Assembly (NCBI GenBank): GCA_016218825.1
Contig: JACRCV010000056.1
Span: forward strand, 1 to 64,000
Source of the DNA: Deltaproteobacteria bacterium
Lineage (GTDB): Bacteria > Myxococcota > XYA12-FULL-58-9
Length of the DNA stretch: 64,000 nucleotides
Direction of reading: 5' to 3'
Shown here: in pieces, positions 1 to 64,000 of the stretch
Layout: each line of letters opens with the position of its first letter
Numbering within the stretch: the first letter of the stretch is position 1
Position numbers and translations under genes: made by a program
Notes under the pieces: model-generated
Told to the model about the DNA's origin: nothing
Database searches by the model: none
What the model saw: the letters and a program-made list of their open reading frames with translations, nothing else

Positions 1-39
1 CCGTCGGGGGCGGGATCGGGCGCGGCGCGGATGTACTGA

Positions 40-95
40 GGGGTGGGGGTGGGGTGCGCCGCGGCAGCCGCGGCGCGGGAATCAAAAGCAGGTGC
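40..95 (-). repeat. Dispersed hairpin repeat, copy A (TTTGATTCCC box + perfect 9-bp stem + CCCCACCCCCA)
   Basis: Minus strand reads CACCTGCTTTTGATTCCC-GCGCCGCGG-CTG-CCGCGGCGC-ACCCCACCCCCACCCC; same architecture as four other copies in the window. Confidence 0.8.
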
Positions 96-103
96 AGAGC
101 GCT

Positions 104-2532
<2,429 letters not shown>

Positions 2533-2536
<4 letters not shown>

Positions 2537-3216
2537 GAACGCTCCTTCAGCAGGCCGCCCTCGAGCAGCAGGCGGCGCGGCATGCGATTGGCGAGGGACA
2601 TGTTGTGGGTCACGACGATCAGGGTCACGCCGCGGCTGCGGTTGAGCTCGAAGAGCAGCGTGTGGATCTCTTCGCCGGTCTTCTCGTCGAGGTTGCCGGT
2701 GACCTCGTCGGCCAGGAGCAGCGGCGGGTTCAAGACCAGAGCCCGCGCCAGCGCCACCCGTTGTTGCTCGCCGCCCGACAGCTCCCCAGGCCGGTGCTCG
2801 AGGCGGTGCGAAAGACCGACCTCGGCGAGCACCCTGGTCGCCGCGGTCTGGGCTTCGGCCCGCGGGGTGCGGCGGATCAGCGCCGGCATCATCACGTTCT
2901 CGAGGGCGGTGAACTCCGGGAGCAGGTGATGAAACTGAAACACGAAGCCGAGCTCGCGGTTGCGGAAGTCGGCGAGCTCGGCGCTCGAGAGCGCGAACAG
3001 ATCGCGGCCGTGGTAGTGGATGGTGCCCTTGTCCGGGGTGTCGAGGGTGCCGATCAAGTGCAACAGCGTGCTCTTGCCGGCGCCCGAGGCGCCGGTGACC
3101 GAGATCATGTCTCCCTGCATGAGGTCGAGCGAGGCGCCGGCCAAGACGTCGATCATCACCGGGCCTTTGGCGTACGCCTTGTGCAGGTTCTGGATCTGGA
3201 CGAAGCTAGCCGTCAC
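2533..3216 (-). CDS. lolD: Lipoprotein-releasing ABC transporter ATP-binding protein LolD
   Basis: Walker [10 protein letters not shown], signature [15 protein letters not shown], Walker B; probable GTG start at 3216; ATGA overlap with bamA. Confidence 0.9.
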
Positions 3217-4978
3217 GCAGCCCCTCGACCGGCGCCAGGCGAGAGCCACCCAAGGCCGGGAACACGGCGAAATCCCAAACAATGACGATGGCGGCAAACA
3301 CCACCAGCATCACGTCACCGGCGCCCACGTGCACCGGCAGAGAGTCGATATAGTAGACCTCGCCCGGAATCCCAAACCCAAAGCGCTTCAACAACAGCGC
3401 GGTGACCACCGCGGCGACGGCGCCAATCAACGTGCCGAAGGCGCCGACCAACATCCCCTGGACCAAGAACACCTTCATCACGCTGACGTCGGTGGCGCCC
3501 GTGGTCTTGAGGATGGCGATCTCCTTGCGTTTCTCGATGACCGACATCGTCAGGGTGTTGACGATCGAGAAGCTCGCCACCAAGATGATGAACGCCAGGA
3601 CCACGAACGCCACCACGCGCTCGAGCTTCAACGCCGCGAACAAGGTTTGGTTGCGACGCTTCCAGTCCAGCGCCTCGAGCATGCCGCTGCCCTCCGGATC
3701 GAGGGTCTTCAGGGCGACGGCGCCGATGGCGTCGGAGCGCTCCGGATCGGCGCCGGCGAGCTGCACGCCGGTCACCTCGTCGGCCCCGAGCTCGAAGAAC
3801 CGGCGCGCGGCGGGCAAGGTCGCGAACGCGTAACGGGCGTCGAACTCGTACATCTGGCTGTTGAAGATCGCCGCGACCCGGAAGTCGAGGCTCTTCGGCG
3901 CCGGCCCGACCGGCGTCAACACCTCCAACAACGGCGAGATGATCCGCACCCGATCCCCCACCTGGACGTTGAGGGTGCTCGCCATCTCCCGGCCGATCAC
4001 CAGGCCGGGCACCGGCGCCGGCGGCGCCAACCCGGTGTCGTCGTCGTCGGCGGCCGGCGGCGCTTGAGGTCGCAGCTCCGCTACCAGCGGCTCGAGGGAG
4101 CCCGTCGCGAGCTGAGTGAGGACGGTCAACACCGCGGGCGAGCGCACCGGATCCATGCCGTAGAGGATGCCGCCGGTGAAGTTGGACTGACTCGCGAGCG
4201 CGATCTCGCCGTCGATGGTCGGGGCGAACGCCGTCACCTCCGGCAGGTCCGCGAGCTGCCGCAGGCGCGCGCCGTCGAGCGCGAAGGGCAGGCTCTGGCG
4301 GTGGTGCACCACCACGTGGGCGTTGGCGCCGATGATCTTGCGCTGCAGATCGTCCTCGAAGCCCGAGAGCACCCCGAGCGAGATGATGACCAACCAGACC
4401 CCGAGGGTGACGCCGACCACCGAGATCGCGGTGACGGTCGACAACACCGTCGAGCTCTTCGACAGCAAGAAGCGGCGGCCGATCTTGCCCTCGTAGTCGA
4501 CGCGAGGCTCGAAGCGCCCCGCGCCCCACAGCAGATAGCCGAGCGAGGCGCCGAAGTACGCGAACAGCTCGAGCGCCGCCGGCACCACCAACAACGCGCG
4601 CAGCGGCGGCGCCGCTACTCCGGCCTTCGAGGCCGCCGCGAGCGCGAACAACACGCTCGCCAGGTACACCAGGCCCACCGCCAACAGCAGGTCGAGGCCC
4701 GGGAGCCGCCGGCTTTTCAACGCCGCGCCGAGGCCGGTCAGAGTGGCGGCGGTCACCACCCACCCCCAGAACAGCGGCTGCGAGCGCTCGAGGTCGAGGT
4801 CGAAGAGCGCGAACACCGCGAACAGCGCCAGACCGGCGATCGCCAGGGTCACGCCGGCGCCGGCGACGACGGCGAACGACACCCCGTGCCGACGCCAGTA
4901 GGTCCGAAAGCGCACGACAGCGAGCACCGCGCCGACGAGCACGCCCGAGACGATGTAGAACGACAGCGGCAGCGTCAC
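3206..4978 (-). CDS. lolC: LolC/LolE (FtsX-like) lipoprotein-releasing permease with a multi-TM N-terminal extension
   Basis: Canonical [43 protein letters not shown] and C-terminal FtsX permease segment; GTG start overlaps the lysS stop (GTGA). Confidence 0.85.
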
Positions 4979-6507
4979 GTGTGCGGTCGGAGCTGAGGGA
5001 AGAGGATGACATCGCGGATCGAGGAGGATCCGGAGAGCAACATCACCAGCCGATCGATGCCGAGCCCGAAGCCGCCGGCGGGAGGCATGCCGTGCTCCAA
5101 CGCCCGGACGTAGTCCTCGTCCATCGCGTGCGCCTCGGCGTCGCCCTTGGCGCGGGCCGCGAGCTGCGCCTCGAAGCGCCGCCGTTGGTCGACCGGATCG
5201 TTGAGCTCGCTGAAGGCGTTGGCGATCTCGCGACCGCCGATGAACAGCTCGAAGCGGTCCACGTACCACGGATCGGCGGGCTTGTGGCGCGCGAGCGGCG
5301 ACACCGCGGCGGGATAGTCGTAGACGAAGGTCGGCTGGATGAGCTTGGGCTCGGCGAAGTGCTCGAAGAGCGCGACCACCCGCTCGCCGTCGTTCATCGC
5401 CGCGGCGTCGACGCCTACCCCCTTGAGGGCGGCGAGCGATCGGTCGGGGTCGCGGGCGTCGGCGGGCGCCGGGCCGCCGTGGGCGTGGATGGCCTCGAGC
5501 ATCGTCATGCGGCGAAACGGCCGCTTGAGCGAGATCTGCAGCTCGCCCCAGGTGACGTCGGTGCCGCCGGTCGCGGCCTCGGCGGCCCCGGACACCAGGG
5601 CCTCGCCGAGGTCCATCAGCTGCAGGTAGTCGGCGTAAGCCTGGTAGAACTCCAGCATCGTGAACTCGGGGTTGTGGACCGTGCTCACCCCTTCGTTGCG
5701 GAAGTTGCGGTTGATCTCGAACACCCGCTCGAAGCCACCGACCACCAGGCGCTTGAGGTAGAGCTCCGGGGCGATGCGCAGGTAGAGATCGACGTCGAGG
5801 GTGTTGTGGTGGGTGACGAAGGGCCGCGCCGCCGCGCCGCCGGCTATCGGGTGCATCATCGGGGTCTCGACCTCGATGAAGTCGCGCTCGGCGAAGAAGG
5901 CGCGCAGCCACTGGATCACCTTGGCGCGCAGTCGGAACACCCGCCGCGAGTCGGCGTTCATCACCAGGTCGAGGTAGCGCTGCCGGTAGCGGGTCTCGAC
6001 GTCGGAGAGCCCGTGCCACTTCTCCGGGAGCGGCCGCAGGGTCTTGGTCAGGATCCTGAAGCTACCGGCGAGCAGCGTCAGCTCGCCGGTCTTGGTTCGC
6101 ATCGGGGTCCCGACGACGCCGATGAAGTCGCCCAAATCGAGGCGCTTGAAGAGCTCGAAGCCGGCGTCGCCGACCACGTCCTTCTTGACGAACACCTGCA
6201 GGCGTCCGGCCGGCTCGCCGCCGGCGCTCGGGACGTCGCAGGAGCGGTCCTGAATGCGCAAGAACGCCGCCTTGCCGAAGGTGTTGATCGCCATCACCCG
6301 TCCGGCCACCGCGTGCCGGGTGGTGACGGCCTGCAGCGCCGCGGCGTCGGTCTCCGCCTGGTAGCGGCGCACGAACTCCGCGGTCGTGATCAGCGAGACG
6401 TCGGCGCCGACCCCGGGGAAGTCGTTGGCGTAAGGATCGATCCCAGCCTGGCGCAGCGCCTCGGCCTTGGCGAGCCGCTGCTCAAAGAGCTCATCCCGTT
6501 CAGTCAT
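4975..6507 (-). CDS. lysS: Lysyl-tRNA synthetase, class II
   Basis: OB-fold N-terminus and class II motifs (RYRQRYLDLVMN, FRNEGVSTVHNPEFTMLEFYQAYADY, GFGLGIDRLVMLL). Confidence 0.95.
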   Translation of the reverse strand: MTERDELFEQRLAKAEALRQAGIDPYANDFPGVGADVSLITTAEFVRRYQAETDAAALQAVTTRHAVAGRVMAINTFGKAAFLRIQDRSCDVPSAGGEPAGRLQVFVKKDVVGDAGFELFKRLDLGDFIGVVGTPMRTKTGELTLLAGSFRILTKTLRPLPEKWHGLSDVETRYRQRYLDLVMNADSRRVFRLRAKVIQWLRAFFAERDFIEVETPMMHPIAGGAAARPFVTHHNTLDVDLYLRIAPELYLKRLVVGGFERVFEINRNFRNEGVSTVHNPEFTMLEFYQAYADYLQLMDLGEALVSGAAEAATGGTDVTWGELQISLKRPFRRMTMLEAIHAHGGPAPADARDPDRSLAALKGVGVDAAAMNDGERVVALFEHFAEPKLIQPTFVYDYPAAVSPLARHKPADPWYVDRFELFIGGREIANAFSELNDPVDQRRRFEAQLAARAKGDAEAHAMDEDYVRALEHGMPPAGGFGLGIDRLVMLLSGSSSIRDVILFPQLRPHT

Positions 6508-6612
6508 GTGCCGGATTGCCTCGGGAGGGTTTCATTCGAACCAGAGGGTCAAAGTCGTGGCAACCTATGCGGGCTCGTCTCGAGGGTCAAGGCTGTGCTA
6601 GAAACGGAGCTG

Positions 6613-8355
6613 ATGCGACACATGTCCTTCGCTGGATGCGCCCTGGTGGTCTTCGGGCTCTGCGGTGCGCCGCTCGCCCACGCGGCCCCGGGGATGGTTG
6701 ATGAGGTGGGCGCGGTGTCGGCCGCGAAGGCGGGCCGGTGGTTGGCCGAGGCCAAGGGGCGCGCCAAGGCCGGGCAAAAGAAGGGTGGCAAGGCGCGTGG
6801 CAAGGGCAAAGGCGCCGAGGGGCCGGCGACACCCGAGCCCGCTGCGGCCGAGCCCGCGGCCTCCCCTGCGGTGCCCGAGCCCCCCTCCGGCGTCCCGGCG
6901 AATCTTCCAGCGCCGCCACCCTTGCCGACGGGCTACAAGGCGGTGGCCGTCATGCCGGTGCGCGGCCAGGACGTGCCGGACGACCTGGTGCGCGGCCTCG
7001 AACAAGCCTTGATGGGCGAGGTCGACGAGACCGAGGGGATGCGCGCGGTCTCCCCGACCGACGTCAAGAACGATCTGGCGGCGCTCGGCTTCGACCCGGC
7101 GGCCTGCCAGGCGCAAGCCCTCTGCCTCGCGAAGGCGGCGCGCTACGCCCGCGCCCACGTGGCCTTCGACGTCAAAGTCGCGGCGCTGGGCGGCGCCTTG
7201 ACGATCTCGATGCGGCTCATCGACAGCGACAGCGGCGCCGAGCTCGGTCGCGTCGCCGATCCGATCTCCGAAGATCCGAAAGAACGGGCCCAGGAGGTCC
7301 ATCGCCTCGCGGTGCAGCTGTTGGCGCCCACCACCTACGTTGGGACGCTCACCGTTCAGATCACGGTCGAGGGCGCCGAGGTCTACGTCGACGATCGGCA
7401 GGTGGGCACGACGCCGCTCCCTGGGCCGCTCGATGGCCTGCGCGCCGGACCCCACATCTTGAAGGTCGTCAAGCCCGGGTTCGCCGACGTCAACCAGTTC
7501 GTCGACGTGGTCTACAAGCGCAACGCCACGGTGAGCATCGATCTCGCCAACAACACCATCGGCGGCCTGATCGTCGAGGTCGAGTCGAAGACCGGCTTCG
7601 GGAGCCTGTGGGTGACCGCGAACGCCGACGGCATCGAGATCCGCGTCGACGGCGAGCCGCGCGGCACCACGCCGCTGTCCGGCGTGATCTCGAAGGTGGC
7701 CGCCGGCAAGCGTCGCCTCTCGTTCCGCGGTCCGAAGATGGAGCCCCAGGTTCAGGAGGTGGAGATCAAGGCCGACACCCGCGCCGACGTCGCGCTGTCG
7801 GTCGACGGCGACCGGATCAAGATCGCCAAGATCAAAGAGGCGTCGCCGGACGCGCCGACCGCGAGCCACGACGAGATGCTGGGCCTGGCGCCCGGAGCGG
7901 CCCTCGCGGCCACGGCGCCGGCGGCCACGGCGTGGTCGCCGAGCTGGCGCACCTGGACCGGCGCGGCGGCCGGCGGCCTGGCGGTCGTGAGCCTCGCGGC
8001 GTCGAGCTACTTCGGCGTCAAGGTGGGCGAGCACAAGACCAACGCCAAGAGTCTGCGCGACCAATACGAGGCCGCGAACGGCAACGCCCCGGCGATCTGT
8101 TCCCGACTCAACGCCGACAACACCTGCGCCTCCGGATCGCTCGCCGACGAGGACAGCGCCGGCAAGCAGGCGCAGACTCGGGAGTTCGTGGCGATGGGCG
8201 CCGGTGGTCTCTTGGCGGCCGCCGCCATCGGCCTGGTGATCATGGACCTGTCGCGGGCGCCGGCGCCGACCGCCAAGACCGAGGTGACGGCGCTGGACCT
8301 CGGCCTCACCCCCGATCGCCGCGGCGCCTTCCTCAAGCTCCTGGCGCGTTTCTAG
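6613..8355 (+). CDS. PEGA-domain secreted protein
   Basis: Signal peptide MRHMSFAGCALVVFGLCGAPLAHA; two PEGA-like repeats (VDDRQVGTTPLPGPLDGLRAGPHILKVVKPGF; VDGEPRGTTPLSGVISKVAAGKRRL); C-terminal TM segments. Confidence 0.75.
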   Translation: MRHMSFAGCALVVFGLCGAPLAHAAPGMVDEVGAVSAAKAGRWLAEAKGRAKAGQKKGGKARGKGKGAEGPATPEPAAAEPAASPAVPEPPSGVPANLPAPPPLPTGYKAVAVMPVRGQDVPDDLVRGLEQALMGEVDETEGMRAVSPTDVKNDLAALGFDPAACQAQALCLAKAARYARAHVAFDVKVAALGGALTISMRLIDSDSGAELGRVADPISEDPKERAQEVHRLAVQLLAPTTYVGTLTVQITVEGAEVYVDDRQVGTTPLPGPLDGLRAGPHILKVVKPGFADVNQFVDVVYKRNATVSIDLANNTIGGLIVEVESKTGFGSLWVTANADGIEIRVDGEPRGTTPLSGVISKVAAGKRRLSFRGPKMEPQVQEVEIKADTRADVALSVDGDRIKIAKIKEASPDAPTASHDEMLGLAPGAALAATAPAATAWSPSWRTWTGAAAGGLAVVSLAASSYFGVKVGEHKTNAKSLRDQYEAANGNAPAICSRLNADNTCASGSLADEDSAGKQAQTREFVAMGAGGLLAAAAIGLVIMDLSRAPAPTAKTEVTALDLGLTPDRRGAFLKLLARF

Positions 8356-8359
8356 ACCG

Positions 8360-9470
<1,111 letters not shown>

Positions 9471-9476
9471 GGCGTC

Positions 9477-11153
9477 CTAGTGCAAGGTCGAAGGTGGCTC
9501 CGGCGGCTCCTCGCCCACGGGCGAGCTTTGCCCTTGTGCGCCCGCAGCCGCGGTGTTGTCAACCGAGCGCCGCCAGCGCCGGCTTCGTCCCCAGCGGTCG
9601 AAGCGCCGCAGCAGCGCACCGACCACGCAGCCGATCGCCGCCGCCGGCAGCCAGTCGCCCAAGCGTACGTAGGGGGTCGTGGTCCGGCGCGGCCAGACGC
9701 GGGCGCTGACGATGGCCGCGGTGTTCAGCGTCGTCTGCTGGTGCGTGCGCCCGTCCGGGGAGATGAACAACGACAGGCCGTTGTTGGCGGCGCGCAGCAG
9801 GTGGCGATCGGTCTCGACGGCGCGCAGCACGTAGAAGTCGCGATGCTGAAACGGGGCGCTCGAGACCCCGTACCAACCGTCGTTGGTGAGGTTGGCGAGC
9901 AGCGTCGCGCCCGCCGCCGCTTCGGCGCGGGCGATCCCGGGGAAGATGCCGTCGAAGCAGATCAGGACCCCGGTGGCCGGGCTGCCGACAGGCGCGGCCG
10001 AGGCGCCGGCGGAGAAGTCCACCATCCCCGGCACCAGCTTCTCGACCGGCAACAGGAAGCGCAGCGGCACGTACTCTCCGAACGGCACCAGGTGCTGCTT
10101 GTCGTAGCGCCCGGCGATGTGGCCGTCCGTGTCGACCCACAGCGCCGAGTTGTACGCCGTGGTGTCGTCGCCCGCCCACCGATAGGTCGAGGCGCCGAGC
10201 AACGTCGGCACCCGGTTGTGGAGCTCGGTGAAGCGCGCGCGGCCGACGTCCACGTGCCCGGGCCACGAGGCCTCGGGCCAGACGACGAGCTCGGCGCCGG
10301 CGGCCTCCGCCGCCGCGCTCAGGCGCAGGTAGACGGACAGGATCTGGGCCCGAAACTCGCTGTCGCGGTTCTTCATCCCCTGCTCGATGTTCCCCTGCAC
10401 CAAGGTCGCCCGCACCCCGTCGCCCTCGTCGTCGGCGCGGGTCCACAGCAGCACCGCGCCGATCGCGTGCGCGCTCAGGAGCACGGCGCAAAGGCGGCCG
10501 AACAGCAGCCGCCCGCGTCGCGTCTTGCGCTCCTGCCACGCCTCGGCGCCGAGGCCCGCGGCCACCGCGAGCACGAACGAGATCCCGGAGACGCCCGCGA
10601 GCCGCGCCAACTGGAGGAGCGCCAGGTTGCGCGCCTGCGAATAGCCCCACAGACCCCAGGGGAAGCCGGAGAACAGCACGCCGCGCAGCCAATCCAAGAA
10701 CAGCACCGCGAGCGCAAACGCGATCGGCGGTCCGAGGCGCGGCAGCTCCTCGAGCCAGGCGCGAACGATCGGCAGCGCCCCCCAGTACAGCGCGCAGTAG
10801 CACACCAACAGGGCGAGCGCCGGCACCGCCTGCCATTGCGGCATGTGGCCGTAGCGAACCATCGCGATGTCGAGCCAATACAGCAGCAGCCCGAAGTGGC
10901 AGACGCCCGCCACGAAGCACGCGAGCACCCGCCCCCGGCGCCGTGTCGGGCCGCCGCTCAACCGGTACAGGATCGCGGCCGCCGGCAGGATCAGGAGCTC
11001 GCGCGGCAGCGCGTCCAACAGCGGCCGCGCACCGAGCCCCGGCAGCACGAACGGAAACGCCAGCGCCCCGAGGCCGCCGGCCAAGAGCGCCAGCCCGAGC
11101 TCGACGGCGCGGTCGAGCCCGCGCCCGCCGGTTGCAGAGAGCTCGCTCGACAC
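9477..11153 (-). CDS. lnt: Apolipoprotein N-acyltransferase
   Basis: N-terminal TM helices and nitrilase domain (VVWPEASWPG, QHLVPFGEYVPLR, CFDGIFP). Confidence 0.9.
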   Translation of the reverse strand: MSSELSATGGRGLDRAVELGLALLAGGLGALAFPFVLPGLGARPLLDALPRELLILPAAAILYRLSGGPTRRRGRVLACFVAGVCHFGLLLYWLDIAMVRYGHMPQWQAVPALALLVCYCALYWGALPIVRAWLEELPRLGPPIAFALAVLFLDWLRGVLFSGFPWGLWGYSQARNLALLQLARLAGVSGISFVLAVAAGLGAEAWQERKTRRGRLLFGRLCAVLLSAHAIGAVLLWTRADDEGDGVRATLVQGNIEQGMKNRDSEFRAQILSVYLRLSAAAEAAGAELVVWPEASWPGHVDVGRARFTELHNRVPTLLGASTYRWAGDDTTAYNSALWVDTDGHIAGRYDKQHLVPFGEYVPLRFLLPVEKLVPGMVDFSAGASAAPVGSPATGVLICFDGIFPGIARAEAAAGATLLANLTNDGWYGVSSAPFQHRDFYVLRAVETDRHLLRAANNGLSLFISPDGRTHQQTTLNTAAIVSARVWPRRTTTPYVRLGDWLPAAAIGCVVGALLRRFDRWGRSRRWRRSVDNTAAAGAQGQSSPVGEEPPEPPSTLH

Positions 11154-11156
11154 GGC

Positions 11157-11633
11157 TCAGCGTTGACCGTCGGCGCGCAGCCGGCGAAGGAGACGGCGCT
11201 CGGCGCGCCGCATCGCGAGCGCGCGGCGCCGGCTGCCGACATGGTCGTACCCGAGCAGGTGGAGGACGGCATGCACCAGCAGCCGGTCGACCTCGGCCGG
11301 CAACGGGTGGCGGTAGCGCCGCGCTTGGCGACGTGCCGTGGGCGCGCTCAGGACCACGTCCCCGAGCAGCAACGAGCGTCCGCCGCCCGGCCCGCGGCGT
11401 CCGGGCGCGCGCGGCTGGTCGCCCTCGAGCTGCGAGAAGCTCAGCACGTCGGTGGTGCGGTCGATGCCGCGCCACTCGAGGTTCAAGCGGCGCATCGCGG
11501 CGTCGTCGACGACCGCGATCGAGAGCTCAGCGTCCGTCAAGTCCAAGGCGCTTAAGATTGTCCGCGCCGTCCGTCTCATCCGGGAGGCCGGCAGCCTCGC
11601 CGCGCCGCGGAGGTTTCGAATCGAGATCGCCAT
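11157..11633 (-). CDS. ybeY: Endoribonuclease YbeY
   Basis: RGIDRTTDVLSF and HAVLHLLGYDH metal-binding motif; start at internal ATG (MAISIRNL) preferred. Confidence 0.88.
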   Translation of the reverse strand: MAISIRNLRGAARLPASRMRRTARTILSALDLTDAELSIAVVDDAAMRRLNLEWRGIDRTTDVLSFSQLEGDQPRAPGRRGPGGGRSLLLGDVVLSAPTARRQARRYRHPLPAEVDRLLVHAVLHLLGYDHVGSRRRALAMRRAERRLLRRLRADGQR

Positions 11634-14019
11634 TCTGCTTCTTCCCCGCAATGTCGCTCAGCAACCCCGGGTACTCCGGGCGGCCATGGTAGATCGAGCC
11701 CAGCACCATGCCAAAGGCCTTGGCGATCTTGTGCAGATCTTTCAGGGTCAGATCGCACTCCTCGAGCTGGCCGTCGCTGAACTTCAGGTTGATGATGCGG
11801 TTGATCACACCCTGGAGGCGGGCCGCGTTCGGATCGGCGAGCGAGCCGGCGGCGGCCTCGACCGCGTCCCCGAGCATGACCAGCGCCGCCTCGCGGCTCT
11901 GGGGCTTGCGGTGATCGTAGCGATAGTCGCTCTCCGACACCGGGTTGTTCTCGTCCTCCCCCTCCTTCGCCTTCTGGTAGAAGAAGTGGATCACCGTGGT
12001 GCCGTGGTGCTCGGCGATGCCGGCCATGATCTCCTCGCCGAGGCGATGCTCGCGGGCGATCTCGATGCCGTCGTCGACGTGGCGCTTGAGGATCATCGCG
12101 CTCATCGACGGCTTGAGCTTGTCGTGCGGGTTCTGGCCGTCGCGCTGGTTCTCGCTGAAGTAGCTCGGGTTCCGGCACTTGCCGATGTCGTGGTAGTAGG
12201 CCATCACCCGCGCCAACAGCGGGTTGGCGCCGATCTCCTCGGCCGCCGCCTCGACGATCGAGCCGACGATGACGCTGTGATGGTAAGAGCCGGGCGCCTG
12301 GACGATGAGCTCCTTGAGCGCCGGGTGATTGAGGTTGGCGAGCTCCAACAGCTGCAGGTTGGTGGTGTAGTCGAAGACCGCCTCGACCACCGGCGTCATC
12401 GCCAGCGCCACGACCGCGGCGATGAGTCCGCTCATGAACGCCGCCGGCATCGCGAGGCCGTAGGCCGCGAGACGGGCCTGGCCGTCGAACACCAACAGCG
12501 CCGTGGCGATGGCGGTCTGGCCGACGCCGACCCACAGGCCGGCCCGCAACAGGTCCGAGCGCCGTCCGAGGTTGCGGACCGCCGTCACCCCCAGCACCGA
12601 GCCCACCGTCGCGTAGTAGAGAAAGCCGCGGTGCGCCTCGACCATCAGGCCCAGCACCATGCTCTGGGCGATGGCGTAGATCAGCGCCACGTCCTGGCGC
12701 ACGCACAGGCGGACCACCATCGCGCCCGCGGCCACCGGGACGATGAACAAGAACACGTCGAGCGGTACCTTGGCGAGCGCCTCTTGCAGGTCGACCGTCA
12801 GCGCCAACCACAGCCTGGTGATCACCAGCGCCGAGCAGAACACCGTGGCCAAGAACGCCAGGTCGCGGTGGCGCAGGCGCCTGCCCCAGGCCCTCTTGCG
12901 CGCCAGCGCGAACGTGGTGCCGAACAGCACCAGCACCACCAGGGCGCCGCCGATCACCACGAACGCCGTGGTGGCGCTGCCCCGCCCCCGGTTGAGGGCG
13001 GCGAGGATGGCGAGATGATGCGGCGTGAAGCGTTCGCCGTCGCGGATGATCATCTCCCCCTTCTTCACGGTGATCGTGACCGGCTTGACGGCGATTCGCG
13101 TCAGTTGTCTCGCGACCTCGGTCGCGGCGCGATTGAAGGTCAGGTTGGCCGGCATCAGCTCGCTCGCCAGCGCGGCGACGCTCTGCTGCTCTTCGGCCTC
13201 CAGCTCCGGCAGCCGGAGCGCGATGAGCGGCGCCAGGTGCAGGCGCAGCGACTCGCGGTCGGCGATCGACTCCACCTTGTCGATGAAGAGCTCGCGGCTG
13301 CCGTCGCTCGGGACCCGCTGCACCGTGAGGCCGCGGTCGCGCTCGCCGGCCAAGGTCGCGACGTGATCGACGAACGGCGCCGCACCGGTCTGGGTCACTG
13401 CCTGCTGCAGGGCCTGTTCGATGCTGCGGTCGAACTGCTCGCGCTTCAGCAACGCCAGACCCGCTTGCGAGATGGTGGTCCCGAGGATCTTCTGCAGCTC
13501 GGGGCGGAGCTCGTCGACGACGCGCTCGACCTCGACCTCGGCGCGCTGCCGGGCGGTCTTCCCGAGCCTCGCCGGGTCGGCGGTGTCCGGGTCTTCTTCG
13601 TGCAGGCGGTCGAGGCGCTTGCGGGCGAGCGCGAAGGCTTCACCGAGCCGTCGCGCGAGCTCGGTCCCGGCGCGGACGTCGAAGTCGTAGACGCTCGGCA
13701 GGCGCTGCTCCGCCTCGCCCCGCAGGCGCTCGGTGGTCTCGGCGTCCTCGACCGTCACGTCGAAGGGCGCCTTGATGTTGTCCGCCGCCGGCGTCCCGAC
13801 CAACTCGACATCGGTCGAGAACACCCGCGGCGCCAGGCGCGGCGCCAGCACCAGCCCCGCGACCAAGACCGGCAACAACAGCGCCGCCGGCTGCAGCCAG
13901 CGCACGTGCTCGAGTCGGTCCCACAACGGCGCCCGTGGCGGCCGCCGCGTGGGCTTGAGGTGCTCGTCCGCCCGGGCGGGATCGTCCCCGGGGCCGGGGA
14001 CGTTCTCGACCTCGGTCAT
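11527..14019 (-). CDS. 7TM receptor/HDIG-domain phosphohydrolase (PgpH-like family)
   Basis: Extracytoplasmic domain, multiple TM helices, HD motif MAYYHDIGKCRNPSYFSENQ and EHHGTTVI; adjacent to ybeY as is common. Confidence 0.88.
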   Translation of the reverse strand: MTEVENVPGPGDDPARADEHLKPTRRPPRAPLWDRLEHVRWLQPAALLLPVLVAGLVLAPRLAPRVFSTDVELVGTPAADNIKAPFDVTVEDAETTERLRGEAEQRLPSVYDFDVRAGTELARRLGEAFALARKRLDRLHEEDPDTADPARLGKTARQRAEVEVERVVDELRPELQKILGTTISQAGLALLKREQFDRSIEQALQQAVTQTGAAPFVDHVATLAGERDRGLTVQRVPSDGSRELFIDKVESIADRESLRLHLAPLIALRLPELEAEEQQSVAALASELMPANLTFNRAATEVARQLTRIAVKPVTITVKKGEMIIRDGERFTPHHLAILAALNRGRGSATTAFVVIGGALVVLVLFGTTFALARKRAWGRRLRHRDLAFLATVFCSALVITRLWLALTVDLQEALAKVPLDVFLFIVPVAAGAMVVRLCVRQDVALIYAIAQSMVLGLMVEAHRGFLYYATVGSVLGVTAVRNLGRRSDLLRAGLWVGVGQTAIATALLVFDGQARLAAYGLAMPAAFMSGLIAAVVALAMTPVVEAVFDYTTNLQLLELANLNHPALKELIVQAPGSYHHSVIVGSIVEAAAEEIGANPLLARVMAYYHDIGKCRNPSYFSENQRDGQNPHDKLKPSMSAMILKRHVDDGIEIAREHRLGEEIMAGIAEHHGTTVIHFFYQKAKEGEDENNPVSESDYRYDHRKPQSREAALVMLGDAVEAAAGSLADPNAARLQGVINRIINLKFSDGQLEECDLTLKDLHKIAKAFGMVLGSIYHGRPEYPGLLSDIAGKKQNGDLDSKPPRRGEAAGLPDETDGADNLKRLGLDGR

Positions 14020-14511
14020 CTACTTGCGCTCGACGTATTCGGCTTCCCAGTACTTGCCCTTGTTTGCCCCCAGGCGGATCGCGACCTTGTCGCCCTTGCG
14101 CAGGTAGTAGGCGCCGGCGTTGACCACGGTGTCGGGGTCGGCGAGCGCCACGGTCTTGCCGTCCACCTTGAGCCTCGGGGCGATCACCAGCTTGTCGTTC
14201 TTCTTGACGTCCTTGCCGGCGCCGTCCTTCGCCGGCTGCAGCACGACGACGGTCAAGGCGACGAGCGGGAAGTCCCTGACAAGGACGGCGTCGATCTTCG
14301 CCTCGAGATTCTTCGGATCCTTGAGGCGCTTGCTCTGGGACATGTCGGGGTCCTTCTTGGCGCGGATCGAGCCGCCGCCCTCCGGCCCGGCGCCGGCGGC
14401 GTCATTGGCGAGCGCCGCGAGCTCCGCCATCGGGTCGGCCGCGGCTTCTTCGGCGCCGACCCCGGCGGCCAGGAACAACACCAGACCATTGGCGATGATG
14501 AACGAGCGCAT
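14020..14511 (-). CDS. Hypothetical secreted protein
   Basis: Signal peptide MRSFIIANGLVLFLAAGVGAEE; no recognised domain. Confidence 0.6.
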   Translation of the reverse strand: MRSFIIANGLVLFLAAGVGAEEAAADPMAELAALANDAAGAGPEGGGSIRAKKDPDMSQSKRLKDPKNLEAKIDAVLVRDFPLVALTVVVLQPAKDGAGKDVKKNDKLVIAPRLKVDGKTVALADPDTVVNAGAYYLRKGDKVAIRLGANKGKYWEAEYVERK

Positions 14512-14616
14512 GTGGGTCTCCTTGATCGGGTTTCCTCGAGGAAGTCCCTCACGGGAGGGAAGCGGGCGCAGTCTCGCTCGCATCGGTGCCAGGATGCAAG
14601 GGGGGCCGCGAACGGC

Positions 14617-15111
14617 TCAGGGCGTGCCGCCCTGCCCCCCCTTCGGCGGATCCCGCAGCACCCCGTAGCGTTGCACCTTGAGCTCGCCGGAGACCAGCTT
14701 GTCGCCGGCGACCCACAGCTTGGCGCCGACCATCGTCCGCAGCCGCTGTTGGGTTCGCGGCTGCAGGCTCAACGGGATCGGGCTCCCGCTCCCGTCCTTG
14801 AGCGCCAACCCGGCCTCGGCCTCGACCAGGAAGCCGACGAGCGGCTTGCTGCCGCCGACGTCGATGATCGAGTAGGTCTGGAGGCGCAGGCGCTTGCCGT
14901 CCGGGTCGAGGACGCCGACCACCTCCACCTTGCTGCTCTGCAGGCGGGCGACCTCGAGGGCGAGCTCGCCCTGGAGCTCGATGCTCCCCTGCGCCCAGAC
15001 CACCGAGACCAACGGCGCACCGACGGCGCGCGTCAGGCGTACCTCGCCCTGGTAGGTGGCCGAGTCGCCGGCCGCGGCGCAGAACAGCAGCCCGAGATAG
15101 ACGCCGAGCAT
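14617..15111 (-). CDS. Hypothetical secreted protein
   Basis: Short signal peptide MLGVYLGLLFCAAAG; predominantly beta-type composition. Confidence 0.55.
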   Translation of the reverse strand: MLGVYLGLLFCAAAGDSATYQGEVRLTRAVGAPLVSVVWAQGSIELQGELALEVARLQSSKVEVVGVLDPDGKRLRLQTYSIIDVGGSKPLVGFLVEAEAGLALKDGSGSPIPLSLQPRTQQRLRTMVGAKLWVAGDKLVSGELKVQRYGVLRDPPKGGQGGTP

Positions 15112-16748
15112 CAGCGCACCCGCACCGCGCGGAGCTGGAAGTCGGCCGCCGCCTCGGTGTGGCCGGTGATCGAGGTCGTGCCGCCGGCCGCCCCCTGAAC
15201 CAGGAACAGGTAACTGCCCGAGATCGCGATGGAGTTGGTGTAGGGCTGGCTCAGGTCACCGAGGTCGTCGGTCGAGCCGTCGCCGAGCTTCGGCCCGGTG
15301 AGCGCCAGCTCGTTGCCGCGGGCGTCGACGAAGGTGCCGAACGGATCGAAGCCCACCGGCTGCCCGGCGCCGCCGTTGACCGGCGACAGGTACAAGGCGC
15401 TCTTCGCGGCGACCTCGGTGACCTCGAGGTTGTTCGTGGCGTAGGTCGCAAGCAGCCACGCGCCCAGGCCGTCGGCGCCGAACGTCTGCAGCGCCGGATG
15501 CAGGAAGCCGCGGGCACCGTCGGCGAGCAGGGTCTTGTGCAGCAGGACGCTCGTCGCCGCGGCCGCCGGGGTGCTGGCGCCCTTGGCCTTGCCGAGGGCG
15601 TCGACCAGGTAGCGCAGCACCAGGTACGCCTGGCCGCGCTGCGCGACCGAGTCGGTGGGGCTCGCGAAGGTCGCGCTCGGCCACTCGTCGAGGGCCACCG
15701 CCGCGGCGCCGATGTTCGAGGCCCCGTAGCCGGTGAGATCCTCCATCAGGTGCGCCATGCCTTCGTCGAGCCACAGCACCTCGTTGTCGGCGGGGGCGGC
15801 GCCGTTGGCGTAGACCCGGAGCGCGAAGTTCACCAGGTGGGTGTACTCGTGCACCAGCGTACCGATCGCGACCTCGGGGGTGATGACGTCGGTGGCGCAG
15901 CCGTTCGCCGCCGTGCAGCTGGCGCGGCTCTCGGCGCCCGGGACCTGGGCCCAGAGGATGTCGGCCTCGTTGCCGGTGGCCTGCGAGTCGGCGGCCGGCA
16001 GGAAGTCACGGTGCTCGAAGAAGCCGACGACGTCGCCCATGCTCGCGAGCTTGCTCGAGAACACCACGGTCATCCGGCCGTCCTGGTCGCGGTCGAGGGC
16101 GGCGCTGTGGCCGCCGCTCTGGCCCATCAAGGTCAAGGCGTTGGTGGCCGCGACCGCGAACGCATTCGCGGCGCCGGTCGCCGCCGTCTCGTTGCCTTGG
16201 TCGTTGTCGTCGAGGACGACGTTGACCTTGAAGGCGCCGCTGGTCACCGCGATCACGGTGGCCGCGACCGCGGTGCTGTCGGTGAACGTCAGCTCCGGTG
16301 TCGTGGTGCAGGCGCCCTTGAAGCACATCTGGTTGCCGGTGCACGCCGGGCTGCAACCCCCGGCCTGCCGCGGTGTCGCCGGGTGCAGCGTCCGGCGGCC
16401 GGCGCGGATGTCGGCTACCAGGCCGTCGATGGCGGCCCGACGTCGACCCTCGGCGACGATGCGCGCCTCGAGCGCGCCGCGATCGAAGCCGGTCGGCGGG
16501 GTGCTGCTCTTGCGGCCGAGCGTCAAGGCCGTGGCGTTGGCGCCGCCCTTGCTCAGCGAGAACTCCACCTGGCCACCCGGCGCCGCCTCGCCCCCCGGCA
16601 GCGAGTAGACGCTGAGCAGGTAGGCCTCGGTGCCGGTCGTGAACGCGAGGTCCACGGTGCCGAAGTCCCCCTTCGGCCCCTCTTCGGTGGGATTGCAGGC
16701 GAGCGGGCAAAGCCCGAGCGCGAACAGCGAGACCAGGTGGCGATGCAT
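15111..16748 (-). CDS. Putative secreted zinc metallopeptidase lipoprotein (hyicolysin/M30-like)
   Basis: Lipobox-like ALGLCPLAC; HEYTHLVNF zinc motif followed by WLDEGMAHLMEDLTG; N-terminal Cys-rich stretch CSPACTGNQMCFKGAC. Confidence 0.65.
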   Translation of the reverse strand: MHRHLVSLFALGLCPLACNPTEEGPKGDFGTVDLAFTTGTEAYLLSVYSLPGGEAAPGGQVEFSLSKGGANATALTLGRKSSTPPTGFDRGALEARIVAEGRRRAAIDGLVADIRAGRRTLHPATPRQAGGCSPACTGNQMCFKGACTTTPELTFTDSTAVAATVIAVTSGAFKVNVVLDDNDQGNETAATGAANAFAVAATNALTLMGQSGGHSAALDRDQDGRMTVVFSSKLASMGDVVGFFEHRDFLPAADSQATGNEADILWAQVPGAESRASCTAANGCATDVITPEVAIGTLVHEYTHLVNFALRVYANGAAPADNEVLWLDEGMAHLMEDLTGYGASNIGAAAVALDEWPSATFASPTDSVAQRGQAYLVLRYLVDALGKAKGASTPAAAATSVLLHKTLLADGARGFLHPALQTFGADGLGAWLLATYATNNLEVTEVAAKSALYLSPVNGGAGQPVGFDPFGTFVDARGNELALTGPKLGDGSTDDLGDLSQPYTNSIAISGSYLFLVQGAAGGTTSITGHTEAAADFQLRAVRVR

Positions 16749-16865
16749 GGCGGGCTCCTTGATGAGTTCGAGGCGGTCGGCTGGAATCGACGTGCCGGCG
16801 CCGGCGATATTCATAACACAGGGGCGGTCGCGCCGGAACCGGAGTCGATGCGGTGGGTGGGCTTC

Positions 16866-18098
16866 TCAGTAGAGCGGCCGCAGCAGGTCGTAGGTCGCGT
16901 CGCGACGCTGGTAGTAGTACGGCTGTTGCCAGGGGTAGCGCAGGTCGCGGCGTCGCAGCAGGCCCGCGGTCACCAGCTGGTTCAGGGTCTCGGGGTAGGC
17001 GCCCGCCTCGGCGCGGTAGACGGCGAGCGCGCGGCGGATGCGTCCGAGCTGCGCCCGCGCCAGCTCGCTCTGCAGATCCACCTGGGTGTAGCCGAGGATC
17101 TGGCTCGGTCGCAGCTGCTGCAGGTAAGCGGTCGGTGACAACCCGAGGGCCCACGCGCCCCACAACGCCGCGACCACGAGGGCCGAGGTGATGGCGACGC
17201 GGGTGACCGCCAGCGCCCAGGTCGAGCGGTGCGGCGCGTGGATGCCGCCGACCATCGCGTCGGCGCTCGGCTTGTGCGCCACCTCGGCCAGCGGTGCGAC
17301 AATGGCGGCGTCGATCAGGGTGACGAGGGCCTTGCAGGTCTCGAACTCGCCGAGACGCGACAGATCGATGATCTTCTGGACGTCGCGATCCGGGGTGATG
17401 AGGTGATAGACGATGCGTTCGTTCTGGCCGACGTTCTTCAGGCGCGGATCGCCGCCACTGCTGCCGCCGCCCAGATCGCCGAACGCGGCGTCGAGCCCGA
17501 GGTCGTCCCCGCCCCCGGCCGCCGGCGCCGGATGGGCCGCGGCCGAGGCGGTCAGCGCGTCCAGGTCCTCGAGCTTCTCGAACTTGATGCCGTAGCCGCT
17601 GATGCGGCGGCGGATCACCGGCCACTCGTCGACCTGGCGGAACCCCTCCATCAGGAGGTTCTCGGAGCGAATCGGATCGGTATCCTCGAAGACCACGACC
17701 TCGGCCTGCGCGAACTCGTAGGAGCCGCCGTCCCAGAGGAACAGGCGGTAGATGGTCTCGGTGGTCTGCAGCCGCGCGAAGGTGCGCAGGGTCTTGTGGT
17801 CCAGCGCCCCCGACGACACCAGGATGTCGCCGAGGCGCTTCAGGGTCTTCTTCTGGGTCTCGAGCGCCGCCGTCAGCTGCTCCTCGCGCACGACCTCGGC
17901 GCGCACCAGCATGCTGCCCAAAAGCTCGCGCTTCTGACGCGTCGAGGACTCGGCCCGCACGACGTTGCCGGTGTGGAACAAGACCGTGACCTCTTGATCC
18001 CGATGGTGAACCTTCAAGGTCCCGGTCTTCCCCTGGTGGCCGATCAGCTGAAAGATGTCGGCGATGCCGAAATCCTTGAGGGTACCCCTGAGCGCCAC
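16866..18098 (-). CDS. DUF4388 (PATAN-like) domain protein with C-terminal TM region
   Basis: MALRGTLKDFGIADIFQLIGHQGKTGTLKVHHRDQEVTVLFHTGNVVRAES matches the DUF4388 pattern. Confidence 0.75.
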   Translation of the reverse strand: MALRGTLKDFGIADIFQLIGHQGKTGTLKVHHRDQEVTVLFHTGNVVRAESSTRQKRELLGSMLVRAEVVREEQLTAALETQKKTLKRLGDILVSSGALDHKTLRTFARLQTTETIYRLFLWDGGSYEFAQAEVVVFEDTDPIRSENLLMEGFRQVDEWPVIRRRISGYGIKFEKLEDLDALTASAAAHPAPAAGGGDDLGLDAAFGDLGGGSSGGDPRLKNVGQNERIVYHLITPDRDVQKIIDLSRLGEFETCKALVTLIDAAIVAPLAEVAHKPSADAMVGGIHAPHRSTWALAVTRVAITSALVVAALWGAWALGLSPTAYLQQLRPSQILGYTQVDLQSELARAQLGRIRRALAVYRAEAGAYPETLNQLVTAGLLRRRDLRYPWQQPYYYQRRDATYDLLRPLY

Positions 18099-18102
18099 GA
18101 GA

Positions 18103-20103
18103 CTAGTGCTCCTTCCGCTTGGCGTCGTAGAGCCCGAGCACGAAGGCGGTGATCACCACGACGCCCATCACCACCGCGCTGGGGATGGAGAGGGCGCGCG
18201 CCATCACCGGCGCCGGCGTCGGCACCAGATCGAGGGCCAACACCAGGCCCAGGACCCCGGCGGCAAAGAGCGCGAACAGAGAGATCCCCCTGAGCGCCGC
18301 GCCGCCCGCGAGCTGCGCGGTCCCGGTCAACGTCAACGACAGCACCTGGCGCACCCGGAGGGTGCGGGCCTGGTGGCGGTGCACCTCGATCTCCTTGCGG
18401 ATCCGACTTTGGGGATCGACGCCCTCCCGAACCACGAACGCGTGGTAGCACTGGCCGCACTGCTTCTGATCCGGCATCTCCGGGTTGCAGCGCTTGCAGG
18501 CGGCCATGCCGCAGCGCGGACACGCGACCGACGGCTTGGCCGCGCCCCGCAGCCAGGCCATCACCGCGAGGAGCAGGAGCGCCGCGAGCGCTCCGGTGGC
18601 GAACACGAAGCGCGGCACGCTACGCGACGCAAACCACAACCACAGCTGGGAGACGGCGCGCTCGTGCAGGGCGTCCGCCGGCTGCGGCACGACCAAGAGC
18701 GACCGCGGCACTCCGGCGTTGACCAGGTACGTCGGGCCGACGCGCTTGGCGTCACGGGCAAAGGCCTCGACCAGCTCGTAGTCGACCGCGGTGGCGCGGC
18801 GGTGCGCCTCTCCGGCCTTCTGCTGCTCGGCGAGCGAGTAGTACACCCGCGACATGTTGAACAGCGCCACGACGCTGTCGGCGTCGACGCTGAGCGCCCG
18901 GTTGTAGTAGGCGATCGCGGCCTGTTTGTCGCCGAGCAGGTACTTGAGGTTGCCGAGGTCGACATAGAGCCGGGCGTCGGAGGCGCCCACCCTCTCGGCG
19001 CGGCTCAACAGATCGACGGCGCGGCGCAGATCGCCCTTCCACCGGGCCCGCAAGCCCAGCGCGTAGAGGTCCTCGGCGCGCGGGTCGGTGCTCGCCTCGA
19101 GGCGGAGAGCGGCGTCCTCGGCGAGCATGTCCCGGGTGGCGAGGTAGATCGCTTCGCTGCGCGTGCCGCTGTAAGACATCAGGCTGGTGACCCGCGGCAA
19201 CAGGACGGCGGCGCCGGCCAACGCCAACAACAAGACGAGCGCGGCGATACGCTCGCGACGCTCGTAGTACAGCCCCATCAATGCGATCCAGGCGACGAGA
19301 GTCGGCAGGATGCCGATCCGGAAGAACAACGGCGTCAGCAGGAACAGCACCCCGAACAGGCCGCTCTGCAGGCGCGTCGCGCCGTGCGGCAGCAGGTGAT
19401 GGAAGTCGTGCACCATCATCCGCGCGTGGCGGTAGAGCGCCATCAGCGCGAACAACAAGGTCGCTAGCACTACCACCGCCACGCTCGCGTTCAACACCAG
19501 GCCGAGCCGCGCCCGCAAGTACGGCGCCTCGATCCAGGTCTCGAGGTAGCCGTCGAGCCCGGCGGACACCGCGGCCAGGACATGGTCGCCTTGCGCCCAC
19601 AGCGCGCGCGCCAGCACCACGTGCGGCTGTGGCAGGTCCGGGGCCACGAGGACCGCGGCCTGGGCGAGCTCGACGCCACGGCCGACGTTGCCCTTCGTCG
19701 TCGCCTGCTCGCTCTCGCGCGCCAGGGCCTCGCCGTACGCGAAGATGTTGGGCCAACCGGCCTGATCCTTCACGACGACGAGCTCGCGCAGCGCGGCGTC
19801 GGCCCCCTGCAGGCTGCCCGCCGCGAGCGCCAGGCGGCGCGTCTCCCACAGCTGTGCGATCACGGTGTCGGTGGGTGGCGGTGGCGGCGGCGGTGCGGTG
19901 TCGACGCTCGGCACCGGGGCCGCGGGCTCGGTGGCCACCGAGCTCTCGAGCTTGGCCTCGCCCTTGGTGGCGTCGTCGGCGGCCGGCGTGGCAGCCTCTT
20001 CCGTGTCGCCCTCGTCCGGGGGCGCGGCATAGGGAATGCCGGCCTGGGCTTGTGCGAGGCTCGGCAGAATCATCACCAGGGGCACCGCCCACAGCCTTCG
20101 CAT
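18103..20103 (-). CDS. TPR-repeat membrane protein with zinc-ribbon-like CxxC segment
   Basis: Signal peptide, TPR-like helices (AYYNRALSVDADSVVALFNMSRVYYSL), CPRCGMAACKRCNPEMPDQKQCGQC, C-terminal TM helices. Confidence 0.65.
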   Translation of the reverse strand: MRRLWAVPLVMILPSLAQAQAGIPYAAPPDEGDTEEAATPAADDATKGEAKLESSVATEPAAPVPSVDTAPPPPPPPTDTVIAQLWETRRLALAAGSLQGADAALRELVVVKDQAGWPNIFAYGEALARESEQATTKGNVGRGVELAQAAVLVAPDLPQPHVVLARALWAQGDHVLAAVSAGLDGYLETWIEAPYLRARLGLVLNASVAVVVLATLLFALMALYRHARMMVHDFHHLLPHGATRLQSGLFGVLFLLTPLFFRIGILPTLVAWIALMGLYYERRERIAALVLLLALAGAAVLLPRVTSLMSYSGTRSEAIYLATRDMLAEDAALRLEASTDPRAEDLYALGLRARWKGDLRRAVDLLSRAERVGASDARLYVDLGNLKYLLGDKQAAIAYYNRALSVDADSVVALFNMSRVYYSLAEQQKAGEAHRRATAVDYELVEAFARDAKRVGPTYLVNAGVPRSLLVVPQPADALHERAVSQLWLWFASRSVPRFVFATGALAALLLLAVMAWLRGAAKPSVACPRCGMAACKRCNPEMPDQKQCGQCYHAFVVREGVDPQSRIRKEIEVHRHQARTLRVRQVLSLTLTGTAQLAGGAALRGISLFALFAAGVLGLVLALDLVPTPAPVMARALSIPSAVVMGVVVITAFVLGLYDAKRKEH

Positions 20104-20280
20104 CAGTCGCTACCCCGTGAATCTTTCCAGCGTCGCTCGTCCGGCGTGATACGCGCCTCGCCCGGCGGTACATGGCTAACACAGAGCCCCAGCGGCCATC
20201 AAGAACGGTATTTCCCTAGAACCGGGAGGCCTCGTTGTGCTACGGGAGCGGCGCGGCGACCGCGGCACCGGAGGTTGGTG

Positions 20281-21075
20281 ATGGATAGACACGAGCGCGC
20301 TGGCGCAGCCTTCACGCGGCTGTGCGCGATCATGGCCCGCCTGCGCGCGCCGGGCGGCTGCCCGTGGGACAAGGCGCAAACGCTCGACAGCCTGAAGCCG
20401 TACTTGATCGAGGAGGCCTACGAGACCCTCGAGGCCCTCGAGGAAGGTGTCGCCGCCAAGCACTGCGAGGAGCTCGGCGACCTCCTGCTGCAGATCGTCT
20501 TCCAGGCGGAGATCTGCAACGAGACCGGCCGCTTCGACGCCGCGGCGGTGGCCGGCGGCATCGCCACGAAGCTCGAGCGCCGCCATCCGCACGTCTTCGG
20601 CGAGGTGCAGGTCCAGGGCGCCGCGGGGGCGCTCTTGAGCTGGGAGACCGTGAAGGCCACCGAGCGCGCCGCCGGCGAGAGCCGCCTGCACGGGGTGCCG
20701 AAGACCATGCCGGCGCTGCTTCGGGCCTACCGCACCGGCGAGAAGGCCGCGGCGATCGGCTTCGACTGGCCGGACAGCCACGCCGTCGCGCTGAAGGTCG
20801 AGGAGGAATGGAAGGAGCTCAACGAGGTGGTCGACAGCGACGCCGCCGACAAACAGGCGCGCTCGGCCGAAGAGCTCGGCGACTTGCTGTTTGCGTTGTC
20901 GAGCTACGCCCGCCACCTCGGCGTCGATCCGGAGGCCGCGCTCCGAGCCGCGACCGACAAGTTCGCCGGTCGCTTCCGCTACGTCGAGACTCGCCTCAAG
21001 GAGACCGGCCACGTCAAGGGCAAGGTCGCGCCCGAGCTCCTCGACGCGCTCTGGAACGAGGCCAAGAAAGCCTGA
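20281..21075 (+). CDS. mazG: Nucleoside triphosphate pyrophosphohydrolase MazG
   Basis: LRAPGGCPWDKAQTLDSLKPYLIEEAYETLEAL, EELGDLLLQIVFQA and second EELGDLLFALSSYAR. Confidence 0.93.
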   Translation: MDRHERAGAAFTRLCAIMARLRAPGGCPWDKAQTLDSLKPYLIEEAYETLEALEEGVAAKHCEELGDLLLQIVFQAEICNETGRFDAAAVAGGIATKLERRHPHVFGEVQVQGAAGALLSWETVKATERAAGESRLHGVPKTMPALLRAYRTGEKAAAIGFDWPDSHAVALKVEEEWKELNEVVDSDAADKQARSAEELGDLLFALSSYARHLGVDPEAALRAATDKFAGRFRYVETRLKETGHVKGKVAPELLDALWNEAKKA

Positions 21076-21099
21076 GCGTTCGCCGTCCGGCCGATCACC

Positions 21100-21400
21100 A
21101 GCAATCTTTCGGTTTTTCGAGCGGTTGAAGATACCCCCAGGCGCCTGTGGATGGACCTGTGGACAACCCGCGCCAAACGCCGCCCCTGAAGAATGCCGAT
21201 ATTCCGAGAAGATGCCGGCCAGCAATAAATACATCGCAATAACAGCAACTTAAGACAATATCCTCGACCCCTTCGCAGGGAATCCAGCTATTTCCCGAGG
21301 TTAGACCTCTCATCCACAGGCCATGGTTTTGGAGGATGTGGGGTTCAAGCGTCTCCGGGCCATTCGTCTGTGGTGCCTTACAGCCGCAATGGTTTCCCAC
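21100..21400. other. AT-rich intergenic region between convergent mazG and murJ with DnaA-box-like nonamers
   Basis: TTGTCCACA (complement, about 21158-21166), TCATCCACA (about 21310-21318), CCATCCACA (complement, about 21146-21154); AT-rich stretch about 21222-21262 in a GC-rich genome. Confidence 0.35.
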
Positions 21401-21459
21401 TCGCGCCGGCGTCGAACGCTAGAGCGGCATTGGCCGGATGGGTCTCGGGCCCGTCCCGG

Positions 21460-23064
21460 CTAGCGGCTTCTCTGCAGCCGCCGTCTGAGGGCGCCGGTCA
21501 CCCGCGACAGCTCCTCGGCGCGAAAGACGGCTTGGACCGCGACGTAGGAGAGCGCGCCGAGCGCGACCAGGAGCGCCAGGGCCAGGACGTTCGCCGCGGA
21601 GGTCCCCTGCCCCCAGGTCCCGAGCACCCGGCTCAGCGCGTAGACCGCGAGCCCCATCAGCAGTGCCGCCGCGAGGTCGCGTCCCACGCCGGCGAGCACG
21701 TGGCGCAGCCCGAGGCGCCCGAGGCGGCGGCGCAAGAACACGAGCTGGGTCAGGAGCTGCACCCACGCCGAGAGGCTCACCGAGAGCGCCAGCCCCATGA
21801 ACCCCAAGCGCTCGGCCAGAAACGGCGCCAGCGCCAGGTTGGTGAACAGGCCGATGGCGCCGGCCGCGACCGGGGTCCGGGTGTCCTTGATCGCGAAGAA
21901 CGCCTGGCCGACCACGCGGATGCCGGAGACCGCGACCAGGCCGACGTTGAAGGCGACGAGCGCCGCGGCGGTGCGGACCGCGCTCTCGGCGTCGAAGCGG
22001 CCGTGCTGAAAGACCGTGGCGATGATCGGCAACGCCAGCGCGATCTGGCCGGCCGCCGCCGGCACGGTCACGAAGCTCATCAGGCGCAACGAGTCCCCGA
22101 GCGCCGCGATCAGGCCCTTGGAGTCGGCGGTGGCGCTGGCGTCGGAGAACGCCGGCAAGCTCGCGGTGGCGATGGCGATGGCGAACACTCCGAGCGGCAA
22201 TTGCAGGAATCGATCGGCGTTGTAGAGGTAGGTCAGCGCCCCCTCGCCGAGGTAGCTGGTGAACAGCCGCAGCGCCGCGACGTTGAGCTGATAGACCGCC
22301 AAGGCCGCGACCGCCGGCAGCATCAACCACAGGACCCGCCGCACCTCCGGCCCGAGCACGAAGCGGGGCCGCACGAGGAGGCCGGCGCGATAGAGGGCCA
22401 CGAGCTGCAAGGTGAGCTGCGCGCCGCCGCCGAGGAGCACGCCGAGCGCCACCCCGAGCATCGGCGGATCGACGACGCGCGCCAGGGTCACCATCGACAG
22501 GATGTGGATCAGGTTGAAGAGCGCCGGCGACGCCGCCGACGACGCGAAGCGCTTGCGGGCATTGAGCGCTCCCATCGCCAGCGCCACCATGCTGATGAGC
22601 GCCATGAACGGGAACATCGTACGGGTCAAGAACACCGTGAGCTCGAGCTTGCCCGGCACCGCGCCGTAGCCGCTCGCGAACACCCGGACGATCGGCTCGG
22701 CGCCGAGGATGCAGAGGAGCGCCAGGCCGACGCTGAGCACCGGGAAGACGCCGAGCGCCTCGCTCATGACCTGGCGCGCCTTGTCCTCGCCGCCCTTCCG
22801 CTGGGCCTCGTTGAACACCGGCAAGAAGGCCACGGTCAGCGAGCCCTCGGCGACCAGCATCCGGAAGGTGTTCGGGATCGTGAACGCCATCAGGAAGGCG
22901 TCGGTGGCGTTCGTGACGCCGAAGAGGTGGGCGAAGATCGTGTCGCGGACCAGGCCCAGCACCCGGCTCAGCATCGTATAGAGGCTGACGGTGCTCGCGT
23001 GCCGCGCCACGCTCGGCCCGGTCGACGCCACCGTCGCGCCGGAGCTGCCGCTCTTCGCCAACAC
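21460..23064 (-). CDS. murJ: Lipid II flippase MurJ (MviN family)
   Basis: Polytopic protein; SRVLGLVRDTIFAHLFGVTNATDAFLMAFTIPNTFRMLVAEGSLTVAFLPVF. Probable TTG/GTG start. Confidence 0.92.
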   Translation of the reverse strand: MLAKSGSSGATVASTGPSVARHASTVSLYTMLSRVLGLVRDTIFAHLFGVTNATDAFLMAFTIPNTFRMLVAEGSLTVAFLPVFNEAQRKGGEDKARQVMSEALGVFPVLSVGLALLCILGAEPIVRVFASGYGAVPGKLELTVFLTRTMFPFMALISMVALAMGALNARKRFASSAASPALFNLIHILSMVTLARVVDPPMLGVALGVLLGGGAQLTLQLVALYRAGLLVRPRFVLGPEVRRVLWLMLPAVAALAVYQLNVAALRLFTSYLGEGALTYLYNADRFLQLPLGVFAIAIATASLPAFSDASATADSKGLIAALGDSLRLMSFVTVPAAAGQIALALPIIATVFQHGRFDAESAVRTAAALVAFNVGLVAVSGIRVVGQAFFAIKDTRTPVAAGAIGLFTNLALAPFLAERLGFMGLALSVSLSAWVQLLTQLVFLRRRLGRLGLRHVLAGVGRDLAAALLMGLAVYALSRVLGTWGQGTSAANVLALALLVALGALSYVAVQAVFRAEELSRVTGALRRRLQRSR

Positions 23065-23196
23065 CCGCTCCTTACGCGGCTTGACAGTGGCCGCCCACCT
23101 CTGTTACCTCGCCGACTCCTGGCGTCGCCAGCCGACGAGTGTCGGTGACGAGACCGGGTTGTGTCAAAGGTCATTGGACTTTCTCGGGAGTGAATC

Positions 23197-23463
23197 GTGG
23201 CCAACCATCCATCAGCGGCAAAGCGGGCGCGTCAGGCGCTGCGGAAGACGGCGCGCAACCATCGGATCCGGAGTCGGGTGAAGACCTCGACCCGCGCGTT
23301 CCGCGACGCGATCACCGCCGGCGACAAGACCGCTTCGCTCACCGCGCTCGAGAGCGCCGCGAAGCAGCTGCGCCGGGCCGCGTCCAAGGGTGTGCTGCAC
23401 AAGCGCACCGCCTCGCGCCGCGTGTCCCGCCTGATGCGGGCCGCGAACAAGGCCGGGCTCTAG
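23197..23463 (+). CDS. rpsT: 30S ribosomal protein S20
   Basis: MANHPSAAKRARQALRKTARNHRIRSRVKTSTRAF; GTG start; divergent from murJ. Confidence 0.95.
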   Translation: MANHPSAAKRARQALRKTARNHRIRSRVKTSTRAFRDAITAGDKTASLTALESAAKQLRRAASKGVLHKRTASRRVSRLMRAANKAGL

Positions 23464-23508
23464 AGCTTCGCAGTAGACGTGGTCGACGCCGGCGGCCTCG
23501 GGTCGCCG

Positions 23509-24615
23509 TCAGTTCGCGATCTCATCACCGTCGCCGTTGCCGAGCAGGCGGGCGCGCACCCGCGCCAGCTGCCGCTTCTTGTAGGCGGCGTGCGAGCTGT
23601 CGCCCTGGCTGTTCGCCAGCGCGGTCTTGACGTCGACGAGCTGGATCTCGGTCTCGACGAAGGCGATCGCCGGCGTGTGGCTCGGCGCCAGATCGTCGAT
23701 GCGGATCGGGATGTCGATCACCATGCTGACCGCGCGGTAGCCGGCGCCGGAGAACTCGTTCGACTCGGGCACCACCAGCGGCTCGCCCGGCGCGCCCGGC
23801 TGCGCCCAGAACCCTTCGACCACCCCCGGGTCCAGGCCGAGGGCCGTGGCGACGTGCTGCGGCGTGACGATCTTGTTGCGCGACTGCTCCGGCACCACGA
23901 AGTTGAACGGGAACAGGTTGTGCCCCAGATAGATCAGGGCGCGGACCAGCTCGGCTTCGCTCCTCAGCGTCACCGAGAAGCGCAGCTTGTCGAAGACGTG
24001 CGCGGTCACCGTCGAGCGGCGCGCCAGGAGCTTCGAGACCAGCGAGGTGCGCGACTTCTTGCCGCCCGCGAACTCGACGACGTCGATGCCGGCGGCCCGC
24101 ATCCGCTCGATCTCGGTGAACACCCGCGCCGACAGGCGCTCGAAGAGCTGCGCCTCGGAGACCGCGATCGCGAAGGTGAGCTCGCGGCCGCTCAGGTGGT
24201 GAATGATGTGCATCACCTTGAGCATCATGCAGGCGGTGCGCCGCAGCCGCGCCGGACCGCGGTTCGCGGCCAAGAACACCTCGTGGATCTCGGCCGGCCT
24301 TTCGAGCTCCGCCGGGAGGCGCAGGTGGTGGATGTCCGCGAGGTAGCCGACCGCCTCCTGGTGGATCTCCTTGAGGCGGGCGAGGTCCAAGGGGTTGTCG
24401 GTGTCGAACTGGTTGAGGCGGAGGAAGTGATCGACGCTGGCGCGGGAATCGAACGCCATGCGCGCCATGTCGATGACGCTCTCGCCGGAGAGCGCCAACC
24501 GCAGCGCCGCCAGGTCGCGCTGCAGCGCCGGCGTCAGGTCGAGGCCCGGCCGGCTCAAAGCGTTGCTGACGGCCATTGTCGGGATCCCCGCATCCTTGCG
24601 ATCTTGCACCAGCAT
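23509..24615 (-). CDS. Conserved hypothetical protein, TIGR04552-like
   Basis: Internal start MLVQDRKDAGIPTMAVSNAL; text such as CMMLKVMHIIHHLSGRELTFAIAVSEAQLFERLSARVF recalled as typical of the family; upstream part of the track ORF is antisense artefact. Confidence 0.55.
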   Translation of the reverse strand: MLVQDRKDAGIPTMAVSNALSRPGLDLTPALQRDLAALRLALSGESVIDMARMAFDSRASVDHFLRLNQFDTDNPLDLARLKEIHQEAVGYLADIHHLRLPAELERPAEIHEVFLAANRGPARLRRTACMMLKVMHIIHHLSGRELTFAIAVSEAQLFERLSARVFTEIERMRAAGIDVVEFAGGKKSRTSLVSKLLARRSTVTAHVFDKLRFSVTLRSEAELVRALIYLGHNLFPFNFVVPEQSRNKIVTPQHVATALGLDPGVVEGFWAQPGAPGEPLVVPESNEFSGAGYRAVSMVIDIPIRIDDLAPSHTPAIAFVETEIQLVDVKTALANSQGDSSHAAYKKRQLARVRARLLGNGDGDEIAN

Positions 24616-24677
24616 GTTCCGCCCCCTCGGCGACCGCGGGACTATAGGATTCGAGCGCCGGTGCAGCAACAGGAAAG

Positions 24678-25517
24678 CTACCGTCGCGACGGCAAATCCT
24701 GGCGCAAGAGATCGTCGAACAGGGTCTTGACCTTCACCGGCAGGCGGCGCTCGCTCTCGACGGCGAGGCGGGCGAAGATCGTGACCGCGTCGTCGGCGGC
24801 GCGCTTCAGATCCGGGGTGGCGACGTCCAGCGCCTTGCGGGCCCGGCGCAGCTCGGCTTTCAGGTCGGCGAGGGTCGCGCCCGCGGCCAACAGCTGGCCG
24901 GTGAGCTCGCGCTCGTACTCCACGAGGCGCCGCACCCGCGGCACGCCGCCCTCGGTGAGGTCGGCGATGATCCCCTGCGCCTCGTCCGCGAACTCCAGGA
25001 TGCCTTCGAGGAGCACGGCGTCCTTCGGCAGGTCCGCGAGGACGAGCTCGAGGCCGCGGCGCAAATGGGCGAGCAGCGCCAGCTCGAGGCGGGCCTCCTC
25101 GCGCCGCACCGGGTGGGCGACGAGCACGCCGACGACACGGGTGTCGACCTCGGTCTGGGTCTTGGTCACCGCCGCGGCGATCAAGCTCGGGGTGACGATC
25201 AGGCGCGACGCGCCGGCGCCTCCGGGCGCCGCACCCGGCCCGGGCGCGCTCGCCGGCGGCCGCATGCCGATCTGGGTCCGACCGGCGCGGGTCAGCCGCG
25301 TCGAGGCTCTGCCGTCCCTGAGCAGCTGCCGGACGCGGTCCTGGGCGACGCGCGGGGATAGCTCGCCCTTCGCGAGCGCCGCCTCGACGTTCGCGAGCTG
25401 GCTCAAGCGCTCGTCGTACTCCGCGGTCAGCTCGTCGCGCCGGCCCCGGAGCTCGGCTTTGGCGGCGGCGATGTCGCGCGCCGCCTCCGGCAACAGCTGT
25501 GGCGCCTCTTTGCTCAT
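24678..25517 (-). CDS. Hypothetical coiled-coil protein
   Basis: 279-aa ORF overlapping the upstream gene by ATGA; helical N-terminus. Confidence 0.6.
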   Translation of the reverse strand: MSKEAPQLLPEAARDIAAAKAELRGRRDELTAEYDERLSQLANVEAALAKGELSPRVAQDRVRQLLRDGRASTRLTRAGRTQIGMRPPASAPGPGAAPGGAGASRLIVTPSLIAAAVTKTQTEVDTRVVGVLVAHPVRREEARLELALLAHLRRGLELVLADLPKDAVLLEGILEFADEAQGIIADLTEGGVPRVRRLVEYERELTGQLLAAGATLADLKAELRRARKALDVATPDLKRAADDAVTIFARLAVESERRLPVKVKTLFDDLLRQDLPSRR

Positions 25518-26764
25518 CGACTGGTCCTCGCGGCGCGGTCGCCGCCGTCACTAAAGCACAAGTCGCCGAAGCGCTCCAAGTTGTGGAAGTCGCCGGCGAG
25601 CGGCGGTGACCAGGCGCTCTCGTCGGCGATCACGGCGCCGCCGGCTTGATCCTTGGCGATCCGGAAAAAGTTCACCTTCCAGCAGCTGCCGCGGGCGATC
25701 GGCGCCACCGCGTCGGGGACGGTCGCGAGGTCGAGCGCCCACTCGACCCCGAAGCCGTCGTCCTTGTCAGTCGAGTCGTTCAACGTGCCGCGCGCCGCGA
25801 CCGCGGCCACGAGCCCGGCGTCGTAGCGGCTGTCGAAGCCCTGGCGCGGGCCGCCCTTGAAGCGGGCGTCGAAGACGACACCCGCGGGGCTGGTCTGGAG
25901 CTCGATGTAGCTCTTGCCCGAGGCGGTGGGGTCGATGAACATCTCCACCGCCTCCTCGCGGTAGATCGGCTCGTCGCGGTTGCGATAGGTCGCGCGCAGG
26001 TCCGGATCCTCGGCCTTGAAGGCCACGTAGACTCGGGTGTCGTCCCAGACGACGTTGACCGCGGTCTCGAGCCTCGACGGCCGATCGCCGCGGCTGAGCA
26101 GGAACCCTTCGATCCACGGGCCCGAGGTCCACGCCGCGTCGTCGAGCTTGCCGTCGATCAGCGGCGCCTCCCGGACTTTCGACGCCTGGTACACCGGCCG
26201 CGGCATCGGCGTGCCGGCCACCTTGAAGCGGCCGGCGCGGAGGCGATCCTGGCCGTCCTGACTCGCCGGATCGTCCACCGGCAGGCGACGATCGCCCTCG
26301 TAGAGCCCCACCCGGAGCTCGACCGCGGCCGCCGGCAACAGCTCGGGGAGCGACAGCGAATGCTCGTCGCGGATCACCTTGCCCACCGGCCAGTGCTCGG
26401 GGCTCGGGATCGGGGCGTGGTCGCCGTGCGGGATCAGGCCGAAGGCGCCGTCGACGAGCGCGTGGACGAAGACGCGGTACGGTCGGTCGACCGGGCGCTC
26501 GGCCACCCAGTAGTGAACGACCCGCACCTCGCTCCCCGGCAGCGCCCCCTCGGGGAGCGCCTCGAAGCCGAGATAGCGGACGCCGCCGCCTCCGAGCGTC
26601 CTGTCCACGAGGTGTTGCTGCGCCTCGAGCCGGGCGCGCACCGACGCCGGCGGCTCGGCGAGGATGGTCGACGGTTGGCGCTCTGACACGCAGCCGAGGC
26701 CGAGCCCGACGCTCGCCAAAAAGACGCTCCCGGCGCTCCTTACGACGCGCTGCAGCTTTGTCAT
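25514..26764 (-). CDS. Lipoprotein with CBM9-like (carbohydrate-binding family 9) C-terminal domain
   Basis: Signal/lipobox SVFLASVGLGLGC; APLIDGKLDDAAWTSGPWIEGF...VNVVWDDTRVYVAFKAEDPDLRATY...EEAVEMFIDP typical of CBM9-like domains. Confidence 0.75.
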   Translation of the reverse strand: MTKLQRVVRSAGSVFLASVGLGLGCVSERQPSTILAEPPASVRARLEAQQHLVDRTLGGGGVRYLGFEALPEGALPGSEVRVVHYWVAERPVDRPYRVFVHALVDGAFGLIPHGDHAPIPSPEHWPVGKVIRDEHSLSLPELLPAAAVELRVGLYEGDRRLPVDDPASQDGQDRLRAGRFKVAGTPMPRPVYQASKVREAPLIDGKLDDAAWTSGPWIEGFLLSRGDRPSRLETAVNVVWDDTRVYVAFKAEDPDLRATYRNRDEPIYREEAVEMFIDPTASGKSYIELQTSPAGVVFDARFKGGPRQGFDSRYDAGLVAAVAARGTLNDSTDKDDGFGVEWALDLATVPDAVAPIARGSCWKVNFFRIAKDQAGGAVIADESAWSPPLAGDFHNLERFGDLCFSDGGDRAARTSR

Positions 26765-26885
26765 CTCGCGCCTCCGCTCTTTGCTGACGGGCAACACCGG
26801 CAAAGCCCGAGGACTCGATCGCCGACCTGCTTTGCTGACGGTCCGCACTTTACTCCGAGCGCAGTCGGCGACAAACTCCGGCGCG

Positions 26886-27422
26886 ATGCGCCTCGACCCG
26901 CCCCGGACGTCGCCGGCGACGCCCGACAGCCCCCGGCCGCTCCTGAAGCAGGCCGTGATCCTCGCGGTCACCGCGACGCTGTTGGCGCTCCTGGTGAACG
27001 CGGTGCGCCCCGACGGCCTGCCGCTCGTCGCCACGACGCCCTACGAGACCCTGGTCCCCTGTCCCGAGCCGCAAGGGGTGGTGGCGCCGATCACGGCCGG
27101 CGCCGCCCTCGCCGCCAAGGCGTTCTTCGTCGACGCCCGCGAGGCCGAGGCCTACGCCGACGCCCACCTACCGGGCGCCGTCAGCCTGCCGTTCGACTAC
27201 CTCGACGCGGTGCCGAAAGCGGCCCTCGGGGCCCTCACGCGGCAGATAGTCCTGAGCGGCGCGTCCCAGGTCGCGGTGTACGGCGACGGCGGCAGCCCCG
27301 ACTCCGGCGAGGAGCTCGCCAAGGAGATCGCCTTTGCCGGGATCAAGAACGTCACCTTCATCCAAGGCGGCGTCGCGGCCCTCGCGGCGGCCGGGGCCAT
27401 GGTCCCGGGGACGGCGCCATGA
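26886..27422 (+). CDS. Rhodanese-like domain membrane protein
   Basis: N-terminal TM; FFVDAREAEAYADAHLPGAVSLPFDYLD rhodanese pattern. Confidence 0.8.
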   Translation: MRLDPPRTSPATPDSPRPLLKQAVILAVTATLLALLVNAVRPDGLPLVATTPYETLVPCPEPQGVVAPITAGAALAAKAFFVDAREAEAYADAHLPGAVSLPFDYLDAVPKAALGALTRQIVLSGASQVAVYGDGGSPDSGEELAKEIAFAGIKNVTFIQGGVAALAAAGAMVPGTAP

Positions 27423-27898
27423 CCGAGTCGGCGGCGCGCCTGCATCGGCGCCTCGCGGTGCCGATCCGTCTCTACCTCGGCGGCGTGTTCTTGTGGGCCT
27501 CTTGGCACAAGATCCTCGACCCGCACGGCTTCGCCCTCGACATCGCGACCTACGACATCCTGCCGCTCGGCCTCGTCAACCTGCAGGCGCTGTTGTTGCC
27601 GTGGATCGAGCTGGTCGCAGCAGGGGCGCTCATCGCCGGCCTCTGGAGCCGGGCGGCGGCGGTGCTGACGTGCGGCATGATGCTGATGTTCACCGTCGCG
27701 CTCGGCATCGCTCTCCATCGGGGCCTCGACACATCGTGTGGGTGCTTCGCCTCGACCCTCGAGGCCACCGATCCGATCTCGGGGTGGACCATCGCCCGAG
27801 ACTTGCTCTGGCTCGGTCTGGCGCTCTATGTCGCGGCCTTCGATCGCCGGCCGTGGGGGCTCGAGGCGCTGCTCTTTCGGAGGAAGGCAATCTCATGA
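27419..27898 (+). CDS. MauE/DoxX-family membrane protein
   Basis: Four TM helices; LGGVFLWASWHKILDPHGFALDIATYDILP and CGCFAS. Confidence 0.78.
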   Translation: MTESAARLHRRLAVPIRLYLGGVFLWASWHKILDPHGFALDIATYDILPLGLVNLQALLLPWIELVAAGALIAGLWSRAAAVLTCGMMLMFTVALGIALHRGLDTSCGCFASTLEATDPISGWTIARDLLWLGLALYVAAFDRRPWGLEALLFRRKAIS

Positions 27899-27918
27899 GG
27901 CAAGAAGATCCTCGCCAC

Positions 27919-27964
27919 CCTTTGATCCCCGCGCGGCCGCGACGGCCGCGCTCCCCACCCCCAG
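27919..27964 (+). repeat. Dispersed hairpin repeat, copy E
   Basis: CCTTTGATCCCC-GCGCGGCCG-CGA-CGGCCGCGC-TCCCCACCCCCA; perfect 9-bp stem at 27931-27951. Confidence 0.75.
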
Positions 27965-27987
27965 CCAACCTAGCAGGGGGGCCGGCG

Positions 27988-28611
27988 ATGCTCGCGCTGG
28001 CGCTGTTGGTCGCGGCGCCGGCGCAGGGCGCGTCGGTCGCGGACTTCGATCTGACCCGGACGCCGGCGGCCGGGGACCAGAACGCCGGGGTCGTGGTCGT
28101 CGAGTACGCCTGCGCCCGCTGTCCGTTTTGCGCCCAGTTGACGCCGGCGCTGCACGCCGCGGTCGAGACCGGGGCGCTGAAGGGCAAGGCGCAGCTGTAC
28201 CTGAAGATCTTCCCGATCAAAGGCCACGCCGGCGCCAAGGAGGCGGCGATGGCGTTCGTGGCGGCGCACGAGCTCGGCAAGTTCTGGCCTTACGCGCTCT
28301 ACGCGTTCCGCCACTTCAACGAGTTCACGGTCGACAAGCTCGCGACCTGGGCACAGGCGTTGGGGCTCAATCAGGAGGCGTTCGCGCGCTTGTCCCGCGA
28401 CCCCAAGCTCGCCGACCTCCTGGTCGCCAACAAGAAGGAGGGCATCGCGCTCGGCGTCGACGGCACCCCTACCCTGTTCATCAACGGCCGGAAGTACGTC
28501 GGCAAGAACACCCTCGAGGACATCATCGCCGCGATTCAGGCCGCGCCGCCGCTCGCGAGCCGCGAGCGCCTGCGGACCGGCGCCGCAAAAGAAAGCCCTT
28601 CAGTCCCCTGA
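27988..28611 (+). CDS. DsbA-like thioredoxin-fold protein
   Basis: Signal peptide MLALALLVAAPAQGA; CARCPFC active-site-like motif; VDGTPTLFINGRKYVG. Start placed after repeat copy E (track ORF runs through it from 27895). Confidence 0.8.
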   Translation: MLALALLVAAPAQGASVADFDLTRTPAAGDQNAGVVVVEYACARCPFCAQLTPALHAAVETGALKGKAQLYLKIFPIKGHAGAKEAAMAFVAAHELGKFWPYALYAFRHFNEFTVDKLATWAQALGLNQEAFARLSRDPKLADLLVANKKEGIALGVDGTPTLFINGRKYVGKNTLEDIIAAIQAAPPLASRERLRTGAAKESPSVP

Positions 28612-30258
28612 CGCCGAGGCCTCGCTCAGGTGCAGGACGATCGCGTCGGCGATGCCGCCGGCGAGCGCCTCCCGGTAGCTGCTGTCGGCGAGCAGCGCGC
28701 CCTCGCGCTTGTTGGAGAGGAACCCGACCTCCAACAGCGCCGCGGGCATTCGCGTGCCGACGAGCACGTAGAACAGCGAGCCTTTGACTCCGAGGTCCCG
28801 GATCTGCGGGTTCTGCGACCGCGCCGCGGCGACCACGCCGGCTTGCAGGGCCTTCGCCAGCGCCAGCGAGCGCTCGGTGTTCATCTTGGTCGCGAGGTCG
28901 GCGAGGATGAGCTGCAGGTCGCTGACCTGCTCCTCGTTGGTCTGGTTCTCGACCGCCGCCAGGCGCAGCGCGTAGGCGTCGTCGGTGGTGTCGAGGTAGT
29001 AGACCTCGACGCCATGGACGCCCGCCTGGGCGTTGGCGTTGGCGTGGATCGAGACGAACACGTCGCCCGCCACCCGATTGGCGATCGCGGTGCGCTCTTC
29101 GAGGGCCATCGAGAGGTCCCGGTCGCGGGTCAAGGTGACCTCGACGCCGCGCCCCTCCAGGCGTCGCGCCACCGCCTGCCCCAAGGCGAGGACGATGTTC
29201 TTCTCCAGGCTCGCGCTCGCGCCCCGGGTGCCGCCGTCCTTGCCGCCATGTCCGGGATCGAGGACGACGTGGCGGCCGCGCACCGCCGCCGCCACGTCGG
29301 CTTGGGCCGCGGTCCGGTAGGCGTCGATGACGACGCGGTACGGATTCTCCATCACCAACAGCCGGGCGGTCGCGGGCACGCGGGTGGCGAGGACGGCGCG
29401 GACGGTGCCTGGATCGTGCGCGCCAAGCTCGAGGCCCGCCAACAGCCCGACGCCGGCGATGTCCGGGGCGCGTGCGTCGCCGCGCTCGGCCTTGGCGATG
29501 TCGACCACCAGCTCGCCGCCGGCACCCTGCGGCCCGGGCATGCTCCCCATCTGCGCCTGCGCCGGCCCGCTCAGGTAGATGGCGACGCGGGCGTAGTCCG
29601 GCTCGTTCCAGGCCTTGAGCTCCAGCACCTTCGGGATCGGCCCGGCGCTCTCCCGCCGTCCGACGAGCGTGCCGGTCGCGATGGCGCCGGCCACCGCGTC
29701 GGTCTCCGGCTCGGCGGCGGCTGCCGTCCCGACGTCGCCGATCAGGGCGGCGAGCGCCCGGGCCTTCGCCGCCATGTCGCCTTTGCCCCAGCGCCCGAGC
29801 AACACCTGAACCTCGCGCGCCGCCCGCGGCCGGTCCTTGAAGCGGCGCAGGTAGAGCTGCGCCCGCTCGTAGGTCGCGTCGTCGCACAACGAGCTCTGCG
29901 GGTAGCGGGCCACCACCTGGGCATAGGCGGCGAGCGCCTGATCGACGTCGCTGTCCCTGCCCGAGATCCGCGCCAGATCGGCGAAGAGCTCGGCGGTGGT
30001 GTAGAGCGCTGCCGCGGCCTCGCGACCGGTCGGGAACCGACTCTCGACCTCGCGGAACGACGCGATGACCCGCAGCCAGTGGTGGCGGTACTTCTGGCGG
30101 GCGCGGCTCGCCTTCAGCGCGAAGTAGTCGCCGCGGGCCCGCTCGTAGGCGCCCTGCGACGACGCCTTCGGCGCCGCCGCGACGCTCAGGGCCAAGAACG
30201 GCAGCGCTGCGGCCCACAGCCACCGGGCACGACGCCTGGCCACCACGACCGCGGTCAC
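28600..30258 (-). CDS. N-acetylmuramoyl-L-alanine amidase (AmiC-like, AMIN + Amidase_3)
   Basis: VVLDPGHGGKDGGTRG, FVSIHANANAQAGVHGVEVYYLDT, PAALLEVGFLSNKRE; probable GTG start. Confidence 0.88.
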   Translation of the reverse strand: MTAVVVARRRARWLWAAALPFLALSVAAAPKASSQGAYERARGDYFALKASRARQKYRHHWLRVIASFREVESRFPTGREAAAALYTTAELFADLARISGRDSDVDQALAAYAQVVARYPQSSLCDDATYERAQLYLRRFKDRPRAAREVQVLLGRWGKGDMAAKARALAALIGDVGTAAAAEPETDAVAGAIATGTLVGRRESAGPIPKVLELKAWNEPDYARVAIYLSGPAQAQMGSMPGPQGAGGELVVDIAKAERGDARAPDIAGVGLLAGLELGAHDPGTVRAVLATRVPATARLLVMENPYRVVIDAYRTAAQADVAAAVRGRHVVLDPGHGGKDGGTRGASASLEKNIVLALGQAVARRLEGRGVEVTLTRDRDLSMALEERTAIANRVAGDVFVSIHANANAQAGVHGVEVYYLDTTDDAYALRLAAVENQTNEEQVSDLQLILADLATKMNTERSLALAKALQAGVVAAARSQNPQIRDLGVKGSLFYVLVGTRMPAALLEVGFLSNKREGALLADSSYREALAGGIADAIVLHLSEASASGD

Positions 30259-30272
30259 GGCGCCCGTGCCAC

Positions 30273-30764
30273 TCAGGCCGGCGCGTCTGGATCGCCCAAG
30301 AACAGCCCGCACTCGGGACACTCCGCGACGTCGGCCGGCATGGCGGCGCCGCACGCCGGGCAGGTGCCCTCGTGCGCCGCGAGGTCCTTCGCGAGCATGA
30401 TGCCTTCGGCCGCGAGGCCGCGCGCCCAGCGTTTCTCGAAGAAGGCCCGGATCTCGCCGAGGCGTTCCGCCTCCACCATCAAGAACAGGCGGGCGTGCAG
30501 CCCGGCCTCGATCTCCGTCGCCGCCTCGCCGGCGATCACACTCGGGATCCGCTCCTTCGCGAGCAGGCGTTGCTGCTCCGAGAGCGCGACGTAGTTGCCG
30601 ACGACCACCGCCTCGAGCTCCCTATCCTTGAGGAGCCGCGCCATGCTCTCGGGCGAGGCGAAGTCGTCTTCAGGGGGGAGATCCGCCAAGAGCGGCACCT
30701 CGCAGTTGCCGCAGCGCAGGACGCCGGCCACGAACTCCGCACGACACTTGGGACAGAACATCAC
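30273..30764 (-). CDS. Zinc-ribbon protein with DUF2007-like central region
   Basis: N-terminal CPKCRAEFVAGVLRCGNC and C-terminal CPACGAAMPADVAECPEC. Confidence 0.65.
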   Translation of the reverse strand: MMFCPKCRAEFVAGVLRCGNCEVPLLADLPPEDDFASPESMARLLKDRELEAVVVGNYVALSEQQRLLAKERIPSVIAGEAATEIEAGLHARLFLMVEAERLGEIRAFFEKRWARGLAAEGIMLAKDLAAHEGTCPACGAAMPADVAECPECGLFLGDPDAPA

Positions 30765-30783
30765 ACCGTCCTTTTCTCGCCCC

Positions 30784-33408
30784 TCAGGGTTGGACGAGCT
30801 TCTGCAGCCGGAACAGCTCGTTGAGCGCCGCGATCGGGGTCAGGCGCGACAGATCGAGCGCCGCGAGCTCGGCGGCGACGCGCGCCGCCTCGGGATCCTC
30901 CGGGGTCGGCGCGGCGACCGCCGGCGATCCGCGGCGCGAGGCGGCGAGCAGCGGCATACCCTGGGCGTCGAGCTCCCCGGCCTCGAGGTTCGCGAGGACC
31001 TCGCGGGCCCGGGCCAGCACCACCTCCGGCAGCGCCGCCAGGCGCGCCACCTCGATGCCATACGAACGGTTGGCGGGCCCAAGGGCGAGCTTGCGCAAGA
31101 AGACGATGGCGCCCTGCTCCTGCTTGACCGCGACGTTCCAGTTGACGATCCGCGGCCGCTCGCGCGCCAGGTCGGCGAGCTCGTGGTAGTGGGTCGCGAA
31201 CATCGCCCGGCAGCCGATGCGGTCGTGGAGGTACTCGGCCACCGCCCAGGCGATCGAGACCCCGTCGAAGGTGCTGGTGCCGCGGCCGATCTCGTCGAGC
31301 AGCACCAGGCTCGCCGCGGTCGCGTTCCTCAAGATGACCGCGGTCTCCATCATCTCGACCATGAAGGTGCTCTGGCCGCGGCCGAGGTCGTCGGCGGCGC
31401 CGACCCGGGTAAAGATCCGGTCGCACAGACCGATCCGAGCGCGCGTCGCCGGCACGAACGAGCCCATGTGGGCGAGGATGACGCTCAGCGCTGCCTGCCG
31501 CATCAACGTCGACTTGCCGGCCATGTTCGGGCCGGTGATCACCGCGAGCTGCGTGGTCGCGGCGTCGAGGGCCAGGTCGTTTTGGACGAAGCGCTCGCCG
31601 CCCGGCATCAGGCGCTCGACGACCGGGTGCCGACTGCCTTCGAGCTCGAGGACCGGGGCGCTGCAAAGCTCCGGTCGCACGTAGCGGTGCAGGTCGGCGA
31701 CCGCGGCCAGGCTCGAAGTCGCGTCGGTCAGGGCGAGCAGGCGCGACAGGGTCCGCAGCCGCACCGCCTGCGCCGAGACCTGCTGCACGAGCTCGTCCCA
31801 GAGCTCGGCCTCGAGCGTCGCCCGCGCCAGGTCGGCGTGCGTCACCTGGTCCTCGAAGCGCTTCAGCTCCTCGGTGATGAAGCGCTCGGCGCCGACCAGG
31901 GTCTGCTTGCGGACGTAGTCGGCCGGCACCTGGCGGAGGTTGGCGCGCGTGACCTCGATGTAGTAGCCGAACACCCGGTTGTAGCGCACCTTGAGGTTGG
32001 CGATGCCGGTGCGCTGGCGCTCGCGGCGCTCCAGCTCGACGAGGACCTCGTGGCCCTGGCCGGCGGCGCTCGCAAGCTCATCGAGCTTCGCCGAGTAGCC
32101 GGCGCGAAAGATCCCGCCGTCGGCGGCCGCGGCGGGCGGCGCGTCGGCGAGCGCGGGCGTCAGGAGCTCGGCGACGTCGGCGACCAGATCGGCCGCGGCC
32201 CAACGCCGGCCCAGCTCGCCGTCCAAGGTGACCAGCTCCGCCTGCAGCCTCGGGGCCGCTTGCAGCGCGCTCCTTACCAGGGCCAGGTCGTGCGGCGTCG
32301 CCCGGCCGATCGCGAGCCGGCCGAGGAGGCGCTCCAAGTCGCGCACGCCGTCGAGGGCCTTGTCGGCGGCGGTCCGCACCTGGCGCTTCTCGCAGAGCAG
32401 CGCCACGGCGTCGAGGCGGCGGTTGATCTGGCTGCTATCGGCGAGCGGAAAGAACAACCAGTGGTGCAACAGCCGCGAGCCCATCGCGGTGCGGCAGCGG
32501 TCGAGGTGCGCGAGCAGCGACCCCTGGCGCCGCCCTTCCCGGAGCGTCTGGGCGAGCTCGAGGTTCCTGCGGGTGGCCTGGTCGATGGCGAGGAACTCGG
32601 TCGCGCGGTAGGCGCAGGGCGGCATCAGGTGCCGGAGGACGCGGCGCTGGGTGGTGTCGGCGTATTGGACCAGGCGGGCGAGCGCTCTCTGCTCGTGGGT
32701 GGCGTTCGACTCGAGGCTGACGGCTTGGCGGCCGAAGCGCTGCGACAGCAGCGCCCGCGCCGCCTCGGGGTCGAGGTCGGCCGCCACCACCGTGAGCGGC
32801 AACCGATCGGCGGTGCGCGCCCGCACCGAGTCACGGCTCGTCGGATCGACGAGGACCTCCCGCACCCCCATGCGGTCGAGCTCGTCGGCGAGCCCCTCGG
32901 CGGCGGCGCGGGTGACGAGCAGCTCGCCCGCGAGCAGGTCGAGCATCGCGACCGCGAACGTGGTGGCGGCGGGGGTGAGGGGGACGAGGCTCGCGACGTA
33001 GCTCGGCGCTACCGGGTCCAAGGCCTCGAGGTCGGACACCGTCCCGGGGGTGACGACCCGCGTGATCTCGCGCTTCACCAGGCCCTTGGCCAGGCGCGGG
33101 TCCTCCACCTGATCGCAGATCGCGACGGTGTGCCCGTGGTCGACGAGCCGGGCGATGTACGAGGTGACCGCGTGGTGCGGCACGCCGGCCATCGGGATCG
33201 CGGCCTCGCCTTTGTCCTTGTCTCGGCTGGTGAGCACCAGATCGAGCTCGCGCGCCGCGACCACCGCGTCGTCGAAGAACATCTCGAAGAAGTCGCCCAT
33301 CCGGAACATCAGGATCGCCGCCGGGTGCTCGGCCTTGGCGGCGAGGTACTGCTGCAGCATCGGCGTCAGCTTGCGATCGCCGGTGAGAGTGGGCGCAGCG
33401 TCGGTCAT
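30784..33408 (-). CDS. mutS: DNA mismatch repair protein MutS
   Basis: Mismatch-binding FFEMFFDDA, Walker A TGPNMAGKSTLMRQ, STFMVEMMET, DEIGRGTSTFDG. Confidence 0.96.
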   Translation of the reverse strand: MTDAAPTLTGDRKLTPMLQQYLAAKAEHPAAILMFRMGDFFEMFFDDAVVAARELDLVLTSRDKDKGEAAIPMAGVPHHAVTSYIARLVDHGHTVAICDQVEDPRLAKGLVKREITRVVTPGTVSDLEALDPVAPSYVASLVPLTPAATTFAVAMLDLLAGELLVTRAAAEGLADELDRMGVREVLVDPTSRDSVRARTADRLPLTVVAADLDPEAARALLSQRFGRQAVSLESNATHEQRALARLVQYADTTQRRVLRHLMPPCAYRATEFLAIDQATRRNLELAQTLREGRRQGSLLAHLDRCRTAMGSRLLHHWLFFPLADSSQINRRLDAVALLCEKRQVRTAADKALDGVRDLERLLGRLAIGRATPHDLALVRSALQAAPRLQAELVTLDGELGRRWAAADLVADVAELLTPALADAPPAAAADGGIFRAGYSAKLDELASAAGQGHEVLVELERRERQRTGIANLKVRYNRVFGYYIEVTRANLRQVPADYVRKQTLVGAERFITEELKRFEDQVTHADLARATLEAELWDELVQQVSAQAVRLRTLSRLLALTDATSSLAAVADLHRYVRPELCSAPVLELEGSRHPVVERLMPGGERFVQNDLALDAATTQLAVITGPNMAGKSTLMRQAALSVILAHMGSFVPATRARIGLCDRIFTRVGAADDLGRGQSTFMVEMMETAVILRNATAASLVLLDEIGRGTSTFDGVSIAWAVAEYLHDRIGCRAMFATHYHELADLARERPRIVNWNVAVKQEQGAIVFLRKLALGPANRSYGIEVARLAALPEVVLARAREVLANLEAGELDAQGMPLLAASRRGSPAVAAPTPEDPEAARVAAELAALDLSRLTPIAALNELFRLQKLVQP

Positions 33409-33453
33409 CGGCGTCGATGGTTACCAGATACGACTGACAGTCTGGGCGCAATT

Positions 33454-33546
33454 CTCGCCCCCGCCCCACCCGGGGGCGGGGGTCGGGGGGTGGGGGTGGG
33501 GAGCGCGGCCGCAGCGGCCGCGCGGGAATCAAAGGCAGGTGAAGGA
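33454..33546 (-). repeat. Dispersed hairpin repeat, copy B (two hairpins and G-rich plus-strand arm)
   Basis: Minus strand CACCTGCCTTTGATTCCC-GCGCGGCCG-CTG-CGGCCGCGC-TCCCCACCCCCA ... CCCCCGCCCC-CGGGT-GGGGCGGGGG. Confidence 0.85.
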
Positions 33547-33549
33547 GGC

Positions 33550-34041
33550 CTAAACGCGAAAGCCCGGCTCGAGCTGGTCATAGGTGTCCCGGATGTGCTG
33601 CGAGATGATCTTGGTCTCGGAGAGCACCGGCATGAAGTTGGTGTCGCCCGACCAGCGCGGCACCACGTGGTAGTGCAGGTGATCCGGGATGCCGGCGCCG
33701 GCGGCCGGGCCGAGGTTCATACCGACGTTCATCGCGTGTGGCTCGAGGATCTTCTGCAACACCGTCACGGCCACGAGCAGCGTCTGGTGCAGCTCGGTGA
33801 AGGTCTCCGGGTCGAGAGCGTCGAGCCGCCCGGCGTGAGTGAGCGGCAACACCAGCAAGTGCCCGTTGTTGTATGGGTACTTGTTCATCAACACGAAGGT
33901 CTTGCGGCCGCGATAGAGAACCAGCCGCTCGCGGTCGTCACCGGGGCTCGCGAGCGCGCAGAAGACACACGTCTGCGGCGGCTCCCGCACGGAGTCCTTG
34001 ATGTACTCCATGCGCCAGGGAGCCCAGAGGCGTTCAGTCAC
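33550..34041 (-). CDS. HIT-family hydrolase
   Basis: Zn-binding-like N-terminus CVFCALA and HIT-like motif DHLHYHVVPRW. Confidence 0.9.
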   Translation of the reverse strand: MTERLWAPWRMEYIKDSVREPPQTCVFCALASPGDDRERLVLYRGRKTFVLMNKYPYNNGHLLVLPLTHAGRLDALDPETFTELHQTLLVAVTVLQKILEPHAMNVGMNLGPAAGAGIPDHLHYHVVPRWSGDTNFMPVLSETKIISQHIRDTYDQLEPGFRV

Positions 34042-34052
34042 GAGGGGGAGAG

Positions 34053-34406
34053 CTATGCGGAAGCCGAGGTCTCGGACTCGTCGTCGTCGTCCTCGGCGCG
34101 GTTCTTGACGATGGGGTACTTGAGGCGGCCGTCGTTGACGCGCTCGCGCAGCTCGTGGCCGACGGTGAAGAACGGCACCCGCTTGGGAGGCACCGCGATC
34201 GAGTCGCCGGTCTTCGGGTTGCGGCCCATCCGTGCCCTGCGATGCCGGACGGAAAAGCTCCCAAACCCGCGGATTTCGATGCGGTCACCCTTGCCCAGAG
34301 CGTCGGTCATCGAGTCGAAGATCGTGTTCACCACGATCTCGACATCGCGGGCCGACAGGTGCGGCATCTTGGTCGCGACGGCTTGGATCAAGCTACTCTT
34401 GGTCAT
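34053..34406 (-). CDS. ihfB: Integration host factor subunit beta / HU-family protein
   Basis: MTKSSLIQAVATKMPHLSARDVEIVVNTIFDSM...GDRIEIRGFGSFSVRHRRARMGRNPKTGDSI; next to rpsA. Confidence 0.88.
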   Translation of the reverse strand: MTKSSLIQAVATKMPHLSARDVEIVVNTIFDSMTDALGKGDRIEIRGFGSFSVRHRRARMGRNPKTGDSIAVPPKRVPFFTVGHELRERVNDGRLKYPIVKNRAEDDDDESETSASA

Positions 34407-34470
34407 AGTCGCTCAAGCCTCCATACGGGCGCATACCATTGCTCGAAGTTCAGGACAACCAGGGTCGGTC

Positions 34471-36195
<1,725 letters not shown>

Positions 36196-36357
36196 ACGCT
36201 CTCCGGCACTATGCAGTGCAACATCCCGGCCCTAAAGCCGGACCGACGTTTAGCGGCGAAAAGCGCCGCAGACACTGCGCCGTAGCCCACGCGCAGGTGC
36301 ACCCGTCGGGATTGGGGTTTACGAATCAGGCTACTCGATCGACATGACGGCCGCATG

Positions 36358-36555
36358 CTATCGGCGCGTGCGGCTCATGCTGCGGCGCCGTCTCTTCTCG
36401 GCAGCGCGCTGCTTCTCTTTCTTGCGGATCGAGGGCTTCAAGTAGTGCTCGCGGCGCCGAACCTCTTTCAGAATTCCGGCGGCCTCGACCTTCTTCTTGA
36501 AGCGCTTCAGGGCCTTCTCAAACGGCTCCCCCTCTTTCACTACAACCTTGGTCAC
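36358..36555 (-). CDS. rpsU: 30S ribosomal protein S21
   Basis: [51 protein letters not shown] start likely. Confidence 0.9.
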
Positions 36556-36682
36556 GCTCGACGATCCTCCTTCCGAAATACTCTCGCCCCACGGATCCCC
36601 CGTTGAGCGGCGGCGCATTGTACGTACCTGAGACTGAAATGCAAGCAGAAACGGCGGAAAAGCGGTGCCGACGCCGCCTCGA

Positions 36683-38563
36683 TCACTTCGGCAGCTCGAT
36701 GCCGGTCACCTTCACCACCTCCTCGGCGGTGGTGAGCCCGAGCGCCAGGCGCTCCAGGGCACACGCACGCAGCGTCCGCATCCCGGCCCCGAGCGCCGCT
36801 TGGCGCAGCGTCAGCTCGGTGGCCGCCTCGGTCACGAGCGCCGCCAACGCCGGCGTCAGATCGAGCATCTCGAAGATGCCGACGCGCCCGTAGTACCCGG
36901 TGCCGCGACAGGTCACACAACCGGCGCCCTCCATCGTGCCGGCGTAAGTGCCCCGCGTCTCCTCGCGGATGCCCAGCGCCAACAGCTCTTGCGCCGACAG
37001 CGGCGCCGGCCGCTTGCAGTCCTTGCAGATCCGCCGCACCAACCGCTGCGCCATGACCCCGATGACCGACGACGCGATGAGGAAGGGCGGCACCCCGAGG
37101 TCCTGCAGGCGGGTGATCGCCCCCACCGAGTCGTTGGTGTGCAGGGTCGACAGCACCAGGTGCCCGGTGAGCGCCGCCTGCACCGCCATCTCCGCGGTCG
37201 GCTTGTCGCGGATCTCGCCGACCATGATGATGTCCGGATCCTGGCGGAGGATGGCGCGCATCGTGTCGGGGAAGTCGAGGCCGATCTTCGGCTGCGCCGC
37301 GGTCTGGTTGAAGCGGTCGGTGATCATCTCGATCGGATCTTCGACCGTGGTCACGTTGACGCTCTCGTCGGCGAGGGTCTTCAAGGTCGCGTAGAGCGTC
37401 GTCGTCTTGCCGCTGCCGGTCGGGCCGGTGATGAGCACGAGCCCGTGCGGTAGGTCGATCCAGCGCTTGAAGACCGCGAGGTCGGAGGCGTCGAAGCCCA
37501 AGTCCGGCAGGTCTTGCAGCAGGTTCTCCGGATCGAAGATGCGGATCACCACCTTCTCGCCGAAGGCGGTGGGCAAGGTCGACACCCGCAGCTCGACCTC
37601 GCGCTCTCCCATCATCGTCTTGATGCGGCCGTCTTGCGGCCGGCGCTTCTCGGCGATGTCCATCCGCGACAGGGTCTTCACCCGTGACACCATCGCCGGC
37701 ACCACGGCGCGCGGGATGGTGTGGGTGTTGTGCAGCACGCCGTCGATCCGCAGCCGCACCTGGGCGTCGCCCTTCTTCGGCTCGAGGTGGATGTCGGAGG
37801 CCCGCTGATCGAAGGCGTAGCGCAGCAGGAAGTCGACGGCGTTCACCACGTGCTGGTCGGAGGCCTCGATCTCGCCGACGTTGCGCAAGCGCACCAGCTG
37901 CTCGAAGTCGGCGAACGGATCGCTTTGCCGCCCCGACTCGCGCGCCGCCGACTCGACGCTCTTCCTGAAGCCGTAGATCTCGGTGAGCGCCTTGACGATC
38001 TCCTTCTTCGCGGCCACCACGCGCCGGACCTGGCGACGGGCGATGCGCTTCAGGCTCTCGACCACCTCCTGATCGAACGGGTTCTCGATCGCGACCGTGA
38101 GCTCGGTCGCGGTCTCGGCGATCGGCAACACCACGTGGCGCAGCGCGAACGGCCGCGACAACGTCCGGGTCACGAGCGCCATGTCGAGGGCCAACGGATC
38201 GATCTTGTGGAAGCTCAGACCCACGGCGTCGGCGACCAGCGCGCCGAGCTCGCTCTCCCCCAGGCTCTTGCCGTCGGCGAGCGTCAACCCGAACGACGCG
38301 ATGAGCTCCACCGGGCTCACCTGATAGCGCGCCGCCGCGGCGCTCGAGCTGTCACCCTGCTCCTTGGCGTGCTGCAGCGCCACCCGGGCCCGCTGCGCCG
38401 GGGCCTTGACCTCGAGGTCGCGGCGCAGGCCGGCGCTGATGAGCGAGCGGGCCTCGAGCAGGCTCAACAGCCAATCGACGGTGAACGCCGGGTTACCGGC
38501 CGTCGGCGTCACGCCGACCATCACGGCTTGCTGGGTCAGATCGATGGCGGGCGGCTCGGCCAC
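36683..38563 (-). CDS. GspE/PilB-family secretion ATPase
   Basis: [17 protein letters not shown] Walker [38 protein letters not shown], tetracysteine CKDC...CVTC. Confidence 0.9.
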
Positions 38564-38573
38564 GGGGGCAGCG

Positions 38574-39884
38574 CTACATCAAGACGAGGCCGTCGTCGCC
38601 GAACTTCAGCTGCCCGGCGAGGATCGCTTGGGTGGTCTTGGCGCGCTCTTCGGAGAGCTCGCTGATGTGGGCCAAGAGCTGCGGGTGGGTGGAGACGATC
38701 TCGGAGAAGGTCTTGCGCGGCAGCTTCAAGATGATCGACTTGCGGATGGTCTTGATGCTGGCAGACACCGGCTGGTTCGTGAGCAACGACATCTCGCCGA
38801 ACACGTCGCCCTCTTTGAGGTGGGCCAAGACCTGCTTCTTGCCGTCGGTCTTCTTCGCGACCTCGACCTTGCCGGCGAGCAACATGTAGAGCCCGTCGCC
38901 CTTCTGGCCCTCTTCGAGGATCTTCTCGTTCGCCGGCACCTCGCGGCTCTTGAACTTCTCGACCAGTGACTTGCGCTGCTCGCCGTCGAGCGGCTTGAAG
39001 ATCGGCGAGGTCGCCATCAGGTTCGACAGCAGCCGCTGGCGGTAGAACTTCAACAGGATGTTCTTCACCGACGGGAAGTTGGCGACCACCTGGTCCAAGA
39101 CGTCGCGCGACACCTCGAAGAGCAGGGTCTCCTCGGCGGCGATGACGCTCGCGGAGCGTGGCGCCTCCGAGAGCAGCGCCATCTCGCCGAAGAAGGTGCC
39201 GTCGCCCAGGTGAGCCAGGATGACCTCGGAGCCCTTCTCGCTGGTCTTGGTGATCTTCACCTTGCCGTGGGAGATGATGAACATCGAGGTGTCGACGTCG
39301 CCCTCGCGGATGACGACCTCGCCCGGCAACGTCGAGCGCATGCGCATCTGCTCGAGCAGCTGGATGAAGGCGTTCTTCGGCAGGTCGGAGAACAACGGGA
39401 TCGTCGGCAGCTCGGGCGGCGGCGGGGTCTCGGCCTCGACCACCACGACCTCTTCGTCCGACACCGTCGGGATCTCGTCGCCGGCGGCGCGCGGCAACGG
39501 CGGCGGTGCGGCGACCGGCGGTGGCGCGGTGAACCCGGCCGGCAACGCGGTCGCGGCGCGGCCGGTCTTCTTGGCGTAGAGATCGGCGAGCATCGCCTGG
39601 GTCGCGGTGTGCTGCGGATCGATCTCGAGGATCAGCTTGCAGGCGGCGATCGCCTTCAACAGCAGGCCGTCGGCGCCGTAGACCTCGGCGACCTTGGTGT
39701 ACGAGCCGATGGCCTCGGCGCCGCGATCGAGCTTGCGCAGGATGTCGCCGCACTTCAGCTGCGCGGTGAGGTCGTTCGGATCCTGCTCCAGGACGACCTT
39801 GTAGACCTCGAGCGCCTTGTCGAGCTTGCCCTTGACCACCAGACCGGCGGCGTCGTCCTTCAGCTTGCGGAGCTTGTCACTCAT
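38574..39884 (-). CDS. TPR + tandem cyclic nucleotide-binding domain protein
   Basis: N-terminal TPR-like helices; two CNB-like segments (VVIREGDVDTSMFIISHGKVKIT...FGEMALLSEAPRSASVIA and KILEEGQKGDGLYMLLAGKVEVA...FGEMSLLTNQPVSASIKT). Confidence 0.85.
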   Translation of the reverse strand: MSDKLRKLKDDAAGLVVKGKLDKALEVYKVVLEQDPNDLTAQLKCGDILRKLDRGAEAIGSYTKVAEVYGADGLLLKAIAACKLILEIDPQHTATQAMLADLYAKKTGRAATALPAGFTAPPPVAAPPPLPRAAGDEIPTVSDEEVVVVEAETPPPPELPTIPLFSDLPKNAFIQLLEQMRMRSTLPGEVVIREGDVDTSMFIISHGKVKITKTSEKGSEVILAHLGDGTFFGEMALLSEAPRSASVIAAEETLLFEVSRDVLDQVVANFPSVKNILLKFYRQRLLSNLMATSPIFKPLDGEQRKSLVEKFKSREVPANEKILEEGQKGDGLYMLLAGKVEVAKKTDGKKQVLAHLKEGDVFGEMSLLTNQPVSASIKTIRKSIILKLPRKTFSEIVSTHPQLLAHISELSEERAKTTQAILAGQLKFGDDGLVLM

Positions 39885-39906
39885 CGGCGGTTGACCCCGG
39901 GCTCGT

Positions 39907-40746
39907 TTAGCGCGGCCGTCTTTGCCGGTCAACCGGCCGGTGCGCCTTCGGCGCTCGTTCGGGCGCCGCCGCCTTGCCGACCCAGCTCTGCAGCCGGCGG
40001 ATCTCGGCGTTGGTGAGGAAGCGCCAGGCCCCGGCCGCGAGCGGCTCCAGCGTGATGCCGCCGAAGTCGGTGCGGATCAACCGGATGACCCGGTGGCCGA
40101 CCGCCTCGCACATCTTCTTCACCTGATGGTGGCGGCCCTCGACGATCACCAGCTCCAGCCAGGTGTTGGCCGGGCTCTCGCGGACGATGCTCGCCGACGC
40201 CGGCGCGGTCGGCGGCGAGCGCGAGCCGTCCTCCTGGCGCAAGCGGACGCCGGCCTTGAGGCGCTCGATGGCCTTGGGGTCGACCTTGCCCTTGATCTTC
40301 ACGACGTAGGTCTTCGGGACGTGGTGCCGCGGGTGCAACAAGGCATGCGCCAGCTCGCCGTCGTTGGTGAGCATCAGCAAGCCCTCGGCGTCGAAGTCCA
40401 GGCGCCCCACCGGGTAGACGCGCGGCATCTCGCCCTCGTGCTGGCGCGGTCCCACCGCCCGGCTCATGCCGAGCACGTCCATCACCGTGGTGCGGCCCTC
40501 GGGATCGCTGACCGTGGTGACGACGTTCTTCGGCTTGTGCATCGCGATGTAGACCTTGGCCTGGGCCTCGAGGACGCCGTGGCCGTCGACCGCGATCCTG
40601 TCCACCGCCGGGTCGGCCTTGCTGCCGAGCGTCGACACCACCGCGCCGTTCACCTTGACCCGACCCTCTTTGATGTAGCGCTCCGCGGCGCGTCGCGAGG
40701 CGATGCCGGCCTGCGCCAAGATCTTCTGCAGTCGTTCACTCGCCAT
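39907..40746 (-). CDS. rluB: RluB-type 23S rRNA pseudouridine synthase
   Basis: S4 domain ERLQKILAQAGIASRRAAERYIKEGRV and VGRLDFDAEGLLMLTNDGELAHALLHP. Confidence 0.9.
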   Translation of the reverse strand: MASERLQKILAQAGIASRRAAERYIKEGRVKVNGAVVSTLGSKADPAVDRIAVDGHGVLEAQAKVYIAMHKPKNVVTTVSDPEGRTTVMDVLGMSRAVGPRQHEGEMPRVYPVGRLDFDAEGLLMLTNDGELAHALLHPRHHVPKTYVVKIKGKVDPKAIERLKAGVRLRQEDGSRSPPTAPASASIVRESPANTWLELVIVEGRHHQVKKMCEAVGHRVIRLIRTDFGGITLEPLAAGAWRFLTNAEIRRLQSWVGKAAAPERAPKAHRPVDRQRRPR

Positions 40747-40792
40747 GGGGGTCGCCTGTAACACCCGCCTCCGACAGCGGTCAATGGAAGGC

Positions 40793-41626
40793 TCAGTCGG
40801 GCTTCGCCGGCGGCGGCGGCGTCACGGCCTCGGGCTCGCCCGGTCCCGGCTCCACCGGCTCGTCGCCGGCCTCGTCCTGCAGCGCGATGCCTTGCGCCGC
40901 CAACGACTCGCGCGTCCGGCTCTCGGTCTCTTTGAGCCCGGAAACCGCCGACTCCAGCTCGAGGACCGCGGGCTCCTCGTCGAGCTTGAGCTTCTTGGCG
41001 CTCTCCGACAGATCCTTCAACGACAGCTGCGCCTCGAGCTCGTCGACCTCGGCGCGCGACTCGTCGGAGAGCTCGTGATACTCCTGCAAGGTTGGCAGCT
41101 GCGCCAGGTTGCTGATGTTGAAGAAGCTCAAGAACTCCTTGCTGGTGCCGTACAACGTCGGTAGCCCCGGCTCCTGCTTCTTGCCGACCATCCGCACCAG
41201 GTTGCGCTCGAGCAGCAGGTGCAAGGTGGCGGTGCAGTCGACGCCGCGGACGTGGTCCATCTCCGGCTTGGTCACCGGCTGGCGGTAGGCGATGATCGCC
41301 AGGGTCTCGAGCGCCGCCTTCGACAGCCGCACCGGCCGCTCCTCGCGCATCGCCCGGAGGACCGCGGCGTAGCGCACGTTGGTGCGAAACGAGATCCCCT
41401 CGGCGACGTCGACGAGCTGGAAGCCGCGGCTCGCCTCGGGGTCGCTCCACTTCGCCTTGAGCTCCGTGACCGCGGTGTTGACCGCCGCAGAGACTTCCTG
41501 GCGCTCGGCCTCGGGCAGCCCCGCCTGCAGTCGTTCGTAGACGTGTCTGATCTCGGTGAGGGTCAACGGCCCGCCGGCCGCGAACAACATCGCCTCGATC
41601 GCGTTGACCATCTCTTTCGGGTCCAT
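40793..41626 (-). CDS. scpB: Segregation and condensation protein B
   Basis: Winged-helix ScpB pattern IEAMLFAAGGPLT, ALETLAIIAYRQPVTKPEMDHVRGVDC. Confidence 0.92.
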   Translation of the reverse strand: MDPKEMVNAIEAMLFAAGGPLTLTEIRHVYERLQAGLPEAERQEVSAAVNTAVTELKAKWSDPEASRGFQLVDVAEGISFRTNVRYAAVLRAMREERPVRLSKAALETLAIIAYRQPVTKPEMDHVRGVDCTATLHLLLERNLVRMVGKKQEPGLPTLYGTSKEFLSFFNISNLAQLPTLQEYHELSDESRAEVDELEAQLSLKDLSESAKKLKLDEEPAVLELESAVSGLKETESRTRESLAAQGIALQDEAGDEPVEPGPGEPEAVTPPPPAKPD

Positions 41627-41629
41627 GGC

Positions 41630-43582
41630 TTATCCCGCGAGGAGCGTCTCGTCGCTCACGTGCTGCAGACGCTCGTTGGCCTCGGCCTCGCTCGCGAAGC
41701 GCGCCGCCAGGTAGAGCTCGCCGGTGTCGGACTCGTAGACCCGCAACAGCTGCAGCCGGGTCATCTCCAACAGCGCCAGGAAGGTCACGACGATGTCGAG
41801 GCGGGTGCCGAGCGGACCCAAGAGCTCCTGGAAGTTCACCGGACGCTGGCCGCTGATGGCGGTCACCAGGGTCCGCATCCGCAGCGCCACCGAGGCCTGC
41901 TCCATCACGACCTGATGGCGGAACTCGGGCTTCTGCCGCGAAAGCACGGCGTCGAAGGCCTCGATCAACGCGAAGATGCTGACCTCTTTGAGCGGCACGT
42001 CGCTCTTGTCGAACACCAGGCGCTCCGGCTCGCGGCCGAAGGTGTCGCGACCGAACCAATGGAAGCGATCGAGGGTCTCCGCGGCGCTCTTGAACTTCTG
42101 ATACTCGAGCAGCCGCCGCACCAGCTCGGCCCGCGGATCGACCTCTTCTTCGTCCTCGACGTCGTCGGTCGACGGCAAGAGCATCCGCGACTTGATGTGC
42201 AAGAGCTCCGCCGCCATGAACATGAACTCGCTGGCGACGTCGATGTTCAGATCCTCCATGACCTTCAAGTACTCGAGGTAGCGCTCGCAGACGAACGCCA
42301 TCGGGATGTCGAAGACGTCGAGCTCGTGGCGGCGGATCAGGAACAGCAGCAGATCCAAGGGCCCCGCGAACGAGTCCAGATCCACCTGGTAGAGGGCGTG
42401 GCCGCTCTCCGGCGCCGGCACGTAGTCCTTCGGCACCTCGATCGCCGCCTTCTTCGCGGCGAGCTGCGCGGCCTGGCGCGCCGCCTCTTCTTCGACCGCC
42501 TTGCGGGCCGCCTCCTCTTCGGCCGCCTTGCGGGCCGCCTCCTCTTCGGCGGCCTGGCGCGCGGCGGCCGCCTCCATCGCCGCCACTTCCTCGGCGTGTT
42601 TTTCGGCCGCGGCCCTGAGCGCCTGCTCCAAGGCGATGCGGGCGGCCTCCTGCTCCGCGGCGATGCGGGCGGCTTCCGCGGCGGCTGCCCGCGCCTGCTC
42701 CGCCGCGACTGCCGCGAGCCGCTCGGCTTCGGCCGCTGCCGCGCGCGCCTGTTCCTCCGCGGCGCGACGTGCGTGCTCGGCCTCGATCGCCGCGAGCCGG
42801 GCTCGCTCTGCCTCGGCGGCGACCCGTGCCGCTTCTGCCTCGGCCGCCTGGCGGGTCCGTTCGGCTTCGAGCGCCTGGAGCCGCTCCCGCTCGGCTTCGG
42901 CGGCCTGGCGCGCCTCTTCCTCGGCGGCTTTGCGGGCCCGCTCGGCTTCGAGGGCCGCGAGCCGTGTTCGCTCCGCTTCGGCGGCCTGGCGTTGCGTCTC
43001 CACCTCGATGGCTGCGCGCCGGGCTCGCTCTGCCTCGGCGGCGACCCGTGCCGCTTCTGCCTCGGCCGCCTGGCGGGCCCGTTCGGCTTCGAGCGCTTGG
43101 AGCCGCTCCCGCTCGGCTTCGGCGGCCTGGCGCGCCTCTTCCTCGGCGGCTTTGCGGACCCGCTCGGCTTCGAGGGCCGCGAGCCGTGCGCGCTCCGCTT
43201 CGACGGCCTGGCGTTGGTTCTCCGCCTCGATGGCCGCGCGCCGCGCTCGCTCTGCCTCGGCGGCCTCGCGTGCCTCGCGTGCCTCGCTCTGCCGGACCGC
43301 TTCCTCGACCGCCTGGCGCTTGTTCTCGGTTTCGAGGGCCGCGCGTCGCTCCGCCTCGCGCCGGGCGCTGTCGCGCGCCGCCTCGTCCTTGGCCGCGTCG
43401 ATCTCTTCGAACTCGGCGTCGACGACGTTCCCGGCCGCGGTCGCGGTCGCCGCGAGCTTGGGCGCCTCTTCGGGGCCGGCGCCGAGGGCCTGCTGGGATG
43501 TCGGCTTCCGGCCGAACCATCGTCCAAACACTCTGAGCGCGACGGCCTTGACGCGCCGAAAGAGAGCCACAAACCGGTTCAA
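41630..43582 (-). CDS. scpA: ScpA kleisin fused to a long N-terminal Ala/Glu/Arg-rich helical region
   Basis: C-terminal ~260 aa is ScpA (VDLDSFAGPLDLLLFLIRRHELDVFDIPMAFVCERYLEYL...EFMFMAAELLHIKSRMLLP); upstream continuous ORF of ~390 aa TolA-like helix. Confidence 0.85.
   Translation of the reverse strand: MNRFVALFRRVKAVALRVFGRWFGRKPTSQQALGAGPEEAPKLAATATAAGNVVDAEFEEIDAAKDEAARDSARREAERRAALETENKRQAVEEAVRQSEAREAREAAEAERARRAAIEAENQRQAVEAERARLAALEAERVRKAAEEEARQAAEAERERLQALEAERARQAAEAEAARVAAEAERARRAAIEVETQRQAAEAERTRLAALEAERARKAAEEEARQAAEAERERLQALEAERTRQAAEAEAARVAAEAERARLAAIEAEHARRAAEEQARAAAAEAERLAAVAAEQARAAAAEAARIAAEQEAARIALEQALRAAAEKHAEEVAAMEAAAARQAAEEEAARKAAEEEAARKAVEEEAARQAAQLAAKKAAIEVPKDYVPAPESGHALYQVDLDSFAGPLDLLLFLIRRHELDVFDIPMAFVCERYLEYLKVMEDLNIDVASEFMFMAAELLHIKSRMLLPSTDDVEDEEEVDPRAELVRRLLEYQKFKSAAETLDRFHWFGRDTFGREPERLVFDKSDVPLKEVSIFALIEAFDAVLSRQKPEFRHQVVMEQASVALRMRTLVTAISGQRPVNFQELLGPLGTRLDIVVTFLALLEMTRLQLLRVYESDTGELYLAARFASEAEANERLQHVSDETLLAG
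42801..43244 (-). repeat. 222-bp tandem repeat (two copies) encoding 74-aa helical units inside the scpA ORF
   Basis: GCTCGCTCTGCCTCGGCGGC... recurs at 42801 and 43023, with its start again at 43245; protein units AERARRAAIE...ARVAAE. Confidence 0.9.
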
Positions 43583-44574
43583 AGTCCCATCGCCTCCCGC
43601 ACGCGCTGCATCGTCGCCTGCGCCTCGTGGCGCGCGGTGCTATTGCCCTTTGCTATCACGTCGTCCGCCAGGCCGGAGGCCATGACCTCGGCCTTCTTCG
43701 CACGGATCGGAGCCTGGATGATCTCCAGCCGGCCCAAGAGCCGCTTCTTGCAGTCGACGCACCCTATACCAGCGGTCCGACATCCGTGGGCGATCTCCTC
43801 CAGGTCGGTTTGCGGCTGCACCACGCGATGGTAGGCGTAAATATTGCACTTTCCCGGCGTGCCCGGGTCGGTCCGCTTGACCCGCGCCGGGTCGGTGGGC
43901 GCCGGCATCACCTTCTTTTTGACCTCTTCGGCGCTCTCGGTCAGGTAGATCGCGTTGTTGTACGACTTGGACATCTTGCGGCCGTCAAGCCCGGGCAGGC
44001 GCCGGACCTTGCTGACGATCGCCTTGGGCTCCGGGAAGATCTCGGCGTAGTAGGCGTTGAAGCGCCGCAGCACCTCGCGCGACAGCTCGACGTGCGCCAC
44101 CTGATCCTCGCCCACCGGCACCGCGGTGGCGCGGTAGATGCTGATGTCCGCGGTCTGCAACAACGGGTAGCCCAGAAAGCCGATGGTCGACAGGTCGCGG
44201 TCCACGAGCTCGGCCCGGGTCTCCTTGTAAGACGGCACCCGCTCGAGCCACGGCACCGGCGTGAACATCCCGAACAAGGTCGACAGCTCGGCGTGCTCCG
44301 GCACCGCGGCCTGCGCGAAGATCGTGACCTTCGCCGGATCGAGCCCCACCGCCAGCCAATCGGCGATCATCTCGCGGCGGTAGCGCTTCAGGTCCGCGGT
44401 GTCGCGGTAGCCGGTGGTCAGCGCGTGCCAGTCGGCGGAGAAGAAGAAGCAGCGGTAGTGGCCCTCGTTCTGCAGCTCGATCCAGTGCACCAGAGGGCCG
44501 AAGTAGTGCCCGAGGTGCAAGGCCCCCGTGGGCCGCATTCCCGACAACACCCGAGGCTCGAACGTAGGCATCAC
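43579..44574 (-). CDS. trpS: Tryptophanyl-tRNA synthetase
   Basis: SGMRPTGALHLGHYFGPL (HIGH-type) and GRKMSKSYNN (KMSKS). Confidence 0.95.
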   Translation of the reverse strand: MMPTFEPRVLSGMRPTGALHLGHYFGPLVHWIELQNEGHYRCFFFSADWHALTTGYRDTADLKRYRREMIADWLAVGLDPAKVTIFAQAAVPEHAELSTLFGMFTPVPWLERVPSYKETRAELVDRDLSTIGFLGYPLLQTADISIYRATAVPVGEDQVAHVELSREVLRRFNAYYAEIFPEPKAIVSKVRRLPGLDGRKMSKSYNNAIYLTESAEEVKKKVMPAPTDPARVKRTDPGTPGKCNIYAYHRVVQPQTDLEEIAHGCRTAGIGCVDCKKRLLGRLEIIQAPIRAKKAEVMASGLADDVIAKGNSTARHEAQATMQRVREAMGL

Positions 44575-44602
44575 ACTCTCCGGCTAGGGCTCTCTCCACA
44601 TG

Positions 44603-44683
44603 ATTTGATTCCCGCGCCGCGGCTGCCGCGGCGCTCCCCACCCCCACTCCCCTAACCCCTCGCCCCCGGGTGGGGCGAGGGGA
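44603..44683 (+). repeat. Dispersed hairpin repeat, copy C (two hairpins)
   Basis: ATTTGATTCCC-GCGCCGCGG-CTG-CCGCGGCGC-TCCCCACCCCCACTCCCCTAA-CCCCTCGCCCC-CGGGT-GGGGCGAGGGG. Confidence 0.85.
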
Positions 44684-44717
44684 ACGGAATCCGCGCCAGT
44701 GCAAGTGTGTGCAGTGG

Positions 44718-45401
44718 TCAAAACAACACTCGCATCGGCACGCTGAAGAGCGTCGTCAGGCCGCCGAGCACGGTCGCGAACGGCATCGCCATCAGACGGC
44801 CGCCGAACACCATCACCCCGATCAACAGCCAGGTACCGTACTGCATGTTGAAGCGCTCCCAGGCGAGCGCCGCGTTGCCCGACAGCAGGCCGGTGACCAC
44901 CTTCTGGCCGTCGAGCGGCCGCACCGGGATCATGTTGAAGACCGCGAGGCTGATGTTGATGAGCACCATGCGCGACATCAGATCCCGCGTCGTGACGAGC
45001 CCCTGCAGCCAGCCGCCGTGGTAGGCGGCGGCGAAGAGCCCCATCATCAGCGTCGCCATGATCAAGTTCGAGATCGGCCCGGCCGCCGCAGTGATCATCA
45101 TGCCGGTGCGCATCGACGTCTTGCGCGAGAAGCGCGCCGGGTTTACCGGCACCGGCTTCGCCCAGCCGAAGAAGAAGCCGCCGCCCCACATCAGCATCAT
45201 GATCGGCAACAGCACCGTGCCGATCACGTCGATGTGCGCGAGCGGATTGAGGGTCAACCGCCCCATCATCTCGGCGGTGTCGTCCCCGAGCTTCTTCGCG
45301 GTGAACGCGTGCGCGAACTCGTGCACCGTGAGCGACAGGATCATCGGCACCAGCACCAGGCCGGCTTGCGCCAATTGGTGCACTAGATCGTCAGGCCGCA
45401 C
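44718..45401 (-). CDS. Site-2 protease family (M50) membrane metallopeptidase
   Basis: SLTVHEFAHAFTAKKLGDDTA zinc motif, NMIPVRPLDGQKV. Confidence 0.88.
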   Translation of the reverse strand: MRPDDLVHQLAQAGLVLVPMILSLTVHEFAHAFTAKKLGDDTAEMMGRLTLNPLAHIDVIGTVLLPIMMLMWGGGFFFGWAKPVPVNPARFSRKTSMRTGMMITAAAGPISNLIMATLMMGLFAAAYHGGWLQGLVTTRDLMSRMVLINISLAVFNMIPVRPLDGQKVVTGLLSGNAALAWERFNMQYGTWLLIGVMVFGGRLMAMPFATVLGGLTTLFSVPMRVLF

Positions 45402-45542
45402 GCCTCGCTCCTCGACGAGCCCCCACCCGTCTTTCGCCCTACTCTAGTAACGAACTCGAGCGGGCGGGGGTCTTTTCCCTTGGGCGGCGGCGAAGATCAA
45501 GGGCAAGCGGTGCCGATCCCAGGGCAGTCGAGCTCTCGCGTC

Positions 45543-45596
45543 GTTGATTCCCGGCGGGCGCTTCGCGCCCGTCCTCCGTGACCCCCACCCCGGAGC
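45543..45596 (+). repeat. Dispersed hairpin repeat, copy D (divergent)
   Basis: GTTGATTCCCGG-CGGGCGC-TTC-GCGCCCG-TCCTCCGTGACCCCCACCCC; 7-bp perfect stem. Confidence 0.65.
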
Positions 45597-45613
45597 GTCG
45601 CCGCGTGAAGCCG

Positions 45614-47170
45614 TCAGCCGCCGCGCTTGAAGCCCGAGCGTGCGAGCGACTGCCGGTCCACCATCTCCAGGACCGCCTTGGCCGCGAGGTTGCGGGCCTC
45701 GTCCGCCTGGACCCGCCCGTCGCGCGCGAGCTGCTGGTCGGCGCGATCGCCGGCCATCGTCACGTACAGAGGATCCAAGAGCTCTTTCTGGCGCGCCGCG
45801 TTGCGATCGGCGAGGCCCGCGGTTTGCTCGTAGCCGCGCGCGTCGCGCGCCGCCTGCCTGGCGTCGTTGTAGGCGCTCCAGATCAGGTTCGCCTGGTTGA
45901 GCTTCTCCATCGCGTCCAGCATCTTGCCGCCGGCGCTCATCAGCATCGGCGTCACCTGGTCGGCGAGCCGGTCGAGTTCGACGTTGGTGCCGCTCGCCCC
46001 GCCGAGCATCTTGCCGAGCGCGCCGCCGCCCGCCCCGCCCGACGCATACGACGCCCCCTCGAGGCTGTCGCGCACCAGGGCGCGCACCTCCTCTTCGTCG
46101 GCGGCCGCGAACGCCTGCAGGATTTCGCCCTCGATGCCGGCCGCGTCGTCGTTGCTCTTCACGGCGGCGGCGAGCTCCTCGGCGCCGAAGCCTTGCTCCA
46201 GGATCTGACTCGGATCGGCGTCCTGCGAGAGGATCGCCAGATCGTCCGGGTGCGCCGCGAAGTAGCGCGCCAGGATGTCACGATCGCCCTTGCCTGCCTG
46301 CCGGCTCTCGACCGCGGCCGTTTCGAGGGCCCGCGCCCGCTCGTCGGTCCCCGGAATGCCGACGATCTCGAACGCGGCCTTCAAGCTCCTCTCGGCGGCG
46401 GCGAGCTCGACCTCCTTGGCCTCGGCCCCGGCGCCGTCGCCGAGGGCGCGCAGCCGATCCACCTCGGCCCGCAGCGCCGCCGCTTCTTTGATGTCGCCGA
46501 TGAGCGAGTCGAACGCCGCCTTCCAGGCGCCGGCCTCGACCTTCGCCGACGGCGCGTTCGGATCGGCCGCGCCGGTGCCGGTGAGCGTGCTGCCGCCGAC
46601 GCCGGTCGCAAGGCTCGCGCCGGCCTCGCCCTCGACCGGCACCGTGCCGGTGTCCATGCCGGTCATCGCGCGGTCGAGCTCGAGCTCGGCGTCGTCTTGG
46701 AGCGCTTGGGCTTCCTGCCGCAACGACTGGACGTCGTCGAGTCGATGCTCGAGCTGGCGCTCGAGGTTCAAGGCCGCCACCCGCAGCTCGTGGCGCGCGG
46801 CCTCCAGCTGCGCCTCGATGTCCTGCCCCAGGCTCGCATCCTGGGTCTGTAGCTTCATGAACGCGGCCACCAGATCAGCGCCGCCGAGGCCGACGTCGGA
46901 CCTCAGGCTCAGACTCGTCAGCTGGTTCGCGAACGCCAGCGCCCCCTGCTGCCCTTCCTGGCTGAGACTCGTCGTCGGTGGCGACGGCGGCGGCAAGCTG
47001 CTCGCCTCGACCGGCGCCGCGGCTCTCTGCGTCTTGGCGCCGGCGCCGAGCTCGGCGACGTCGCGCACGCTCGCCGCCTGGCGGATCCGCTGGGCTCGGG
47101 CGGTCCCTGCAGTGGTGTCAGGCGAGGCAGCGGCCCCGGACGGTTGGGGCTTGATTTCCTTGATGTTCAT
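45614..47170 (-). CDS. Hypothetical Ala-rich helical protein, no signal peptide
   Basis: MNIKEIKPQPSGAAAS...; long central coiled-coil; no recognised domain. Confidence 0.6.
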   Translation of the reverse strand: MNIKEIKPQPSGAAASPDTTAGTARAQRIRQAASVRDVAELGAGAKTQRAAAPVEASSLPPPSPPTTSLSQEGQQGALAFANQLTSLSLRSDVGLGGADLVAAFMKLQTQDASLGQDIEAQLEAARHELRVAALNLERQLEHRLDDVQSLRQEAQALQDDAELELDRAMTGMDTGTVPVEGEAGASLATGVGGSTLTGTGAADPNAPSAKVEAGAWKAAFDSLIGDIKEAAALRAEVDRLRALGDGAGAEAKEVELAAAERSLKAAFEIVGIPGTDERARALETAAVESRQAGKGDRDILARYFAAHPDDLAILSQDADPSQILEQGFGAEELAAAVKSNDDAAGIEGEILQAFAAADEEEVRALVRDSLEGASYASGGAGGGALGKMLGGASGTNVELDRLADQVTPMLMSAGGKMLDAMEKLNQANLIWSAYNDARQAARDARGYEQTAGLADRNAARQKELLDPLYVTMAGDRADQQLARDGRVQADEARNLAAKAVLEMVDRQSLARSGFKRGG

Positions 47171-47260
47171 GGGGTTTCGCTCCTGTGCCCCGAAGGTGGT
47201 GCGCCCTCCTACATACACACCATGCCGCCCTGCGGGATGCGGCGCTCGGCCCGGAGCGCG

Positions 47261-50200
47261 TCACGGGCAGCGGTACATGTGACGGAAGTCCGCCCGCGTC
47301 GCGTCGTAGTAGACGATCGACACCGCGCCGCTCGGGTGGATCGCCACCGAGGTGTACAGGCCGACCTCGCCGTCGCCGTCCAGCACCGATGCCGACCAAC
47401 TGCCGTCCGCCGGCGACCGCACCGCGACCGCGAGCTGCGCGGTGACGCCCGCCAGCGCGCCGTACTGGTCGTAGGTCGGCGCGCCCTTGCGATAGCTGGC
47501 GTAGGCGAGGCCGCTCGGCGCGTACGCCAGGCTCCCGTACTCGCCGGCGAAGCCGCCGTCGACGGTGGCGAAGGTCCACAGCCCGCCGCTGTCGCGCATC
47601 GCCTCGCGCAGGGTCTCGGTCGCGGCGCCGCCGGTGGTGCTCATCGAGGTGACGTGCACCAGGCCCGCGCCGTCGACCGCGATGGCGCTGTACCTGCCGG
47701 CGTTGCTGGCCGTGTCCGCGGTGACCGGGGTCCACGTGGTGCCGTCGGCGGAGGAGGCATAGCGCAGGTCCTCGTTGGCGTTGCTGGCGTCGTAGTAGCT
47801 CGCGTGGAAGCCGTTCGCGGCGTCGGCGACCAGCGCGGCGTACTGCCCGACGTTGGCGCTGCCGGCGTCGACGTTGCCCACCGAGAAGCTGCCGCCGGCC
47901 GGCTTGAAGGCGTACTTCAGGTCGGTGTTGGTGAGGTCGTAGTAGACGATCGCCAGGTCGCCGTCGCCGGCCACCGCGATGGCGCTGTATTGGCCGACGT
48001 TGGGGCTGCCGGCCACGTCGTCGACCGCGGTGCCGGCCGCGTCGCAGCTGCCGCCGGCGCTGCAGTGGATGTACTTCAGGCCGGTGTTGGTCTCGTCGTA
48101 GTAGCTGAGGTGAGCGCCGCCGCCGGCGTCGACCGCGACGTCACAGTACTTGCCGACGCTGCCGCCGGTGTCGATCGCCGCCACCGTCCAGACACCGCCG
48201 GCGGATCGAAACGCGTAGCGCAGCACGCCGGCGCCGGCGTCGTAGTACGCCACGTGGGTGGCGCCGCCGCTGTCGGCCGCGACCGAGCCGTAGCTGCCGA
48301 CGTTCCCCACCGAGTCGATGACCGAATCGATCCACGCGCTCGTGCCGGCGGGCCGGTAGGCGAACTTGAGATCGCGGTTGTCGGCGTCGTAGTAGGTGAT
48401 CTCGACGTCGAGCGCGCCGTCCACCGCGATCGAAGCCGCGGTGCCGACGTTGCCGTTCGCCGACACCGTCACCGGGGTCGACCACGGGACCGCGGCGCTC
48501 TGCCGATAGGCGTACTTCAGATCGTGCTTGCCGCTGGTGGCATCGTAGTAGGCGACGTGCACGCCGTCGTTCTTGTCGATCGCGATCGCGGCGTGTTGCC
48601 CGACGTTGCCGACCGCGTCGACCACCGCCCCCGCCCAGTTGCCGCTCACCGCCGGATCCAACAGCGGCGCCAGGTAGCGGTAGTTCAGGTTCACGTTGGC
48701 GGCGTCGTAGTAGACGACGTGCACGCCGCCCGTGGAGTCTACCGCCAGCGCCGAGTACTGGCCGGTGCCGGTCGCAGCGTCGACCTGCGCCGGCGCCGTG
48801 AAGCTGCCACCCTTCGGCTTCCTGAGGTAACGGAGCACCGCCGCCGACGCGTCGTAGTAGCTGATGTGGACCGCGCCCGTCTTGTCGGCTGCGATGCTGG
48901 TGTGCTCGCCGACGTTGCCCGCGGTCACCAACGCCGGCGACAGGGTGAAGGACCCCGCGGTCGCGGCGCGGTAGGCGTACTTCAAGTCCTGGTTGCTGGC
49001 GTCGCGGTAGGCGATGTGGACGCCGCGGTCGGGGTCGACGGCGATCGACGCGAACTGCCCGACGTTGCCGTCGGTGTCCACGGTGCTGAAGCCCCAGGAG
49101 CCGTTCGCCGCCTTGTAGGCGTAGCGCAGATCCCTGGCGGTCGCGTCGTAGTAGGCCAGGTGCACGCCGCTGAGGTTGTCGACCGCGACCCGGCTGTAGG
49201 GGCCGACGTCGCCGGTGCGGTCGACGACCGAGCGCACCCAGAAGCCGGACGGGGCGTGGAACGCATACATCAGATCGCGGGTCGCGGAGCTGGTCGCGTC
49301 GTAGAAGCACGCGTGCACCGCGCCGCTCGCCGCCACCGCCACCTGGCCCCATTGGCCGACGTCGCCGTCGGCGGCGATGGTCTCGCTCACCCAGGTGCCG
49401 GACGGGCAGCCACACCCGGGGTCGACGACGCCGTCACAGTCGTTGTCCTTGCCGTCGCAGACCTCCGGCGCCGGGCCGGTCTCGCCGTCACAGACCGCGG
49501 CGAAGAACCCGTCGATGCAATGGTTCAAGCCCTTGACGCACTCGCCGACGTCACTGCCGCAGCTGCGGGTCGCGTTGCCGGTGCAGTTGCCCGGGTCACA
49601 GACGCGGCCGGCGCAGATCCCGGAGGCGCAGTCGCCGTCACGGCTGCAGCCGGCGCCGTTCGCGCAGCGCGGACAGCTGCCGGCGCCGCCGCAGTCGATG
49701 CCGCTCTCCAGGCCGTTCTTGACCCCGTCGACGCAGGTCGCCGGCTGACAGGTGCCGGCACAGACCCGCGACACGCAGGTCAGGCTGTCACTGCAGGGCT
49801 CGCCGTCGGCACACAACGAGCAGCCGCCGCCGCAGATCGCCCCCGGCTCGTTGGTGCAGCTCTGGTTGACACAGGTGTCGCGCGAGCAGCTGTCGCCGTC
49901 GTCGCACTGTGGGTCCTCGGTGCACGGGGCGCAGACGCCGTCGTGGCCGCAGTAGCCGTTCCAGGCCTCGCCGTTGTCCATCACGCCGTTCTGATTGCCG
50001 TCGTCGCCGACGAGCGGACACAGCGGTTGGGGATCGGCGCTGCCGGTCGACCACACCGGGTCGTAGCGGCACAGGCCGCCGCGGCACGCCGGCCTTTGGC
50101 ACAGCGTCGTCGCCCGACAGTCCGCGTCCGCGATGCACTCGGTGTTGACCGGCAGGCACACGCTGTCGACGCACGCCAGCGCCTTTGGACAGCCGTAGTC

Positions 50201-50365
50201 GTCACTGCACACCTGGCGGCAGACGTCATCCAGGCACAGGAAACCCTGCTGGCAGACGCCGGAGCCGCCACACGGCTCGCCGGCGCCGCCGGCAGGCGAG
50301 TGGGTGCAGGCTGCGGCCAAGAGCCCCGCTCCGATCACCGTGGCCTTGAGACCTTGCCTCACCAT
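47261..50365 (-). CDS. Cys-rich lipoprotein with 14 propeller-like repeats
   Basis: Lipobox GAGLLAAACTHS; Cys-rich modules (CVDGVKNGLESGIDCGGAGSCPRCANGAGC); 14 repeats of the type GNVGQYSAIAVDxxGGVHVxYYDAxxxDLKYAYR. Confidence 0.8.
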   Translation of the reverse strand: MVRQGLKATVIGAGLLAAACTHSPAGGAGEPCGGSGVCQQGFLCLDDVCRQVCSDDYGCPKALACVDSVCLPVNTECIADADCRATTLCQRPACRGGLCRYDPVWSTGSADPQPLCPLVGDDGNQNGVMDNGEAWNGYCGHDGVCAPCTEDPQCDDGDSCSRDTCVNQSCTNEPGAICGGGCSLCADGEPCSDSLTCVSRVCAGTCQPATCVDGVKNGLESGIDCGGAGSCPRCANGAGCSRDGDCASGICAGRVCDPGNCTGNATRSCGSDVGECVKGLNHCIDGFFAAVCDGETGPAPEVCDGKDNDCDGVVDPGCGCPSGTWVSETIAADGDVGQWGQVAVAASGAVHACFYDATSSATRDLMYAFHAPSGFWVRSVVDRTGDVGPYSRVAVDNLSGVHLAYYDATARDLRYAYKAANGSWGFSTVDTDGNVGQFASIAVDPDRGVHIAYRDASNQDLKYAYRAATAGSFTLSPALVTAGNVGEHTSIAADKTGAVHISYYDASAAVLRYLRKPKGGSFTAPAQVDAATGTGQYSALAVDSTGGVHVVYYDAANVNLNYRYLAPLLDPAVSGNWAGAVVDAVGNVGQHAAIAIDKNDGVHVAYYDATSGKHDLKYAYRQSAAVPWSTPVTVSANGNVGTAASIAVDGALDVEITYYDADNRDLKFAYRPAGTSAWIDSVIDSVGNVGSYGSVAADSGGATHVAYYDAGAGVLRYAFRSAGGVWTVAAIDTGGSVGKYCDVAVDAGGGAHLSYYDETNTGLKYIHCSAGGSCDAAGTAVDDVAGSPNVGQYSAIAVAGDGDLAIVYYDLTNTDLKYAFKPAGGSFSVGNVDAGSANVGQYAALVADAANGFHASYYDASNANEDLRYASSADGTTWTPVTADTASNAGRYSAIAVDGAGLVHVTSMSTTGGAATETLREAMRDSGGLWTFATVDGGFAGEYGSLAYAPSGLAYASYRKGAPTYDQYGALAGVTAQLAVAVRSPADGSWSASVLDGDGEVGLYTSVAIHPSGAVSIVYYDATRADFRHMYRCP

Positions 50366-50531
50366 GCGACCCCCTCGGTTGCTGCCGTGCGCGCCGATAC
50401 CGAAGTGTATTCGATGGCTCTGGGGGCGGCAAACGCCGCCGGCCACGAGCTCAACCGGGGCCGCGCGGCCCCAGCGGCTGAGGGGTGTCGACCGCGGCCT
50501 TCAGCTGCTCGCGGTCGACGTGGGGGGAGAT

Positions 50532-51353
50532 CTAGGTGGTGGAGATTTCGGCGTGGCCGAGGAGCTCCTGCACCGAGCGCAAATCGGCCCCGCCTTGCAG
50601 CAGATGGGTGGCGCAGGCGTGGCGGAGCTTGTGGGGGGAGATCGCCTTGCTGATCCCGGCAGCCGCGGCGGCGTGCCGCACGATCTTGAACAGCGCCATC
50701 CGCGACAACGCCCGGCCCCGATTGCCGATGAAGACGTAGCTGGTCGGCCGGCCCTTGAGCAACGCCTTGCGACCGTGCTCGAGGTAGCGGCCGAGCGCGG
50801 CCGCGGCAGGTCGGCCGAGCGGCACCACCCGCTCCTTGTCGCCCTTGCCCCGCGGCCGGACGATGCCGTGCGCGAGGCTCAGATCGTCGACTTGCAGCAT
50901 GCAGAGCTCGCTGGCCCGCAGCCCCGAGCTGTACAACAGCTCGAGCGCCGCGCGGTCGCGCTCGCCGCGCGGTCCTCTGGTGTCCGGGGTTTCGACCAAG
51001 GCCGCCATGTCGGCGCGCGACAAGACCACCGGCAGCGTCCGCCGCCGGGCCGGACCGGTGATCACCACGGCCGGATCGGCGCTGAGCGCGCCCTCGCGGA
51101 TCAGGAACGCGAACAGCTGCCGCGCCGCCGACAGCGCCCGGCTCTGGCTCGCCGGCTTCAGACCGCGACCGGCGAGCGCCCGCAGCCACCGGGCCAGATG
51201 GACGCCGCTGACGTCCTTCGGCCGGCGGCACCCGGCCTTGTGGAGCTCGGCGCACAGCGAGCGCAGATCCCCGGCGTACGCCTCGACGGTTCGCGGCGAG
51301 AGGTTGCGCTCTACCCGCAGGTGATCGAGGTAGAGATCGACGGCGCGCTCCAT
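50532..51353 (-). CDS. Xer-family tyrosine recombinase ending just before the catalytic Tyr (possible pseudogene or inactive enzyme)
   Basis: SAM-like N-domain MERAVDLYLDHLRVERNLSPRTVEAYAGDL; SGLRASEL, HKLRHACATHLL, LGHAEISTT then TAG; remnant frame ISPHVDREQLKAAVD continues to TGA at 50451. Confidence 0.88.
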   Translation of the reverse strand: MERAVDLYLDHLRVERNLSPRTVEAYAGDLRSLCAELHKAGCRRPKDVSGVHLARWLRALAGRGLKPASQSRALSAARQLFAFLIREGALSADPAVVITGPARRRTLPVVLSRADMAALVETPDTRGPRGERDRAALELLYSSGLRASELCMLQVDDLSLAHGIVRPRGKGDKERVVPLGRPAAAALGRYLEHGRKALLKGRPTSYVFIGNRGRALSRMALFKIVRHAAAAAGISKAISPHKLRHACATHLLQGGADLRSVQELLGHAEISTT

Positions 51354-51459
51354 CGCCACGAGCTTAGACCCGACCTCGGCAGCAGGCAATTTCGTCGGCG
51401 GCCCGCCCGCGCCTTGCCTCGCCTTGCCATTCGAGGCGATCATTCGCCCGAGGCGCGCG

Positions 51460-52047
51460 ATGGCGGACGACGACCGGGTGGAGAGCGAGATCGCGGCGCT
51501 CATCGAGAGCGGCGGCCCGATCTCATTCTACGACGCGATGGGTGTGGTGCGCTCGGCGCGCGCCGAAGGCGACCTGCGGGAGCCGGCGCTCGCCGCCCTC
51601 ATCGGCCTGCACGACTCCAATATCGCCACCGACGGGGCCCGCGAGGTGCTCGGCGAGTTTCTGCGGGTGTGCGCCGGCCGGGTTCAAGAAGAGCGGGCCC
51701 GCGCGGCGCGTACCATCACCCTCGACGACGACGGCATGACCGCCCGCGCCACCGCCGGCGCGACCTTGGCGCTCACCTTGGATGAGCGCGCCGGCAGCGG
51801 CCACCGCTGGGAGGTCACGAAGGTGCAAGGGCCGGCGTACGTCGACCGCTTGCCGCGCGATCCTGGCGGCGTCGCGGCGCCCCCGGTCGCCCGGTTCCGG
51901 GTGCGGCTGCCCCGCGCCGGGCTCGTGCAGCTGTCGTTCGCCGAGGCGCCGCCGCCGGGCACCGAAGCCGACGACGACTCGCCGGAGCCCGGGGGCGACG
52001 CGGGGCCACGGACCTTCGTGCTGCGGGCGGTGGTCGATTCGGGCTGA
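51460..52047 (+). CDS. Hypothetical protein with possible chagasin-like (I42) beta domain
   Basis: ATAGATLALTLDERAGSGHRWEV...ARFRVRLPRAGLVQLSFAEAP resembles chagasin-type spacing; weak. Confidence 0.45.
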   Translation: MADDDRVESEIAALIESGGPISFYDAMGVVRSARAEGDLREPALAALIGLHDSNIATDGAREVLGEFLRVCAGRVQEERARAARTITLDDDGMTARATAGATLALTLDERAGSGHRWEVTKVQGPAYVDRLPRDPGGVAAPPVARFRVRLPRAGLVQLSFAEAPPPGTEADDDSPEPGGDAGPRTFVLRAVVDSG

Positions 52048-52058
52048 GCGCGCCGGCG

Positions 52059-53933
52059 CTAGAACGCGAAGGTCGCCCGACCCCAGGCCAGCGAGCCCCC
52101 GGCCGCCGGATCCCCGAACTTGCTGTAGTCGGGGCCGAGCTGCAGCAGCGCGCCGGCGGCCAACGTCAAGCCGTCGCCGAAGCTGTACTCGAGCGCCGGG
52201 TAGAGCACCGCCGACCAGCCGGCGGCGCTGTAGAACGAGCGGTGCCGCCGCAGCCGGGCGCCGCCGTCCTCGTCCCACGAGGTCTCGGTGACGCCGCCCA
52301 GATCCCAGATCGAGAACAGCCGCAACAGGCCGCGGCCGTCGGCGAAGCGCACGTCGACGCCGACCACCGCGTAGTCGCCGATTCGATGCCGCAGCCGCTC
52401 CTCCGCGCACGCCGTGCCGTCCCGGTTGACGACGCAGATCTCGACCTGGGTCTGGTCGGCGCTGCTGCCGCTCGTCCGCACCGCGGCGCCGCCGTGAAAG
52501 AAATCGCCGGCGCCGAGCTCGTCGGGCATGCCGTGCACCCACATCAGGTTGGCGTAGACGTGACGGCCGAAGGAGTAGTCGATGCCGGCGACCCACTTGG
52601 CGAACGGCTTGGAGTCGAGCACCAGCGGCCGCTCGCCGTCCGGCAGCCGGTAGTCGTACTCGCCGGCCGGCCGGTTGAGCCCGAACAGCACCACTTCCCC
52701 TTGATCGATCCGCATCCGCCGTTGCTCCGGCACATAGAGCCCGACCTCGAGGCGGTAGCCGAACGGGTGGATGCCGCGCGAGATGAAGCCGAGGGGGTTG
52801 AGCTCGCCGGCGACGTTGAGTCCCACCACCTGCAGCCGCGGGAACTGCAGCACGACGTCGGTCGTCAGGGTGCCGGCGACACAGGCGGCGGCGTCGTTGG
52901 GATCGCAGCGCGCGTCGGCGATCTGGGTGATCCGGCTCTCGGCCGGCAGCGGGACGTCGCTGCGGCCGCGGTAGTACGACAGCGCCAGATCCTGCCCAAA
53001 GAGGCTGCCACCGACGCGCACCGCCCACGGCATGTTGGCGGGCGTGGTCGCCGGCAGCTGAAAGACCGCGCTCCGGACCACCGTCGGGTAACCGGCGCGG
53101 GCGGCGAGCTCACGTTCTGCCGCGAGGCGCCAGCGCAGCTCGTCGGCGACGAAAGGCAGTCGATCGACCGCGGTGATCCCGAGCGCTGCCGAGGCCGGCA
53201 ACACCGCGGGCTTGAACACCGGCACCAACACGCCGGAGAAGGACCAGGAGCCGGCCCCGTAGTCGAGCCGCACGATCTCGTTCGCCACCTGGCGACCGAA
53301 GAACAGCACGTTCTCGAGGTCGTTGGCGTTGACGTTGTTGGTCGGGTTGAACTGGTCGCCGACGCCCCATTGAACCACCTGTTGCCCGACGCGCAGATCG
53401 AGGTCCGGGAGCAGCAGATCGGTGACCTCGAGGTAGAGCGCGTGCGCCTGCAGCCGGTAGGGCGCGACCTCTTGATAGCGCGACAACGCCGCCAGGTCGC
53501 TTTGCGACCCGGCGATCCCGAGCCAGTCGAAGTCGACGTCACCGACGAAGGTGGCGCTGCCGGAGCCGGCGTGCAGCTTGAGGTTGAGCTTGTTCTCGTT
53601 GCGGCAGAACCCCTTCGCGAGCTCGGCGCGGTTGTAGAACGCCCCGCTGGTCTTGGCGCGCGTCCGATAGTGGGTCTCGCTCTGCACCGCGCCGCCGAGG
53701 TCGAGCTTCCCCCGCCCCGGGCTCTCGGGGCCGCGCGGCGATTCGTCCGCCTCGTCGCGATCATCTTGCCCCGGTGGCGAGCGTAGCGGCACGAACTGGG
53801 TCGGCGCCGCGAGCCGTGGATCGGTGGCGGCCTCGGCGTCCGCCGCGGCCGCGGCCTCCTGCGCCGCCGCCGGGGCCGCCGCTGTCAGCACCCCGGCCAA
53901 GGTCACCGCGGCGCGCCAATCGATGTACATCAC
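52059..53933 (-). CDS. DUF1302-like outer membrane beta-barrel protein
   Basis: Signal peptide; DLRVGQQVVQWGVGDQFNPTNNVNANDLENVLFFGRQVANEIVRLDYG; terminal Phe. Confidence 0.78.
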   Translation of the reverse strand: MMYIDWRAAVTLAGVLTAAAPAAAQEAAAAADAEAATDPRLAAPTQFVPLRSPPGQDDRDEADESPRGPESPGRGKLDLGGAVQSETHYRTRAKTSGAFYNRAELAKGFCRNENKLNLKLHAGSGSATFVGDVDFDWLGIAGSQSDLAALSRYQEVAPYRLQAHALYLEVTDLLLPDLDLRVGQQVVQWGVGDQFNPTNNVNANDLENVLFFGRQVANEIVRLDYGAGSWSFSGVLVPVFKPAVLPASAALGITAVDRLPFVADELRWRLAAERELAARAGYPTVVRSAVFQLPATTPANMPWAVRVGGSLFGQDLALSYYRGRSDVPLPAESRITQIADARCDPNDAAACVAGTLTTDVVLQFPRLQVVGLNVAGELNPLGFISRGIHPFGYRLEVGLYVPEQRRMRIDQGEVVLFGLNRPAGEYDYRLPDGERPLVLDSKPFAKWVAGIDYSFGRHVYANLMWVHGMPDELGAGDFFHGGAAVRTSGSSADQTQVEICVVNRDGTACAEERLRHRIGDYAVVGVDVRFADGRGLLRLFSIWDLGGVTETSWDEDGGARLRRHRSFYSAAGWSAVLYPALEYSFGDGLTLAAGALLQLGPDYSKFGDPAAGGSLAWGRATFAF

Positions 53934-53939
53934 GGCACC

Positions 53940-54701
53940 TCACCCGCCCCGCTGCAGCGCCCGCACGGTGAACAGCGAATCGGGGACCCCGCGGTTCACC
54001 TGCCAGTCCTTGAGCAGCATGCGCGACTTGAGCTCGCCGCGGCTGTGGTCCACCATCTCCACGGCCCTCGGGGTGCAGAGCTTGCCCTGGCAGGTGAAGT
54101 CGGAGCGGGTCTCGGTCTTGGCGTTGACCCCGGCGTCATTGAAGTAGCGGATCTCGATCGGTTGGTGCAGATCCTTGCGCACGTCCACCTCGAGCCGCGG
54201 ATAGAGAAACGCTTGATCGGCCTTGCGCTCGAGCGTCAAGGTCAGGGTGGCGCCGTGGTCGGCCACCGCCGTGGCACGAAACACCTTGCCGAACACCGCG
54301 AGCGCGATCTCGTCGTGGTCCCAAGCCGAGCCCATGAAGCCCTGCTCCTTCACGTGGGTGGCGATCCGCCGGACCTTCCGGTAGGCGGGCAGGTAGATGT
54401 ACATCTGGTCGACGCCCAGCACCAAGACCCGGGTGCCCTTGACGTCGGCCGGCGCCAGGAACTCCACCCGCCGCCATGCGGTGCCCTTCACCGTGGCCTC
54501 GAAGGTCAGCCGCCGCTCGGCCTTGCCCGGCTCGTTGGTGACCATCTCCATCACCACGGTCTGGTCGCTCATGCCGCCGATGGTGGCGTCGACGGCGGCG
54601 AGCTCCTCGTCGGCGCTCGTCGCAGCAACGACCGGCGGCGACAGCAACAGCCCGCCGCAGGCAAAGAGCGTGGCGCGAAAGACGTCCTTGGACCTGATCA
54701 C
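53940..54701 (-). CDS. Outer membrane lipoprotein-sorting (LolA-like) protein
   Basis: VEFLAPADVKGTRVLVLGVDQMYIYLPAYRKVRRIATHVKEQGFMGSAWDHDEI. Confidence 0.82.
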   Translation of the reverse strand: MIRSKDVFRATLFACGGLLLSPPVVAATSADEELAAVDATIGGMSDQTVVMEMVTNEPGKAERRLTFEATVKGTAWRRVEFLAPADVKGTRVLVLGVDQMYIYLPAYRKVRRIATHVKEQGFMGSAWDHDEIALAVFGKVFRATAVADHGATLTLTLERKADQAFLYPRLEVDVRKDLHQPIEIRYFNDAGVNAKTETRSDFTCQGKLCTPRAVEMVDHSRGELKSRMLLKDWQVNRGVPDSLFTVRALQRGG

Positions 54702-54710
54702 CGAGGCCTC

Positions 54711-57533
54711 CTATTTCCGTGGCGCAGGCTTGTGCGCGGCGGTGGTTCGCGGATCGAGCACGACGGCCGCGGCGCTGTCGGCCGCCGTCGCCCGGGTCGC
54801 CCCCAGGATTTCGTAACGCCGGCGACCAGCGAGCGCCGGCACCGCCAAGAAGGTCGCGAGCGCGGCCAACAACATCGAGGCCGCGGTCAGCCCGCCGATG
54901 TTCTGCAGCGGCTTGGCGTCGCCGAGAGTCAAGACCGAGAAGCCGGCCGCCACCATCACCGCGTTGGTCCAGACCCCGGGTCCGGCCGCGCAGCCGGCGT
55001 CGTGCGCGGCGTCGGCAGCGCTGCCGCCGGGCGGGGCGCGCCAGCTCGCGAGCAGGTGGATGGCGTAGTCGACCCCGGCGCCGATCACCAGGCTCGCCAG
55101 CATCGAGGTCCCGACGTCGAGGCGGATGCCGAAGACCCCCATGGCGCCGTAGACACACAACAGCGTCAGCACCGTCGGCGTCAGCGCCAGCAGCCCGACC
55201 CACAGCGAGCGGAACAGGGCCGCCATGATCAGCAAGACCAGCGCCGCCGACGCGATCAAGCTGACGATCTGATTGCGGCTGACGCTCTGCGACAAGCCGC
55301 GGTGCATCACCGGCAGCCCGTTGACCGCGATCGCCACCGGCGCGGCGCCGCCTGCCGCCGTGGCGCCGTCTTCGAGATCCAGCATCGCCTGGGTGACGTC
55401 GGCGGCGAAGCGCCCGACAGCGTCGGTAGCGGGCGCGGCCAGCCCGAGCGTCGACACCAGCTGGTCCCGGCGCCAGGCGGCCCGCGCCACCGCCCAGGTT
55501 TCACGCAGCGGGGTCGAAACCGAGAGCGCCAGATCCTCGGCGTCGCTCGGCGGCCGGGTCGGAGAGAGGCTCGCCGCCACCGTCGTCGTGAGCTCGGCAA
55601 CGGCCGTTCGGTCGCCGAGCGTCACCAGGGCCGAGGCCACCCGGGCGGCCTCGGCGTCCGGCAGCACGACCGCGTTCTCCTCCGAGCCGAGGAAACGGCG
55701 GAGCTCGGCTTCGACCACCGCCACGTCCGGCCGCGGCGTGCCGTGGTCGATCAGCGCTTGCAGCCGCTCCGGGCTCGCGCTCACCGTCAAGTGGTGTTGG
55801 TGCGCCAACGCCAACACCCTCCAGGCGACGTCACCGGCCGGATTCGACCCGGCCCCTGTCGCCCCCGCTTCGCTGGCGATCGCGTCGAGGCGCGCGAGGA
55901 CCGGCGCGACCTCGGCCGCCCGATCCGAGGCCAGCCGGATGTGGATCAGGCTGTGCGCGTGGTCGCGGGTGACGAACTGGTCGAGCACCGGGTCGCCCAT
56001 GAATGAATAGAGCACGCTCACCTGGGCCGCGGTCTCGGGGATCCGCGCCTGTCCGGCCAACACCGCGTTCGCAGTCGCGACCGCTTGGCCGATGTGGCTG
56101 ACCCCGGTGACCCCGGGCTCGAGGGCCGCCCGGTCGGCGATGCGCCGCACCAGCCGGAGGTTCGCGGGCTCGCGCATGTCGCCGGAGATCTCGATGAAGG
56201 CGAACTGGCTACCGCCGAAGTGGGCGCGCATGAACGCCTCGGCCAGGGCGGGCGGACTGCCGGCGTTGAAGAACGCGCCGGCGTCGACGCTCGAATCCAG
56301 GCGGGTCGAGGCCGCCGCCCCGAGAACGGCGACGAGCGCCAAGGCGGCGCCGAGCCCGAGCCGATGCCGTGCCGCGCCCCGGGTCAGTCGCCCGATCGCC
56401 GCCGCCACCGCGGTGGAGCTCGAGGGGTGGTGGTGAACCTTCAACAGCGACGCCAGCGCCGGCACGAAGGTCAACGACAGGCCCATCGCCAGGAAGATGC
56501 CGACGCCGGCGAACAGGCCGAAGATCCGGAGCGGGTGCACGTCCATCCCCAGGTAGGAGGCGAGGCTGACGACGGTGGTGAGCCCCGAGCCGATGATGAC
56601 CGGCCCGGTCTGGTGGATGGCCTGGGTCAGTGACGTCGTCGGCTCCAGGCGCTCGTTCAGGGCGTAATAGCGCGCCAGCAGGTGCACCCCGTAGGCGCTG
56701 CCGATCGCGAACAGCACCACCGGCATCCCCGCGAGCACGATGTTGAACCGGACGCCGAGAGCGGCCATCAACCCCAAGGTCATCGCGATGCTGAGGGTGG
56801 TGGCGACGAGGACGATCGAGATCCCCACCGGGTCCCGGAACGTCACCATCAAGATCAGGATCACCGCGAGCACCGCCCACGGCGTGAGCAGCAACAGGTC
56901 GTGCTGGGTGGTGTTGAAGACGTAGGTCGACACGAACGGATCGCCGGCCCAGTAGAGGGTCTCGGTCGGAAAGGCCTTGGTCACCACCGCCTGGATCTGC
57001 GCCGCCACCGCCCTGAGCGGCGCGCCGGCCGCGAGCATCGCGACGATCGCGACCGCGCGACCGTCGGCGGCCACCAGGTTGCCGACCACCTGGTCGCGGC
57101 TCATCACCTTGGTCCGGAGCGCCTGTTCGTCGACGGCGTTGGCCGGCAGCCGGTCGACGAGGGCGGTGGTGACGACGCCGCCGCGGCCGGGGTCCGGGGT
57201 GAAGTCGCCGGTGTTGGCGAGCGACAAGACGTGGTTGAGAGACCCGAGGCCCTTGAGCTCCTCGGTCGCCTGCTGCAGCCGCTTCAGGAACGAGGCCGCG
57301 AACGGGTCATCGGTCTCGATGCCGACGAGCGCGATCTCCGTGGTGCCGAAGCGGCGGGAGAGCTCGGTGAACTTGGCGACCGCGAGGTTGCCGCGCGGCA
57401 AGAACTCCAGCAGGTCGTCGGACTGCTGCAGACGGGTGGCCTGGAACGCCGACGCGACGCCCAGGCCGACGGTGACTACGACGATCCACACCGCGGCGGC
57501 GCGGTTCGCGATCAGACGCGCGAGCAGATCCAT
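54711..57533 (-). CDS. RND/MMPL-family transporter
   Basis: 940 aa, two SSD-like TM blocks separated by large periplasmic domains (VVLFAIGSAYGVHLLARYYALNE; LVIGAGVDYAIHLLASWR). Confidence 0.88.
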   Translation of the reverse strand: MDLLARLIANRAAAVWIVVVTVGLGVASAFQATRLQQSDDLLEFLPRGNLAVAKFTELSRRFGTTEIALVGIETDDPFAASFLKRLQQATEELKGLGSLNHVLSLANTGDFTPDPGRGGVVTTALVDRLPANAVDEQALRTKVMSRDQVVGNLVAADGRAVAIVAMLAAGAPLRAVAAQIQAVVTKAFPTETLYWAGDPFVSTYVFNTTQHDLLLLTPWAVLAVILILMVTFRDPVGISIVLVATTLSIAMTLGLMAALGVRFNIVLAGMPVVLFAIGSAYGVHLLARYYALNERLEPTTSLTQAIHQTGPVIIGSGLTTVVSLASYLGMDVHPLRIFGLFAGVGIFLAMGLSLTFVPALASLLKVHHHPSSSTAVAAAIGRLTRGAARHRLGLGAALALVAVLGAAASTRLDSSVDAGAFFNAGSPPALAEAFMRAHFGGSQFAFIEISGDMREPANLRLVRRIADRAALEPGVTGVSHIGQAVATANAVLAGQARIPETAAQVSVLYSFMGDPVLDQFVTRDHAHSLIHIRLASDRAAEVAPVLARLDAIASEAGATGAGSNPAGDVAWRVLALAHQHHLTVSASPERLQALIDHGTPRPDVAVVEAELRRFLGSEENAVVLPDAEAARVASALVTLGDRTAVAELTTTVAASLSPTRPPSDAEDLALSVSTPLRETWAVARAAWRRDQLVSTLGLAAPATDAVGRFAADVTQAMLDLEDGATAAGGAAPVAIAVNGLPVMHRGLSQSVSRNQIVSLIASAALVLLIMAALFRSLWVGLLALTPTVLTLLCVYGAMGVFGIRLDVGTSMLASLVIGAGVDYAIHLLASWRAPPGGSAADAAHDAGCAAGPGVWTNAVMVAAGFSVLTLGDAKPLQNIGGLTAASMLLAALATFLAVPALAGRRRYEILGATRATAADSAAAVVLDPRTTAAHKPAPRK

Positions 57534-57578
57534 GGCGGAGGGAGGCAGACGTCGGCGTCGACGGTCTCGACCCCGGGG

Positions 57579-58565
57579 CTACAGCCCGGAGCGCTCGACG
57601 AGCTCTTGCACCGCCTCGCCGATGAGGCGCGGCAGCGTCGACGGCCCGCCGTCGGCGATCTTGTTGGCGCGCGCCAGGACCTTGGTCTGGCGGACATCGA
57701 AGAGCTTCAACGTCAGGACCATCGAGCCCTCGAGCTTGGCGACGTTGCCCGCCGCGAGGTAGTCGACCCCGAGGGCGTTGCCGAGCTCGGCGACGCAGGT
57801 GGCGTCGTCGCAGCCCACCGCCTCTTTGACCTTCTCGAAGCCGATCATCGAGTTGATGTCGTCGGGTCCGATCGCCTCGAAGCCGGCGTTCTGCAGCTCG
57901 GTCAGGAAGACCTCGTCCATGATCAGCGCCACCTCGTCCGGCACCTCCTTGGACTTCACCTTCATCGGAATGGCGGCGCACTTGGTGCCCGGGCTCTTCA
58001 GCTTGCGCCGCGGGCCCTGGTACTGCTGCACCGACGACGACCCGGGCGCCGCCGGCTGCGAGTAGCTGCCCATGCCCGTCGCCGCGACCGTCGAGCCCGG
58101 AGGTGCGGCGAACGTGGTGTTGACGTTGCCCGGTCCGGTCTTCGGCTGACCGACCGCCATCGGCTGGATGTCGACGCGCATTCCGCCGGAGTAGACGCCG
58201 TCGAAGCGCACGTAGAACCCGGGAGCGTTCACGAAGCCCGGGCCGTTGGTGCCGAAGCTCACCTTCTGCTTGGCGCGCGGCGAGATCCGCACCATCTCAC
58301 CCTTGCCGCTGCGGTAGTGGTCGACGCCGTCAGCCCCGACCGCCGCGATTTGATTGCGGTTCACGAGGACGTCCTGACCCAGGTCGTTGTAGACCATCAA
58401 CGCCACCTCGACGGTGGCGCCCTTGTTGCGCGCGGTCAGGAGCTCGATGCGCACGCCGTTGCCGGCGGTGGGCGGCGCCGCCATCACTTTGCCGCGGCGG
58501 CAGGCGGCGTGCGGGAGTGCGACACCGAGGATCAAGGCCAACGTGAGAATCGCGCGCTTGTTCAT
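57579..58565 (-). CDS. Hypothetical lipoprotein
   Basis: MNKRAILTLALILGVALPHAAC lipobox; C-terminal domain resembling secreted CsgG/TolB-N-like regions (weak). Confidence 0.55.
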   Translation of the reverse strand: MNKRAILTLALILGVALPHAACRRGKVMAAPPTAGNGVRIELLTARNKGATVEVALMVYNDLGQDVLVNRNQIAAVGADGVDHYRSGKGEMVRISPRAKQKVSFGTNGPGFVNAPGFYVRFDGVYSGGMRVDIQPMAVGQPKTGPGNVNTTFAAPPGSTVAATGMGSYSQPAAPGSSSVQQYQGPRRKLKSPGTKCAAIPMKVKSKEVPDEVALIMDEVFLTELQNAGFEAIGPDDINSMIGFEKVKEAVGCDDATCVAELGNALGVDYLAAGNVAKLEGSMVLTLKLFDVRQTKVLARANKIADGGPSTLPRLIGEAVQELVERSGL

Positions 58566-58676
58566 GGAGTGCCCCATAGCTCGTGATACCGACGTGAGTC
58601 AACGACGCCGAATTCACCGCGCCGCCTCGCCCTCGCCCTGCCCTTCTTGGGCCGGCCCGCCGCCGGAGCCTCGACC

Positions 58677-61600
58677 TCAGAAGATCGTGCACTCGCCGCC
58701 GAAGCAGACGAGGGGCGCGCAGCAGTCGCTGTCCCGGACGCAGTCACCGCAGCGGTGGTCGACGCACGATTGGCTCGGGCACTGGGAGCACAACGAGCAC
58801 TCGTAGCAACCCGAGGTGTCGAAGCCGTCGCAGGTCGGCTTGCAGACCAGCCGGCCGCCGGCGCCAAAGCCGCGGGACGCGCAATCGGCGCCCGCCAGAT
58901 CCTGGCCATCGCAGAGCTCGGCGCCGTTCTTCTTGCCGTCGCCGCAGTACTCGCACTGCGACACGTCGAGGGTGCAGTCGGTGTTGCAGCCGATGGTGCC
59001 GCTCGTGAACCCCTGGCCGATGTTCTGGCAGGTGCGACCCCCGAGCGCGGTGCCGTCACACAGCTCGCCGGCGTCCAAGGCGCCGTTGCCGCAGCTCGCG
59101 ACGTTGCAGCCCGAGAGGTCGAAGCTGCAGTCGGCCTTGCAGCCGAGTCCGGTGACCGACGGAAAGCCCAGGCTGCCGCAGGTGGCCGAGCCGCAGTCGG
59201 CGCTGACGCCACACGGGCCGACGCCGTCGCAGGCCTCGACGCCGTTCTTCGTGCCGTCACCGCAGCGATAGCAGCCCGAGGTGTCGAGCCTGCAGGTCGC
59301 GACCTCGCAGCCGAGCGTGCCGCCGGCGAAGTCCCCGGGCTCGTTGTGGATGCCGTTGCCGTTCAGGTCGGTGCAGGTCCGGCCGCCGAGCGACGCGCCG
59401 TCACACTGCTCACCCCCGGCCGAGGTCTGGACGATGCCGTCGCCGCAGTAGGCGGCGCGGCGGCAGCTCGAGGTGCAGGTGCCGTAGGCGCCGTTGTTGA
59501 CCCCGTCGTCGCAGGCCTCGCCGTCCGCGAGGTCCAGGTTCCCGTCACCGCAATAGGCGGCGTGCTCACAGGTCGCGGTGCAGCCGCCGTAGCTGCCGTC
59601 GTTGACGCCGTCGTCGCAGGTCTCGCCGAAGACGCTCTGGACCACGCCGTCACCGCAGATCGCGGGCAGCGTGCAGTCCGGCTTGCAGCCGTCGTACGCC
59701 CCGGTGTTGTTGCCGGTGCCGAGGTCGCACTGCTCGTAGGGTGCGTCGGTGTTGGCGTCGCCGCAGAACGCGGTCCGGCTGCAGTCGGGGTTGCAGGTGC
59801 CGTAGGCGCCGTTGTTACGCCCGTCGTCACACTGCTCGCCGTTCGCCGGCTGCACCGCGCTGTCGCCGCAGCGCGGCCCGAGCTGACAGTCACTCTCGCA
59901 GCCGCCGTAGCCGCCGGTGTTGCGGCCGGCGCCGCGGTCACACTGCTCGAAGGGCGCGGTGGTGACGCCGTCGCCGCACCAGGGCGCCAGCGTGCAGGTG
60001 CCGTTACAGCCGCCGTAGGCGCCGGTGTTGTTGCCGGGGCCGAGGTCGCACTGCTCACCGACGTACGGGTTGACGACGCCGTCGCCGCAGACGGTGGGCA
60101 ACGAGCAGTCGGGCATGCACGCGGTGCCGTCGTTGACGCCGTCGTCGCACTCCTCGCCGAAGGCGATGTCGATGAAGAGGTCGCCGCAACGTGGCGGGAA
60201 GGTGCAAGCGGCGCTGCAGGTGTTGTAGCCGCCGTTGTTGACGCCGTCGTCGCACTCCTCGCCGCTGTTGGCGACGCCGTCGCCGCAGAAGTCGGCGCGG
60301 CTGCAATCCGGGTTGCAGCCACCGTAGGCGCCGGTGTTCTGACCCGGGCCCAGATCGCACTGCTCGTAGAGCGGTTGGAGCGCGCCGTCGCCGCAGCGCG
60401 GCGCCGCCGCCCGACAATCGGTGCTGCAGGAGCCGTAGCCGCCGTTGTTGACGCCGTCGTCGCAGACCTCGTTGTAGCCCGCCTGAACGACGCCGTCGCC
60501 GCAGCGCGCGGGGAAGCGACAGTCGGCCTTGCAGGCGTTGTAGGCGCCGGTGTTCAACGCCGTTCCCAGATCGCACTGCTCGCCATAGGTCGGCTGCACC
60601 CGCTGGTCGCCGCAGGCCGGCGCCGAGGTGCAGTTCGGGTTGCAGCCGCCGTAGCCGCCGGTGTTGTTGCCCGGCCCGAGGTCGCACTGCTCGCCGACGA
60701 AGGCGTTGACGATGCCGTCGCCGCACACCGCCGGCAGCTTACAGTCGGAGAGGCAACCGACGCCGTTGTTGACGCCGTCGTCGCACTGCTCGCCGAAGAC
60801 CGCCTGGACGACGTTGTCGCCGCAGCGCTCCGGGTAGCTGCAGTCCGCCTCGCAGGTGTTGTAGGCGCCGGTGTTGGCGCCGTCGTCGCACTGCTCCGGC
60901 GGCGCCTGCACGCCGCCGTCGCCGCAGACCCCTCCCGAGGTGCAGTCGCTGTTGCAGCCGCCGTAGGCGCCGGTGTTGAGGGCGGTGCCGAGGTCGCACA
61001 CCTCATAGAGCGGCTGCAGCACGGCGTCGCCGCAACGCTCGGCGTAGGCGCGGCAATCGAGGCTGCAGGAGCCGTAGCCGCCGTTGTTGACGCCGTCGTC
61101 GCAGAGCTCGCCCTCGCCGCCCTGCAGCAGAGCGTCGCCGCAGCGCGGCGGGAACCGGCAATCGGCCTTGCAGGTGTTGTAGAGGCCGGTGTTCGCCGCG
61201 GTGCCCAGATCGCACTGCTCGCCGGCCGCGATCTGCACGACTTGGTCGCCGCAGCGCGGCGCCAGGGTGCAGTTGGCGTTGCAGCCGCCGTAGCTGCCGG
61301 TGTTGTTACCGGGGCCGAGGTCGCACTGCTCGCCGGCGAAGGGGTTGACGATGCCGTCACCGCAGCTCACCGGCAGGCGGCAGTCGCCGAGGCAGCCGGC
61401 GGTGCCGTCACACTGCTCACCGAAGGCCGCCTGGACCGTACCGTCGCCGCAGGCAGGCGCGTTGCCGCTGCAGTCGATCAGGCACGAGCCGTAGGTGCCG
61501 TCGTTCTTGCCGTCGTCGCAGGTCTCACCGTCCCCGCCCTGCACGACGCCGTCGCCGCAGCGCGGCCCGAGGCCACAGGTCGGCGAGCAGCCGCCATAGG

Positions 61601-63983
61601 AGTCGTCGTTGGCGCCGTCGTCACACAGCTCGAACGGGGTGTCGATGTAGGCGTCGCCGCAACGGGCCGCGAGGCTGCAGTTGGGGTTGCAGGTGCCGTA
61701 GTTGCCGTTGTTGGTGCCGTTGTCGCACGCCTCGCCCGGATCCGGGAGCCCGTCGCCGCAGCGCGCCGGGTAGGTGCAGTCGGCGTTGCAGGTGTCGTAC
61801 AGGCCGGTGTTGCCCGCGGTCCCGAGGTCGCACTGCTCGCCGTTGCCGACCTGGACGATCTGATCGCCGCAGCGGGTCGGATAGGTGCAGTTGGCGTTGC
61901 AGGTGTCGTACAGACCGGTGTTGGCCGCGGTCCCTAGGTCGCACTGCTCGCCCAGCGCCGGGTCGACGAAACCGTCGCCGCAGGTCGCGGTGCTGGTGCA
62001 GTTGGCGGCGCAGCGGTTCGGCGGCAGGCCGGTGTTGCCGGCGACGCCGAAGTCGCAGTCCTCGTAGCTCGGATCGCGCACCGCGTCACCACAGACGTTG
62101 GCGCGGGCGAGACAACCCGGCATGCAGGTGCCGTAGGCGCCGTCGTTGATGCCGTCGTCGCAGACCTCGGGGCCGTTCAGGGCGCCGTCGCCGCAGCGCG
62201 GCCCCAGACCTCGGCAATCGACCGCGCAGTTGCCGGCGGCGCCGTAGCTGCCGTTCGCCGCGCCGCTGTCGCAGACCTCGCCGAGCGCGCCCTGGGTGTA
62301 GCCGTCGCCGCAGCGGGCGCTCTGACAGCCGGTCGTGCACAGGCCGGTGTTGCTGTTGCTGACCCCGAGGTCGCATTGCTCGCCGAGATCGACGATGTGG
62401 TTGCCGCAAGCCGGCGCCCGGCAGGCGCTGTTGCAGGTGGCGGTGTTCCTGACCGTGCATTGGTGCAACGGCGTCGCGGCGCAGTCGGTCGCCTCCGTCG
62501 GCACCAGGCAGGCCGTGACGTCGTCGTCGCAGGTGCCACCCAGGTCGCAGGTCTCCGGCGCCTGGACCACGCCGTCGCCGCAGTTGAGGAGCTGGCAGGT
62601 GGCGCTGCAGTTGGCGCCCGGCGGATCGCACTGCTCGGGCCAGGTGACGAGGCCGTCGCCGCACACCGTTTCGATCGTGCACGTGGCGCTGCAGCCGTCA
62701 CCGCTGCGCGCCGTACACGGCAGCGCCGCGCCGCAGTCGGCGGTCGCCGCGTCCACGCTGCAGGTCGCGTTGTCGGTGCACCGGCCGGCGTCGTCGCACT
62801 GCTCGGTGCCTTGGACGATGCCGTTGCCGCAGTGGCCGGTGCAGGTGGCGGTGCCGGTGTTGAGGAAGCCGGCCAAGGTCAGCATGTAGTTGGACTGCGT
62901 CGTGTGCCGTTCGGCGTTGAAGAAGTCGATGGCGTACAACCCCTTCTCGTAGATGCCGAAGCGGTTGTCGGTGATGATCTTCAGGGTCGGATCGACGGCG
63001 CTCGACAGCGTCACCGACCCGCCCGCGGGCCCGTGCACCCCACCGATGTCGACCGCCAGCACCCCGTTGATGTACACCCAGACGTCGTCGTCGCCGGTGA
63101 AGCTCAGGGTCTCGCCGCCGCGGTACTGGAAGTAGGTGTGGAACTCGCTGGTGAAATGGAAGTCCCGCGTCCGGCCGCGGGTGTTGCCGAAGCCGTCGGC
63201 GACGCAGTTGCCGCCGTGCGCGGTCGCGCAATCGGAGTTCTGGGTGCAGAGGAAGCCGTCGAGGCATCGGCCGCCGACGCAGCTGCCCGCCCCCCCGTGG
63301 GTCCGGCAGTCGGAGTTCTGAGCGCAGACGAAGTTGTCGGCGCAGCGGCTCGCGATGCAGAGCGCGGCGTCGTGGGTCAGGGCGCAGTCCGAGTTCTGGA
63401 CGCAGATGTAGCCGTCGGCGCAACGGTTGAGCACGAAGAAGCCACCGTCGTTGCCCTGCGAGAAGTCCGCGGAGTCGTAGCGGTAGGTTCGGCCGGAGGC
63501 GTCGAGATCGACGCGCTGCCGGACGTGGATCGTCCGCTGCACCGTTTGGTTGACGCCGGCGGTGTCGTGATACCAGGGGGCAAAGCTGGTGGCGCTGGCG
63601 ATGCACGCCGTCGGGCCGCTGCAGGTGTTCGGGGTGCAGTCGGCGTTCACCGCGCACGCGGTGTTGGTGACGGTGCAGCGGAACGGCGCGTAGGTCGGCG
63701 TGCTGTCGGCGGCGGTCCGTGGCTGCACCAGCCCGGTGTAGTTGCCGCAGATCCCGGTCTGCTCGAAGTCGGGGTGGCCGTAATAGAAGCAGCGGGCGCT
63801 GTCGCAGCGGGTGACGCAGCGCTCCAGGCACCGGCGCCGGCACTGCTGGTCACCGCCGTGGCCGGTGCATTGGCCGGCGGGGTTGGTCGAGCAGTTGAGC
63901 CCGTCGGCACACTCGCGCTGTCCGGAGGTGCAGTCGGCGTCCTGGGTGCAGGCGGTCGTCATGTCGCCGCAGAACCGCCCCAC
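58677..63983 (-). CDS. Giant Cys-rich surface protein: fibro-slime (PA14-like) domain + many DUF4215/myxobacterial disulfide repeats (5' end probably beyond window)
   Basis: FHFTSEFHTYFQYRGGETLSFTGDDDVWVYINGVLAVDIGGVHGP and dozens of CGDGxVQxxxGEQCDLGxxxNTGxYGGCNxxC units; frame open upstream of the track ORF start. Confidence 0.9.
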   Translation of the reverse strand: MGRFCGDMTTACTQDADCTSGQRECADGLNCSTNPAGQCTGHGGDQQCRRRCLERCVTRCDSARCFYYGHPDFEQTGICGNYTGLVQPRTAADSTPTYAPFRCTVTNTACAVNADCTPNTCSGPTACIASATSFAPWYHDTAGVNQTVQRTIHVRQRVDLDASGRTYRYDSADFSQGNDGGFFVLNRCADGYICVQNSDCALTHDAALCIASRCADNFVCAQNSDCRTHGGAGSCVGGRCLDGFLCTQNSDCATAHGGNCVADGFGNTRGRTRDFHFTSEFHTYFQYRGGETLSFTGDDDVWVYINGVLAVDIGGVHGPAGGSVTLSSAVDPTLKIITDNRFGIYEKGLYAIDFFNAERHTTQSNYMLTLAGFLNTGTATCTGHCGNGIVQGTEQCDDAGRCTDNATCSVDAATADCGAALPCTARSGDGCSATCTIETVCGDGLVTWPEQCDPPGANCSATCQLLNCGDGVVQAPETCDLGGTCDDDVTACLVPTEATDCAATPLHQCTVRNTATCNSACRAPACGNHIVDLGEQCDLGVSNSNTGLCTTGCQSARCGDGYTQGALGEVCDSGAANGSYGAAGNCAVDCRGLGPRCGDGALNGPEVCDDGINDGAYGTCMPGCLARANVCGDAVRDPSYEDCDFGVAGNTGLPPNRCAANCTSTATCGDGFVDPALGEQCDLGTAANTGLYDTCNANCTYPTRCGDQIVQVGNGEQCDLGTAGNTGLYDTCNADCTYPARCGDGLPDPGEACDNGTNNGNYGTCNPNCSLAARCGDAYIDTPFELCDDGANDDSYGGCSPTCGLGPRCGDGVVQGGDGETCDDGKNDGTYGSCLIDCSGNAPACGDGTVQAAFGEQCDGTAGCLGDCRLPVSCGDGIVNPFAGEQCDLGPGNNTGSYGGCNANCTLAPRCGDQVVQIAAGEQCDLGTAANTGLYNTCKADCRFPPRCGDALLQGGEGELCDDGVNNGGYGSCSLDCRAYAERCGDAVLQPLYEVCDLGTALNTGAYGGCNSDCTSGGVCGDGGVQAPPEQCDDGANTGAYNTCEADCSYPERCGDNVVQAVFGEQCDDGVNNGVGCLSDCKLPAVCGDGIVNAFVGEQCDLGPGNNTGGYGGCNPNCTSAPACGDQRVQPTYGEQCDLGTALNTGAYNACKADCRFPARCGDGVVQAGYNEVCDDGVNNGGYGSCSTDCRAAAPRCGDGALQPLYEQCDLGPGQNTGAYGGCNPDCSRADFCGDGVANSGEECDDGVNNGGYNTCSAACTFPPRCGDLFIDIAFGEECDDGVNDGTACMPDCSLPTVCGDGVVNPYVGEQCDLGPGNNTGAYGGCNGTCTLAPWCGDGVTTAPFEQCDRGAGRNTGGYGGCESDCQLGPRCGDSAVQPANGEQCDDGRNNGAYGTCNPDCSRTAFCGDANTDAPYEQCDLGTGNNTGAYDGCKPDCTLPAICGDGVVQSVFGETCDDGVNDGSYGGCTATCEHAAYCGDGNLDLADGEACDDGVNNGAYGTCTSSCRRAAYCGDGIVQTSAGGEQCDGASLGGRTCTDLNGNGIHNEPGDFAGGTLGCEVATCRLDTSGCYRCGDGTKNGVEACDGVGPCGVSADCGSATCGSLGFPSVTGLGCKADCSFDLSGCNVASCGNGALDAGELCDGTALGGRTCQNIGQGFTSGTIGCNTDCTLDVSQCEYCGDGKKNGAELCDGQDLAGADCASRGFGAGGRLVCKPTCDGFDTSGCYECSLCSQCPSQSCVDHRCGDCVRDSDCCAPLVCFGGECTIF
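60069..61344 (-). repeat. Higher-order tandem repeat (639- and 636-bp superunits) within the giant Cys-rich CDS
   Basis: GTTGACGA(T/C)GCCGTC anchors at 61344, 60705, 60069; each superunit has the same ordered set of six CGDG subunits. Confidence 0.8.
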
Positions 63984-64000
63984 CGCCTTGCCGAAGCAGT

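Follow-up and report, generated by a model that had tools for sequence, protein, structure and literature searches.

The 64,000-nt window, which is the start of contig C29 in a genome of 6.54 Mb and 121 contigs, contains a short hairpin-bearing sequence in five dispersed copies, and the question is what kind of element this is, how it spread and why its stems change and yet stay paired. The initial annotation had described five copies sharing a box, a hairpin and a 3-nt loop, and all five were recovered at their positions. The motif TTGATYCCC is expected 0.47 times in the window and is found five times, a count reached in none of 100 shuffled sequences. The stems, on the other hand, had been attributed to the wrong copies: A (40-95) and D (44603-44683) share GCGCCGCGG/CCGCGGCGC with the loop CTG, B (27919) and C (33454) share GCGCGGCCG/CGGCCGCGC with the loops CGA and CTG, respectively, and E (45543) has GGCGGGCGC/GCGCCCGTC with the loop TTC. 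The downstream box thought to be common to all copies is shared in part only, with one mismatch in A (CACCCC) and the version CTCCGTGACCCCCACCCC in E. The hairpin is indeed repeated, but the repeat unit is longer and includes a second hairpin in C and D and a TA start in the TA-type copies (Table 1). Nor do the five form a uniform set: E is from another subfamily, whose ends differ, and B contains a nested repeat in truncated form. The description as a dispersed, structured and unnamed repeat holds, and Rfam gave no match in the window above the gathering threshold.

Table 1. Positions of the element copies and their parts in the window.
Feature	Coordinates	Strand	Description
Copy A	1..106	-	TA-type; incomplete, as the contig starts at position 1
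Copy A parts		-	TAG stop of gene 104..2479 at 104-106; box 77-85; hairpin 1 56-76; C-rich linker from 55 downwards
Copy B	27922..27987	+	box TTGATCCCC 27922-27930; hairpin 1 27931-27951; then C-rich linker, followed 3' by a shortened copy of the nested repeat (CAGCCAACCTAGCAGGGGGGCCGG); upstream gene ends with TGA at 27898
Copy C	33424..33552	-	TA-type; right end inexact, lower bound approximate
Copy C parts		-	TAG stop of HIT-family gene 33550-33552; box 33524-33532; hairpin 1 33503-33523; C-rich linker
Copy C hairpin 2	33458..33482	-	CCCCCGCCCC-CGGGT-GGGGCGGGGG
Copy D	44585..44719	+	TA-type; antisense to both neighbouring genes
Copy D parts		+	TA of CTAG 44585-44586; box 44605-44613; hairpin 1 44614-44634; C-rich linker
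Copy D hairpin 2	44656..44682	+	CCCCTCGCCCC-CGGGT-GGGGCGAGGGG
Copy D right end			near the TGA stop of gene 44718..45383 (-)
Copy E	45520..45591	+	second end type; left terminal repeat CAGGGCAGTCGAGCTCTCG 45520-45538
Copy E parts		+	box 45544-45552; hairpin 1 45553-45573; deviating C-rich linker; lacks hairpin 2 and right end (truncated)

In the TA-type copies the element starts with a TA located about 20 nt before the box. The second hairpin of copies C and D is perfect and has the loop CGGGT, and RNA folding of these two copies produced both hairpins with z-scores of -1.7 and -3.7. Elsewhere in the window, long ORFs at 47261-50365 and 58677-64000 (-) are made up of tandem repeats with units of about 150 and about 105 nt, of which the ORF with the 105-nt repeat is apparently Cys-rich; both probably encode secreted or surface repeat proteins. 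Further repeat-rich coding DNA lies at 42.7-43.4 kb.

To follow the family beyond the window, the covariance-model search proposed in the initial annotation was carried out with a model built from 18 copies. It returned at least 150 matches in this genome (6.5 Mb) and seven in G001, a genome of the same genus. TTGATYCCCG occurs 118+126 times in the genome against 1+0 for the reversed control, with a background of usually 5-60 in other genomes. At the order level only G001 gave matches, and among 117 relatives the remaining ones were few and weak, none of them convincing; the best (E 1.5e-5) lacks the linker and the second hairpin. Exact-pattern scans of other species genomes and viral contigs found nothing, nor did a BLAST search of plasmids with copy D. 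The host is uncultured and of Myxococcota type; judged by protein S1, its closest named relatives are MAGs from Myxococcota/Deltaproteobacteria (RA.bin128, 91% identity).

The full element in complete recent copies is about 125-126 nt long. It is bounded by TA on both sides and runs from GACCGTTTTC through the TTGATTCCC box, hairpin 1, a C-rich linker and hairpin 2 to GAAGACGGTC. In the recent subfamily the whole unit consists of GACCGTTTTCGCCTTCATCTGATTCCC, hairpin 1, TCCCCACCCCCACCCCCTGAAT, the second hairpin CCCCCGCCCC-CGAGT-GGGGCGGGGG and CCGGATCACGTCCACCTGAAGACGGTC, again between two TAs and with unrelated flanks; the terminal inverted repeats (TIRs) of these copies read GACCGTYTTC. The remaining copies show a degenerate consensus only, TAGASCGCTYT / TAGRSCGCTCT at the left end and AAAGCGGTCTA at the right, which read inwards (TAG-cCGc--TCG) agrees with the left. 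In copies not of the recent subfamily, left and right ends resemble each other no more than shuffled ends do, and an outer stem formed by both ends was rejected as there was no within-copy excess. In 48 of 119 copies a TA precedes the box by exactly 20 or 21 nt, compared with about 1.1 expected per offset, while 68 of the 123 TA-type copies have none at -18 to -22. The 20 nt preceding the box could have been a native 3'-UTR motif, but this was rejected because the motif is also found ahead of boxes that have no gene upstream; the stretch is therefore the element's own end. Two copies, G000:C66:57206 and G000:C54:152567, are fully palindromic short versions composed of ends, box, hairpin 1, reverse-complement box and ends, as if two left ends had been joined.

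Between the ends lies a core of TTGATTCCC box, GC hairpin, C-rich linker and second GC hairpin. When copies were picked by linker and stem only, and not by the box, the exact box was present in 103 of 135 and differed by one mismatch in 22. Its pairwise identity is 0.88, whereas most of the preceding 24 nt have values of 0.32-0.40. In the TA-type copies, hairpin 1 has many distinct arms and 95% Watson-Crick pairing, and among 58 distinct hairpins in 1.87 Mb several pairs swap among GC, CG, AT and TA; one pair is broken in about a quarter to a third of the copies. The compensatory changes noticed initially were borne out in the 18-sequence set, in which 97.9% of cells are paired, four pairs have changed on both sides and the covariation score was reached by none of 500 shuffles. 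Selection on structure, as proposed at the time, is likely, although covariation could also arise without selection if one arm is copied from the other. Perfect GC palindromes are prone to such quasi-palindrome correction during replication, and the apparent conservation would then reflect a few master copies and no selection. A few arms do make up most copies and the youngest subfamily has a fixed stem mismatch, both as expected from this purely mutational origin. The G001 copies, however, have other arms that are mostly paired in both hairpins, and the unpaired box and linker are conserved as well, so that we consider arm copying a rather unlikely account of the pattern. The fixed mismatch in the youngest subfamily also indicates that perfect pairing is not needed for movement. 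Since conservation is much stronger in box and hairpins than at the ends, the core probably serves a purpose of its own, and the pattern suggests that it is kept for a function of its structure, either as a 3'-end RNA signal or as a transposition signal.

The position of the copies relative to genes was analyzed in 1.87 Mb around them, where 1537 genes were called with a hexamer model and codon-position filters. Coding sequence makes up 91% of this DNA, yet only 4 of 123 TA-type copies fall within it. For 89 of 118 intergenic elements of both end types the upstream gene is co-oriented, and the box most often begins 17-18 nt past its stop codon. TAG is over-represented among those stops (48/82 vs. 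538/1442 genes; p 8e-5). The insertion target would be a TA dinucleotide, often within CTAG, and in this GC-rich genome CTAG outside genes is concentrated at stop codons: 183 of 395 CTAGs outside coding interiors and elements are located there. The first base of the element is G, and a TAG or TAA stop that receives the element at its TA therefore ends up as TAG. A target that is usually a stop codon, together with the remade TAG, explains both the position behind genes and the 17-18 nt spacing. At convergent gene pairs the right end abuts the stop of the other gene, usually in CTAG, and where two such genes end on a shared CTAG both stops would survive the insertion. The element can thus spread without breaking genes, usually at a gene's stop codon, for which it supplies a replacement.

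Target choice may not be the whole explanation. The boundary TA is a sense stop codon in 39 of 55 copies, whereas CTAG availability predicts 46% (p 2e-4), so survival or orientation effects add to it, and sense-only copies outnumber antisense-only ones by 30 to 12 (p 0.008). This bias, and the sense position directly behind genes, would also be expected of a genus-specific 3'-UTR element, a transcription terminator or mRNA 3'-end stabiliser under selection that transposition only delivered. Box, hairpins and linker are kept while the ends decay, perfect pairing is not lower in end-decayed copies, and two GC hairpins joined by an unstructured C-rich linker may point to a Rho-like composition. 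Against such a role, most genes have no element, the sister genome has so few, and the TA target already predicts the position. An intrinsic terminator would have a U-tract directly after a hairpin, but hairpin 1 is followed by the C-rich run and hairpin 2 by mixed sequence. We therefore hold the 3'-UTR explanation to be a tentative one, possible yet less than even.

Comparison with the sister species G001 (Table 1 for copies C and D) revealed that the element is absent at five of six orthologous sites. At the site of copy C the gene pair is 8 nt apart in G001 and about 140 nt apart here, and at that of copy D about 130 nt are missing. Empty gene ends were also found at C66_90802, C103_63002 and C54_212869; at the last, the G001 genes converge with their stops a few bases apart, and here the element lies between them. 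The sixth site, C66_116762, is uninformative because it runs into a contig end, and C8_7840 was left uncounted as its alignment reaches only the last codons. With G001 only 75-80% identical at the DNA level, these junctions are not base-exact.

The stem GGCGGGCGC of copy E led to a collection of 14 copies, E included, with a second type of ends (CAGGGCAATCGAGTTCTCG / CGAGAACTCGATCGCCCTG). All three of those with both ends intact are flanked by 10-bp direct repeats (10/10, 10/10 and 9/10 matching). One core thus travels with two unrelated sets of ends. The second-type copies show no concentration at stops or behind genes, which is a further point against a selected 3'-UTR element. It is conceivable, though we would not favor it, that the core is an independent module, a structured RNA or single-strand DNA signal carried by two unrelated transposon types and kept by selection at gene 3' ends after the transposon ends have decayed, which would make it a mobile, partly domesticated 3'-UTR element.

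Many copies are themselves interrupted. In many elements the linker is separated from the 3' arm of hairpin 2 by a nested repeat (CAACCTAGCGGGGGGACCGCCCGCCGGC...CTGGCAAAGCCAGCTGCTCGGTGCCCG) that is near-invariant, about 130 nt long and probably strongly structured. Its copies include the truncated one at 27964-27987 of the window, G000:C23:7958, C54:24260, C14:111951 and about 15 more; Rfam gave no match in L154, a locus holding a copy of it. Beyond the window, Rfam matched only group II intron and tRNA, in other loci. At contig ends the element is interrupted, beside hairpin 1 or in the linker, by ends of a group II intron, the 3' one matching RF00029 and the 5' one reading GTGCGCCC (L028, L220, L013, G000:C76:21982). 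The intron was rejected as the source of the element: its ends interrupt the element and the assembly has no RVT_1 gene, which leaves the intron as a guest. IS-like ends of at least five kinds (CTGACTCTT.., CTCACCATTGATC.., CTCACCATTAGTC.., AGTGTGTGAAGATTTGG and AGATTGGATGAGGTGG) interrupt hairpin 2 in both orientations, likewise at contig ends, e.g., G000:C3:137, C33:138, C43:112, C84:104409, C24:3656 and C22:68603. The element is an insertion hot spot that breaks the assembly, and many contigs end inside it.

The repetition, the ends and TA boundaries of the recent subfamily, the placement at stop codons and the absence from orthologous sites are, in our judgment, probably best explained by a MITE family of about 125 nt, short DNA transposons that are non-autonomous and combine TA/CTAG insertion, a TAG-restoring G and a constant structured core; mobilisation in trans and a core function are inferred. 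The element is short, non-coding, dispersed and multi-copy, and it has TIRs and a TA target duplication in recent copies, along with empty sites. The stronger conservation of box and hairpins than of ends is the reverse of a textbook MITE and counts against this reading. IS630-type elements insert at TA, with CTAG preferred (PMC2170065). The element follows this IS630/Tc1-mariner rule, and an IS630-type transposase may have moved it in trans. The assembly contains no DDE_3 (IS630-type; PF13358) gene, and no cognate transposase with matching ends (TAGACCGCTTTC/GAAAGCGGTCTA) was found; as multi-copy elements are largely lost at its contig ends, the missing PF13358 gene is weak evidence.

A different kind of mobility, closer to the REP-like elements of the initial comparison, would be single-stranded transposition of a REP/BIME-type palindrome by a Y1 enzyme (RAYT or IS200/IS605) that recognises TTGAT beside the hairpin. 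TTGAT is the target of ISDra2, the genome has three Y1 genes, a fixed head sequence lies exactly 9 nt before a 9-bp hairpin, and the core alone is the best conserved part. The copies differ by compensatory changes, as REPs do (PMC2817692). Membership of the REP family in the RAYT sense was nevertheless not supported: none of the three Y1 genes has an element within about 1 kb on either side, the head is TTGATTCCC and not of the GTAG/GTGG type, and the ends show TIRs and TA or 10-bp duplications. Movement by Y1, which would also leave the stop-codon spacing unexplained, is in our opinion improbable.

Taken as a MITE, the element resembles several known systems. RUP of pneumococcus, of 107 bp and about 100 copies and proposed to be moved by IS630-Spn1, is similar in size, copy number, short TIRs, TA ends and intergenic dispersal (PMC2229807), but its host carries an IS630 that the TIRs match, whereas none was found here, and neither stop-codon restoration nor a two-hairpin core has been reported for it. 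Correia/NEMIS elements of Neisseria are also short MITEs with TA termini and occur in a shorter form and a longer one with an internal insert (PMC2229807); they have well-kept TIRs of 24 bp, in contrast to the degenerate ends and constant core seen here. QMITE2 of Coxiella is a structured MITE and IS-insertion hot spot with one copy at a gene 3' end, and its association with IS1111 may be compared with the IS-like interruptions of hairpin 2 (PMC5896051), but it has direct repeats of 7-9 bp, TIRs of 23-29 bp and no stop-codon rule. With REP/BIME sequences and their RAYTs the element shares a head plus palindrome, compensatory changes and a high copy number (PMC2817692); it differs in its transposon-like ends and in lacking a GTAG/GTGG head or a repeat-bounded rayt gene. 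Searches of an open-access library found no report of MITEs landing in and restoring stop codons.

We conclude that this is a new MITE family, unusual in where it lands and conserved in its structured core. It illustrates a simple rule for filling a dense GC-rich genome with little harm, that is, to target TA/CTAG at stops and to begin with the base that restores the stop, and from it one can predict at which places elements of this kind should accumulate in other GC-rich genomes. The combination of decayed ends and an intact core makes it testable whether bacterial MITEs become regulatory parts of gene 3' ends.
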